The translations under genes were made by a program, and so were the position numbers. Source: Micrococcales bacterium (GTDB lineage Bacteria; Actinomycetota; Actinomycetes; Actinomycetales; Microbacteriaceae). From it: a DNA stretch of 56,607 nt. The stretch spans positions 1 to 56,607 of the forward strand of contig CANLCU010000002.1 in the NCBI GenBank assembly GCA_947489135.1, written 5' to 3'. The notes under the pieces were generated by a model. That model was given only the letters and a program-made list of their open reading frames with translations. It was not told the DNA's origin and did not search any database. This document shows positions 1 through 56,607 of this stretch, one piece after another (the first letter of the stretch is position 1; each line of letters begins with the position of its first letter).

Positions 1-389
1 ACAAGAATCGATTTGAACCTTGAAGTGATCCTGTGGACATACATCAGTCTCAAAGCATCCAAAGTTGAAACAACAATCAGAATTGCGTAAATTACAAAAC
101 CAATGCCAATCGGTGTAGCCAAAACAGGTGATGTAACAAGAGTGAACAAAGCCACTTTAGAAACTAAAGCAAATAGAAGTGAAAGAGCTAAGAACGCCCA
201 GAATCCAAAAGTAAATAGGATTCCTATTCGACCTAGTCTTTTGTTTCCCGCTACCACCTGAACTGAGCCAGGAACGAAAAGGTTTAGGGCAATAATCCAA
301 CGAGCTCGTTTTACTAATTGTCTGGAGTCAGCTCTATCTACGTTGCGAAAGGGAGTATTCGGTTCGCGAGAGTTATTTCTTGAACTCAT
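1..389 (-). CDS. N-terminal part of a membrane protein, likely LytR-CpsA-Psr (LCP) family; truncated by the window edge
   Basis: Reverse-strand reading from ATG at 389 ([56 protein letters not shown]...) is open to the window edge, hydrophobic, and shares ATGA with the purE stop. LCP assignment rests on the N-terminal style and purE/purK context only. Confidence 0.5.
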
Positions 390-880
390 ATCTTTGATTT
401 GAGGTTCTTATTCTTTGTCGCTACCTGTGCTGCTAGGTCTACGCTGAAAGCTTCCAACGCTGTTGCAACTTTTTGATCAAATGCTCCAATAATGCGGGCA
501 GCTAAAATTCCAGCATTTCTAGCACCATCAATAGAAACAGTTGCAACAGGGATACCTGCTGGCATCTGCACTATAGAAAGGAGTGAATCCATTCCATCAA
601 GACTCTTTAGTTTCACAGGAACACCAACAACAGGAAGTGTTGTTACAGAAGCGATCATGCCTGGAAGGTGAGCTGCCCCACCAGCTCCAGCGATGATTAC
701 CTTGATTCCACGACCGGCTGCAGCCTTGCCCCACTCCATCATGAGGTCAGGGGTTCTGTGAGCTGAGAGAACTTCAACTTCGTACTCAATACCGAATTCT
801 TTGAGGGCTTGAGCGGCATCGCTCATAACTGCCCAGTCGCTATCAGAACCCATTACAACACCAACAAGTGCTTGAGCCAT
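386..880 (-). CDS. purE: 5-(carboxyamino)imidazole ribonucleotide mutase
   Basis: [20 protein letters not shown] and [15 protein letters not shown] motifs of PurE; next to purK. Confidence 0.97.
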
Positions 881-961
881 GGGTTTCTCCTAAGTAGATG
901 CTGCCTGTAAGGCAGATAAGTTCTTCTCTATGATTTTAGATTCGCATACAGCAAAATCAGG

Positions 962-2062
962 TTAGGCTTGCAGCCCTTTGTACACCATGGACGCTATTTC
1001 TCGAGCATCAGCCAAGGATTCATTTGAAATGGCAGTGATGTGCCCCATCTTTCTTCCAGCTCTAGGAGCTTTCCCATAGATGTGGACATGAGCTCCATCA
1101 ACGTCACGATCTTCTAAACCAAAGTCATTGGTGTCATTCTGCCCAAGCAGATTGAGCATCACTGAATAGGTCTTTGTTGGAGAGGTGTCTCCTAGAGGCA
1201 TATCTGCAACAGCTCTGAGGTGTTGTTCAAATTGGCTGGTTGTAGATCCTTCGATGCTGAAGTGTCCTGAGTTATGTGGTCGCATAGCAAGTTCATTGAC
1301 CAACAGCATTCCGTCTTCTGTTTCAAATAGTTCCACTGCTAACACACCCGTTACATCCAAACCAACAGCAATTGTTTTGGCTATTTGTGAAGCAAGTTCA
1401 TAGTTGGCATTCGGAGCAGGTGAATTAACCTCTGCGCAAACTCCATCTTTCTGAATGGTTTCAACTAAGTTCCAACTCGACCAACTACCAGATCTGTTTC
1501 TTGCTGACAGCTGAGCTAGTTCTCTCTTGAAGTTAACTTTCTCTTCAACCAGTAGTGGTTGATTCTTTGAAAGCCAATCAGCTGCATCAGACCTAGATCT
1601 GACAACCTTCACACCTTTGCCGTCATAACCACCGGTAGGAGTCTTGAGTATTGCAACGCCACCATGGGCCTCTATAAAGTCATCTAGTTCAGAAGCGTTA
1701 GTTACCTTCGCCCACGCAGGACAAGGAACTCCAAGTTCAGTAAGTCTTGCTCTCATGTCTAATTTGTTTTGAGCAAAACGTAATGCCTTAGAAGTAGGTT
1801 CAACCACAACCCCTTCTGACTCCAAGCTCTCAAGGACATTTAGAGGAACATGCTCGTGATCGAAAGTGATTACATCAACTGTTCTAGCGAACTCGCGAAC
1901 TACATCTAACTGGTTGTAGTCACCGACTTGGGTTGCTGCCTGTTTAGCTGGGCTACCTTCAGTTTCAGCTAACACCTTGATTTCAAGGCCCAGTGCTTGG
2001 GCGGGTGCAATCATCATTCGGGCTAGTTGCCCGCCACCGATTACTCCAACTGATTTAGCCAC
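962..2062 (-). CDS. purK: 5-(carboxyamino)imidazole ribonucleotide synthase (ATP-grasp)
   Basis: VIGGGQLARMM N-terminus and ATP-grasp features; next to purE. Confidence 0.97.
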   Translation of the reverse strand: MAKSVGVIGGGQLARMMIAPAQALGLEIKVLAETEGSPAKQAATQVGDYNQLDVVREFARTVDVITFDHEHVPLNVLESLESEGVVVEPTSKALRFAQNKLDMRARLTELGVPCPAWAKVTNASELDDFIEAHGGVAILKTPTGGYDGKGVKVVRSRSDAADWLSKNQPLLVEEKVNFKRELAQLSARNRSGSWSSWNLVETIQKDGVCAEVNSPAPNANYELASQIAKTIAVGLDVTGVLAVELFETEDGMLLVNELAMRPHNSGHFSIEGSTTSQFEQHLRAVADMPLGDTSPTKTYSVMLNLLGQNDTNDFGLEDRDVDGAHVHIYGKAPRAGRKMGHITAISNESLADAREIASMVYKGLQA

Positions 2063-2065
2063 GGT

Positions 2066-2551
2066 CTATTTTCTCATGCCTTGAGTTCGAGATCTCTTCG
2101 CAAGGAATTGCTCGATTTCTTTAGAAAGCTTTTTGGCTTTTGGCACGCGAGCCAGAACCAGGTCTTGTCCAAACTCACGGTGAAGTCGGACATCTCCTGC
2201 TCCTTGAAGCCAAGCACTAACTCCCCTGGAGATACTCACTCCAGTTACTTCTCCCCAGGCAGCTTCTTCGGTCTTTGTTCCAAAGAGCCCTGAGTGAGCA
2301 ACTACTCGAGTGCTTGTTAGCTCATATCTATTGGTAAAGAACTTGAGAGATGGAATGAACCACAGCAATAGACCAATTACGAGAACAAGACCTAGAAGAA
2401 CTTGGTGCTGCCAGATTTCAGTTAGCTTCGAATCAACGAAGAAGAAGAGTGCCCCATCTAAAAATAGGAACACTACTGGATAGATAAGTGCTGCCCCATG
2501 TCTTCTGAGTAGAACAAAGCTCTGCTCTTCGAAGGATTGTGTTGAGGACAT
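2066..2551 (-). CDS. PH (bacterial pleckstrin-homology, DUF304-like) domain membrane protein
   Basis: Two hydrophobic segments then FTNRYELTSTRVVAHSGLFGTKTEEAAWGEVTGVSI, typical of bPH domains. Confidence 0.75.
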   Translation of the reverse strand: MSSTQSFEEQSFVLLRRHGAALIYPVVFLFLDGALFFFVDSKLTEIWQHQVLLGLVLVIGLLLWFIPSLKFFTNRYELTSTRVVAHSGLFGTKTEEAAWGEVTGVSISRGVSAWLQGAGDVRLHREFGQDLVLARVPKAKKLSKEIEQFLAKRSRTQGMRK

Positions 2552-2555
2552 CTAA

Positions 2556-3338
2556 CTATTGTCGCAAGTGTTGAATGTCGCCCGCTGCAACGGCACGAAT
2601 CTCAAGGGGATCTGACATAGCAACCAAAAGACGACCGGTGGCATCTAGCCCAACCGCTTTGCCTGAGAAATCACTGCCGTCTGGCAAAAGCACTTTCACG
2701 CTTGTCCCAATTGTTGATGTAGCTTCCTGAACAGACTGCCTCAAACCTGAACTCTCAGCATCACCTGATGCGTCAGCGAACTCCTCATACAGTCTCTTGA
2801 ATGAAGCAAGGTATCTAACTAGTACATCATCGAGTTCAAAGTTTTCAACTCCATGCAATTTCAGTGAAGTTGCCTTTTCAATAGGCAGTTCCTCTTTACT
2901 TTGCTTTAGATTGAGCCCTGCCCCAATTACTACTCCATCACCAGAAGGCAATACTTCAGCCAACAATCCCGCGATCTTCTCCCCTGCTACCAAAACATCG
3001 TTCGGCCACTTGATGCTGACCGGTGCTTCTTCGATAAGAGAAGAAACAGCATTCTTCATAGCAAGTCCAGCTAGTAGTGGAAGCCAGCCAAAGCTACCCA
3101 TTCCAAACGTTGTGGGCTTTAGTAATACTGAAACAGCTAAACCAGCTCCTGGCTGGGCAACCCACTGTCTATCTAGTCTTCCTCGGCCTGCAACTTGGTT
3201 ATCTGTAACAAGAACTGAAAAATCAGTCCATAATTCAGGTTTACTTGCTGAAAGGCTAAGTAAATCGCTGTTTGTAGAGCCTGTTACAGGTAAATACTCA
3301 ATTCTTGAGGCGAATTCGCTACTCAGTTTTAGTTCCAT
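2556..3338 (-). CDS. birA: biotin--[acetyl-CoA-carboxylase] ligase
   Basis: [48 protein letters not shown] motifs; start placed at internal Met (MELKLSSEF...) because the ORF extension runs into the divergent pccB. Confidence 0.93.
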
Positions 3339-3432
3339 AGCCTCTAGGTTAGACCCTCCAACCGACACGTCTTGGATAGAGTTGCAGTTGAGCCAGAGAA
3401 CCTCTGCACAAGATAAAAATTGGAGACAAGCT

Positions 3433-5028
3433 TTGACCGATAAGAATACGCCTGACCTATCTACTACTGCAGGCAAGATCGAAGACCTACGTAACCGCTA
3501 CCACGAAGCTGTTTATGCAAGCGGTGAGGTTGCTATTGCTAAGCAGCACGCTAAGGGTAAGAAGACCGCTCGTGAGCGTATCGAGCTATTGCTTGACCCG
3601 GGCTCATTCGTTGAGATGGACGAGTTTGTTAGACACCGCTCAACAGCTTTCGGCATGGACAAGAACCGTCCTTACGGCGACTCTGTTGTCACAGGTGTTG
3701 GAACTATTGGCGGTCGTCAGGTCGCTTTGTTCTCTCAAGACTTCACAATCTTTGGTGGATCTCTAGGTGAAGCAGCTGGAAACAAGATCATCAAGATTAT
3801 GGACCTAGCTATCTCAACCGGTGTTCCTCTAATTGGAATTCTTGATTCAGGTGGTGCTCGTATTCAAGAGGGTGTTATCGCTCTGGGTAAGTATGGTGAA
3901 ATCTTTAAGCGTCACACCATGGCTTCAGGAGTTATTCCTCAGATTTCTATCATCATGGGTCCTGCTGCTGGTGGTGCTGTTTATGGTCCTGCTCTAACTG
4001 ACTTTGTGATCATGGTTGATAAGACTTCAAACATGTTTGTTACTGGTCCAGATGTTATTAAGACTGTTACCGGTGAAGTAGTAGAGATGGAAGAACTTGG
4101 TGGAGCGCTAGCTCACAACAAGACTTCAGGTGTTGCTCACTACCTAGCAAGCGATGAAGATGATGCGTTGGATTATGCAAGAACTCTTCTGAGCTTCCTT
4201 CCAGAAAACAACTTGAGTGAACCTATTCACTACGAGAGTGAAGAAGCACTAGAGATTACAGATGAAGACCGTGAACTCAACACAATCATTCCGGATTCAC
4301 CTAACCAGCCTTACTCAATGATCAAAGTCATTGAGTCAATCGTTGATGACAACCAGTTCTTAGAGGTGCAGCCACTATTTGCACCAAACATCATCATTGG
4401 TTTTGCTCGCGTAGCAGGACAGTCAATCGCTATCGTTGCTAACCAGCCAAGCGCTCTTGCAGGAACTCTAAACATTGATGCTGCTGAGAAGGCTGCTCGC
4501 TTTGTTAGATTCGCTGACGCATTCTCAATCCCAGTACTAACTCTTGTTGACGTTCCAGGATATCTTCCAGGAGCAGATCAGGAATGGGCTGGAGTTATTC
4601 GCCGTGGAGCTAAGTTGCTTTATGCATATGCAGAAGCAACTGTTCCTCTAGTAACTGTTATTACTCGTAAGGCTTACGGAGGTGCATACATCGTTATGGG
4701 CTCTAAGCAACTAGGAGCAGATATCAACCTTGCTTGGCCAACAGCTGAGATTGCAGTTATGGGTGGACAGGGTGCTGTAAACATTTTGTTCAGAGACAAG
4801 ATCAAGGCAGCTGAAGAAGCTGGTGAAGATGTTAAGAAGGTAAGAGCGCAACTAGCCGCTGAATACACCTATAACGTTGCTAGCCCTTACCTTGCTGCAG
4901 AGCGTGGTGAGCTAGATGGAATCATTGAGCCTGCTGCTACTCGCATCAGTGTTATCAAAGCTCTAGCTGCTCTAAAGACCAAGCGTGCCACCACTCCTCC
5001 TAAGAAGCATGGAAATATCCCACTGTGA
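3433..5028 (+). CDS. pccB: acyl-CoA/propionyl-CoA carboxylase beta (carboxyltransferase) subunit
   Basis: [97 protein letters not shown] start at 3433 preceded by GGAGAC; the upstream ORF extension is antisense to birA. Confidence 0.95.
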
Positions 5029-5264
5029 TAAACCCAGAACCTATCTCTGAAACCATCAAAGTGCTTGCTGGTAGTCCAACTCCTGAGGAGTTGGCTGCAG
5101 TTGTTGCCATCTTGGAGGCTGCCCACGCTGAGCAGGTCACAGAAGGTAAGAAGAAGATAAAGAAGCCTGCTTCTTCTTGGAATAGAAACACCTCTATGTT
5201 TAGACACGATCTAACCCCTGGCTCTGGCCAGTGGCGAGCCCAGTATCGCCGTGGGCTCGACTAA
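5025..5264 (+). CDS. acyl-CoA carboxylase epsilon subunit-like protein
   Basis: [22 protein letters not shown] is the actinobacterial AccE-type motif; GTG start overlaps the pccB stop (GTGA). Confidence 0.85.
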
Positions 5265-5326
5265 AAACTCCCAAAAACAGGACTAGATTTGTCCTTAGTA
5301 TTTTCGCCTACCCGAAAGGTACCAAG

Positions 5327-6991
5327 ATGACCCGTGAAGCATCCAAGTTAGACCTCCTAGCTGAAGATTGGGTAAAGACCCTTGTTGATCTAAGTCCTGA
5401 ATTTGCTACCTACGCAGGTTTCAAAGTTGGCGAGGACAGACTTGAAGACACCAGCCCAGAAGCTGCTGCTAACTACAACAAGCTTGAAAAAGAAATGCTT
5501 GCCAAGGTTGAGGCAACTGAGATTCGCGATGATGTGGATAAGGTAACCAAGCTTGCGATGACTTCAACTCTTAAGCTAAGCGGTGAGATCTATGACTCAG
5601 GTCTTGGCAATAGAGACCTGAACCCAATTGCATCTAATGCCCAAGGAATTAGAGATATCTTTGACCTCTCCCCTACAGCAACCGAAGAGAACTGGTCAAA
5701 CATCTCTAAGCGAATGAAAGCCGTTGATGGCGCAATTGATGGCTATATCGAAACTCTTCGTTTAGGTATCCAAGCTAAAGACACTCCTGCTATTCGTCAG
5801 ATTGTTTTGGCAACCACCCAGGCTGAACAGCTTCTAGCAGCAGATGGTTTCTTCAGAAAGTTTGCTAAGAATGCAAAGCCTGAAAACGGTGAACTATCTG
5901 CTTCTCTAAAAGCAGAACTTGAATCTTCTGCTGAACAAGCAACAGCCGGGTATGCAAAACTAGTTGACTTCTTCAAGAATGAACTGCTTCCTGCAGGAAA
6001 CACTGAAGATGCGATTGGTCGCGATCGCTACAAACTTCTTAGCGCTAGATTCCTAGGCAAGCGAGTAGACCTTGATGAAACATACGAGTGGGGTAAAGAA
6101 GAACTAGCTCGAGTAGTTGCTGAACAGAATGCAGTTGCGAACGAAATCAAGCCAGGTGCAACTGTTCAAGAAGCAATTGAATTCCTAGACAACGATCCTT
6201 CAAGAAAGCTTCACGGAACTGATGAACTTCAACGTTGGATGCAGAAACTAAGCGATGCTGCTATTGAAAAACTAAGTGGCACACACTTCGACATTGCTGA
6301 GCCTCTTAAGAAGCTAGAGTGCATGATTGCACCTACTCAACATGGTGGCATCTACTACACCAGCCCTACCGATGACTTCTCAAGGCCGGGCAGAATGTGG
6401 TGGTCAGTTCCAGTTGGTGTTAATGAGTTTGATACTTGGAGAGAAACCACAACTGTCTATCACGAAGGTGTTCCAGGTCATCACCTTCAGATTGCTCAGA
6501 AGGTTTATAACAAGGCAGAGCTGAACTCTTGGCGTCGTCTTGCATCATGGTCTTCGGGTCACGGTGAAGGTTGGGCTCTATACGCTGAGCGTCTGATGCA
6601 GGAACTTGGTTTCCTAGATGATCCAGGTGATCGCCTAGGAATGCTAGATGGCCAGCGCATGCGTGCAGCTCGTGTAGTTCTAGATATCGGTGTTCACTTA
6701 GGTAAGCCAAGACTTGATGGCACTGGCAAGTGGGACTTTGACTACGCCCTTGATTTCATGAGCAAGAACGTAAATATGAGTGAGCAGTTCATCAACTTCG
6801 AAGTACACCGCTACTTCGGTTGGCCTGGACAAGCTCCTTCATACAAGATCGGCCAGAGAATCTGGGAGAACATCCGTGATGAATATAAGGTTCGTCAGGG
6901 AGCTAACTTCAACATCAAGGACTTCCACATGAAGGCATTGAACTTGGGAAGCGTTGGGTTAGATACACTAGAAACAGCGTTGCTGGGATAG
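5327..6991 (+). CDS. DUF885 family (predicted metallopeptidase-like) protein
   Basis: YHEGVPGHHLQIAQ and SSGHGEGWALYAERLMQELGFLDDPGDRLGML motifs; ORF trimmed to MTREASKLDLL. Confidence 0.88.
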   Translation: MTREASKLDLLAEDWVKTLVDLSPEFATYAGFKVGEDRLEDTSPEAAANYNKLEKEMLAKVEATEIRDDVDKVTKLAMTSTLKLSGEIYDSGLGNRDLNPIASNAQGIRDIFDLSPTATEENWSNISKRMKAVDGAIDGYIETLRLGIQAKDTPAIRQIVLATTQAEQLLAADGFFRKFAKNAKPENGELSASLKAELESSAEQATAGYAKLVDFFKNELLPAGNTEDAIGRDRYKLLSARFLGKRVDLDETYEWGKEELARVVAEQNAVANEIKPGATVQEAIEFLDNDPSRKLHGTDELQRWMQKLSDAAIEKLSGTHFDIAEPLKKLECMIAPTQHGGIYYTSPTDDFSRPGRMWWSVPVGVNEFDTWRETTTVYHEGVPGHHLQIAQKVYNKAELNSWRRLASWSSGHGEGWALYAERLMQELGFLDDPGDRLGMLDGQRMRAARVVLDIGVHLGKPRLDGTGKWDFDYALDFMSKNVNMSEQFINFEVHRYFGWPGQAPSYKIGQRIWENIRDEYKVRQGANFNIKDFHMKALNLGSVGLDTLETALLG

Positions 6992-7005
6992 CAGACGACG
7001 GTCCG

Positions 7006-7030
7006 AAACCCCCTTCCTAGAAGGGGGTTT
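7006..7030 (+). terminator. Rho-independent terminator
   Basis: AAACCCCCTT-cctag-AAGGGGGTTT perfect inverted repeat 15 bp after the DUF885 stop. Confidence 0.85.
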
Positions 7031-7164
7031 CTACTTTAACCTGTCCCCTTAAATGGGGACTTAAATACGAGCTCGATTTCCACAATATTTATGCCAATGG
7101 AAATAGTTTTTCATTAGGTGATGACAGCTAGATCTAAGGGGTCTGAGAAATCACCACCAGGGGA

Positions 7165-7200
7165 CGGGCCAGGTTCTACGTAAGTAGAGACCAGGCCCGT
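7165..7200. terminator. Long hairpin, possible terminator for the leftward operon
   Basis: ACGGGCCAGG-t-TCTAC-GTAA-GTAGA-ga-CCAGGCCCGT: outer 10-bp stem with one mismatch, inner 5-bp stem with GTAA tetraloop; lies just past the stop at 7207. Confidence 0.5.
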
Positions 7201-7206
7201 TGGGGT

Positions 7207-8169
7207 TTAAAGACGAAGTGAAAGAACCGGTTGAGCTTGACCGGGAATGGTTGCAACAACTGTCAATCTAAAATCTTCACCCTTCGGGCTTCTAATTGTT
7301 ACTCGACCTTGGGTAACTACCTGAAGAGAATCAACAGCTCTACTCAGAAGTTCGTCTCTTTCTTTAGCTGAAATAGACTGAGTCCCACCTTCATCAAGAA
7401 TAAGAACTTCTACCCCAAGGTTTCTAAGTCTCTGGATCTCATTGCTCATGGCTCGATTTAGTAGTTCTCGGCCTCGAAGGTTATCTCTAAGTGTTGCTTC
7501 CACTAGCTTTGCTGATTGTCTTAGGTCTTCGTTAAGTGGACCTTGGGAATCTTTAATAACTGATAGCAGTGGAACTGCTGTTCCTAACACTTGAGATAAC
7601 TGTTGTTGACGTTCACGAGAGGCAGCTTCCAACTCAGCGATCTTGGTGCGGGTTTCAATTTCCTTCGCTCTGAACTTCTCTGATTCACGAGTTGCTCTAG
7701 CGATACCTCGAGAGACTGCAAGACCCGCCAGAACGAAAACTAGTGCGCCAGCTAACCCTGCGGTTGCTATCGCTGCTTGGCCATATTCAACAAGTAGAAC
7801 CGCTAGCAGAACTGCAATACCAATCAAAGCTAATCGAGCCTGCTGTCTAACCGCTGTTGCGGTTAACACCAAAGCCGTACCCATAACTACCCAAGCTCCA
7901 ATGCTGTCGTCATTGATTAACTGTCTCTGTGTGATGACCAGAATCGGCAATGCTAGGGCAGCACCAAGATTGAAAAACGCTTGCCATCGAGGCAGCTGTA
8001 GGCCTCTAAAGAAAAGTAGTGTGGCGGTGACCGCGTAGGCATAAATGATCAGAGCAATGATCTCTAGATAGCGAGTGCTAAAACCAGGCAAGAAAATTGA
8101 CTGAATTGGAAGATACAGTGCGTAGATGTAAGGAAGTAGAGAGGCGATAGCTCGATTGATTGAAATCAT
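7207..8169 (-). CDS. membrane protein with coiled coil and degenerate histidine-kinase-like C-terminus
   Basis: Several TM segments, coiled coil (KEIETRTKIAELEAASRERQQQLSQVL), C-terminal segment reminiscent of a HATPase fold but lacking H, N and G boxes; ATG at 8169 overlaps the preceding kinase stop (ATGA). Confidence 0.6.
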   Translation of the reverse strand: MISINRAIASLLPYIYALYLPIQSIFLPGFSTRYLEIIALIIYAYAVTATLLFFRGLQLPRWQAFFNLGAALALPILVITQRQLINDDSIGAWVVMGTALVLTATAVRQQARLALIGIAVLLAVLLVEYGQAAIATAGLAGALVFVLAGLAVSRGIARATRESEKFRAKEIETRTKIAELEAASRERQQQLSQVLGTAVPLLSVIKDSQGPLNEDLRQSAKLVEATLRDNLRGRELLNRAMSNEIQRLRNLGVEVLILDEGGTQSISAKERDELLSRAVDSLQVVTQGRVTIRSPKGEDFRLTVVATIPGQAQPVLSLRL

Positions 8170-9338
8170 TTCTTGCTCCACTCCAAGACAACTGTTGTGC
8201 CCTGTCTTGGTTGAGAAACCACGTGAGCTGATCCGCCAACAGCCTCCATACGACCGATAATAGAAACCTTGATTCCCATTCGACTTCGATTAACTTGGCT
8301 GACCCTAAAGCCCTTACCGTTATCTAAAATCACTATCTTGATTCCAGCGTTGCTGGATTTGAGACTTAGTTCTCTCGAAGCAGTAGGGCCTGCGTGCATT
8401 AGGGAATTGTGGATAGCTTGAATGGTTGCTTCGGTAAGAGCAGACACAGCCTCCGCGTCCACAGAAATACTGGTGCCGCAGTTCTTCTTGGCTTTGATCT
8501 TTGGATCAATACGTTCAGCCGCCAAAATAATGGAGTCAAACAGTTCACTGCAGTAAACAGGGGCTTGGGTCATGTCCCCTCTTTGAACTTCAGAAAGTTT
8601 CCGTAGTGCTGTACCAGCAAGTTCAGCGCTAGCCTTTGCTTCTTCAACATTCTTGGCTTGGGTTGCACTTATCAGTGCAGTTAATACACTGTCGTGAATT
8701 AGACCATCTAGACGCAGTCTCTCTTTAGCTTTTGCTTCTGCTTCCGCCTGTTGAACTTCCGCTCTAATGGCTTCTGAGTTTGCTTGATCAGATCTATTGG
8801 CTGCTTCTCTAATCATTAGCGCAATGACAGAGATTGATGCATTGGTAAGGAATGTGTAAACACCATCGGTGACCGTGACTGAGAACGCATGCGAACCTCC
8901 CATCGGAAGTGAAAACATATATTGAACCAGTCCAATTAGAGAGACATAGTAAACAAGAGCAAATCGCCAGCCAAAGCTGAGCGCTACCGCAATCCAACCA
9001 GTATCTATTCCCCACCAAATCCATGGATAGAAAGAGCCATCCTGGGGAACATCAGAGTTGAGCACAAAAGGCCAGCTCAACACCATGACAACCATGTAGA
9101 GAGCATGGATTCTCAAGAAGAGATAGTTAGCCTTACCAAACCAGAAAGAGTAGGCCAAGGCGATGGTGGTGCTCCACAAAACAATTGTCAAAGCCCAAGC
9201 AAAAGGTTGGTTCAAGTACTTGAGCTGACTGTAGAAGTTCAGTCCACTCTCAACACTCAAAGCAATAGCACCAGCTGCGAAAGTGCGTCCAATCAAACGA
9301 TCGACTCGAGCTCTTGCAACCGTTGCTGAAATAGGCAT
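8166..9338 (-). CDS. sensor histidine kinase (HisKA_3/DesK-like)
   Basis: LIHDSVLTALISATQ H-box, LTEATIQAIHNSLMHAG N-box, ILDNGKGF G-box, C-terminal GTTVVLEW. Confidence 0.88.
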   Translation of the reverse strand: MPISATVARARVDRLIGRTFAAGAIALSVESGLNFYSQLKYLNQPFAWALTIVLWSTTIALAYSFWFGKANYLFLRIHALYMVVMVLSWPFVLNSDVPQDGSFYPWIWWGIDTGWIAVALSFGWRFALVYYVSLIGLVQYMFSLPMGGSHAFSVTVTDGVYTFLTNASISVIALMIREAANRSDQANSEAIRAEVQQAEAEAKAKERLRLDGLIHDSVLTALISATQAKNVEEAKASAELAGTALRKLSEVQRGDMTQAPVYCSELFDSIILAAERIDPKIKAKKNCGTSISVDAEAVSALTEATIQAIHNSLMHAGPTASRELSLKSSNAGIKIVILDNGKGFRVSQVNRSRMGIKVSIIGRMEAVGGSAHVVSQPRQGTTVVLEWSKK

Positions 9339-9988
9339 TAGATGAGATCTTCCCCGAATAGACCATCTTCGATGAGTCTGATTAGTAGCTCTGACTTACC
9401 CGTAACTGGTCTTCCAACTTTTGAATACTTGTCTCTTGCTCTATCGATGTGTTCTTTGACTGTGTATTTACTCAACGACAGTTCATAGGCAACACTCTTT
9501 AGAGTCATACCTGAGGCATAAAGCTTCACAACTTGTAATTCACGTTCAGATAAATTAGCTCTGAAGGAAACGTCGTTGTCAATAGCAGCAACTGTCTCGG
9601 TTGTGTTGATGGTGATTCCATTAGCGCTTAGTCGAATGGCTTCAAACAGATAGCTCATGTCCTGGCCCTTAGCAACAAGACCTTCTGCACCTTCACGGAG
9701 AGCTTCATTCACTTTGTCTTTGTTGTCGGCGATGGAGTAGATCAGAACCTTAGTTCCATACTCAACTAAAGCCTTCACGTTACTAGAAGGGGTGGAACCA
9801 TCAGCCAGAGAAAGATCTAGAACAACCACCATTGGTGGTTCTTGTAGTTTGGCTAGCAACGCTTCAACCGAATCTGCATGCTCCAGTACTTGGTATCCCG
9901 CTTCTTGAGCTCCTGCCTTAACGCCAAGTCTGACTGAATCGTGGTCATCCACGATTGCAATAGTGATTGGGGTTTGGCTTGAACTCAT
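9338..9988 (-). CDS. LuxR/NarL-family response regulator
   Basis: Receiver AIVDDHDSVRLGV...VVLDLSLADG and HTH LSERELQVVKLYASGMTLKSVAYELSLSKYTVKEHIDRARDKY. Confidence 0.93.
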   Translation of the reverse strand: MSSSQTPITIAIVDDHDSVRLGVKAGAQEAGYQVLEHADSVEALLAKLQEPPMVVVLDLSLADGSTPSSNVKALVEYGTKVLIYSIADNKDKVNEALREGAEGLVAKGQDMSYLFEAIRLSANGITINTTETVAAIDNDVSFRANLSERELQVVKLYASGMTLKSVAYELSLSKYTVKEHIDRARDKYSKVGRPVTGKSELLIRLIEDGLFGEDLI

Positions 9989-11193
9989 CGAACTAGGCTC
10001 ACCACAGTTTCAAAGTGATGGGTGTGTGGGAAGAGATCAAAGGCCTTGATGCTGGCAATCTTGTAGCCACCTGCAGTTAGCGGAGCAAGATCTCTAGCAA
10101 CAGCAATCGGGTCACAGGCAACATAAATCAGGTGATCTGGCGAGAGAGTAAGCAATCTCTCAATCACATGCTTTCCAGCACCTGATCTTGGTGGGTCAAT
10201 AATGACTGTGCTGTTTGGCTTTAGTTTCCCGTGTGAAGCTAACTCGTCCAGGAATCGCTCTACTGGAGTTGCAACAGATTTGGCCCCCTTGATGTCAATC
10301 AGGTTTCTTCTAGCATCTTCAGCTGCACTCTTGCTTGCTTCAACAGTTGTGATTTGTAGGTCTAATCCAAAAGCTGCTGCTAGTGCACCGCTGAATAAAC
10401 CAACACCACCGTAGAGGTCGTAGTTCTGAGCATTCTTATCAAAGTTCTCAGCTTTAGCTAGAAGAACAATCTCTTTAGCAAGAACATTTGCTGCTTCTTT
10501 ATGAACCTGCCAGAAAGCACCTGCAGACAATCTAAATGTTCTACCGCCAGCACGCTCTAAGAACTTTTCTTCACCTTTTAGTTTCTTATCTACGGTGTAT
10601 TGAATCTGACCTGTACTCGATGCTGCAATCTCAATCTTTTTGACATCTTGCCAATTCTTTAGATGCAAACCTAGTTCTTGAATCTCAGGGACAGCAAGAG
10701 GTAGAGTCTTTACTCGAACTACCTCATGGCTACGTTCTCTATAAGGACCAACATCGCCATCTTCATTAACATGAAGCTGGATACGGGTTCGATATCCCAA
10801 ACCATTGTTCTCATCATCACCAGGTGCGGCTAGGACTGGAACTCGCATTTCAATTCCAGCAAATCTCTGCAGTGCTTCAGATAAAACATCTGCTTTCAAT
10901 TCACGTTGACGAGAAAGTTTGATGTGTCCGAACTCTGCTCCACCAGCTTGTTCGACATTTTTCCAAAAGTGCTTTACTCGATCAGGAGAGGCAACAAGAA
11001 TCTCTTTTGGTTCAGCTCTACAGAAAGAGCCGCCCTTATCTTCATAAACTCTGGCTTTGACCTTTTCCCCAGGCAGTACGTGAGATACAAAAACAACCCT
11101 GCCTTCGTGTCTTGCAACGAAGATGCCGCCATGGGCGACCTTCTCGATATCTAGTTCGAGTACCTGGTCAAGCCAATTAGTTGTTTTATTCAC
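9985..11193 (-). CDS. TRAM-domain class I SAM-dependent RNA methyltransferase (RumA/TrmA-like)
   Basis: N-terminal TRAM (VAHGGIFVARHEGRVVFVSHVLPGEKVKARV), LYGGVGLFSGALA, IIDPPRSGAGKHVIERLL, YVACDPIAVARDL; GTG start proposed at 11193. Confidence 0.92.
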   Translation of the reverse strand: MNKTTNWLDQVLELDIEKVAHGGIFVARHEGRVVFVSHVLPGEKVKARVYEDKGGSFCRAEPKEILVASPDRVKHFWKNVEQAGGAEFGHIKLSRQRELKADVLSEALQRFAGIEMRVPVLAAPGDDENNGLGYRTRIQLHVNEDGDVGPYRERSHEVVRVKTLPLAVPEIQELGLHLKNWQDVKKIEIAASSTGQIQYTVDKKLKGEEKFLERAGGRTFRLSAGAFWQVHKEAANVLAKEIVLLAKAENFDKNAQNYDLYGGVGLFSGALAAAFGLDLQITTVEASKSAAEDARRNLIDIKGAKSVATPVERFLDELASHGKLKPNSTVIIDPPRSGAGKHVIERLLTLSPDHLIYVACDPIAVARDLAPLTAGGYKIASIKAFDLFPHTHHFETVVSLVR

Positions 11194-11232
11194 TACACAA
11201 GTGTTCCACACCTGCTTCGGTAGTCTGGTCTT

Positions 11233-11868
11233 GTGACCAAACTTGTCTTAGCTTCCACATCCCCTGCCCGCCTTCGACTTCTTCGAGATGGCGGCATTGA
11301 ACCGGTGACCATCTCCCCTGGTGTTGATGAAGACCTAGTCACACAGAATGCTATTGATGCTGGAGAGATCTCAAATACCCAAGACTTGGTCTTACTTTTG
11401 GCTAGAGCTAAAGCAGAAGCAGTCCTCAATCACCCAGATGCTCAAGGTGCTCTAATCATTGGCTGTGACAGTTCTCTAGATCTAGATGGTGAATCTCTGG
11501 GTAAACCTCATGAACCAGAGGTCGCTATTGAGCGCTGGAAGTCCATGAGAGGTCGCTCAGGCAGGCTATACACAGGCCACTGGCTTATAGATAACCGAGA
11601 TAATTCAGCTAACCCACCAGCTGTTGGGCAGGCTACCAACACCACAGTTCACTTCGCTGACCTCTCAGATTCCGAGATTTTGGCCTATGTGGGGACCGGA
11701 GAACCCCTGAAAGTAGCAGGAGCATTCACTATTGATGGCCTTGGAGGGGCCTTTATTAGGGCTATTGAGGGTGATTCTCATACCGTTGTTGGCCTTAGTT
11801 TGCCTACCCTCAGGGACCTTTGCATCAAGCTTGGGGTAGATTACCCAAGCCTTTGGAGCTCTAAATAG
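11233..11868 (+). CDS. maf: Maf-family nucleotide pyrophosphatase
   Basis: LVLASTSPARLRLLRDGGI, IIGCDSSLDLDGESLGKP, GAFTIDGLGGAFIRAIEGDSHTVVGLSL. Confidence 0.95.
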   Translation: MTKLVLASTSPARLRLLRDGGIEPVTISPGVDEDLVTQNAIDAGEISNTQDLVLLLARAKAEAVLNHPDAQGALIIGCDSSLDLDGESLGKPHEPEVAIERWKSMRGRSGRLYTGHWLIDNRDNSANPPAVGQATNTTVHFADLSDSEILAYVGTGEPLKVAGAFTIDGLGGAFIRAIEGDSHTVVGLSLPTLRDLCIKLGVDYPSLWSSK

Positions 11869-11874
11869 GTAGGC

Positions 11875-13656
11875 TTGAGTCTTATGACTGCCTCAAAATC
11901 AGCCAAGATAACCAAGGTCCTCGTTGCTAACCGCGGTGAGATTGCCGTCCGCATCATTCGAGCAGCTAAAGATGCCGGAATCGCGACAGTTGCAATCTAT
12001 GCCGACCAAGACCGAGACGCTATGCATAGCCGCATGGCCGATGAGTCCTATGCCCTAAATGGTCTAACCAGTGCTGACACCTACCTTGTAATCGACAAGA
12101 TTCTTTCAATCGCTAAGCGATCAGGTGCTAACGCCATCCACCCTGGATATGGATTCCTTGCCGAGAACGCAAGCTTTGCTCAGGCAGTAATTGATGCAGG
12201 CATCATTTGGATTGGACCATCTCCTAAGGCAATCGATCAACTAGGTGACAAGGTTTCTGCTCGTCACGTAGCCGAAAAAGTTGGAGCACCACTAGCTCCT
12301 GGAACACTAAACCCTGTAACAGGTGCTGAAGAAGTTCTAGAGTTCGTAGCAAAGCACGGACTACCGATTGCTATTAAAGCTGCCTACGGTGGCGGTGGTC
12401 GTGGAATCAAAGTTGTTTACGAGAAAAAGGAAGTAGCAGAAGCTTTCGAATCGGCAACTCGTGAAGCAGTTGCTGCATTCGGTAGAGGCGAATGCTTCGT
12501 TGAAAAGTATTTGGAGAAACCTCGTCACGTTGAGACTCAGTGTCTAGCAGATGCCTACGGAAACGTAGTTGTTGTTTCAACTAGAGACTGTTCACTTCAG
12601 AGAAGACACCAGAAACTTGTTGAAGAAGCTCCAGCTCCTTTCCTAACTGATGATCAGGTCAAGAGACTTTACGAATCTTCAAAAGCAATCTTGAAAGAAG
12701 TTGGTTACCAAGGGGCAGGAACTTGTGAGTTCCTAGTAGCTCAAGATGGAACCATTTCATTCCTAGAAGTAAATACTCGTCTTCAGGTTGAGCACCCAGT
12801 ATCTGAAGAAGTAACAGGTCTTGACCTAGTTCGCGAACAGTTCAGAATTGCTGAAGGCGGCAAGCTTGAATACGGTGACCCAGTTGTAACAGGTCACTCA
12901 TTTGAATTCAGAATCAACGGTGAAGATGCTGGTAGAAACTTTATGCCAGCACCTGGTTCTATCCACACCTTCAAAGCTCCTGGTGGACCTGGTGTTCGTA
13001 TCGACACCGGTGTTGAAGCAGGGTCTGAAATCAGTGGTTCATTCGACTCAATGATTGCCAAGCTAATCGTGACCGGTTCGACCCGTGAAGAAGCTCTAGA
13101 GAGATCAAGAAGAGCTCTAGCTGAACTTCACATTGAAGGAATGCCAACGGTTATTCCTTTCCACAGAAAGATTGTGAACGACCCAGCCTTTATTGGTTCA
13201 AAGGGTAAGTTCGGTATCTACACAAGATGGATTGAAACCGAATGGAACAACGACATTGAACCATGGTCGGGTGTTGCTCAATCAGGATCACAAGCTCCAG
13301 CTAGAAACAGTGTTGTTGTTGAAATTGATGGCAAGAGAATAGAAGTAAGCCTTCCTAAACAACTATTCCTAAATGGTGGCTCAAAGCCAGCAGCTCACGC
13401 TCCTAAGCGCAAGGCACACACAGACGTTCAAGTTGATTCAGGTAAGCACCTAACCGCTCAGATGCAAGCAACAGTAGTAAAGATTGCTGTAGCTGAAGGT
13501 GACAAGGTTGCAGCCGGTCAACAACTCCTAGTACTTGAAGCCATGAAAATGGAATCACCTCAAAACGCTGCCAAAGACGCTGTGATCAAGAAGATTCACG
13601 TAGCAGTTGGAGCAACAGTTCCTGCTGGAACTATGCTCATAGAATTCGAAGAATAA
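11875..13656 (+). CDS. acetyl/propionyl-CoA carboxylase alpha subunit (biotin carboxylase + BCCP)
   Basis: [53 protein letters not shown]-terminal biotinylation motif LEAMKMES. Confidence 0.97.
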
Positions 13657-13731
13657 CCTTCGTAAAAAGCCGACACTTCTATTTTGAATATTGTCACGCA
13701 TGAAAAATAGCCAAGGTGTTTAGATAGTTAC

Positions 13732-14238
13732 ATGAAACTCAGACCTCTGACATTGGCAGATGAAGCCCAGGCTCTGCAAGCACATTCAGAACTTGCTGCT
13801 GATAATTTTGAATTTCTTCTTGGTTACACGCAGGGTATGGCGTGGCCTGAATATCTTGAGATTCTCGACAATCAATTTACTGGAACGAATTTGCCTGAAG
13901 GGCGAGTCCCTGCAACATTTCTGATTGCTGAGATTGATGGCGAACTCGTTGGCAGAACTTCTATTCGTCATGAGCTAAACGACTTCCTGTTTAGGGTCGT
14001 TGGCCACATCGGATATGGAGTAAGGCCGAGTTTTCGCCGACAGGGATACGCAACCGAAATCATGAAGCAGTCACTCACCTATATAAATCAACTAGGAATT
14101 ACAGACGTTCTAGTCACCTGCCGTGATGACAACGTGGGTTCAATCCAAGTCATCCAGTCGCACGGTGGAGTTTTAGAAAACAAAGTTGAATATGAAGGTG
14201 CATTATGGCGAAGGTATTGGATTAAGAAGGTCTCATAA
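13732..14238 (+). CDS. GNAT-family N-acetyltransferase
   Basis: GHIGYGVRPSFRRQGYATEIMKQSL acetyl-CoA binding motif. Confidence 0.9.
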   Translation: MKLRPLTLADEAQALQAHSELAADNFEFLLGYTQGMAWPEYLEILDNQFTGTNLPEGRVPATFLIAEIDGELVGRTSIRHELNDFLFRVVGHIGYGVRPSFRRQGYATEIMKQSLTYINQLGITDVLVTCRDDNVGSIQVIQSHGGVLENKVEYEGALWRRYWIKKVS

Positions 14239-14373
14239 AGACGGCCCTTGCTTCAAGCCCTAATTAGCGATAGAGAACCTGCGACTGCGCCAATAAGGAC
14301 GAGATAGTGCCTTATTTGCTGCAGATTACTCCTCGCCTAATCGTGTGGAAGATATGAAGATTAGACTTGCCGT

Positions 14374-15195
14374 ATGAGCAATCCATTAGATGATCCAAAG
14401 GCGGATCCTTTCCAAATAGCCCAACAAGCAGCCCAAGTTATAGCTGAGAAGTCGGGTATAGCCCAACACGATATAGCTCTTACCCTCGGTTCAGGCTGGG
14501 CAAAAGCTGCTGACCTTATTGGCGAGACTGTTTCAACCATTGATGCTTCTGAGATTCCTGGCTTCACAAGATCTGAAGTTGTTGGGCATGTCTCAACTAT
14601 TCGCTCAATCCTTTTGCCATCAGGTAAGCACGCTCTAGTTCTTGGAGCTAGAACTCACTACTACGAAGGTCACGGCGTTAGAAGAGTTGTTCATGGAGTT
14701 AGAACTGCAGCTGCTGCTGGAGTGAAGACGATGATCTTGACTAATGGTGCTGGTGGTATCAAGACTTCTTGGAAGCCTGGCACACCAGTACTCATCAGTG
14801 ACCACATTAACTTCACTTCAGCTAGCCCTATTGAAGGAGCTAACTTTGTTGACCTAACAGATCTCTATTCGCTTCGTCTAAGAGATATTGCTAGAACAGT
14901 TGATGCATCTTTAGATGAAGGTGTCTACATGCAGTTCCGTGGCCCTCACTATGAAACTCCTGCTGAAGTTCAAATGGCTAAAGCAATGGGAGCACACATC
15001 GTAGGTATGTCTACTGCTCTTGAAGCTATTGCCGCACGTCAATCAGGTCTAGAAGTTCTAGGACTATCACTTTCAACTAACTTGGCCGCTGGTATTAGCG
15101 ATAGCCCACTTAGCCACAAAGAAGTTCTAGAAGCAGGTAAAGAGGCAGAGCCTCGCATCAGTGCTCTCCTAGCTTCGATTGTTGCCAAGCTCTAA
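14374..15195 (+). CDS. purine-nucleoside phosphorylase
   Basis: LTLGSGWAKAADLIG, GARTHYYEGHGVRRVVHGVRTAAAAGVKTMILTNGAGGI, YMQFRGPHYETPAEVQMAKAMGAHIVGMSTALEAIAAR. Confidence 0.95.
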   Translation: MSNPLDDPKADPFQIAQQAAQVIAEKSGIAQHDIALTLGSGWAKAADLIGETVSTIDASEIPGFTRSEVVGHVSTIRSILLPSGKHALVLGARTHYYEGHGVRRVVHGVRTAAAAGVKTMILTNGAGGIKTSWKPGTPVLISDHINFTSASPIEGANFVDLTDLYSLRLRDIARTVDASLDEGVYMQFRGPHYETPAEVQMAKAMGAHIVGMSTALEAIAARQSGLEVLGLSLSTNLAAGISDSPLSHKEVLEAGKEAEPRISALLASIVAKL

Positions 15196-15197
15196 AC

Positions 15198-16823
15198 ATG
15201 TCTCTGCAAGAACTAAAGGAACAAGCACTAGCTTGGCTTAGCCAAGATCCTGATCCTGAAACAAGAGCTGAATTACAAGAACTCATCGACAACGCTGATG
15301 AAGCAGGGCTCACAAGTAGATTCCACACTCGTCTAGAGTTCGGTACCGCAGGTCTTCGAGGAGAACTTGGAGCTGGTCCTAACAGAATGAACAGAGTTCT
15401 AGTTGCTCAAACAGCAGCAGGACTAGGAAACTATTTACTCAAGCAAAACTCAAAGGCAAGTGTTGTCATTGGTTTTGATGGCAGAGTCAACAGTGATGTG
15501 TTTGCCAAAGACTCAGCTGAAGTTCTATCGGGCATGGGCATTGAAGTATTACTTCTAGATGAGATGGGGCCAACTCCTCTAGTTTCTTTTGCTACCAGGT
15601 TCTTGAACATGAGCGCTGGAATCATGGTTACCGCATCCCATAACCCTCCAAGAGATAACGGCTACAAGGTTTACCTTGGTGGAGATTTCAACGGTTCACA
15701 GATCATCTCTCCAGTTGATAACCAGATTGCCGATGAAATTAACAAGGTAGCTCGAACCCAAACTTTTGATTCCTTAGCTAAATCAACAGAATACAAATTG
15801 ATTGGTAAAGAGATTCGAGCAGAGTATCTAAAGAGTGCTCTTATCGCAGGTGGTAAATCTGATGGCACTGAGTTGAAGATTGTCTACACGCCTATGCACG
15901 GTGTTGGTTGGTCCGCTGTTGAACCGTTGTTTGCAGCATCTGGCTCTGAGGCTCTAATTCCAGTTCCTGAGCAAGTAAAACCAGATGGTAATTTCCCAAC
16001 TGTTGCCTTTCCTAACCCTGAGGAAAAAGGTGCCCTTGATTTAGCAATGGCTTTGGCTTTAAGCAAAGAAGCCGATCTGATAATTGCTAATGACCCAGAT
16101 GCTGACAGAGTTGCTCTTGCTCTGCCAACAAGTAATGGCTGGCAAAGACTAACTGGAGACCAGGTTGGTCTCATCCTTGCCGATGAGATTGCAAGCAAGG
16201 CTAAGAGTGGAACTCTTGCCTGCAGCATTGTTTCCAGCTCTGTTCTGGCTAAAGTTGCTGACCACTATGGTCTGGATTTCAAAGCAACCTTGACAGGGTT
16301 TAAGTGGATCTCGAAGATTCCTAATCTGATTTTCGGATATGAAGAAGCTCTTGGCTACTGCATTGACCCAGATCACGTTGCTGACAAAGACGGTGTTAGT
16401 GCAGCTCTACTACTTGCCAACATCGCTAGAAGAGAAAAGGCTGCTGGTAGAACTCTTTGGGATCTACTAGATGACCTTGGGGCACGCTATGGGTTCTATG
16501 CAACTGGACAGATATCTATCCGAGTCAGTGACCTAAGCATCATCGGTAAAGCTATGCAAAGTATCAGAACTACTCCCCCTAAAGAGCTTGCTGGACTAGC
16601 CGCCTCATTTACTGACATGAGTATTGGAAGCAAGGACCTTATGCCTACCGATGGTTTGAGATTTGATTTAGCCGATGGCAGAAGAGTGATCATTAGACCT
16701 AGCGGAACAGAGCCTAAGTTGAAGTGTTATCTAGAGGCTGTTTCAGATTCGAAGGCTGGAGCTAGAGAGCTTCTAGATTCTCTAGAGCAGAGCTGCAGAA
16801 AGCTTCTGGCGGATTTCAGTTAG
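15198..16823 (+). CDS. phosphomannomutase / phosphoglucomutase family protein
   Basis: LEFGTAGLRGELGAGPNRMN, MVTASHNPPRDNGYKVY, ANDPDADRVALA, IIRPSGTEPKLKCYLE. Confidence 0.95.
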   Translation: MSLQELKEQALAWLSQDPDPETRAELQELIDNADEAGLTSRFHTRLEFGTAGLRGELGAGPNRMNRVLVAQTAAGLGNYLLKQNSKASVVIGFDGRVNSDVFAKDSAEVLSGMGIEVLLLDEMGPTPLVSFATRFLNMSAGIMVTASHNPPRDNGYKVYLGGDFNGSQIISPVDNQIADEINKVARTQTFDSLAKSTEYKLIGKEIRAEYLKSALIAGGKSDGTELKIVYTPMHGVGWSAVEPLFAASGSEALIPVPEQVKPDGNFPTVAFPNPEEKGALDLAMALALSKEADLIIANDPDADRVALALPTSNGWQRLTGDQVGLILADEIASKAKSGTLACSIVSSSVLAKVADHYGLDFKATLTGFKWISKIPNLIFGYEEALGYCIDPDHVADKDGVSAALLLANIARREKAAGRTLWDLLDDLGARYGFYATGQISIRVSDLSIIGKAMQSIRTTPPKELAGLAASFTDMSIGSKDLMPTDGLRFDLADGRRVIIRPSGTEPKLKCYLEAVSDSKAGARELLDSLEQSCRKLLADFS

Positions 16824-17054
16824 ATCGAAGACGTGCTCAATTGAGACTATCTTCCCTGGCATTCCTTCAAGTAAGACAACTAGTTCAGGGGTTGTCAGAA
16901 TAATGTCTGCCCCTTCACCATCGCGTTTAGCTTTGGTGATATCTGCAGCAACTACTTCAGCTTGAATTCCCATTGCTTCAAGAACCTTCTCGGCATTCAT
17001 TTTTAGAAGCACTGACGTACCAATGCCCATCCCACAAACCGAAAGTATCTTCAC
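16782..17054 (-). CDS. PTS EIIB component (ascorbate/galactitol-type)
   Basis: ILSVCGMGIGTSVLLKMNAEK phosphocysteine loop; ~90 aa; adjacent EIIA. Confidence 0.88.
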   Translation of the reverse strand: MKILSVCGMGIGTSVLLKMNAEKVLEAMGIQAEVVAADITKAKRDGEGADIILTTPELVVLLEGMPGKIVSIEHVFDLTEIRQKLSAALL

Positions 17055-17063
17055 GTTCCCAGT

Positions 17064-17510
17064 TTAGATAAGGTAGGAACGAACTTGGCTCTCATTCGTA
17101 GCCTTGAGTAAGAAATTCACTGTATCTTCACTCATTAGCAATTCACTGAGTGCTGCCATTAGATCGATATGGCTATCGTGATCAACTGCTGCTAATCCAA
17201 TAACAAGTGAAACAGGGTCATTAGCTATGCTGCCAAATACAACAGGAGTTGAAAGTGTGACTAGAGATAAACCTGTTGCTAATACAGCTTCAGAGGGTCT
17301 GCCATGAGCTAGAGCAATACCAGGAGCGATAACCATGTATGGGCCAAGCTCTTCGAATGCTTGAATCATTTCGTTCGTGTATGCAGAGGTAGTTCTACTA
17401 CTTTCAACTAGACCTAAGCCAGCAAGTTCAAAGGTCTCTTTCCAGCTAACGCAACTTTGCTGTAGCTTTATTGAACCTTGACCTAAGGCTTGCTCCAAGA
17501 CCGAACTCAT
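17064..17510 (-). CDS. PTS EIIA component (Fru/Mtl/ascorbate-type)
   Basis: GPYMVIAPGIALAHGRPSEAV with phospho-His motif; adjacent EIIB. Confidence 0.88.
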   Translation of the reverse strand: MSSVLEQALGQGSIKLQQSCVSWKETFELAGLGLVESSRTTSAYTNEMIQAFEELGPYMVIAPGIALAHGRPSEAVLATGLSLVTLSTPVVFGSIANDPVSLVIGLAAVDHDSHIDLMAALSELLMSEDTVNFLLKATNESQVRSYLI

Positions 17511-17512
17511 TG

Positions 17513-18601
17513 TTACTGAGCAGCCTCAAATGCATCTGAGATGCGCTCAATAATCTCAGCTCTAACATCCATGTCCATAAACCCTGCGTTAGCAGCATTA
17601 AGCATGAACAACTCAATGTCATCCAGGTCATAACCAAATGTTTCAGTTAGAAGTTCTAGCTCGCGAGTAAGAGTGGTTCCACTCATTAAACGGTTATCTG
17701 TGTTCACAGTTACGTTGAAACCTAGACCATACAGAATGTCGAATGGGTGATCGCTCATCTGTGGCTGGTCAATATCAGGAAGTGCTCCCGTTTGTAGGTT
17801 TGATGAAGGGCTAAGTTCAAGAGCAATTCCTCGCTCCAGTACCCAAGCAGCAATATCTCCAAGAGCCTTCTGGTTCTCATCTTCAGCATCCACAAAGATG
17901 TCTTCAATGATGCGAACACCGTGACCTAGTCTCAAAGTTCTGCCATCAACTAGAGCATCCTTGATTGAGTCTCTACCATCACCTTCACCAGCGTGAAGGG
18001 TTACAGGCATCAACTGCTCGTTCAACCACTTGAATGCACTCGCGTGACGAGATGGGCTAAATCCTGCTTCAGGACCTGCATAGTCAAAACCAACAACACC
18101 GCGGTCTCTGTAGGCAACAGCAAGTTCAGCAATCTTCTGAGCATTGTCTGCTTGTCTCATAGCTGTTACCAGTTGACCAGTGACTAGGTAGCCACCGTTA
18201 GCAGCTACTTCTGCTCTACCCTGGCTTAGTCCTTCTTCGACATACTCAACAACTTCTTCAAGGGTTAGACCCTTTTCAAGGTGCTGCTCAGGTGCATAGC
18301 GAACTTCACCGTAGATAACTCCATCAGCAGCAAGATCTAGAGCGAACTCACGAGCAACTCTAATGAGTCCTTCTTTAGTCTGCATAACAGCACAGGTGTG
18401 TTCGAATGTCTCAAGGTATCTAGGTAATGATCCTGAATCACAAGAGTCCAGGAACCAGTCACGAAGATCTCTTGCATTATCTGCAGGAAGTTCGTGGCCA
18501 ATCTCTTTAGCCAAATCAATGATTGTTTGTGGGCGAAGACCACCATCTAGGTGATCGTGCAGTGAAACTTTTGGTAGAGCCTGGATATTTAGTTTAGACA
18601 T
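17513..18601 (-). CDS. add: adenosine deaminase
   Basis: LPKVSLHDHLDGGLRP, TLHAGEGDG, RLGHGVRI, LSPSSNLQTG, TVNTDNRLMSGTTLTRE. Confidence 0.95.
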   Translation of the reverse strand: MSKLNIQALPKVSLHDHLDGGLRPQTIIDLAKEIGHELPADNARDLRDWFLDSCDSGSLPRYLETFEHTCAVMQTKEGLIRVAREFALDLAADGVIYGEVRYAPEQHLEKGLTLEEVVEYVEEGLSQGRAEVAANGGYLVTGQLVTAMRQADNAQKIAELAVAYRDRGVVGFDYAGPEAGFSPSRHASAFKWLNEQLMPVTLHAGEGDGRDSIKDALVDGRTLRLGHGVRIIEDIFVDAEDENQKALGDIAAWVLERGIALELSPSSNLQTGALPDIDQPQMSDHPFDILYGLGFNVTVNTDNRLMSGTTLTRELELLTETFGYDLDDIELFMLNAANAGFMDMDVRAEIIERISDAFEAAQ

Positions 18602-18614
18602 TCTTCATTTCTCT

Positions 18615-19904
18615 TTATGCGTTGATACGGTCAAGGATAAGCGGTGTGAAACTAGTTGAGAGTTCACTCTCAATCTTGATTCCACCAGATAGAGCTTCAA
18701 CTGCTCTATCAAAACGTTCTGCTTCATCTGTGTAAAGGGTCATAAGCGGAGCACCCTTTTCAATCTTCTCTCCACGCTTAGCGTGAAGAATGATTCCTGC
18801 TCCGAACTGAACTGGATCTTCTTTGCGAGCACGACCTGCTCCTAAACGCCAAGAGGCAGTACCAACTGCAAGAGCATCTAGTTCGTTCACAAACCCTGAG
18901 CTTTCAGCCAAGATAGTTTGCTCATGCTTAGCAACCTGAAGTTTTGCTGTTGGGTCTCCGTGCTGTGCCTTAATCATTTCGTTCCACTTGTCCATGGCAC
19001 GACCATCATTCAAAGCAGCAGCAACATCAACATCGGTCTTACCTGAAAGACGTAGCATCTCTCTGGCTAGTTCAACAGTGATATCGATAAGGTCTTGAGA
19101 TCCGCCACCAGAAAGAACTTCAACTGCCTCATCCACCTCTAAGGCGTTACCGACTTTACGGCCCAATGGTGTGGACATGTCTGTAAGAAGTGCACTTGTC
19201 TTTACACCAGCATCTGCACCTAGTTGAGTAAGTACTTGAGCTAGTTCCTGAGCTCTTTCAAGTGTCTTCATGAAAGCACCTGAACCAACCTTTACATCAA
19301 GAACTAGAGCTGAGGTTCCTTCAGCAATCTTCTTACTCATGATGGAGCTAGCAATAAGTGGAATAGCTTCAACAGTTCCAGTTACATCTCTAAGTGCATA
19401 AAGCTTCTTATCAGCTGGAGCAAGACCTGCTCCAGCAGCACAAATAACAGCATTAACCTTTTCTAGCTGATCGTGCATCTGCTGATTAGTTATAGATGCC
19501 TGCCAGCCTGGAATAGCCTCTAGTTTGTCTAGGGTTCCACCGGTGTGACCAAGACCACGACCGCTTAGTTGAGGGACAGCAACACCGAAGACTGCTACCA
19601 ATGGAGCAAGCATCAAAGTGATCTTGTCGCCAACACCACCGGTCGAGTGCTTATCGGCAGTTGGAATAGTAAGGGAACTGAAATCTAGTCTTTCACCAGA
19701 GGCAATCATGGCGAGAGTGAGATCTCTGATCTCTCTTCTGTTCATGCCATTTAGCAAAATGGCCATAGCCATTGCAGACATCTGCTCGTCAGCCACAACA
19801 CCTGATGTGTAGTTAGCTACCAGCCAGTTGATCTGCTCGGTAGATAGCTCTTGTTTCTCTCGCTTAGCAACAATTAGTTCAACGGCGGAAAATTCTTTAG
19901 ACAA
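18615..19904 (-). CDS. deoA: thymidine (pyrimidine-nucleoside) phosphorylase
   Basis: DKHSTGGVGDKITLMLAPLVA, SGRGLGHTGGTLDKLE, DVKVGSGAFMKT. Confidence 0.97.
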   Translation of the reverse strand: MSKEFSAVELIVAKREKQELSTEQINWLVANYTSGVVADEQMSAMAMAILLNGMNRREIRDLTLAMIASGERLDFSSLTIPTADKHSTGGVGDKITLMLAPLVAVFGVAVPQLSGRGLGHTGGTLDKLEAIPGWQASITNQQMHDQLEKVNAVICAAGAGLAPADKKLYALRDVTGTVEAIPLIASSIMSKKIAEGTSALVLDVKVGSGAFMKTLERAQELAQVLTQLGADAGVKTSALLTDMSTPLGRKVGNALEVDEAVEVLSGGGSQDLIDITVELAREMLRLSGKTDVDVAAALNDGRAMDKWNEMIKAQHGDPTAKLQVAKHEQTILAESSGFVNELDALAVGTASWRLGAGRARKEDPVQFGAGIILHAKRGEKIEKGAPLMTLYTDEAERFDRAVEALSGGIKIESELSTSFTPLILDRINA

Positions 19905-19911
19905 TTAATTC

Positions 19912-20331
19912 CTAGTTTCTTTCATCAGCGCCGAAACCTTCGGCTAAATCACGAGGACCAAAAGCATCAGGGAGAACCTGATCGATTGTTTTGATACCTG
20001 AAACAGTCTGCAGAAGCATTCCCTCAGTTGAGTGTTCAAACAACAGCTGACGGCATCTACCGCAGGGCATCAGAATGTTCTCTGCTCCATCAACACAGTA
20101 GAAAGCAACAAGCTTTCCACCACCGGTCATACTCAGGTTGCTAACCAAACCACACTCAGCACATAGTCCAACACCGTAGCTAGCGTTTTCAATGTTGCAG
20201 CCTGAAACAATTCGACCATCATCAACAAGAGCTGCTGCTCCAACTGGGTAGTGGCTATAAGGAGCGTAAGCCTTCTTCATTGCAGCTATCGCTGCATCCT
20301 TCAACTCGTTCCAGTTGATCTCTTGGCTCAT
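19912..20331 (-). CDS. cdd: cytidine deaminase
   Basis: AYAPYSHYPVGAA, GCNIENASYGVGLCAE, MPCGRCRQLLFE. Confidence 0.97.
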   Translation of the reverse strand: MSQEINWNELKDAAIAAMKKAYAPYSHYPVGAAALVDDGRIVSGCNIENASYGVGLCAECGLVSNLSMTGGGKLVAFYCVDGAENILMPCGRCRQLLFEHSTEGMLLQTVSGIKTIDQVLPDAFGPRDLAEGFGADERN

Positions 20332-20333
20332 CT

Positions 20334-21614
20334 TTATCCCTTTACGTAAGGTTGACCGGATGCTGCCGGTGGTTTCACTCTTCCAGCAAAACCAGCAACT
20401 GCTAACAGGGTTACAAGGTAAGGAACCATAGTGATGAAGTCCACTGGAATACCAGGGGAAACCTGGTTAGCCCAGACCTTCAAGATGATTGTGAAACCAA
20501 AGAGCAATGCTCCAAGGGTCACATAGATTGGCTGCCAACGTCCAAGAATCACAACTGCCAAAGCGATGAATCCAAGACCTGCTGACATTTCACGTCCGAA
20601 GGAACCTACGTTTCCAATCGTCAGTGCTGCTCCACCTAGACCTGCTACAGCTCCACCGATAGTTACCCACCAGAATCTAGTTTTAGCGACATTGATACCT
20701 ACGGTGTCAGCAGCTAGCGGGTGCTCACCCACTGCTCGTGCTCTTAGACCCAGCTTGGTTCTGAACAATACATACCAAAGCAGTGGCACGAGAATAAACA
20801 TCAGATAGACAGTGATTCTGTTGTTGAACAGTACCTGTCCAAGAACTGGAATCTCTGAAAGCAATGGAATAGGTAGCTTCTCAAACGTGCCAGGGAAGTT
20901 TAGGTTGATGCTGTCATCATCTACCCATGCTGAATACAAGAAGTTAGTAACACCAATTACCAGAACGTTCAAAAGAACACCGATGATGATCTGCTCAACC
21001 AAGTACTTGATAGCAAGAGAGGCAAGGACTGTTGAGAGTAGGGCTGCAGCAATCATCGCCGCAATCAAACCAACATAAAGATTCTTAGTCATTGACCCAA
21101 CGATTGCTGAAACAAAAGCTCCAGTTAGAAGCTGACCTTCAATGGCAATGTTCACAACACCAACGCGTTCTGACATGATGCCCGCCATACCACCAAAGAT
21201 AAGCGGAATAGCTAGAACCAAAGTGTTACTCAAGATAAAGATCATCTGAACACCTTGGGTAGCTTCTGTTGCAAGCCAACCAAGAAGAGCCATCATGGCA
21301 CCAAGTGAGTAAATAGCAATTAGCCAAACTGGAGTTCTAGTACCACGAATGCTCAACGCAACAGAAAGTAAACCAATCATCAGTAGCACTGCACCAACAA
21401 TTGTGCAGAAGAACATCGAGTTCACAATAAATGGAGGAAGCTGCAGTGCTTCACGCTTATCGCTCCACACAAAGCTGATGTCTCCAGCTTTACCAAGGAA
21501 TCCAAAAAACACTAGAACAACTAGCGATGCAACAACCAGAGTGATTGGAGTTTTTAGACTCGGTCTCACAGTGGCAGAAGAGAACATGCCTGGGGTGACT
21601 TCTACATTTTTCAT
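20334..21614 (-). CDS. ABC transporter permease, predicted nucleoside uptake
   Basis: Multi-TM; AGIMSERVGVVNIAIEGQLLTGAF and LRARAVGEHPLAADTVGINV of the BMP/Nup-type permease family. Confidence 0.93.
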   Translation of the reverse strand: MKNVEVTPGMFSSATVRPSLKTPITLVVASLVVLVFFGFLGKAGDISFVWSDKREALQLPPFIVNSMFFCTIVGAVLLMIGLLSVALSIRGTRTPVWLIAIYSLGAMMALLGWLATEATQGVQMIFILSNTLVLAIPLIFGGMAGIMSERVGVVNIAIEGQLLTGAFVSAIVGSMTKNLYVGLIAAMIAAALLSTVLASLAIKYLVEQIIIGVLLNVLVIGVTNFLYSAWVDDDSINLNFPGTFEKLPIPLLSEIPVLGQVLFNNRITVYLMFILVPLLWYVLFRTKLGLRARAVGEHPLAADTVGINVAKTRFWWVTIGGAVAGLGGAALTIGNVGSFGREMSAGLGFIALAVVILGRWQPIYVTLGALLFGFTIILKVWANQVSPGIPVDFITMVPYLVTLLAVAGFAGRVKPPAASGQPYVKG

Positions 21615-22855
21615 TACTTGATCACCTTTTCTTCTTTAGCTTTCTGAGTTGCTTCAATAACCTTTATTCCTGGAGCTGGAAGTCGATAGAAGGCTCTAAT
21701 AATCGGTGGTGCTGCAATGAAGAGAACAATCAAAGCCTTCACAACACCTAGAACCTCAGGAGAGACACCAGCTACCTGCATGGTTGCAGATCCTGCTTTG
21801 AAAGCACCGAACAAGAGTCCAGCTAATACAACTCCACCGGCTCTTGAGCCACCTAGAAGAGCAACAGTAATTGCATCAAAACCAATACCCGCTTCAATGC
21901 TTGTGGTTAGACCACCATCAACGCTTAGGCCTTGGTTAGCAGCTGCTAAACCAGAGAAGCCAGCTGAAATTGCTAGTGCCCAAACGAAGGTGTTCTCTAC
22001 CTTGATACCAGCAGCTTTAGCAGCTGAAGGGTTGTGACCAACCATTCTGAATCTAAATCCGAATGTCGACTTCTCCATTAGCCACCAGTAGAAGATCACT
22101 GATAGGACAGCAAAGATCAATCCATAGTGCAACTGGAAGTCAGGGCCGAAGAGTAAACCAAGGCGAGCGGTGTCGTCAGGGTTATCTGACTTAGGTGTTC
22201 CACCGCCACCTTCTTCTAGAAGAAGGTTCGGCTCTCTGAGGAGATAGGTGAACAGAGACAAAGCTACGTAGTTCAACATGATGGTCACGATAACTTCGTG
22301 GGCACCTGTTCTAGCTTTTAGAACACCAACAATCATTCCCCAAACCATTGCACAAACTACAGCTGCAAATACAGCAACAAGCATGTGGATGATGATTGGC
22401 ATTTCTAGGCGAGTAGCAACAAATGTTGAACCAGCAAGACCAACAAGAATCTGTCCTGTTGCACCAATGTTGAATAGCCCAACTCTGAAAGTTAGAGCAA
22501 CACCCAAACCAGCCATGATTAGAGGAGCTGCAAAGCGAAGTGTTTCAGTGAATGGGCGAATAGCTGTTACAAAACTATCTGCACCGAAGTTGATGATGGA
22601 ACCCGTGAATAAAGCACCATAACCATCCTGGATAGTCCACCAAACAGTTGATAGAGCCATGCTTGGATCTGAACCAAAGTTAGCCCAGGCCTTCACAACG
22701 CTCTTATCGAAGACCACCATGAAGATTGCTCCGATGATGAATCCAAGAAGAACGGACAGAGCAATTCTTACTGGATCTCCAGCCATGATCTCGTGAAGAA
22801 CACTGGTGGCTTTATCTTGAGCAGGTTTTGCTGCTACTTCTTTTTTCTTACTCAT
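21614..22855 (-). CDS. ABC transporter permease, predicted nucleoside uptake
   Basis: RVGLFNIGATGQILVG, MVGHNPSAAKAAGI, multi-TM; overlaps neighbouring ORFs. Confidence 0.93.
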   Translation of the reverse strand: MSKKKEVAAKPAQDKATSVLHEIMAGDPVRIALSVLLGFIIGAIFMVVFDKSVVKAWANFGSDPSMALSTVWWTIQDGYGALFTGSIINFGADSFVTAIRPFTETLRFAAPLIMAGLGVALTFRVGLFNIGATGQILVGLAGSTFVATRLEMPIIIHMLVAVFAAVVCAMVWGMIVGVLKARTGAHEVIVTIMLNYVALSLFTYLLREPNLLLEEGGGGTPKSDNPDDTARLGLLFGPDFQLHYGLIFAVLSVIFYWWLMEKSTFGFRFRMVGHNPSAAKAAGIKVENTFVWALAISAGFSGLAAANQGLSVDGGLTTSIEAGIGFDAITVALLGGSRAGGVVLAGLLFGAFKAGSATMQVAGVSPEVLGVVKALIVLFIAAPPIIRAFYRLPAPGIKVIEATQKAKEEKVIK

Positions 22856-24351
22856 GCTGCAATACCTGCCATCATCTTTCCAAGTTTTTCTCTTGTGGTC
22901 TTAGCATCAACAATTCCAACTATTCGACCTCTATACATAACTGCAATGCGGTCAGCTAGAGCAAGAACTTCATCTAGCTCGGTTGAGATAATCACAACTG
23001 TCTTGCCCGCATCACGAGCAGCAACAATTTGCTCATGGATGAACTCAATTGATCCAACGTCAACACCACGTGTTGGTTGAGAAGCAATCAGCACTCTGAG
23101 GTCTCTGCTCATCTCTCTAGCAACAACAACCTTCTGCTGGTTTCCACCTGATAGTTGCTTGGCAAAAGTTCCAGCTGAAGGGGTTCTGATGTCGAATTCT
23201 TGAATCAACTTAGAGGCAATCTCATCACGCTTAGCAAAGTCGATCTGGACACCTTTAGCAAAAGGCTTTCCGAAAGAGCCGTCAAGCATTAGGTTCTCAG
23301 CAATTGTGAACTCCCCTACAAGACCGTCTTTCTTTCGGTCTTCAGGAATATAACCAACGCCAGCTTCAAGAACTTGTCTCACGTTGCTCTTGGTCAAATC
23401 TTTACCCGCAACTGTGATGCTGCCGCTGTGGATTTTTCGCAAACCTAAAATAGCCTCGGCTAATTCGGTCTGCCCATTTCCTTGAACTCCAGCGATAGCA
23501 AGAATTTCTCCGTCATTAACGGAGAAGCTAATTCCATCAACCATCTGTTGGTTACGGTCATCCAGAACAGTTAGATTCTTCACAACCAAAGTTTCAGCAC
23601 CAAGTTTTGCTGCTTTCTTCTTGGTGTCTAGATCAACTTCACGACCAACCATGAGAGAAGCAAGTTCTCCTGCAGTTGCCTTAGGGCTAGCTTCTGAAAC
23701 AACCTTGCCTTGACGAATAACAATGATTCGGTCAGCAACTTTCTGAACCTCACGGAGTTTGTGTGTAATGAAAATAATTGAAGTTCCGTTTTTACTCAAG
23801 CCTCGCATGATGTCCATGAGCTCATCAGTTTCCTGAGGAGTAAGAACAGCTGTTGGTTCATCAAGAACAAGAATCTTTGCATCTCTAGCTAGAGACTTAA
23901 TGATTTCAACTCTCTGCTGAGCTCCAACAGGAAGGTCCTGAACCCTTGCATCAGGATCAATATCAAATCCAAAACGATCTGAGATTTCCTTGACAAGTTT
24001 GCGGGCAGCTTCAAGATCTAGGTTTCCAACTTTTCCAGTTGGTTCATTTCCAAGAACAACGTTTTCTGCAACAGTGAAAACAGGAATAAGCATGAAGTGC
24101 TGGTGAACCATTCCGATACCAGAAGCCATTGCTTCGCCAGGACCTGAGAACTTAACTGCCTTGTCATCAAGCAGGATCTGACCCTCGTCAGGTTGCAACA
24201 GTCCATAAAGGACGTTCATAAGGGTTGACTTACCTGCACCGTTTTCTCCTAGCAGGCTAAGGATTTCCCCAGGAGCTAAGGTGAGGCTGATTTTGTCGTT
24301 AGCGACAAGGGTACCGAAGCGTTTGGTGATGTTTCTCAGTTCAAGCTTCAT
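22852..24351 (-). CDS. ABC transporter ATP-binding protein with two NBDs, predicted nucleoside uptake
   Basis: Walker A LLGENGAGKSTLMNVLYGLL; LSGGNQQKVVVAREMSRDLRVLIASQPTRGVDVG; duplicated NBD layout. Confidence 0.96.
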   Translation of the reverse strand: MKLELRNITKRFGTLVANDKISLTLAPGEILSLLGENGAGKSTLMNVLYGLLQPDEGQILLDDKAVKFSGPGEAMASGIGMVHQHFMLIPVFTVAENVVLGNEPTGKVGNLDLEAARKLVKEISDRFGFDIDPDARVQDLPVGAQQRVEIIKSLARDAKILVLDEPTAVLTPQETDELMDIMRGLSKNGTSIIFITHKLREVQKVADRIIVIRQGKVVSEASPKATAGELASLMVGREVDLDTKKKAAKLGAETLVVKNLTVLDDRNQQMVDGISFSVNDGEILAIAGVQGNGQTELAEAILGLRKIHSGSITVAGKDLTKSNVRQVLEAGVGYIPEDRKKDGLVGEFTIAENLMLDGSFGKPFAKGVQIDFAKRDEIASKLIQEFDIRTPSAGTFAKQLSGGNQQKVVVAREMSRDLRVLIASQPTRGVDVGSIEFIHEQIVAARDAGKTVVIISTELDEVLALADRIAVMYRGRIVGIVDAKTTREKLGKMMAGIAA

Positions 24352-24420
24352 TTGAGGGTCTGGCTCCTTTGCTATTCCGTTTTACTAATCTACCCCAAGT
24401 TAGAGGAGGGCTTAAAGCAA

Positions 24421-24450
24421 GAACTGCCGAGGCCTAAGCCCCGGCAGTTC
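24421..24450 (-). terminator. Hairpin after the BMP lipoprotein gene
   Basis: Leftward AACTGCCGGGGC-TTAG-GCCTCGGCAGTT (one G-U pair), between the lipoprotein stop (24469) and the ABC ATPase start (24351). Confidence 0.6.
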
Positions 24451-24468
24451 CTAAATTACTTGTCTAAA

Positions 24469-25512
24469 TTAGCCAAGTGGGTTGATTGAACCATCGATAA
24501 TGCCAGCCTTTAGTTCAGCAAGCTTTGTCTTTAGTGCTTCATCTAGGAACTCAGTGTCCGAGATGTCAGTTCCCGCGTTAGCCAATGTACCGGTGTAAGC
24601 GTTGTCCATTCCACCAGCGAAAGCTTTCTTGTCAACTGCAAGTGCCTTCACGATGTCGTAAACTGCTGAACCCATTCTCTTCTCAATTGAGGTAAGAGTT
24701 AGAGGTGCATATTCTGGGCTTGTAACGCTGATGTTCTTGTCAACACCGATCATCTTTGCGTCAACACCTGACTCAGCAATCGCTTCTGAAAGAGCACCGA
24801 ACTGGTCTCCACCAACTGGAACTAGTACGTCTGCACCAGCAGCTAGGTGTCCAGCAGCAATTGTCTTGCCTTCTGGAGCGTTAGGAGCGAATCCACCAAT
24901 GAAGTCACCCTGCTGTGTAGTTGCATCCCAACCAAGAACAGTCACTGGTGTGCCTGTCTCAGCTTCGTATGCCTTTGCACCGTAGTAGAAACCATCCATG
25001 AATGCGGTAACTGCAGAAATCTGTACACCACCGTAAACGCTAACAACCTTTGATGTTGAGTAGTACGCAGCTGCATAACCAGCTAGGTATGATGACTCAG
25101 CCATGTTGTAACCAACTGGCTTTAGGTTTGTTGCTCCGTTTGACCAACCATCGATTGTTACGAAGTTAACTTCTGGGTTTGCTTCAGCTGCTGCGTTAAC
25201 TGCGTCAACTAGGTTGAAACCTACTGCGAAGATAACGTCACACTTAGCTGCAACCATTGCATCTAGGTTTGGAGCGAAGTCTTCTGAAGAGGTTGACTCA
25301 GCTGAGTTAAGTGTTACACCGAACTCTTCTGCAGCCTTCTCCATACCATCCATTACAGATTCGTTGAATGACTTGTCAGCCCATGAACCTTCGTCAGAAA
25401 CACCACATTCGATGAATCCTGCGCCTGGCTTTGCAGCACAGCCTGATAGAACTAGCAAGCTGGCTGCTGCCATTGCTACTCCTGCTATTGCCTTACGTGA
25501 AACTTTGTTCAC
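24469..25512 (-). CDS. BMP-family nucleoside-binding lipoprotein
   Basis: Lipobox LLVLSGC; KSFNESVMDGMEKAAEEFGV and VGFNLVDAVNAAAEANPEVNFVTIDG; start trimmed to GTG (VNKVSRKAIAG). Confidence 0.93.
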   Translation of the reverse strand: MNKVSRKAIAGVAMAAASLLVLSGCAAKPGAGFIECGVSDEGSWADKSFNESVMDGMEKAAEEFGVTLNSAESTSSEDFAPNLDAMVAAKCDVIFAVGFNLVDAVNAAAEANPEVNFVTIDGWSNGATNLKPVGYNMAESSYLAGYAAAYYSTSKVVSVYGGVQISAVTAFMDGFYYGAKAYEAETGTPVTVLGWDATTQQGDFIGGFAPNAPEGKTIAAGHLAAGADVLVPVGGDQFGALSEAIAESGVDAKMIGVDKNISVTSPEYAPLTLTSIEKRMGSAVYDIVKALAVDKKAFAGGMDNAYTGTLANAGTDISDTEFLDEALKTKLAELKAGIIDGSINPLG

Positions 25513-25633
25513 TTGTGTCCTCCTGATTTTTTGAGTCGGTGCCAATCACCAACCACACACATCTAGACACTACTAGCACCCAAGGACACATTTAGCCTCT
25601 AACACAAGGTATTTATCTAGGCGTTACAATTCC

Positions 25634-26638
25634 TTAATTGGATGGGGAAATCAGTGACTGCCTATAGGTTTCCAAAGACCCCAAAAGGGAGCCGTCAAGG
25701 GAATCTGGCTGGCTGATCCTAAGTTCTACGGTGTTGAACTTCAGTGCCCCAGGCTTTCTATATAGAGGGTCAGCTGCAAACTCACGATCCATTAGAGATG
25801 CCACGGCATTCAGGACGTATTTACTGGTATTTCTCTCAACTGAAACTTGAACTCTTGAGCCAAACGGTAGGTCGGTATCCCCTAGCTGCAGATCTGCTCC
25901 CATTAGATAAGGCCCATCCGTAGGCTCTGCTTCAACGCTCTGCCAGATACTCTTGCCTCCAAATATGGCTGCTACATCTGTGGCATCTAGGGTTGCCAGC
26001 TTGGTTGCGAGGGTACTCGAAGATGCAGTTCTAATAAAGATGGTCTCTGTTCTAGTTCCAGAGATCTCATCAAAGTCTTTTACCCCACTTATAAATGAGC
26101 TTTGAAGCTTCGTTGATTGAGAGTAAACCGGCTGTATAAAGAGGTGAACTCTTTCAGTCTTTGACTTACCAGCTGCAAAGAAGCCTGCTAGGCGAGCACC
26201 GCTCAATGAGTCATCGGCAACCCATCTAAAGTTGGCTGGTTGAACACTTGCTGAAATAGTGCTGCCAACAAACAGCACCATCATCTTCGAGTGTTCAGAA
26301 GCGAACTGGGCAAGATCATTGAGATAGCTTGGGTTAGCTGAAACCATAAGAACGCAACCGTTCTGCAGAGCTTCAAGCAATCTAGCCGGAACCTGCTCCG
26401 TGCTCTCATCTATCTTTACTTCACGAACACCAAGCCCATAAACAATTCTTGCTTCGACCAAATCTGCAGCCAGCTGCTTTTCTGGAGTACCAGGAACGAT
26501 AGTTGCTGAGCGGATCAAACAAGCAGAAGTCTTTGCTTTGACATCAGGCTTGACTACCTCTGCTGGTGCACATGCACTCACCCCAACGGTTAAGCCAAGA
26601 AGGATTGCTCCAGCAACTAGGTTTCTAAACTTCTTCAT
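25634..26638 (-). CDS. divergent BMP-like (periplasmic-binding fold) lipoprotein
   Basis: Signal peptide/lipobox LTVGVSAC; weak resemblance to BMP proteins (RWVADDSLSGARLAGFFAAGKSKTERVHLF). Confidence 0.6.
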   Translation of the reverse strand: MKKFRNLVAGAILLGLTVGVSACAPAEVVKPDVKAKTSACLIRSATIVPGTPEKQLAADLVEARIVYGLGVREVKIDESTEQVPARLLEALQNGCVLMVSANPSYLNDLAQFASEHSKMMVLFVGSTISASVQPANFRWVADDSLSGARLAGFFAAGKSKTERVHLFIQPVYSQSTKLQSSFISGVKDFDEISGTRTETIFIRTASSSTLATKLATLDATDVAAIFGGKSIWQSVEAEPTDGPYLMGADLQLGDTDLPFGSRVQVSVERNTSKYVLNAVASLMDREFAADPLYRKPGALKFNTVELRISQPDSLDGSLLGSLETYRQSLISPSN

Positions 26639-26647
26639 GAGTAATTG

Positions 26648-27766
26648 CTATAGAACTTCGCTATGGCCAGTGACCTTAAGTGAATCCACTAGGTTTTTCA
26701 CTCTTTGAGCATGTTCCTTGGTGGTAACCAATAGAGCATCAGGGGTATCAACAACGATTACATCGTCTAGACCAATTAGGGCAACCAAACGACCTGTCTC
26801 TGAAACTAGTATTCCGCTGGACTTGTCGGATAGCACTGTGACTTCACCCAATACAGCCAGGTGATTACGCTTGCCACCTGATTGCAGTTCAGCAATAGCT
26901 GCAAAGTCTCCAACATCGTGCCAACCAAACTTGGCTGGAACAACGGCAACTAGACCCTTGGCAGCAGCAGGTTCTGCAACAGAGTAGTCAACGGCAATCT
27001 TCTTTAGAGTTGGCCAGACATCCTCAAAGGTCTTTTCCTGGCTTGGGGTTCCCCAAGCATCAGCCAAGGCCATGATCTTGGTGTGTAGTTCTGGCTCTGT
27101 CTCCTGAAGAACAGAAAGAATCAATGAAGCAGGAGCAATGAACATACCTGCGTTCCAGAGGTACTTACCTGAGGCAACATACTTACGCGCACGCTCGATA
27201 TCTGGCTTTTCAACAAACTTTGCTACTTCTCTAGCCTGCTTAGCAAAAGGAAGATCCATCTTCTCGCCAGCTTTGATGTAGCCAAAGCCAACTGAAGGTT
27301 CAGTTGGTTGGATGCCAATGGTGACAATCTTGCCTGTTGCAGCAACTGCAACAGCTTCTCTTACGCAATCGCTGAATTCTTTATTGTCTGTGATTACGTG
27401 ATCTGCTGCGAATGAACCGATGATTACATCTGGTTCTCTTTTTACAAGAATTGCAGCAGCTAAAGCAATCGCTGCAGTTGAATCTTTGGGGCTTGGCTCT
27501 AGAAAAAGGTTGTTTTCAACTAATTCTGAACACTGTTCGGAAACAGCACTGCGGTGAGCAACACCTGTTACAACCACGATTCGATCTGCTCCAGAAAGTG
27601 GAGCTAGTCTCTCCCAGGTGTCTTGCAAAAGGGTCTGACCAGATCCGGTCAGGTCATGAAGAAACTTAGGTGCGGATGCTCGAGATAGGGGCCACAGCCT
27701 GCTACCAATCCCACCAGCTGGAATCACAGAATAGAAACGAGCCATTGGCTCTTTAGAGTCACTCAT
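26648..27766 (-). CDS. manC: mannose-1-phosphate guanylyltransferase
   Basis: VIPAGGIGSRLWPLSRASAPKFLHDL, FVEKPDIERARKYVASGKYLWNAGMFI. Confidence 0.93.
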   Translation of the reverse strand: MSDSKEPMARFYSVIPAGGIGSRLWPLSRASAPKFLHDLTGSGQTLLQDTWERLAPLSGADRIVVVTGVAHRSAVSEQCSELVENNLFLEPSPKDSTAAIALAAAILVKREPDVIIGSFAADHVITDNKEFSDCVREAVAVAATGKIVTIGIQPTEPSVGFGYIKAGEKMDLPFAKQAREVAKFVEKPDIERARKYVASGKYLWNAGMFIAPASLILSVLQETEPELHTKIMALADAWGTPSQEKTFEDVWPTLKKIAVDYSVAEPAAAKGLVAVVPAKFGWHDVGDFAAIAELQSGGKRNHLAVLGEVTVLSDKSSGILVSETGRLVALIGLDDVIVVDTPDALLVTTKEHAQRVKNLVDSLKVTGHSEVL

Positions 27767-27876
27767 ACTCTCAAAAGCCTAACCCAGATGGCTGGTTTAC
27801 CGATTTTTGTTTAGGTTCTTCAGTTATCATTAAGGAAATCAGGCAAGCGATTTGCTGCCAATCAAGGAGGAGTTTC

Positions 27877-28254
27877 GTGGCTAGAAGACCTGCAGGTACT
27901 TTGTATCGAGGCAAAATAGGCATGTGGTCTTGGGTTTTGCACCGTATTACCGGAGTTGGAATCTACTTCTTCCTCTTGGTTCACATCATGGACACAGCCC
28001 TGGTCCGAGTAAGCCCAGAGGCTTACAACTCAGTAATGGCCGTCTATAAGACCCCAATCGTAGGTGTAGCTGAAATTGGCCTAGTCGCAGCCATTCTTTT
28101 CCACGGTTTCAACGGTATCCGCGTCATTCTTATTGATTTCTGGAGCAAGGGCTCTAAATACCAGAACCTTATGTTCTGGATTGTCCTAGGCATCTTCGTA
28201 GTCTTGATGGCTGCTTGGGTTCCACGCCAGCTAATGCACACATTTGGAGCGTAA
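27877..28254 (+). CDS. sdhC: succinate dehydrogenase cytochrome b556 subunit
   Basis: GMWSWVLHRITGVGIYFFLLVHIMDTALV, FHGFNGIRVILIDF; first gene of the sdh cluster. Confidence 0.93.
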   Translation: MARRPAGTLYRGKIGMWSWVLHRITGVGIYFFLLVHIMDTALVRVSPEAYNSVMAVYKTPIVGVAEIGLVAAILFHGFNGIRVILIDFWSKGSKYQNLMFWIVLGIFVVLMAAWVPRQLMHTFGA

Positions 28255-28255
28255 A

Positions 28256-28696
28256 TTGAGCGTCGTTATTGAACAACCAAACCAGCCAAGAAGCCGTAAG
28301 AACGCTCAATGGGAAAAACGTGCCTGGATCTTCATGCGTATCTCAGGTGCAGTTCTACTTGTAATGATCTTGGGTCACCTAATGGTCAACCTTGTTCTTC
28401 CTGAGCGTGGAGTTAAATCCATTGACTTCGCATTCGTAGCTGGAAAGTGGGCTGACCCGTTCTGGCAGGTATACGACGGCATCATGCTGTGGCTAGCTCT
28501 CATTCATGGAACCAACGGAATGAGAACTCTAGTTAATGACTATGCAGAACGTGAATGGGTTAGAAAGACTCTAAACATTGCTCTGTGGTCTGTAGCTGCA
28601 ATCTTGTTGATTCTTGGAACTCTAGTAATCACAACATTTGATCCTTGCATCGACCCAGATGTTGAGAACTATCTACCTGGCGTTTGTAAGCCGTAA
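28256..28696 (+). CDS. sdhD: succinate dehydrogenase membrane anchor subunit
   Basis: Three TM segments, [28 protein letters not shown] start proposed at 28256. Confidence 0.9.
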
Positions 28697-28704
28697 GGAA
28701 AAAA

Positions 28705-30459
28705 TTGTCCGAAGTTAAAGTCCACCACTACCAGTACGACGTTGTAATCGTTGGTGCCGGAGGTGCAGGTATGCGTGCAGCTATTGAAGCTGGACCTCAT
28801 GCCAAGACTGCTGTTATCTCTAAGCTCTTCCCTACTCGTTCACACACCGGTGCTGCTCAAGGTGGTATGGCAGCAGCGCTTGCCAACGTTGAAGAAGACT
28901 CATGGGAATGGCACACCTTTGACACAGTTAAAGGTGGAGACTACCTAGTTGACCAGGATGCTGCAGAAATTCTTGCTAAAGAATCTGTTCAGGCAGTTAT
29001 TGATCTAGAGAACATGGGTCTTCCATTCAACAGAACTCCAGATGGCAAGATCGACCAGAGACGTTTCGGTGGTCACACTCGCGATCACGGTAAAGCTCCA
29101 GTGCGAAGAAGTTGTTATGCAGCTGACCGCACCGGTCACATGATTCTGCAGACCTTGTACCAAAACTGTGTGAAGTTAGGCATTGAGTTCTATAACGAGT
29201 TCTATGTTCTAGACCTAGTAATGAACACAGTTGATGGGGTTGAAAGACCAGCTGCTGTTGTTGCATATGAATTAGCTACCGGAGACCTACACGTCTTCCA
29301 AGGTAAGTCAATTGTGTTTGCAACCGGTGGTTTCGGAAAGATCTTCAAGACAACTTCTAACGCACACACTCTTACTGGAGATGGTGTTGGCATCATCTAC
29401 CGCAAGGGTCTTCCTCTAGAAGACATGGAGTTCTACCAATTCCACCCAACTGGTCTGGCTGGGCTAGGAATTCTTTTGAGTGAAGCAGCTCGTGGTGAAG
29501 GAGCAATCCTTCGTAATGCTTCAGGTGAGCGCTTCATGGAGCGCTATGCCCCAACCATCAAGGACCTAGCCCCTAGAGACATGGTTGCTCGTGCAATGGC
29601 TAATGAAGTTCGTGAAGGAAGAGGAGCAGGTCCACACAAGGACTACGTTCTGCTGGACCTTACTCACCTAGAGCCTGCTGTTATTGATGCCAAGCTTCCA
29701 GACATTACTGAGTTTGCTAGAACCTACCTAGGTGTTGAGCCTTATACCGAGCCAGTTCCTGTTTTCCCAACTGCTCACTATGCGATGGGTGGAATTCCAA
29801 CCAACATCAAGACTGAAGTGCTTAGAGACAATGACACTGTTGTGCCAGGTCTATATGCTGCTGGTGAATGCGCTTGTGTATCTGTGCACGGAGCTAACCG
29901 TCTTGGAACTAACTCACTACTAGACATTAACGTATTCGGTAAGCGTGCAGGTATCTATGCAGTTGAGTATGCGAAGGATGCAAGCTTTGTTGATGTTCCA
30001 GCTGACGCTGTTGCTGAAACTGTGAAGCTAATTGAACACATGCGTAATGCTCGTGGAACTGAAAAGATTGCGGTCATCCGTAAAGAACTTCAGGACACCA
30101 TGGACAAGAACGCTCAAGTTTATAGAACTGAAGATTCATTGAACGAAGCACTAGAGAAGATCAAAGAACTTCGCAAGAGATATGAAAACATTCAGGTTCA
30201 AGACCGTGGTCTTCGTTTCAACACTGATCTTCTAGAAGCTATTGAACTTGGATTCCTTCTAGACCTTGCAGAAGTTCTAGCCTTCACTGCTCGTGAGAGA
30301 CGTGAAAGCCGCGGTGGTCACTACCGTGAAGACTTCGAAACTAGAGATGACGATAAGTTCATGGTTCACTCAATGGCTTACAAAAATGGAGACCAGATCG
30401 ACATCGGTTGGAAACCTGTTGTTATTACCAACTACCCACCAATGGAGCGTAAGTACTAA
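28705..30459 (+). CDS. sdhA: succinate dehydrogenase flavoprotein subunit
   Basis: [89 protein letters not shown]. Confidence 0.98.
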
Positions 30460-31205
30460 TGAGCTCAACTATGGAAACTAAAGAAATCGGTGTAATCCCA
30501 TCCTTCACCGTCACTTTAATGGTTCGTCGTTTCGATCCTGAAACAGATTCCGAGCCTAAGTGGCAAGACTTTGATGTGACTATGTTTGGAACCGATCGTG
30601 TTCTAGATGCTCTTCACAAAATCAAGTGGGAGTTAGACGGAAGTCTTACTTTCAGAAGATCATGTGCTCACGGTGTTTGTGGTTCAGATGCAATGCGTAT
30701 TAACGGAAGAAACCGTTTAGCTTGTAAGACTCTGATCAAAGATTTAGACATTACTCAGCCGATCTATGTTGAACCAATCAAGGGCCTAAAAGTTGAGAAG
30801 GACCTTGTTGTAGACATGGAGCCTTTCTACCAGGCCTATAGAGATGTAAAGCCATTCCTAATTGCTTCAGATACTCCAGCAGCTGAGCGTCTTCAGTCTC
30901 CAGAAGATCGTGCTCGTTTTGATGACACCACTAAGTGCATTCTTTGTGCTGCCTGCACAACCTCTTGCCCTGTGTTCTGGACAGACAACCAGTACTTCGG
31001 TCCTGCAGCTATTGTGAACGCTCACCGCTTTATCTTTGACTCAAGAGATGAAGCAGCTGAGGTAAGACTAGACATCTTGAACGATAAAGAAGGTGTCTGG
31101 CGTTGCCGCACTACCTTCAACTGCACCGAGGCTTGCCCTAGAGGAATTGAAGTTACCAAGGCTATCGCTGAGGTAAAGCAGGCTGTTCTTCGCGGTCGCC
31201 GCTAG
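30459..31205 (+). CDS. sdhB: succinate dehydrogenase iron-sulfur subunit
   Basis: RRSCAHGVCGSDAMRINGRNRLAC, CILCAACTTSCPVFW, CRTTFNCTEACPRGI. Confidence 0.98.
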   Translation: MSSTMETKEIGVIPSFTVTLMVRRFDPETDSEPKWQDFDVTMFGTDRVLDALHKIKWELDGSLTFRRSCAHGVCGSDAMRINGRNRLACKTLIKDLDITQPIYVEPIKGLKVEKDLVVDMEPFYQAYRDVKPFLIASDTPAAERLQSPEDRARFDDTTKCILCAACTTSCPVFWTDNQYFGPAAIVNAHRFIFDSRDEAAEVRLDILNDKEGVWRCRTTFNCTEACPRGIEVTKAIAEVKQAVLRGRR

Positions 31206-31278
31206 TCCCACCTGAAAGTTATCTAAGAGATACCCGCATTTACTGGGTTAGCTAATACCTCTTGCTTATCCTTGAGTT

Positions 31279-31761
31279 ATGACCGAATTCAACTCTTGCC
31301 CTGCCGACGGGGCACATAAAGAGGTGAATGATTCTATTTCTGGAGTTAGTCGCAGGTCTTTCCTAACCAAGATAGCTATTGCAGCAGGAACAATCGGTCT
31401 AAGCTCTATTGCCTCTTCAGCACTAGCTAGTCAAAAGAAATACAAGATTTGCTCAACCAAAGATATAAAGGTTGGCGGTGCTAGTTCATTTAGAGTGCCA
31501 GGAGCTAAGAACCTGATGGTTCTAATCACTCAACCAAAGCCAGGTGTCTTCAGAGCTTTTGATCAACGCTGCACCCACAACGGTCTCGCTATCAATTCAA
31601 TTAAGGGCAAGAACCTAGCTTGCCAAGCTCAGAGCAAAGGACATGGATCGCAATTTGATATGGAATCTGGTTCACCTAGAACTGGTCCTGCGAGAAAGTC
31701 ACTTCAACGTTATGAGGTTTCCGTTGAGAAGAACTTTATCTTCATAACTCTTAAAGCCTGA
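31279..31761 (+). CDS. secreted (Tat-type signal) Rieske-like protein with altered second ligand motif
   Basis: SRRSFLTKIAIAAG signal; FDQRCTHNG matches C-x-H, but the second box reads CQAQSKGHGSQFD instead of CPxHGSxF. Confidence 0.75.
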   Translation: MTEFNSCPADGAHKEVNDSISGVSRRSFLTKIAIAAGTIGLSSIASSALASQKKYKICSTKDIKVGGASSFRVPGAKNLMVLITQPKPGVFRAFDQRCTHNGLAINSIKGKNLACQAQSKGHGSQFDMESGSPRTGPARKSLQRYEVSVEKNFIFITLKA

Positions 31762-33295
31762 GTGCTCTAGCCAAGCTTGGAAGAAGAGCTGGAGATGCAG
31801 ATAAAGATGTCACTCCATATTCGATAAACAGTTTTGCTGAAACCAGATCACTGGCAGCCTCACCACAAATTCCAATTGGCTTTCCAGCTTTGACACAAGC
31901 TCTAGAAACTCTTTCAATCAGTTTCAAAACTTCCGGTGAACGTACCTCTGAGACAGGCAGAGGTGAATCCATTCGATCATGATTCAAGGTGTATTGAGTT
32001 AGATCATTTGTTCCGATACTTAGAAAATCAACAGCTTCTACTATTCGCTCAAGTACATCTGGTTCACAAACTTCAGGAACCTCGATCATCACGCCAACAG
32101 TTTCAAGACCTAATTGATTGGCCATGCTCACAAACTCAACTGCTTGCTCTGCTGTTGAAACCATAGGAGCCATTACCCAGAGCTTTGCACTTGGATACTT
32201 TTTTGAAGCAAGGCTAAGTGCTGTTAGTTGAGTGATCAGAGCTTCCGGGTTTGAAAGAAGTGCTTGGAATCCTCGGTTGGCATACTTACCCTTCTCAGTG
32301 AGCTTTAGGAAAGGTAGTGGCTTATCTGTGTCCAAATCTAGAACTCGAACAATAACTACCTGATCAGGGAACTGCTCAAGGAGCCTTGAGTATTCCAATA
32401 CTTGGGTATCCAGAGATGGTGCAGTTTTTTCTCCAAGGAAAAGTAGTTCTGTTCTAAATAGGCCTACCCCTTGAGCACCAAAAGCTAGAGCAGCATCTAC
32501 TTCAGAACTAGAGCCTAAGTTTGCATACAACTTCACTGGCAAATTCAGTTCTTCTATGGACAAACCAAGCTCAGGCTTGCTGTCTTGCGCAGCTTTTGAG
32601 TATTGGTCTAATTCCAGTTGATCTGGTCTGACCAGTACCTGCCCACTTGAAGAGTCAACGATTAGTTGCTCTCCAGATTGGATGAACTCAGTACCACTCA
32701 CAGACACAACCGTTGGCAGATTCATACCTCTAGCCAAGATAGAAGTGTGTGAGGTTGGACTACCCAAACTTGAAACAAGTCCGACTATTGAACTCTTATG
32801 AAGTTTCACCATTTCTAGCGGACCAAGATTGTCTGTAACTAGAACGAAAGGATCTGTTGGCCAGATCAAATCTTCTTTACCAGTGAGCTTGTCTATAACT
32901 CGCTCACCTAATTCAGTAATGTCATTTGATCGCTCAGCGAAGTATTCCCCAAGCTGAGCCAGAGCTTCGGCGGCTAATTTAAATGCACCCATGACGGCTC
33001 TTTGTGAATTGGCACCATCAGCTAATCGAACCTTGATGCTCTCCATCAAAGACTGATCTTCTAGTACTAGTTTCAAAGCATCAAGAATGTCCGCTGACTC
33101 ATCGTCGGTTTCTGCTCTAGCCTCTTCAATTTCTTTAGCAACATCAGCTAGTGCTGCTCTAATTGCCAATAACCCTCTAGTTGAGCCTTTGGCTTCACTG
33201 TCCCATGGGACATATCGTTCTGATCTATAGATGAACGCTGGAGCTATGGACACACCTGTGCCAACACCGGCACCAACTAATACGCGTTCACTCAC
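31751..33295 (-). CDS. ptsI: PTS Enzyme I (phosphoenolpyruvate-protein phosphotransferase)
   Basis: GSPTSHTSILARGMNLPTVVSV phospho-His region, GVGLFRTELLFL, DFLSIGTNDLTQYTLNHDR, GICGEAASD. Confidence 0.96.
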   Translation of the reverse strand: MSERVLVGAGVGTGVSIAPAFIYRSERYVPWDSEAKGSTRGLLAIRAALADVAKEIEEARAETDDESADILDALKLVLEDQSLMESIKVRLADGANSQRAVMGAFKLAAEALAQLGEYFAERSNDITELGERVIDKLTGKEDLIWPTDPFVLVTDNLGPLEMVKLHKSSIVGLVSSLGSPTSHTSILARGMNLPTVVSVSGTEFIQSGEQLIVDSSSGQVLVRPDQLELDQYSKAAQDSKPELGLSIEELNLPVKLYANLGSSSEVDAALAFGAQGVGLFRTELLFLGEKTAPSLDTQVLEYSRLLEQFPDQVVIVRVLDLDTDKPLPFLKLTEKGKYANRGFQALLSNPEALITQLTALSLASKKYPSAKLWVMAPMVSTAEQAVEFVSMANQLGLETVGVMIEVPEVCEPDVLERIVEAVDFLSIGTNDLTQYTLNHDRMDSPLPVSEVRSPEVLKLIERVSRACVKAGKPIGICGEAASDLVSAKLFIEYGVTSLSASPALLPSLARALRL

Positions 33296-33328
33296 CTAAC
33301 AAGTCTAAGATGACCTTAAACTTGTCCC

Positions 33329-34156
33329 ATGCCAACTAATCTCTCCGTAGTAACCATCAACGTCAACGGCGTTAGAGCCGCCTTCAAGAAGGGCTTCGCC
33401 GAATGGGTCGTCGAGAACTCCCCTGATGTGATTGCCCTGCAGGAGGTTAGAGCTGAAACTACAGATCTAATCGAGATTTTCAGTGCTATCGAAGCACTAC
33501 AGAATGATGGCACTAAGTGGCATATCCTTCATGACTCAGCATCTGCTAAAGGTAGAGCTGGAGTAGCTGTTATTTCTAAAGTTGCTCCAGTAGCTTCAAG
33601 AACCACCCTTGGGCCTAAGAGCTTTGACAGTGCTGGTAGATGGCTAGAAGTAGATTTCAAGATCAAGAGCAAGACAGTAACTGTTATCAGCACATATGTT
33701 CACTCAGGTGAAGTGGATACCCCTAAGCAGGTTGAGAAATACAAGTTCCTAGATGCCATGACCAAGCGCATGGCAGAACTAAGAAAAGAAGATGGCCTTG
33801 TGGTCGTTGTTGGAGATCTAAACGTTGGACATACTGAGCTAGATATCAAGAACTGGAAAGGCAACCTCAAGAACGCTGGGTTCCTTCCTGAAGAACGTGC
33901 CTACTTTGATACCTGGATGCATAAGCAGGGCTGGATAGATCTAGGTAGAGCTGCTCACCCAGAACAACCAGGTCCATACACCTGGTGGAGCTATAGAGGT
34001 CAGGCTTTTGATACCGATACCGGCTGGAGAATTGACTACCAACTAGCAACGCCCAAGCTAGCCAAGGTTGCATCTGGCTACAAAGTTCATAGAGCAGCTA
34101 ATTACGATACCCGTTTCACAGACCATTCCCCCGTCGTTGTTGAGTACGCTATCTAA
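33329..34156 (+). CDS. xthA: exodeoxyribonuclease III
   Basis: [70 protein letters not shown]. Confidence 0.95.
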
Positions 34157-34157
34157 C

Positions 34158-35165
34158 ATGAGTGGCAAAGCAAATCTTCTAAGCGGCATGCAGCCGAGTG
34201 CATCTTCCCTGCATCTGGGTAACTACCTTGGTGCACTAGTTAACTGGGTCAACATGCAGAGAGACTTCAACGCATTTTATGTAATCGTTGACCTACATGC
34301 CATCACAGTCCCTCAAGATCCAAACGAACTTAGAACCAACACCAGAAGAACTGCTGCTCAATACATCGCAGCAGGTATTAACCCGCAGGACTCTGCGCTA
34401 TTTGTTCAAAGCCATGTTCCAGCTCATGCTGAACTAGCTTGGGTTCTAAACTGCATCACTGGTTTCGGTGAAGCAAGTCGCATGACTCAGTTCAAAGACA
34501 AATCACAAAAAGCTGGAAGCGATTCCGCATCTGTTGGATTGTTTACTTACCCAATTCTTCAAGCTGCGGACATCTTGCTATACCAACCAAAAGCAGTTCC
34601 AGTTGGTGAAGACCAGAGACAGCATCTTGAACTAACTCGCGATCTAGCTGAACGTTTCAACACAAGATATGGTCAAACCTTCACTATTCCTGAAGCACAC
34701 ATCTTGAAAGAAACTGCAAAGATTTATGACCTGCAGAACCCAACAGCGAAGATGTCTAAATCAGCTGGTGACCCTAAGGGCCTTGTGAATCTGATGGACG
34801 ACGATTCAACTATCATGAAAAAGATTAAGAGTGCTGTTACCGACACAGACTCATCAATCAGAGTTGACTGGGAAAACAAACCAGGAGTAACAAACCTTCT
34901 TTCTATTCACTCCTCTATTAGCGGTGAATCTCTAGCTTCACTAGAAGATAGATTCCAAGGTGCTGGCTACGGCGTACTAAAAGGTGAAGTAGCAGATGTT
35001 GTTATCAGTGCTCTAGGCCCAATCAGAGATAGAGCAAACGATCTCATGAGTGACCCTGCAGAACTGGATCGCCTTCTAGCCTCAGGTGCCGAAAAGGCTC
35101 GTGAAGTGGCCGAGACCACTTTGGCCCTCGTTTATGACCGAGTAGGGTTCATTAAGGCCAAATAG
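34158..35165 (+). CDS. trpS: tryptophanyl-tRNA synthetase
   Basis: [64 protein letters not shown] (KMSKS). Confidence 0.98.
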
Positions 35166-35173
35166 TCGCTCCT

Positions 35174-35191
35174 TGGGAACGAAAGTTCCCA
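35174..35191. terminator. Hairpin downstream of trpS
   Basis: TGGGAAC-GAAA-GTTCCCA with GNRA loop, 9 bp after the stop; no clear T-tract. Confidence 0.5.
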
Positions 35192-35326
35192 GTAAACAAG
35201 CGGTATGTAGCCTCATCTAAATCGTTATCTAGGCGTGAGCATCCAGCCTAAATTTCGTATTTTTGTCCACTATATTTCTGTTGAGGCGTTATCTACGCCC
35301 CGCCCATTACTATCAAGGAGAAATTA

Positions 35327-36664
35327 ATGAGCTTTAAAACAAAGCGCGTTCTAGCCGCTACTGCATCTGCAGCAGTTGCAACGCTTTTTCTAGCAGGTTG
35401 TGCGCCAGCAGATAGCGGCACTGCTGCCGGTTGTGAAGCGTACGCAGATTACCAGGGCTTCGAGGGCACTGAGGTTGAGGTATACACAACCATCATCGCT
35501 CCAGAAGCTGATCTATTCGTCGAGTCATTCGCTGAATTCGAAGAATGTACAGGCATCACAGTTAACTGGAACGGTACTCAGGAGTTCGAAGCTCAGATTG
35601 CTGTTCGCGTTGAAGGTGGAACTGCACCTGATCTAGCGATCTTCCCACAGCCAGGTCTACTTGCACGTTTCAAGGACAGCCTTGTTGCAGCACCTGCAAA
35701 GGTAACTGAGTCAGTTGACGCTAACTACTCACCTGACTGGAAGAACTACGGAACTGTAGACGGAACATTCTTCGCTGCGCCACTAGGTGCAAACGTGAAG
35801 TCTTTCGTTTGGTACAACCCGAAGGTATTCGCAGACAACAGCTACACAATCCCAACAACTTGGCAGGAACTGCTAGACCTATCTGACAAGATTGCTGCTG
35901 AAGGAAAGATCCAGCCATGGTGTGCTGGTTTCGGTTCTGGTGAAGCAACTGGTTGGGTTGGAACTGACTGGATGGAAGACATCATGCTTCGTACCGCGTC
36001 AGCAGAAACCTACGACAAGTGGGTTACTCACGGTATTCCTTTCAACGACCCAGCTGTAGCTACAGCTATCGGTGAAGCAGGAAAGATTCTAAAGAACCCT
36101 GACTATGTTGGTGACGTAGCGTCAATCGCGACAACCACATTCCAGGATGGTGGAGCAGGAATCGTTGATGGTACATGTGCAATGCACCGTCAGGCTTCAT
36201 TCATCGGTGGAATCCTAGCCGCTGACCACGGAGCAACAATCGTAGAGCCAACAGACACATCAATGGATAACGGAATCTCAGTGTTCTACTTCCCTGGTAC
36301 ATCTGCAGACAACAAGCCAGCTCTTGGTGGTGGAGAGTTCGTAGCAGCTTTCTCAGACCGTGGCGAAGTTCAGGCTCTTCAGCACTACCTAACAACTCCA
36401 CTATGGAACAACGCGAAGGCAAAGCTTGGTGGCTGGTTCTCAGCTAACAAGGGCCTAGACGAAGCAAACGTTGCTGACCCAGTAAACAAGGTTGCAGTTC
36501 AGATCCTAAAGAACGCTACAACCTTCCGTTTCGATGGTTCTGACGTTATGCCAGCTGCTGTTGGTGCCGGAACATTCTGGAAAGAAATGACCGCTTGGGT
36601 TGCAGAAGACAAGTCCGATGCGGACGTTCTTGACGCAATTGAAGCATCATGGCCTAAGAACTAA
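35327..36664 (+). CDS. sugar (alpha-glucoside-type) ABC transporter substrate-binding lipoprotein
   Basis: Lipobox LFLAGC; DLAIFPQPGLLARF, WYNPKVFADNSYTIPTTWQELLDLSDKI. Confidence 0.92.
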   Translation: MSFKTKRVLAATASAAVATLFLAGCAPADSGTAAGCEAYADYQGFEGTEVEVYTTIIAPEADLFVESFAEFEECTGITVNWNGTQEFEAQIAVRVEGGTAPDLAIFPQPGLLARFKDSLVAAPAKVTESVDANYSPDWKNYGTVDGTFFAAPLGANVKSFVWYNPKVFADNSYTIPTTWQELLDLSDKIAAEGKIQPWCAGFGSGEATGWVGTDWMEDIMLRTASAETYDKWVTHGIPFNDPAVATAIGEAGKILKNPDYVGDVASIATTTFQDGGAGIVDGTCAMHRQASFIGGILAADHGATIVEPTDTSMDNGISVFYFPGTSADNKPALGGGEFVAAFSDRGEVQALQHYLTTPLWNNAKAKLGGWFSANKGLDEANVADPVNKVAVQILKNATTFRFDGSDVMPAAVGAGTFWKEMTAWVAEDKSDADVLDAIEASWPKN

Positions 36665-36748
36665 ATTAGGCTAGAACTACCCTTGTAGTGGGGTGTGGTG
36701 GACACGAAAGTGAAAACCACACCCCATTTCAACAAAGTCAGGAAATAA

Positions 36749-37759
36749 ATGATCAACACCGCGTTCTCCTTAGCACGCAAGACACCTTGGGAAGTGATTT
36801 TCCCTAACCTCATTCTTCTGATTGTGTCTCTAGCAGCTTTCGCTGCTGTCATCTATCTAGTCTTCTTACTCGCATCTCGAGTAAATGTCAGAGTTCAGGA
36901 ATGGCTCAAGTACGCGGTATTCCTAGCTCCAGCTGTTCTCTTCCTTCTAATTGGTTTGGTCTATCCAACTCTTAGAACACTTGTTATGTCTTTCATGAAT
37001 GCCGACAGCACAGAGTTTGTTGGCTTAGACAATTACGTCTGGTCTTTCACAATTCCAGAAATCTTAGTTGTACTTAGAAACACTTTCGTGTGGGTTCTGT
37101 TCGTGCCAACTCTCTCGACCATGCTTGGTCTTGCAATTGCTTACCTAACCGATCGCATGAAGCGACCAGGGGTCGTCAAGTCTCTAATCTTCTTACCGAT
37201 GGCAATCTCGTTTGTTGGTGCTGGTGTTATTTGGAAGTTTGTTTACAACTTCCAACCAAACCTAGATAAGCCAGACATCGGTTTATTCAGTGCTATTTCA
37301 AAAGCTTTTGGGGTCAACCCACCTAACTGGTTACTTGAAGCTCCAGGCAACACCCTTCTACTTATCTTGGTAATGATTTGGATTCAGACTGGTTTCGCCA
37401 TGGTCGTGCTTTCAGCAGCCATGAAGAACGTTCCTGATGAAGTGGTTGAAGCAGCGATGCTTGATGGTGCTGGAAACTGGCAGAGATTCGTTAGAGTCAC
37501 AGTTCCAATGATTAGATCAACCATCATTGTTGTTCTAACCACAACAGCTATTGGAACTCTGAAGGTATTCGACATCGTAAGAACAATGACCGGTGGTAAC
37601 TTCGAGACCAACGTTATTGCTAACGAAATGTATTCACAGAGCTTTAGACAAATGAACTACGGTCAGGGAAGTGCCTTGGCAGTAATCCTTCTAGTGTGTG
37701 TCTTGCCAATCATCGCCTACAACATTAGACAACTAAGACGTGAGAGGGCTGAGAGATAA
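36749..37759 (+). CDS. sugar ABC transporter permease (MalF-like)
   Basis: Multi-TM, EAA motif EVVEAAMLDGAGNWQRFVRVTVPMIRST; next to SBP. Confidence 0.93.
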   Translation: MINTAFSLARKTPWEVIFPNLILLIVSLAAFAAVIYLVFLLASRVNVRVQEWLKYAVFLAPAVLFLLIGLVYPTLRTLVMSFMNADSTEFVGLDNYVWSFTIPEILVVLRNTFVWVLFVPTLSTMLGLAIAYLTDRMKRPGVVKSLIFLPMAISFVGAGVIWKFVYNFQPNLDKPDIGLFSAISKAFGVNPPNWLLEAPGNTLLLILVMIWIQTGFAMVVLSAAMKNVPDEVVEAAMLDGAGNWQRFVRVTVPMIRSTIIVVLTTTAIGTLKVFDIVRTMTGGNFETNVIANEMYSQSFRQMNYGQGSALAVILLVCVLPIIAYNIRQLRRERAER

Positions 37760-38664
37760 TGAGCACTCGGAAAAAAGCTAAAGACATATTCGCATCCCCA
37801 ATAGCGTCTGCAGTTGCGATCATCATCGCAATCCTTTGGACTATCCCTACCTTCGGTCTTTTGGTTTCATCCATTAGACCTGAGAAGGACATTAACAACA
37901 GTGGTTGGTGGACATTCTTTACTAACCCAAGTTTCACTTTGGAAAACTATGCACAAGTTCTTTTCCAGGGTTCAACTACCAACCCACCTCTTGCTCAGTT
38001 CTTCTTCAATAGCTTCGCTCTAACTATTCCAGCGGTGGTATTCCCTATCACTCTGGCTTTGTTTGCCGCCTATGCTCTTGCTTGGTTCAACTTCAAGGGT
38101 AAAGACACTATTTTCTTCATCATCTTTGGGCTCCAGGTTGTCCCCCTCCAGCTAACTCTGATTCCTTTGCTGCAGCTTTTTTCAAAGGGTCTAGTAGTCG
38201 GAGATACCGTAATCATTCCTGATCTTGGAATTACGGGAACCTTCATTCCTATCTGGATCGCTCACACAATCTTTGGTCTGCCATTGGCTATCTTCTTGCT
38301 CCACAACTTCCTGAGCCAGATTCCTAGAGAGCTAATTGAAGCAGCTCGTGTTGATGGAGCAAACTGGTTCACTCTGTTTAGCAAGATCATTCTTCCGCTA
38401 TCAGTTCCAGCTATCGCTTCCTTCTCCATCTTCCAATTCCTCTGGGTCTGGAATGACCTCCTAGTAGGTCTAACCTTCGGTGGTGGTGTGAAGCAGGTAG
38501 CCCCGCTAACAGTGCGTATTGCTGAGATGGTCGGTTCTAGAGGTAGCGGTTGGGAACTTCTGACTGCAGGTGCCTTTGTGTCCATGATTGTGCCTCTAAT
38601 CGTCTTCTTTGCCCTCCAGCGTTACTTCGTTAGAGGCTTGCTAGCAGGCTCTGTAAAGGGCTAA
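37759..38664 (+). CDS. sugar ABC transporter permease (MalG-like)
   Basis: EAA motif ELIEAARVDGANWFTLFSKIILPLSVPAIAS; multi-TM; overlaps previous gene. Confidence 0.94.
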   Translation: MSTRKKAKDIFASPIASAVAIIIAILWTIPTFGLLVSSIRPEKDINNSGWWTFFTNPSFTLENYAQVLFQGSTTNPPLAQFFFNSFALTIPAVVFPITLALFAAYALAWFNFKGKDTIFFIIFGLQVVPLQLTLIPLLQLFSKGLVVGDTVIIPDLGITGTFIPIWIAHTIFGLPLAIFLLHNFLSQIPRELIEAARVDGANWFTLFSKIILPLSVPAIASFSIFQFLWVWNDLLVGLTFGGGVKQVAPLTVRIAEMVGSRGSGWELLTAGAFVSMIVPLIVFFALQRYFVRGLLAGSVKG

Positions 38665-38739
38665 TTAGCTCTATTTAGCCCAAGGCGTATTAGGTCGCAT
38701 TTGTTGCCCTAATCTGCCATGATTTACAGGTAATAACAG

Positions 38740-38891
38740 TTCTTCGGGGTCAGTGTAAATCTGAACCGGCGGTTATAGTCCGCGACCCGACAAGCTGCCT
38801 TAGATGGCGACAAATACTTAGGTAAATGGTTTGGCGGTTGATCTGGTGAAACTCCAGAACCGACGGTTAAAGTCCGGATGGTAGAAGAACA
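38740..38891 (+). promoter_or_regulatory. FMN (RFN element) riboswitch
   Basis: TTCTTCGGGGTCAGTGTAAATCTGAACCGGCGGTTATAGTCCGCGACCCG...GGTTGATCTGGTGAAACTCCAGAACCGACGGTTAAAGTCCGGATGGTAGAAGAACA matches the RFN consensus; upstream of ribD. Confidence 0.98.
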
Positions 38892-38940
38892 GAAGGTTTG
38901 GCCTATCTTGGCCTGACCTTTGGTCGTCTACCGACCCTAC

Positions 38941-38967
38941 CCCGAGGACCTTTAAGAAAGGCTCGGG
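38941..38967 (+). promoter_or_regulatory. SD-sequestering hairpin, predicted FMN riboswitch expression platform
   Basis: CCCGAG-ga-CCTTT-aag-AAAGG-CTCGGG ends directly at the ribD ATG (38968); the 3' arm carries the AAAGG Shine-Dalgarno. Confidence 0.7.
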
Positions 38968-39993
38968 ATGACCGACACTAGGCAGTTTGAACCGATGATG
39001 CATCGGGCACTTGAACTTGCCCTACTCGGACCTGCCTATGGTGCTAACCCTCAAGTAGGGGCAATCATCCTTGATAAAGATTTGAACATCATTGCAGAAG
39101 GCTGGCACAAAGGTGCCGGTACTGCCCACGCTGAAGTAGATGCTCTGAGTAAGTTACCTAATGGAGTTCCAGAAGGAGCAACAGCTGTAGTCACACTAGA
39201 GCCATGCAATCACACCGGTAGAACTGGTCCTTGTGCAGTGGCTCTAATTGAATCTGGTATTTCAAGAGTTGTTTATGCATCTAAAGATCCAGGTAATGAA
39301 TCTGCAAATGGTTCCAAGACACTTCTCGATGCTGGAGTAGAAGTTATCCAAGGAGTTCTTGAAGAAGAAGCAGACAAGCAATCAGTTGTTTGGCTAACAG
39401 CTATGAAGAAGCAGCGTCCATACATCACCTTGAAGTGGGCTCAAACTCTTGATGGAAGAACTGCAGCTAGTGATAAAACCAGTAAGTGGATTTCAGGAAC
39501 TGAATCTAGAGAAGATGTTCATCTAAGAAGATCACAACTAGATGCAATCTTGGTTGGCACTGGAACAGTAAAGTATGACAACCCTGATCTAACCGCCAGA
39601 AAACCTGATGGCACAAGATACGAGCACCAGCCTCTTCGTGTTGTTGTTGGTAACACTGAACTAGCTCAAGACCTTCGAGTATTTAACGAAGATGCTCCAA
39701 CAGTTCACCTAAAAACTCATGATGTAAAAGATGTTCTTGCTCATCTATGGGATAGAGGCATGCGTCATGTTCTTGTTGAAGGTGGAGCTCAATTAGCCAG
39801 TGAGTTTATTTCGCTAGGTCTATTCGATGAGATTTTGATTTATCAAGCACCACTACTAATTGGTGGAACAAATGTTGCTGTAACGGAGATTGGTATCTCA
39901 ACCATGAAAGATGCTTTGGCTTTGGAGTTTGTTGAGATAAAGAAGCTTGGACCTGATGTCTTTATTAGAGCCATCCCGAAAGAAGGAAGCTAA
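38968..39993 (+). CDS. ribD: bifunctional riboflavin deaminase/reductase
   Basis: MHRALELALLGPAYGANPQVGAIILD, GTAHAEVDAL, TLEPCNHTGRTGPCAVAL, KWAQTLDGRTAASDKTSKWISG. Confidence 0.97.
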   Translation: MTDTRQFEPMMHRALELALLGPAYGANPQVGAIILDKDLNIIAEGWHKGAGTAHAEVDALSKLPNGVPEGATAVVTLEPCNHTGRTGPCAVALIESGISRVVYASKDPGNESANGSKTLLDAGVEVIQGVLEEEADKQSVVWLTAMKKQRPYITLKWAQTLDGRTAASDKTSKWISGTESREDVHLRRSQLDAILVGTGTVKYDNPDLTARKPDGTRYEHQPLRVVVGNTELAQDLRVFNEDAPTVHLKTHDVKDVLAHLWDRGMRHVLVEGGAQLASEFISLGLFDEILIYQAPLLIGGTNVAVTEIGISTMKDALALEFVEIKKLGPDVFIRAIPKEGS

Positions 39994-40589
39994 TGTTTAC
40001 CGGAATCATTGAAGAACTTGGTGAAGTAGTAGCCATTGAGCAGCAGCCTGATGCAATCAGGCTGACTGTCAAAGGCCCTCTTGTTACAAGCGATATCAAG
40101 CGTGGAGACTCTATTGCCTGCAGTGGCACATGCCTTACTGCTGTTGAGATTGAGAATGGCACCTTCAGTGCTGATGTGATGCATGAGACTCTAAGGCTTA
40201 CCAGCTTGGCTGATGTGAAGGTTGGCGATCCAATCAACCTAGAGCGAGCGATGACTATGCAGACCCGCTTCGGTGGCCACCATGTTCAAGGACATGTTGA
40301 TGGTGTTGGAGAGTTCCTATCTAGAGAACCAAGCGAGAACTGGGACTGGGTACGTATCTCTGTCCCGAAAGAACTGATGAAGTATGTAGTTCTAAAGGGG
40401 TCAATCACCCTTGATGGAATCTCACTAACAGTCAATGAACTAGGTGAAGACTTTGTAGGTCTGAGCCTTATTCCAGAAACCCTAAAACTTACCACCTTGG
40501 GCTATAAGAAGCCTGGTGACAAGATCAACGTTGAAGTTGATGTAATGGCAAAGCACATAGAACGATTACTAGAGATGAGAAACAACTAA
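39993..40589 (+). CDS. ribE: riboflavin synthase alpha subunit
   Basis: MFTGIIEELGEV, GDSIACSGTCLTAVEI, GGHHVQGHVDGVGEF. Confidence 0.97.
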   Translation: MFTGIIEELGEVVAIEQQPDAIRLTVKGPLVTSDIKRGDSIACSGTCLTAVEIENGTFSADVMHETLRLTSLADVKVGDPINLERAMTMQTRFGGHHVQGHVDGVGEFLSREPSENWDWVRISVPKELMKYVVLKGSITLDGISLTVNELGEDFVGLSLIPETLKLTTLGYKKPGDKINVEVDVMAKHIERLLEMRNN

Positions 40590-41836
40590 TGGCACTATCA
40601 ACAATCGAGCAAGCATTGGATGCTTTACGAAACGGTAAGCCGGTTCTAGTAGCGGATGATGAAAATAGAGAGAACGAAGGCGATGCAATCATTGCTGCTC
40701 AGTTCGCAACAACTGAGTGGATGGCTTGGCTAGTCAAGAACACTACAGGTTTCCTATGTGCACCTATGGAAGATGGCAAAGCTAATGAGCTAGAACTTCC
40801 ACTTATGACAATGGATAACCAAGACCCTCATGGCACTAGCTACACCATCACCGTTGATGCTGCTGCTCGTGAGTCAACCGGTGTCTCAGCAAGTGATAGA
40901 GCTCTTACTGCTAGAACACTAGCTAGTGAATCTTCTGGTCCTGAATCTTTCATCAGACCAGGACACATCATCCCTCTTCGTGCTCACCAGCATGGTGTGC
41001 ACGGTAGAGCAGGTCACACAGAAGCTGCTGTTGATCTTCTAAAGCTTGCTGGATTGATTCCAGTAGGAATCATCGGTGAGATGGTTACCGAAGATGGTTC
41101 GATGATGCGTTTACCTGAACTGATGGAAGTTGGTGAGAAGGAGAACCTTCCGGTTGTCACCATCGCTCAACTAGTTGAGCACCTAACTGCTCACAACATC
41201 AACCATATTCACCGTGATAACAACAGAATCAGATTTGAAGCAGAAGCTAACATTCCTACTATCCACGGTGACTTCAAGGTTCGTGGTTACTACGACATTA
41301 AGACTGGCGCTGATCACGTAGCAATCATTAAGGGAAACCCAACTGGTGAAGATGTTCTAGTTCGTATGCACTCAGAATGTATTACCGGTGAAGCATTTGG
41401 TTCATTGAAGTGTGAGTGTGGACCACAGTTGCAGTATGCACTCGACATGATTGAAGCTGACCCTAAGGGTGGAATTGTTATCTACCTAAGAGGTCAAGAA
41501 GGTCGTGGTATCGGTCTTCTAAACAAACTCAAGGCATATGCTCTCCAGGAGCAAGGTCTAGACACAGTAGAAGCAAACCTAGCTCTAGGTCTTCCTAGCG
41601 AAGCTAGAGAGTATGGAGCAGCATCTTCAATCCTTAGGGAACTAGGTGTGAAGAGCGTTCGACTAATGACCAACAACCCAGCTAAAGCTAACTTCCTAAC
41701 CGATGATGGTATCCCTGTGAACTCATACGTTCCGGTAATCGTTGGTGAAGCAATTCAGAATCTTGGCTATCTAGAAGCAAAGAGATCAAAGATGGGTCAC
41801 CGTCTTCCTGAAATCGTCGCAGAAATGGAAATGTAA
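40589..41836 (+). CDS. ribBA: 3,4-DHBP synthase / GTP cyclohydrolase II fusion
   Basis: DDENRENEGDAIIAA, RPGHIIPLRA; HSECITGEAFGSLKCECGPQLQ, GQEGRGIGLLNKLKAYALQEQGLDTVEAN. Confidence 0.97.
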   Translation: MALSTIEQALDALRNGKPVLVADDENRENEGDAIIAAQFATTEWMAWLVKNTTGFLCAPMEDGKANELELPLMTMDNQDPHGTSYTITVDAAARESTGVSASDRALTARTLASESSGPESFIRPGHIIPLRAHQHGVHGRAGHTEAAVDLLKLAGLIPVGIIGEMVTEDGSMMRLPELMEVGEKENLPVVTIAQLVEHLTAHNINHIHRDNNRIRFEAEANIPTIHGDFKVRGYYDIKTGADHVAIIKGNPTGEDVLVRMHSECITGEAFGSLKCECGPQLQYALDMIEADPKGGIVIYLRGQEGRGIGLLNKLKAYALQEQGLDTVEANLALGLPSEAREYGAASSILRELGVKSVRLMTNNPAKANFLTDDGIPVNSYVPVIVGEAIQNLGYLEAKRSKMGHRLPEIVAEMEM

Positions 41837-42291
41837 TGGCAGGCCACGCACCAAAACTAGAAATAGACGCAAGCGATCTAGCAGTCACCATCTTGGTTAC
41901 TAGCTGGCACACAGAGATTACCGATGCTCTGCTTGCAGGAGCAGAGCGATCTCTAAAGGCAGCAGGTAACGATGTATACAGCATCGTTAGAGTGCCAGGA
42001 GCTTTCGAATTACCCCTTGCTGCCAAGTGGGCAGCTGAGGACGATGCTGACGTAATCATCGCCCTAGGTGTTGTTATTCAAGGTGAGACTCCTCACTTTG
42101 AATACGTCTGTAATGCAGCTACCGATGGTCTAACCAGAGTTCAGCTGGATTATGGAGTGCCAATTGGTTTTGGCCTTCTAACAGTAGATAACGCTCAGCA
42201 AGCCCTAGATAGAGCCGGTTTACCGAACAGTAAAGAAGACAAAGGTGCAGAAGCAGTTGAAGCTGCAGTGATGATGGCACGCCTTCGCTAG
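41836..42291 (+). CDS. ribH: 6,7-dimethyl-8-ribityllumazine synthase
   Basis: VPGAFELPLAAKW, ALGVVIQGETPHFEYVCNA, PIGFGLLTVDN. Confidence 0.97.
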   Translation: MAGHAPKLEIDASDLAVTILVTSWHTEITDALLAGAERSLKAAGNDVYSIVRVPGAFELPLAAKWAAEDDADVIIALGVVIQGETPHFEYVCNAATDGLTRVQLDYGVPIGFGLLTVDNAQQALDRAGLPNSKEDKGAEAVEAAVMMARLR

Positions 42292-42321
42292 AGTGGAAAC
42301 AACTTCTACCAAAGGAAACAA

Positions 42322-42690
42322 ATGGAAGACTCCACAAGAGAACTAATCGTTCACATATTTCTAGTACTACATATCCTAGGTATCGCAGCTTTGCTAGCTG
42401 GCTTCTTCACTTCTATGAAGGACATGAAGACAGGTATGAAAATCAACGCTGGAGTGCTACACGGTGCTTACACAATGTTGATCACAGGTCTAGTTATGGC
42501 AGGTGTTACTAAGCCAGCTGAGCTAAACACAGTTGTGATTTCACTAAAGAGCATTGCACTAACTGCAATCTTCTTTATTGCCTACACTTACCGCAAGAAG
42601 GAAAACACTCCTAAGTGGGCTATGCCAGTTATCTTCCTACTAACAACTGTAAACATCATATTTGCAGTTCTAGTTGGAGCAGCTGAATAG
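42322..42690 (+). CDS. small conserved membrane protein, four predicted TM segments
   Basis: Uninterrupted ORF, hydrophobic profile, plausible RBS (AAAGGAAACAA). Confidence 0.75.
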   Translation: MEDSTRELIVHIFLVLHILGIAALLAGFFTSMKDMKTGMKINAGVLHGAYTMLITGLVMAGVTKPAELNTVVISLKSIALTAIFFIAYTYRKKENTPKWAMPVIFLLTTVNIIFAVLVGAAE

Positions 42691-42729
42691 TTTTAGCATC
42701 TGTTCATTGGCAGTGATATCCTTGAGATT

Positions 42730-43599
42730 ATGACCCCTGCTCCGACTGACAAGGCTCGTCCTGGCAATCGCAGGGTGACCGGGAAAGAGCAGTTCTATAC
42801 CCCTCAAGCGCTAGCCCTAACTCTCACAAAGCAGATTGAACCTCTTGTTGGAGGTCTAAAAGGCAAGTTAGTCATTGAGCCAGCAGGTGGCACAGGTGCT
42901 TTCATTAAAGCAGCAAGAGAACTAGGTGCCACCAAGGTCCTGAGCTTCGATATCGAGCCCAAGTCAGATGGGGTCCAACTAGGAAACTTTCTAGAAGCAG
43001 ATCTAGCTGGGATCAATGGAGCAATTACCATCTCTAATCCCCCGTTTGGGAGAAACAACTCTTTGAGTATCCCCTTCTTTAACAAGGCTGCTAAGCACAG
43101 CGATTACATCGCTTTCATAGTTCCTAGAAGTTGGCGTAAATGGTCCGTAGTAAACAGGCTGAATAGAAACTTCCACCTAGTTCATGATGAAGACCTCAGC
43201 ATTGACTATGTCGATGACCTAGGTGAAATGGTTTGGCAGAAATCCAACCTTCGCACCTGCTTTCAGCTATGGCAAAGACAAGACACTGAGAGGGAACTGA
43301 TCAAGGTTCAGGATCTAGGGCTAGTCTCAAAGGTAGGTCCCGAAGAAGCAGATGTGGCAATAACAGTCTTTGGCTACAGCTGCGGTCTTGTCAGAACAGA
43401 GTTTGAAAGAGTACCAAACAGCACAGTGATGTTTCTAAAGATTCACGATGAGAGAGTTCTAGGAGCTCTCAAGTCAGCGGACTTTAGTAGGTTCTTCAGA
43501 AACACCGCCTACACAGAAGCACTATCTCTTCAAGAAATAAGATTTCTACTGAACGAAGCAATATTGGGAGATCCATCCCTAGTAAAGATGAAAGAGTAA
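42730..43599 (+). CDS. SAM-dependent (N6-adenine-type) DNA methyltransferase, orphan
   Basis: EQFYTPQALAL, VIEPAGGTGAFIKAA (SAM motif I), ISNPPFGRNNSLSIPFFNKAA (NPPF motif IV), YIAFIVPRSWRKWSVVNRLNRNFHLV. Confidence 0.8.
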   Translation: MTPAPTDKARPGNRRVTGKEQFYTPQALALTLTKQIEPLVGGLKGKLVIEPAGGTGAFIKAARELGATKVLSFDIEPKSDGVQLGNFLEADLAGINGAITISNPPFGRNNSLSIPFFNKAAKHSDYIAFIVPRSWRKWSVVNRLNRNFHLVHDEDLSIDYVDDLGEMVWQKSNLRTCFQLWQRQDTERELIKVQDLGLVSKVGPEEADVAITVFGYSCGLVRTEFERVPNSTVMFLKIHDERVLGALKSADFSRFFRNTAYTEALSLQEIRFLLNEAILGDPSLVKMKE

Positions 43600-43602
43600 A
43601 CC

Positions 43603-45441
43603 ATGAGCATGACAGGCAGACGGCAAGGACCAGGCCCTAAGGACAACGGACCTAAGGCTAAGTTCAGTCAACTACTTCCATACATGAAAGAGCAAAAAGG
43701 TCTTTTATGGATAGCCGTAATTTTCAGCATCATTGGAGCTGGTGTAAACCTTGCTCAACCTCTAGTGGTTGGAAGAATCATCAGCACAGTTCAAGAGGGT
43801 AAAGACGTATTACCTCTAGCTATTGCTCTGCTAGCCATAACACTACTCAGCGCTGTCTTGGGTGGAGCTATGTATTTAGTTCTAGCTAAAGCTGGTGAAG
43901 GTGTTGTTCTTGCTGCAAGAACCAGTCTTTCAACTCGTCTACTTAGATTGCCTATAGCTGAATATGACCTTAGAAGAACTGGTGACCTTGTTTCTCGTGT
44001 TGGTTCAGACACCACTCTTCTTAGAGCAGCCCTTACTCAAGGACTAGTTGATGGTGCCGGTGGTGCTCTTATCTTCCTAGGATCAGTTATCGCCATGGCA
44101 ATCATTGACTGGCTTCTTCTTGTAATTACCTTGCTAATGATTTCTGTCGCAGTTGCTGCTATTGGATTGACCTCAAGAAAGATTAGGGCAGCAACTACCA
44201 AAGCCCAAGAACGAGTTGGCCGAATGTCAGCTTCTGTTGAGCGAGCTCTATCAGCAGTTAGAACAATTAGAGCAGCTCGTGCTGAAAGCAGAGAATCAGA
44301 CCAAATCAGAAAAGATGCCCAAGAGGCTTTCGAGCAAGGCGTGAAGATTGCGAAGATCAATGCCTGGGTAACACCTATCGGTGGCCTAGCTGCCAACGGT
44401 GCTTTTATTGTTGTTCTTGGTATCGGTGGATACCGAGTTGCAACCGGTGAAACACAGGTTGCAAACCTAATTACCTTCATTCTCTTGATGTTCCTAATGA
44501 TTAGACCAGTTGGCCAGTTCTTTAGCGCTTACACTTCAGTTCAGTCAGCTCTTGGAGCTCTTGCACGAATCCAAGAAATCTTGGATGTTCCATTAGAAGA
44601 TACTGACGCCGAAAGAGCTCAAGTTACTAAGCGCAAAGCAGTGAACTCGACAGCTATTGAATTTAGGAAAGTTAAGTTCAGTTACCCAGCAAGACCAGAA
44701 GTTGCTCTTGACGCCAATGGCAAACCTATTGAAGGTGCTGAGCCAATCATGAGCGAACCTAAAGATGTTCTAAAAGGAGTCTCATTCAAGATTGAACGTG
44801 GCACACGTGTTGCCATCGTTGGTCCATCAGGAGCAGGTAAGTCGACTGTCTTTAGCTTGATGGAGAGATTCTACGAAGCAACTGGTGGAGATATTCTGCT
44901 AGATGGCCAGTCAGTCGGTTCGATGCTGAGATCTGACCTTCGAGCACAAATCGGCTACGTCGAGCAAGATGCACCAGTACTAGCTGGAAGCATTCGAGAG
45001 AACCTCTTAATTGGTTCCCCGAATGCAACTGAGAAAGACTTGAAGCGAGTCTTAGGTGAAGTGAACCTAACTGCCGTTCTGAAAAGAGATAAGCGCGGCC
45101 TAGATGCTGAAGTTGGAGAACAAGGAATCATGCTCTCTGGAGGAGAGCGTCAACGCTTAGCTATTGCTAGAACACTGCTTAGTGCACCACCAATCATGCT
45201 TCTAGACGAATCAACCTCTAGCCTGGATGGCCTAAATGAGCAGCGTATGCGCGAAGCTATCGATGCTGTAGCTAAGAACAGAACCATGATTGTTATTGCC
45301 CACAGGCTTTCCACTGTGGTCGATAGCGACCAGATCATCGTTATTGATGGCGGTAAGGTAATTGGCTCTGGAACCCACAAACAGCTACTGAAATCAACCC
45401 CGCTATACAAGGAACTAGCAGCCACCCAAATGCTGGACTAG
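43603..45441 (+). CDS. ABC transporter, fused TMD-NBD exporter type
   Basis: [57 protein letters not shown]; six-TM N-terminal half. Confidence 0.96.
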   Translation: MSMTGRRQGPGPKDNGPKAKFSQLLPYMKEQKGLLWIAVIFSIIGAGVNLAQPLVVGRIISTVQEGKDVLPLAIALLAITLLSAVLGGAMYLVLAKAGEGVVLAARTSLSTRLLRLPIAEYDLRRTGDLVSRVGSDTTLLRAALTQGLVDGAGGALIFLGSVIAMAIIDWLLLVITLLMISVAVAAIGLTSRKIRAATTKAQERVGRMSASVERALSAVRTIRAARAESRESDQIRKDAQEAFEQGVKIAKINAWVTPIGGLAANGAFIVVLGIGGYRVATGETQVANLITFILLMFLMIRPVGQFFSAYTSVQSALGALARIQEILDVPLEDTDAERAQVTKRKAVNSTAIEFRKVKFSYPARPEVALDANGKPIEGAEPIMSEPKDVLKGVSFKIERGTRVAIVGPSGAGKSTVFSLMERFYEATGGDILLDGQSVGSMLRSDLRAQIGYVEQDAPVLAGSIRENLLIGSPNATEKDLKRVLGEVNLTAVLKRDKRGLDAEVGEQGIMLSGGERQRLAIARTLLSAPPIMLLDESTSSLDGLNEQRMREAIDAVAKNRTMIVIAHRLSTVVDSDQIIVIDGGKVIGSGTHKQLLKSTPLYKELAATQMLD

Positions 45442-45500
45442 TCCGATGTCGCCAGACGGGGATAGTATGAAGTCAACACCTGATCAATAGGAGATAAAAA

Positions 45501-46076
45501 ATGGCAGCAAAGAAAATGACCGAAAGACTAGCTCTACCGATGTTTGTATGTGGCATTATCGCCATGATTTCATCAGCTGGAGTCTCTCTAGGTGCCTCTG
45601 CTACTGCAACGAGTCCTGTTGAGTATGAGAAGGTCACCATGACCTATTTGTCATCAGGCTACTCAGCTAGCGATAGCACTTGTGGTTCTACCTCAAATGT
45701 CTACTACGGAAGCAGCAAGTACTCATCTTTCAGATCAAAGAACCTTAGAACTTCTGGAAATGACCAGGCTTTCCTTTGCACCGCTACTTTTTATGTTGTA
45801 ACAAATGTCGAGATTCCAACACCTAAGCCGATTCCGACAATCACTGTTATTCAGTCACCGCAGCAATCAGCAACTCCAAGACCTACTAGAACTATCTATG
45901 TAACTCCGACAGCTTCACCGCGTCCGACTTACGAACCAAGACCGACTAACACTCCTAGACCAACCCCGACAGCTACTAGAAGCCCTAGGCCGACACCGTC
46001 TTATTTCCAGAGCCCGACTCCAAAGCCAAGCTTGTTCATCCCTGCTCCGACTCCTACAAAGTCGCCAAAGAAATAG
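45501..46076 (+). CDS. small secreted protein with Pro/Thr-rich repetitive C-terminal tail
   Basis: Signal peptide, globular part with two Cys, tail SPRPTYEPRPTNTPRPTPTATRSPRPTPS...; RBS AGGAGA upstream of ATG. Confidence 0.8.
   Translation: MAAKKMTERLALPMFVCGIIAMISSAGVSLGASATATSPVEYEKVTMTYLSSGYSASDSTCGSTSNVYYGSSKYSSFRSKNLRTSGNDQAFLCTATFYVVTNVEIPTPKPIPTITVIQSPQQSATPRPTRTIYVTPTASPRPTYEPRPTNTPRPTPTATRSPRPTPSYFQSPTPKPSLFIPAPTPTKSPKK
45820..46073 (+). repeat. Low-complexity coding tract encoding TPRPT-like repeats
   Basis: Recurrent Pro-Thr/Arg-Pro-Thr codons with frequent CCGAC words. Confidence 0.75.
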
Positions 46077-46079
46077 TTT

Positions 46080-46952
46080 TTAGTTAATTCGCCCTGCGGA
46101 TCTAACTACATTTCTAACAAGCATTGCTCTAGTCATTGGACCTACCCCGCCTGGGTTAGGTGAAACAAAACCTGCAACATCAAATACACCTGGGTCAACA
46201 TCTCCAACAAGGGTTGTTTCTCCATTGTTGTCAACGCGAGTAATACCAACATCCAAAACTGCAGCACCAGGCTTAATCCACTCAGCTTTCACAAAGTGAG
46301 GAACTCCAAGAGCAGCAACAACTATGTCTGCCTGTCTAACCGATTTAGCAATGTCTGCAGATCTCGAGTGGAGGGATGTGACGGTAGCGTCAACACCCTT
46401 CCTGTTTAGAAGTAACCCTAAAGGTCTTCCAACGGTGATGCCTCTGCCGATTACAGCAACTTCAGCACCTTTGAGGTTGATATCGTAGCGATGAAGTAGT
46501 TCAAGAATTCCTGCTGGTGTGCAAGGTAGTGGTGATGTCATCTCTTCAGAGCCTGCTAGAACTAGACGTCCTAGGTTGATTGGGTGTAGACCATCAGCAT
46601 CTTTATCCGGATCAATTAGCTCAAGCATTCCATTGGCATTGAATCCAAATGGCAAAGGAAGCTGCAGGATATATCCAGTCACATCTGATGCATCATTGAG
46701 ATCTCTAATTGCTGCTCGAACATCAGCTTCTTTAGCGTTAGCTGGCAGGTCAATGCGTACTGAGTGAACTCCAACTTCAGCACAGTCTCTGTGTTTACCT
46801 GAAACGTAGCTGTGTGAACCTGGGTCATCTCCAACAAGAAGTGTGCCAAGGCCAGGGGTTATCCCCTTTTTCTTTAGTTCGATGACTTCCTGCGTTAGCT
46901 CAGCTTTTATTGCCTGAGCTACTGCCTTGCCATCAAGTATCTGGGCAACCAA
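46080..46952 (-). CDS. folD: methylenetetrahydrofolate dehydrogenase/cyclohydrolase
   Basis: [70 protein letters not shown]. Confidence 0.97.
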
Positions 46953-46956
46953 AGGG

Positions 46957-48237
46957 CTACCAGTTCTCTAGGCCGTTATAAAGCGGGAATTCAGCTGTCA
47001 ATGCACGCACTCTGTCAGCTAGGGCATCGATGTCTGGGTTAGGCATCACTACGTGAGCGATGATGTCTGCAACCTCAGTGAATTCCTTATCGCCAAAGCC
47101 ACGAGTAGCTAGCGCAGGAGTTCCAATACGAACACCTGATGTAACAAGAGCAGGTCTTGGATCATTAGGAACAGAGTTACGGTTCACTGTGATGCCAACA
47201 TCGTGAAGTAGATCTTCACAGGTCTTGCCATCAATTGGAGAGTTTCTAAGGTCAACAAGAACTAGGTGAACATCAGTTCCACCGGTTAGAACATCAACAC
47301 CGTTAGCTCTAACATCAGCTTGCATTAGACGCTCAGCAATAATCTGAGCACCACGAATAGTGCGCTGTTGTCTTTCTTTAAACTCTTGGCTCATTGCTGC
47401 TTTGAAGGCAACTGCTTTACCGGCAATAACGTGCATCAGTGGTCCACCCTGTTGACCAGGGAAAACAGCAGAGTCGATCTTCTTTGCATACTCTGCTTTA
47501 CAAAGAATCAAACCTGATCGAGGTCCACCTAGTGTCTTGTGAACTGTGGTTGAAATTACGTCTGCATAAGGAACTGGGTTCGGGTGCAATCCAGCTGCAA
47601 CTAGACCTGCGATGTGAGCCATATCTACCCAGAGAATTGCACCGACTTCGTCAGCAATCTTTCTGAACTCAGCAAAGTCAATATGACGAGAATATGCTGA
47701 CCAACCAGCGATAAGAACTTTAGGCATTACTTCATGGGCACGTTTACGAATAATATCCATGTCCATCAAGAAGGTATCTGGATTTAGTTCATAGGCATGA
47801 GCCTCGTACGTCTTACCTGAGAAGTTCAACTTCATTCCGTGAGTAAGGTGCCCACCGTGAGCAAGTTCTAGACCAAGGATCTTGTCTCCTGGCTTACAAA
47901 AAGCCTGAAGCACAGCTGCGTTAGCAGTTGCTCCTGAGTGTGGTTGAACGTTTGCGTGCTCAGCACCAAATAGTTCTTTCGCTCTATCGCGAGCTAGGTT
48001 CTCTGCTACGTCAACAGCTTCACAGCCTCCGTAGTAACGCTTGCCTGGGTAGCCTTCTGCATACTTGTTAGTCAGAACTGAACCTTGAGTTTCAAGAACT
48101 GCTCTAGAAACAAAGTTTTCGCTTGCAATCATCTCTAGGAAGTTGCGTTGACGATCTAGTTCTGCCTGTAAAACAGCAGCAATCTCAGGATCTGTAGCTG
48201 AAAGTGGAGAGTTGAACTCCTGTGGTAATTGGGACAT
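46957..48237 (-). CDS. glyA: serine hydroxymethyltransferase
   Basis: [62 protein letters not shown]. Confidence 0.98.
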
Positions 48238-48264
48238 TTGGGAACTCCTTAACGGCTTGTGCTG

Positions 48265-48340
48265 GTTTGGCCCAGGCGTACGACCAAAATGCCTTCGCTC
48301 CCTGATGGAATCCCATCTTTAACGCCAGTTGCGATAGGTC
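48265..48340 (-). promoter_or_regulatory. ZTP (pfl motif) riboswitch upstream of glyA-folD
   Basis: Leftward GACCTATCGCAACTGGCGTTAAAGATGGGATTCCATCAGGGAGCGAAGGCATTTTGGTCGTACGCCTGGGCC contains the CAACTGGCG / GGGAGCG / CGCCTGGGC signatures; CTGGCG can pair with CGCC(T)GG as pseudoknot. Confidence 0.93.
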
Positions 48341-48470
48341 CATTGTATAACAAGGGGAAAACATGCCTTTTAGCGACAGTTTTAGACACGGGAGCCCTGT
48401 AGATAAACGGAAAAGCGAATATTTGGGTATTCTTGCCAAAGGGAAATCTAACAAGCAGCAAGGAATCCGC

Positions 48471-48599
48471 GTGGAAATAGGGACAATCATCGGGATCAGT
48501 ATGATCGCCAGTGGATTGATGCTCTTAGGGGTAGTCATCTGGAAGAGCGTTAGCTACCGCAACAAGCAGCGTGACCTGCAACGCAACCAAGACGACTAG
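48471..48599 (+). CDS. small single-TM protein
   Basis: VEIGTIIGISMIASGLMLLGVVIWKSVSYRNKQRDLQRNQDD; GTG start preceded by AAGGA; longer ORF start rejected. Confidence 0.6.
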   Translation: MEIGTIIGISMIASGLMLLGVVIWKSVSYRNKQRDLQRNQDD

Positions 48600-48619
48600 C
48601 AAAGCCTAAACTTGACCCT

Positions 48620-49477
48620 ATGAAGACGCCAACAAATCACTGGGTAATAACCTTTGTCTGCCAAGACCAACCAGGCATAGTCCACTCTATTTCTGGAGCT
48701 ATTGTTGGCGCTCAGGGAAACATCACCGAGAGCCAGCAGTTCACCAGCACCGAGAGCGGTAAGTTTTTCATGCGTCTTCAGGTTGAAGTCTATGGCCCTA
48801 AAGAAGAGTTTGCTAAGAAGATTTCTGAAGTAGCTGCTAAGTACAGTGCCACATGGCACCTAGATGATGTCAACCGCAAAATCAAAGCACTAGTTCTAGT
48901 TAGCAAGAGTGCTCACTGCCTAAACGACCTTTTGTTCAACCAAAGATCAGGTCAAATTCCTATCGAAGTTCCTGCCGTTTTCGGTAATCACTCAGAGCTA
49001 GCTGAACTTGCTGGTTTCTACGGCATTTCTTTTGAGTCGCACCCAATGACCGACGAGAAAAGCAAAGCAGCTTTCGAAGCCATGCTTCGCAAGTACATTG
49101 TTGACAATCAGATTGAGCTGATTGTTCTAGCAAGATTTATGCAGATTCTCAGCCCTGAATTCTGTAGAGAATTCGAAGGCAAGATTATCAACATCCACCA
49201 CTCCTTCCTACCTGGCTTCAAAGGTGCTAATCCTTATTCCCAAGCTCATAACCGTGGTGTGAAACTTATTGGTGCTACCGCTCACTTTGTAACCGCTGCT
49301 CTTGATGAGGGTCCAATAATTGAACAGAATGTGATTCGAGTAGATCACGGTAAGTCTAAGAAAGACCTAGTTGCTATGGGTCAGGATGTAGAGTCAAAGA
49401 CCCTCGCCCAAGCGGTTAGATGGTTTGCTGAACATCGAGTACTTCTCGATAACGAACGCACCATCATCTTCCACTAA
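48620..49477 (+). CDS. purU: formyltetrahydrofolate deformylase
   Basis: N-terminal ACT (VITFVCQDQPGIVHSISGAIV) plus formyltransferase domain INIHHSFLPGFKGANPYSQAHNRGVKLIGATAHFV. Confidence 0.97.
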   Translation: MKTPTNHWVITFVCQDQPGIVHSISGAIVGAQGNITESQQFTSTESGKFFMRLQVEVYGPKEEFAKKISEVAAKYSATWHLDDVNRKIKALVLVSKSAHCLNDLLFNQRSGQIPIEVPAVFGNHSELAELAGFYGISFESHPMTDEKSKAAFEAMLRKYIVDNQIELIVLARFMQILSPEFCREFEGKIINIHHSFLPGFKGANPYSQAHNRGVKLIGATAHFVTAALDEGPIIEQNVIRVDHGKSKKDLVAMGQDVESKTLAQAVRWFAEHRVLLDNERTIIFH

Positions 49478-49502
49478 GACGAGGGTCTACTAACTCTTTT
49501 CT

Positions 49503-51617
49503 CTAATGCCTTCTGCGGGTTCTAGCTGAACGGCCTACTGCAAAAGCACTAAGAACTACTGAGAGTGAAAGTAGGACAAGCATTATTGTTGACTGCAAAT
49601 CATCTAGTTGAATGATCCCCAAATCTTTGACCTTCTCTCCCCCAAGTTCTTTATAGCTTGAATCGCCTAGGTCTTTAGAACCACTAGAACTCTGGCTGTC
49701 GCCTAGTAAGAGCTCTTTCTCAGCTAGCAACTTATCCCTCTCAATACCCTGTTCTACTCCTGAAGACCCAGTGTTTTCGAGTACTGCTCCGCTTGGTTGC
49801 TCAGGCGAATCAAAGGTTTCGTTTACCACCTCATCAGGAGTAATCTCAATGACATTTGATGCTAGTGCCAAAGTAGGTCCTGTGTTACCTGAGCTGTCTG
49901 TTACTGAGTTTGAAGCCAAGGTGACTTGAGTGGAACCAACTCCACAACCAGACAAACTTATCTGCCAACCAAGGTTCTCTCGAAGTACTGCATAGTTCAT
50001 TACGCATGATGTAGCAGTTCCAGAGAAGGTGAACTTATCTGAACTCATACCGGTAGCAGGTTCTTCGCTATCGAATACCCATATTGGTAAACCAGCTGCA
50101 CCGGGAGCAGTCACATCGGTCACTCTAAGTATTGGTGCTGTTGTGTCAATCTTGGTTACTCCTGTTTGGTTGACAAGGCTGGGTCCGATATTTCCTGCAG
50201 CATCTTGAACTGCTAAAGAATTCAACACAAGACCGGCTAGATCTCCATCAACACAATTTGAAATCGTAATTGTGTATTGAGATCCTGAACCAGTCATCGA
50301 CTGAATTACACAGCCATTTCCTTTGACTAACCAGTCCGTGTTATCTGCAACAAGCCCGGTGACAGGTTCAGAGAATATGGCTTTATAAACAATTAGAGCA
50401 TTACTGCTTGGTTGCTTAGTTAGTGATCCAACTTCAGGAACAGTTCTATCTAAAGTTATTGAACTAGTTGAGTAGGTTCTTACTGGACCTATAGCATTAC
50501 CAAAGACGGTATCCACTTTCAGTGTCAAAGTGATTGTTCCATCAGTGCAGCCAGCAACTGATGCCGCATAGTTAGCTCCGCTACCAGTGAGTGTGGAGAT
50601 GTAACAACCCTGTGCTGAACCAGAGATTATGAAGTCATCTGCAGTTAGTCCAGTAACACTTTGACCGAAGGCAATGTTGAATACTGGAATCGTTGCTTTG
50701 CTCGGAGAAGTAGGACCAGAGAAGTAAGTGACCGTTGGTCCAAAGTTATAGGAAATACTCGCAGCTCCATTAGCTGATTGAAAGCCTGCTATGTAGACAG
50801 GTGTTGAGAATCTAGTGGCATTGATAAAGCTAGATCCGCTTCCACCACCGCCACCGTCGGTACCAGAACTATCGGTATCAGCTCCTCCACCGCCACCACC
50901 GAAGTAGCCACCGCCACCGCCTCCTCCACCAGCTACAACGCTAGAAGGAGTATTGGCTCTACCTCCAGCGCCACCAACTCCTAGCCCTCCAGCACTACCT
51001 GGAGTGGTCTGCGAGCCATTTGATGCTCCTCCTGCTCCGCCAGCTACTGCTGTGCCTCCTCCACCACCAATACCTTGACCATTACCGCCTTGAGCGCCGG
51101 TAGTTCCAGATCCTGGGGCACCAACGCCACCAACCCAACCACCGGTTCCACCGCCGCCACCAGCTACCGCTATGCGATCTGTTAGGAATGGGCTGGTACG
51201 AATGTCTGTTGCTCCACCACCTGAACCTTCATCGTTATGTCCAGAGCCAGCCGCTCCTCCTCCGTTATAGCCTCCTGCTGCTCCGCTACCAGTTGAACCC
51301 TGGCCACCTACAAAAATGTATAGCGGTGTTGTTGGCACAGTTTTGAAAGTGGCAGTAGCTCTAGCTCCATTGCCACCGGCTCTACCGCCTTGAGCTCCGG
51401 CTAAAGAGATAGACATGCTCCTCACATCGCTAGGCGGGGACCAGATGTAGCTATCGCCTGTGTAGGGAAAAGTGATGGTGCAGCTAGTACCGGTTGTATT
51501 GCAAACCGGGGTTGGGTTAGTTGCCGCTGCCTGAACAGGAGGAACAACAACAGATCCAAGGACTAATGTGCTGGCCAGAAGGAATACTTTTGGCAATTGT
51601 CGTTTAGTTATTTGCAT
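49503..51617 (-). CDS. large secreted surface protein: Gly-rich domain, three Ig-like repeats, C-terminal TM anchor
   Basis: Signal peptide; YSFTVPxG-like opening, GGGGGG-rich region; three related segments each with a Cys pair; C-terminal hydrophobic segment + RSARTRRRH. Confidence 0.85.
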   Translation of the reverse strand: MQITKRQLPKVFLLASTLVLGSVVVPPVQAAATNPTPVCNTTGTSCTITFPYTGDSYIWSPPSDVRSMSISLAGAQGGRAGGNGARATATFKTVPTTPLYIFVGGQGSTGSGAAGGYNGGGAAGSGHNDEGSGGGATDIRTSPFLTDRIAVAGGGGGTGGWVGGVGAPGSGTTGAQGGNGQGIGGGGGTAVAGGAGGASNGSQTTPGSAGGLGVGGAGGRANTPSSVVAGGGGGGGGYFGGGGGGADTDSSGTDGGGGGSGSSFINATRFSTPVYIAGFQSANGAASISYNFGPTVTYFSGPTSPSKATIPVFNIAFGQSVTGLTADDFIISGSAQGCYISTLTGSGANYAASVAGCTDGTITLTLKVDTVFGNAIGPVRTYSTSSITLDRTVPEVGSLTKQPSSNALIVYKAIFSEPVTGLVADNTDWLVKGNGCVIQSMTGSGSQYTITISNCVDGDLAGLVLNSLAVQDAAGNIGPSLVNQTGVTKIDTTAPILRVTDVTAPGAAGLPIWVFDSEEPATGMSSDKFTFSGTATSCVMNYAVLRENLGWQISLSGCGVGSTQVTLASNSVTDSSGNTGPTLALASNVIEITPDEVVNETFDSPEQPSGAVLENTGSSGVEQGIERDKLLAEKELLLGDSQSSSGSKDLGDSSYKELGGEKVKDLGIIQLDDLQSTIMLVLLSLSVVLSAFAVGRSARTRRRH
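50822..51395 (-). repeat. Glycine-rich low-complexity coding region
   Basis: Translation GAQGGRAGGNGARATA...AGGGGGGGGYFGGGGGGADTDSSGTDGGGGGSGSSF. Confidence 0.85.
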
Positions 51618-51628
51618 GAGGATAAAAG

Positions 51629-51661
51629 TAAAACTCCAGCAGAAATCCTGCTGGAGTTTTA
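51629..51661 (-). terminator. Perfect 14-bp intrinsic terminator downstream of icd
   Basis: TAAAACTCCAGCAG-gattt-CTGCTGGAGTTTTA then CTTTTAT on the minus strand. Confidence 0.88.
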
Positions 51662-51693
51662 CACAGTCACTTCGATCCGTGACTTATCAACAT

Positions 51694-52911
51694 TTATGAC
51701 AAACGAGCCTTTAGGTTCGTAGCAAGTGATGCCATGAATTCCTCAGTTGTTTGGTAAGCCTGCTCTTTACCAATAAGAGCTGCTAGGTCCTTGGTCATGT
51801 GACCAGACTCAACAGTCTTCACAACAACATCTTCCAAAGTCTCAGCAAAGCGTGCTACCTCTGGAGTGCCATCTAGTTTGGCTCTGTGCATTAAAGCTCG
51901 AGTCCATGCGTAGATAGAAGCAATAGGGTTAGTGCTTGTCTTCTTACCTGCTTGGTGATCACGGTAGTGTCTGGTTACTGTTCCGTGAGCAGCTTCAGCA
52001 AGAGCTGTACTGCCATCAGGGGTAGTTAGAACAGAAGTCATTAGACCAAGAGAGCCAAAGCCCTGAGCGACGATATCACTCTGAACGTCACCGTCATAGT
52101 TCTTACAGGCCCAGACGTAGCCACCTTCCCACTTCAATGCAGCAGCAACCATGTCATCAATCAGTCTGTGCTCATAGGTAAGGCCAGCTGCATCAAACTG
52201 GGTTTTGTATTCAGCATCAAATACTTCTTGGAAAGCATCCTTGAATGCTCCATCGTATGCCTTCAAGATTGTGTTCTTGCTTGAGAAATAAACTGGGTAG
52301 TTGCGAGATAGACCGTAGTTGAAAGACGCTCTAGCAAAGTCACGGATTGAATCCATGTAGTTATACATACCCATAGCAACACCACCGGTCTCTGGGTAGT
52401 CAGCAACAGTCATGGTCTTAGGCTCTGTACCATCAGCTGGAGTCCAAGTCATGGTTACTGTTCCTGCACCTGGAACCTTGAAGTCAGTTGCCTTGTATTG
52501 GTCTCCATGAGCGTGACGACCGATGATGATTGGCTTAGTCCAACCAGGAACTAGTCTTGGCACGTTTGAAATAATGATTGGCTCACGGAAGACAACACCA
52601 TCAAGGATGTTTCTAATCGTTCCGTTAGGAGACTTCCACATCTTCTTTAGTGAGAACTCAGTTACACGTGCTTCATCAGGAGTGATAGTTGCACACTTCA
52701 CACCAACTCCGTGCTTCTTGATTGCATTAGCTGCATCAATGGTCACCTGGTCATCTGTTGCATCACGGTGCTCAATTGAGAGGTCATAGTATTCAAGGTC
52801 AACATCTAGAAATGGCAAGATCAAAGAGTCTTTGATGTTCTGCCAAATGATGCGGGTCATTTCATCGCCGTCAAGCTCTACGACCGTACCAACTACCTTG
52901 ATTTTTTCCAT
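51694..52911 (-). CDS. icd: NADP-dependent isocitrate dehydrogenase (eukaryotic-like homodimeric type)
   Basis: [62 protein letters not shown]; start trimmed to MEKIKVVG. Confidence 0.97.
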
Positions 52912-52949
52912 TAGAGTGCTTTCCTTAACTTTTGTGTTCTTGTCTAAGC

Positions 52950-54755
52950 CTAAACGAGCGAATCGCGCCAAGCCTTGTGCATCTTTGCAAACTTACCTGT
53001 TCCAGCAATCAAAACCGCAGGCTTGTCATCTTCAATGATCTTTCCGTGCTCCATCACTACCACTCGGTCAGCGATAGACACAGTAGAGAGACGGTGAGCA
53101 ATGATGATCGCTGTTCTACCAGCTAGCAGGGTCTGTAGACCCTTCTGGACCATACGTTCGCTTGGGATATCCAGTGAGCTAGTTGCCTCATCAAGAATCA
53201 ATACAGTCGGGTCAGCGATAAAAGCTCTAGCGAATGAGATTAGCTGACGCTGACCTGCAGATACTCTTCCACCGCGCTTGTTCACATCAGTGTTATAGCC
53301 ATCAGGCAGGCTCAAGATGAACTCGTGAGCTCCCACAGCTTTAGCTGCCTTTTCAATCTCTTCTTGGGTTGCCTCTGGCTTACCTAGAGAAATGTTTTCA
53401 GCAACAGTTCCGCTGAATAGATATGCCTCTTGGGTGACCATGACAACAGCTGTACGAAGATCATCATCAGAAAGCTTTCTAAGGTCTACCCCATCAAGTT
53501 CAACTGTTCCTGAGCTTGGGTCATAGAATCGTCCGATTAGCTTGGCAAGAGTTGACTTACCAGCTCCGGTAGTTCCAACCAGAGCAATAGTTTGACCAGC
53601 TGGAATATCCATGTCGAACTTAGGAAGTACAACCTTGCCGTTTGAGTAAGCAAACTGAACGGTATTGAAGTTGATGTGTCCCTTACGTTCTGCAAGAGGA
53701 GTTGGGTTCTCAGCTTCAGGTACTGATGGTTCTTCTTCTAGAACACCTGAGATCTTTTCAAGAGCTGAGTTAGCTGATTGGTAGGAATTATAGAACATAG
53801 CCAGGTTTTCCATTGGCTCGTAGAAACTTCTTGCATACAAAATACAAGAAATCAAAACACCGATACCGAGGTCGCCTTCCATGACTCTGAAGCCACCCCA
53901 TAGCAAGACAAAGGCAACAGTGATGTTACCAATCATGATTAGACCTGGATCGTAAATACCGAATAGCTGAATTACCTTAGCGTTCACAGCACGATAATCC
54001 TCAACTAGATCCTTATAGGTGTCTTCGTTTCTCTTCTCCTTGCGGAAAGCCTTCACTGCACGGATACCAGTCATTGACTCAACGAAGTGAACAATCAACT
54101 TAGCTGAAGCAACACGGGTCTTACGGTAGCTGATTCTGGTGTTCTTCTGGAACCATCTGGTTAAGAAGAACAGAGGGATAAAGCTCACCAACATGATTAG
54201 GAATGATGTTGCATCAAGAGTTACCAAAGCAATAGCGGTAAACAACATGAACAAGATTCCAGAGATCATCTCACTACCACCAGAATCAAGTAGTTCCTTG
54301 ATGGAATCTAAGTCGCTAGTTTGACGGGCAATAACTCGACCAGAAGTATATGTCTCGTGGAATTCAACAGAGAGTCTCTGGGTGTGACGGAACAGTCTCT
54401 TACGTAGACCAAACATAATGTCTTGGCTCACTCTTGCTGCGAATCTTAGGAAGTAGGCAATCGTGAATCCTGCTAGAACAGCAGTGGTTACGTAACCACC
54501 AACTGTCCAATAGAGAAGACTTAGATCTCCCTTTTGAGCAGCTGGCAAAGCATAGTCAACAGCCGCAGCAATAAGCCAAGGCCCTGAAACTCTAAGTGCC
54601 TGGCTAGTGATAACTAAAGCTAGAGAAACAAACAATCTATTCTTGACTGGCTTAATAATTTCACCGAGAAGCTTCAGGCTTCTCTCGCGAACACGAGCCT
54701 GCTCTTCTTTGTTTAGCTCAATCTTTTCTTCGTTTTTAACACCCTGCATGCTCAT
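52950..54755 (-). CDS. ABC exporter half-transporter (TMD-NBD), second subunit of a probable heterodimer
   Basis: [60 protein letters not shown]. Confidence 0.96.
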
Positions 54756-56533
54756 TATTTGTTCACCTCAATCATCTTTCCGGCAGCATCTAGGCTGCTG
54801 ATGACGTATCGGTAGTGATCATTTGTAGCAATCAAGTCGCTGTGCTTACCGAAGGCAGTAATCTTGCCATCTTGCAATAGAGCAACCTTGTCAGCTAGCT
54901 GAACAGTTGAAGGACGATGAGCAACAATCAAAGCGGTGGTTGCCTTCAACACAGTTCTAAGCGCATCCTCAACCATTGCTTCGGTATCAACATCAAGTGC
55001 CGATAGTGGATCATCCAGAACTAGAACTGCTGGCTGAGCAGCTACTGCTCTAGCTAGAGCAATACGCTGTCTTTGTCCACCAGAAAGAGAAAGGCCTTCT
55101 TCACCAATCTTGGTATCAAGTCCATCAGGAAGGTCATAGACAAATCCTGCTTGAGCAATCTCAAGAGCTTGAGCTAGTTCTTCTTCGGTGCTCTCAGGTC
55201 TTCCAAGCAATACGTTGTTGCGAATAGTGTCACTGAACAAGGTTGAGTCTTCGAACGCCATAGCAACGTGAGCTCTAAGTTCTTCTCTTGATAGATCTCT
55301 AACATCAACACCGTCAAGCTTTACTGACCCACCGGTGACTTCATAAAGTCTTGTGGCTAGAGCAGTAAGAGAGGTCTTACCTGAACCTGTAATACCAATT
55401 AGAGCAACAGATTCACCTGGTTCAATTACAAGGTTTACTCCATCAATCAAATCTTTTTGCTCAGCTGGAGCATCTGCATATCTAAAGCTGACATTCTCAA
55501 ACACCAAGCGACCCTTAGGTTCCTTGATGGTTTTTGGCTGCTCTGGATCAGAGATATCTACCTTGGTATCAATAACTTCAAAGAAACGCTCAACTGCAGA
55601 TCTAGCATCAATGGTCATCGACAACAAGAAACCTAGAGAGTCGATTGGCCAGTGCAGAATACGAGTTGTCAGGATGAAGGAAAGCAGAACACCAATAGTC
55701 ATATTGCCTTCAACAATTTGCCAAATACCCAATGGCAGATAAATACCTGTTGCAAGGCTAGGAATTGTTGAGAAGTAGAACCAGAGGTTGGCAATCATCT
55801 TCGCTTTGTTTAGCTCTGTGCCTCTGAGCCTCAAGGCATCCTTAGCAAACTTCTCTGTCATAAATGATCCACGACCAAATGACTTGATAACACGAATACC
55901 GTGAACACTTTCCTCAACAGAGGTGGCTAGGTCTCCAGCTTGGTCCTGGCTCATACGAGCAGTGACGTGGTATTCCTTTTCGAATCTAAAACCTAGAACC
56001 CAAAGAGGTGACATCACAACGACGAATACTGTTGCAAGAATCCAGTTGTATGAGAACAGAAGCGTAAAACCAACAACGATGGTGAATAGGTTAGCTACCA
56101 GAAGAACTAGACCGAATGATAACCAACGTCTAATCATGCTCAGATCACTTGAAGCACGAGATAGCAACTGTCCGCTAGGCCACTTGTCGTGGAAAGCAAC
56201 TTCAAGATCTTGAAGCTTTGCGTAAAGGGTTCTTCTTAGGCCTGCTTCAACATGTGTTCCTGGAGTTAGAACAAGCCATCTACGCAGAAGAACCATCACT
56301 GCTTCTAGAAGACCCATTCCTAGGACTGCAAAAACAGCAAAGAGTAGAGTTTCAAAGGTTGTGTTACTTTCCAAAGTGTCAAAAAGACTTCTCAGGTAAC
56401 CAGGGATTGCCAAGGCAAACATATGGCCACCGATGGCTGCGAGGGTTCCCAAAACCACCCTTGGCAACGCCTTCTTGGCGTATGGGAAAATTCGGAGCAA
56501 GGTCCGAACCGTACCGAGTTTCTTCGTTTCCAA
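54755..56533 (-). CDS. ABC exporter half-transporter (TMD-NBD), first subunit of a probable heterodimer
   Basis: [50 protein letters not shown]; stop/start overlap with the next gene. Confidence 0.96.
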
Positions 56534-56607
56534 AAAGTACCTAAATCTGTGAGTGGGCTTTCACCGGGGGTAAGTTAGAGCCTTACCAAAGCCTTTCAGT
56601 CTATCTA

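Follow-up and report, generated by a model that had tools for sequence, protein, structure and literature searches.

An ascorbate-class EIIA-EIIB pair without a permease follows adenosine deaminase in Rhodoluna and is a candidate regulator of nucleoside use

What does a PTS EIIA-EIIB pair do at the end of a nucleoside operon when no EIIC permease accompanies it? The question arises from a 56,607-nucleotide stretch of DNA (hereafter the window) from the freshwater genus Rhodoluna. The importer has been lost, the pair has moved beside add, and strong selection has kept it there, so that its job is very probably something other than transport, and most likely signaling. The more specific reading that we favor, with a probability of roughly one half, is that a former transporter PTS has turned into a regulatory pair that lacks a permease and is linked to the use of nucleosides, with the adenosine deaminase Add as its likeliest partner. 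We found no report of add-linked EIIA/EIIB in the literature.

The pair closes an operon on the reverse strand. A Bmp/PnrA-type substrate-binding lipoprotein (24469..25545), a two-domain ABC ATPase (22852..24351) and two ABC permeases of the BPD_transp_2 family (20334..21614 and a second copy at 21614..22855), all assigned by Pfam, are joined by cytidine deaminase (cdd, 19912..20331) and pyrimidine-nucleoside or thymidine phosphorylase (deoA/pdp, 18615..19904), both identified by family search, and by adenosine deaminase (add, 17513..18601), which scores 516 bits against a cut-off of 412 for NCBIfam NF006847. Last come EIIA of the mannitol/ascorbate class (PTS_EIIA_2; 17064..17510, 148 aa, Pfam E 9e-29) and EIIB of the ascorbate/galactitol class (PTS_IIB; 16782..17054, 90 aa with a GTG start, Pfam E 8e-14). 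ORF coordinates and Pfam assignments thus agree with the first-pass annotation, which had placed the pair last in an operon of BMP-type ABC, cdd, deoA and add genes, separated by gaps of 2-13 bp (deoA-add 13 bp, add-EIIA 2 bp, EIIA-EIIB 9 bp) and with both phospho-acceptor motifs intact. These acceptors are Cys7 of EIIB, which opens the CGMGIGTS motif at residues 7-14, and His69 of EIIA, within PGIALAHGRP. The interval given for the pair, 16782-18601, does contain both genes, but takes in add as well. On the forward strand, a phosphohexomutase-family gene (phosphopento-/phosphoglucomutase type, 15198..16823), a conserved neighbor of the pair, is convergent to EIIB and overlaps its 3' end by 42 bp, and a gene of the purine nucleoside phosphorylase family (14374..15195) completes the nucleoside catabolic cluster. 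A promoter scan returned fewer sites than were found in shuffled sequences.

The phospho-His of EIIA and the phospho-Cys loop (CGxGxGTS) of EIIB are those of an ascorbate/galactitol Enzyme II, but the EIIC-GAT that defines such a system within the same genome is missing. The search with PF03611, which finds EIIC-GAT in E. coli, C. glutamicum and L. lactis as positive controls, detected it in none of the 36 Rhodoluna genomes, the source genome (G000, 79% complete) and two closed genomes included. PF02378, the fructose/glucose/Mtl-type EIIC, is absent from the source genome and from 25 of the 36 overall, and the earlier observation that the window holds no EIIC can therefore be extended, for these two families, to the source genome at its 79% completeness. 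In 15 of the 36 genomes (the source genome and 14 others), add, EIIA-EIIB, EI and HPr occur together and both EIIC families are missing. The pair coexists with a fructose-type EIIC in nine genomes; at the PF02378 loci that were read (G006, which is one of the closed genomes, G013, G014, G017 and G031) the permease is adjoined by an EIIA and EIIB of its own, and the fructose cluster, where read, runs EI-HPr-EIIA-EIIB-EIIC. The published description of R. lacicola MWH-Ta8 mentions no PTS other than one for fructose (PMC4156110).

The first-pass annotation had suggested that the pair may energize a distant EIIC. As a partner of this kind, neither a GAT-type EIIC in the genus nor a Glc/Fru/Mtl-type EIIC in the source genome was found, and the absence of EIIC-GAT from 36 of 36 genomes, together with an add-EIIA-EIIB order that is kept in the genus, makes the suggestion unlikely. 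Its broader form, that the pair drives transport through an unrecognized or very divergent permease or one of a family outside the search (PF03609, PF03613 and PF13303, EIIC/EIID, are such families), would suit the presence of EI, HPr, EIIA and EIIB with intact acceptor motifs. Even so, we consider it distinctly unlikely, as the PF02378 permeases at the loci read come with their own partners, and EIIB positions 38, 44, 46, 74 and 75, constant in EIIC-linked proteins, vary freely or have been replaced in the genus, as expected if contact with EIIC has been lost. Moreover, the ABC permeases are the sole conserved membrane-protein neighbors of the pair, and in several genomes they are missing beside it. 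A gene between EIIB and the phosphohexomutase in one locus (L053) was considered as an EIIC and proved to be pyridoxamine-phosphate-oxidase-like. Inserts of similar size occur in other loci.

Comparison of gene neighborhoods separates the genus cleanly from its relatives. EIIC is adjacent in none of the 46 in-genus loci with add-EIIA-EIIB, a number that includes some duplicates between two collections, whereas all 58 comparable complete loci from outside the genus place EIIA-EIIB beside a UlaA-type EIIC and none places add there. No locus has both add and EIIC beside the pair. Conservation of the add-EIIA-EIIB order across Microbacteriaceae, which had been put forward for checking, holds throughout Rhodoluna but does not extend across the family: in Cryobacterium, Microbacterium, Agrococcus, Frigoribacterium and Salinibacterium, EIIA-EIIB-EIIC lies apart from add. 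In a phylogenetic tree the genus EIIA-EIIB forms a single clade (support 1.0) that falls within EIIC-linked relatives, which makes the loss of EIIC a derived state. Within the genus, add adjoins EIIA-EIIB in every locus of sufficient length. Where add lacks deoA, cdd and the ABC genes as neighbors (loci L045, L051, L054-L056 and L060), add-EIIA-EIIB remains. Add is the only invariant upstream partner, and for this reason it is the first candidate target, even if the adjacency may reflect operon inheritance.

Three genomes (G003, G031 and G034) have lost the pair while retaining add and the nucleoside operon, and so nucleoside use can do without it; in G003 a possible 16-residue tail of EIIB directly follows add. 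Such secondary losses would fit a vestige of the lost transporter whose survival behind a useful operon is fortuitous. The pattern of selection tells against this explanation, which we hold to be very improbable. Approximate dN/dS lies far below 1 (about 0.01-0.07 in EIIB; 0.02-0.15 in EIIA), which indicates purifying selection. Cys7 of EIIB does not vary among 36 sequences from the genus and 49 from outside it; the glycines of the Cys loop are invariant too, and His69 and His114 of EIIA are retained in 36 of 36 genus sequences, although overall EIIA identity drops to 41%. Both frames are open across the genus, in streamlined assemblies of 0.9-1.6 Mb.

A likely source of phosphate is at hand in most species. 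A PTS Enzyme I of 514 aa, with its phospho-His site GSPTSHTSILAR intact, is encoded on the reverse strand at 31751..33295. It had been overlooked in the first-pass annotation despite lying in the window itself. HPr, sought genome-wide as had been advised, is present outside the window (G000:C4:288-554), and EI with HPr is likely to be the phosphate source for EIIA-EIIB. EI and HPr were found in 24 of the 27 genus genomes that carry the pair. Three genomes, G011, G024 and G025, seemed to have EI/HPr without add/EIIAB, but as their EI contigs stop before or inside the neighboring operon, they carry no weight on this point. A search for other HPr clients found no EIIA-Man/DhaM anywhere in the genus, and hence the 15 genomes that lack both EIIC families have, within the classes covered by the search, no EII acceptor for HPr other than the add-linked EIIA. 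These 15 genomes also bear on the idea that the pair tunes the general PTS by drawing off or buffering HPr phosphate, thereby modulating fructose uptake, with its place after add being incidental. The nine genomes with both the pair and a fructose-type EIIC would accommodate such a role, but the 15 have pair, EI and HPr with no fructose EIIC to modulate, and the linkage to add is unbroken in all loci of sufficient length; we judge this role highly improbable.

An observation that speaks against a PTS-fed regulatory pair comes from two genomes that are sisters in the tree, G028 (96% complete, 10 contigs) and G030. Family and protein searches detected no EI, HPr or EIIC in either, yet the pair is intact and still constrained (dN/dS 0.09 and 0.04 for EIIA and EIIB). 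In G028, PEPCK occupies the site equivalent to the EI position of the window; the Ldh-family gene that flanks the fructose-PTS cluster is absent from both genomes too, and no deletion junction is visible. The pair might then work independently of the PTS phosphorelay, with EIIA-EIIB, or EIIB through its phosphatase-like Cys loop, binding or scaffolding Add, or with another phosphate donor. This we regard as unlikely, since the invariance of His69 and Cys7 in all sequences points to phosphotransfer and nearly all pair-bearing genomes have EI and HPr. In the two sisters, EI and HPr may have been lost so recently that the pair has had no time to decay, or the genes may hide in assembly gaps.

The regulatory reading that we favor would run as follows. 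EIIA-EIIB would be the remnant of a full PTS transporter of the ascorbate class, which gave up its EIIC in the genus ancestor as the pair joined add at its 3' end. Phosphate would pass, in most species, from PEP through EI and HPr to His69 of EIIA and on to Cys7 of EIIB, where no sugar would take it. The balance of phosphorylated and dephosphorylated EIIA/EIIB could then reflect the PEP/pyruvate state and influence nucleoside use through protein contact, with Add as the presumed target. The earlier proposal of a phosphorylation-state sensor or regulator of nucleoside use is in keeping with relay parts and residues that are intact in most genomes. More tentatively, and with some doubt, we suggest that a relay with a free EIIB and without any permease, derived from an importer by loss of EIIC, couples PEP/pyruvate status to adenosine deamination in these streamlined freshwater actinobacteria, and that the pair of one sublineage works after loss of EI/HPr.

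A single genus displays the step from transporter to non-transporter, with EIIC-linked relatives set against an EIIC-less clade in which the active sites of EIIA-EIIB are frozen. It also holds lineages in which EI-HPr-EIIA-EIIB is the only PTS detected, one without detected EI/HPr and others that have dropped the pair. With this series of states, what a transporter-less PTS does becomes a testable question in a cultured organism.

Among known systems, the L-ascorbate PTS (UlaABC/SgaTBA; PtxA-PtxB of Streptococcus mutans) shares the EIIA and EIIB classes and active-site motifs. EIIB is nearest PtxB by sequence and fold (AlphaFold model, pLDDT 93; best PDB match 3czc, TM-score 0.85), and the best PDB sequence matches of EIIA are 3oxp, 2oq3 and 3bjv (RmpA). 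That system, however, has its defining EIIC, whereas the Rhodoluna pair has none, sits in a nucleoside catabolism operon and scores far under the NCBIfam ascorbate equivalog cut-offs. The closest homologues, with 44-59% EIIA identity, belong to the actinobacterial EIIA-EIIB-EIIC(GAT) operons of Cryobacterium, Arthrobacter, Bifidobacterium and others, which the tree shows as the source clade; in all of these EIIC is directly beside the pair and in none is add, the reverse of Rhodoluna. PRD regulators under EIIB control, such as MtlR with EIIB-Mtl in Bacillus, show as a precedent that the phosphorylation state of an EIIB can work through protein contact, although no PRD regulator lies near the Rhodoluna pair at its locus. 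PTS-Ntr proper (PtsP-PtsO-PtsN) was rejected as an identity, as the EIIA score of 29 bits falls far short of the PtsN cut-off (221), and so was a GAF-bearing EI-Ntr, since Pfam shows no additional domain in EI. Most known permease-less chains come from Proteobacteria and spirochaetes. In Brucella melitensis phosphate transfer has been shown and a solely regulatory role proposed (PMC2937029), and there, as in Treponema denticola, the chain is likewise a soluble EI-HPr-EIIA relay without a PTS permease. The described chains end at EIIA; that of Rhodoluna has a free EIIB, a different EII class and linkage to add, and, unlike them, it arose in Actinobacteria through the loss of EIIC.

The nucleoside operon of the window lies on the minus strand and comprises genes for a Bmp-type binding protein (24469-25545), an ABC ATPase (22852-24351), two ABC permeases (21614-22855 and 20334-21614), cdd (19912-20331), deoA (18615-19904), add (17513-18601), and, 3' of add, EIIA (17064-17510; PTS_EIIA_2, E 9e-29) and EIIB (16782-17054; PTS_IIB, E 8e-14). 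The spacing of 2-13 bp on one strand described in the first-pass annotation was borne out (13 bp for deoA/add, 2 bp for add/EIIA, 9 bp for EIIA/EIIB), as was the integrity of both phospho-acceptor motifs. His69 of EIIA, within PGIALAHGRP, and Cys7 of EIIB, within CGMGIGTS, are invariant in 36 distinct sequences from the genus, taken to be Rhodoluna, as are His114 and the Cys-loop glycines. AlphaFold models were confident (pLDDT 95 for EIIA, 93 for EIIB). Fold comparison of the EIIB model returned PtxB of S. mutans as the top match (3czc, also its sequence match; TM-score 0.85), followed by other EIIB domains; EIIA matched 3oxp, 2oq3, and 3bjv in sequence. EIIB overlaps by 42 bp a convergent phosphohexomutase-family gene, which adjoins a purine nucleoside phosphorylase gene. 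Upstream of the Bmp gene lies a lipoprotein gene with no Pfam match (25634-26638, minus strand), probably a degenerate Bmp paralogue.

The window also contains an Enzyme I (EI) gene that the first reading had overlooked (31751-33295, minus strand). Its product is short (514 aa), with an intact phospho-His segment, GSPTSHTSILAR, whose second residue is S where G or A is usual, and a second signature, DFLSIGTNDLTQ. The gene stands beside sdh/Rieske genes and overlaps their 3' end by 11 bp. HPr (motif GLHARPAA) is encoded on another contig of the same assembly (C4:288-554). Neither EIIC-GAT, PTS_EIIC, nor EIIA-Man was found in this assembly, which is 79% complete in 84 contigs. Two of its contigs, C36 and C61, are probably redundant: both contain the same match to the Ldh/Mdh family, at 221-1150 in each.

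The proposal that the pair lacks an EIIC held across the genus: EIIC-GAT is absent from 36 of 36 genus genomes, including the closed G006 (a single contig of 1,430,433 bp) and G017, and the same search was positive in control genomes. Fifteen of the 36 contain add, EIIAB, EI, and HPr with no EIIC, and nine contain these genes plus a fructose-type EIIC, which in the loci read is clustered with its own EI, HPr, EIIA, and EIIB. Genomes with this cluster carry a different EI type (about 545 aa) inside it instead of the 514-aa EI; no genome showed more than one intact EI. The published genome description of Rhodoluna lacicola MWH-Ta8 names a fructose PTS only (PMC4156110). G035 has the pair and a partial EI at a contig edge, with HPr not found; in G028 and G030, add and EIIAB are present but EI, HPr, and EIIC were not found. 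Add and a fructose PTS are present without the pair in G003 and G031, and in G034 and G021 (the latter with add at a contig edge) add is present and the pair, EI, HPr, and EIIC were not found. Five genomes lack both add and the pair; in three of them (G011, G024, and G025) the EI contig stops before or inside the neighbouring operon, so these absences carry little weight, and little reliance should be placed on the test of co-occurrence. Across the 36 genomes, the pair was never seen without add.

Conservation of the add-EIIA-EIIB order, raised in the first-pass annotation for the Microbacteriaceae at large, held within the genus but not outside it. At 46 genus loci (some representing one genome present in two collections), EIIA-EIIB adjoins add and never an EIIC, whereas at 58 outside loci among the matches listed it always adjoins an EIIC-GAT gene and never add. 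The outside loci come from Cryobacterium, Microbacterium, Arthrobacter, Agrococcus, Frigoribacterium, Bifidobacterium, Gardnerella, Actinomyces, and some Chloroflexi MAGs, and include two with a fused EIIA-EIIB, which came from a whole-genome search; two more are cut by contig ends. The adjoining EIIC was tested in two examples and in both proved to be the NCBIfam equivalog for ascorbate EIIC. The named-genome scan gave 79 loci among the best 80 matches and required one peptide pattern, and rare exceptions elsewhere are possible. In a tree of EIIA plus EIIB, the genus sequences group together as a single clade with support 1.0, and this clade is nested within EIIC-linked sequences; the EIIC was therefore lost in the genus lineage rather than not yet gained.

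The order add-EIIA-EIIB, with the phosphohexomutase gene convergent behind it, recurs at essentially all genus loci of sufficient length. At six loci (L045, L051, L054, L055, L056, and L060) EIIA-EIIB stays by add where cdd, deoA, and the ABC genes no longer adjoin, an absence that refers to the neighbourhood of add only. A gene similar to the 25634-26638 lipoprotein gene remains beside add in L045, and weak BMP matches do so in L051, L055, and L060, the ABC genes being gone there. At another locus, a pyridoxamine-phosphate-oxidase-like gene lies between EIIB and the phosphohexomutase gene (L053:9582-10241); similar-sized genes occupy this position in L049, L118, L122, and L134, and the same gene comes after add in G003 (L163). 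Neither EIIA nor EIIB separates add from the phosphohexomutase gene in G034 or G031, where those two genes nearly touch. Directly after add in G003 (L163:8607-8654) come 16 residues that match the EIIB C-terminus (62% identity, E 0.08), possibly the scar left when EIIA and most of EIIB were recently deleted. Since these three genomes have add without the pair, some species do not need it for nucleoside catabolism.

Pairwise dN/dS values (Nei-Gojobori), approximate because synonymous sites are often near saturation, were about 0.01-0.07 for EIIB, within the range of neighbouring enzymes, and about 0.02-0.15 for EIIA, near the phosphohexomutase value; between G028 and G030 they were 0.04 (EIIB) and 0.09 (EIIA). 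Five EIIB positions that are at least 92% conserved in 49 EIIC-linked sequences of wider origin (D38, G44, A46, N74, and F75) are variable or replaced within the genus, and at position 55 T has replaced S. In the EIIB model, position 38 starts helix 2, 55 follows strand 3, and 74-75 follow strand 4, all of them at strand ends, which in a fold of this type face the Cys-loop side; positions 44 and 46 are inside helix 2. The pattern suggests that part of a docking face formerly shaped for EIIC has become free to change, with the catalytic loop held.

The pair is most likely a regulatory end-piece. PEP/pyruvate would set the phosphorylation of EI, HPr, EIIA, and EIIB through a putative phosphotransfer chain, and because no sugar drains EIIB, its phosphorylation state would report energy supply. 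Output would probably occur through contact with a nucleoside-pathway protein, with Add as the leading candidate, since no other upstream neighbour of the pair is constant. The strongest objection to a regulatory relay is that G028 and G030 keep the pair with neither EI nor HPr found; in G028, a GTP-dependent PEP carboxykinase gene (L170:11607-13409) occupies the syntenic place of the window's EI. Either the donor was lost recently in these genomes, or it was missed by the assemblies, or the pair has an EI/HPr-independent use.

The pair does not qualify as a PTS transporter, because the EIIC that was searched for is absent. Literature searches found no paper describing an add-linked, permease-less EIIA-EIIB pair. 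Identity with PTS-Ntr was rejected: the window's EIIA is not PtsN, the EI is without any extra domain, and a free EIIB is present. By analogy, the pair may instead work like the permease-less PTS of Brucella (PMC2937029).
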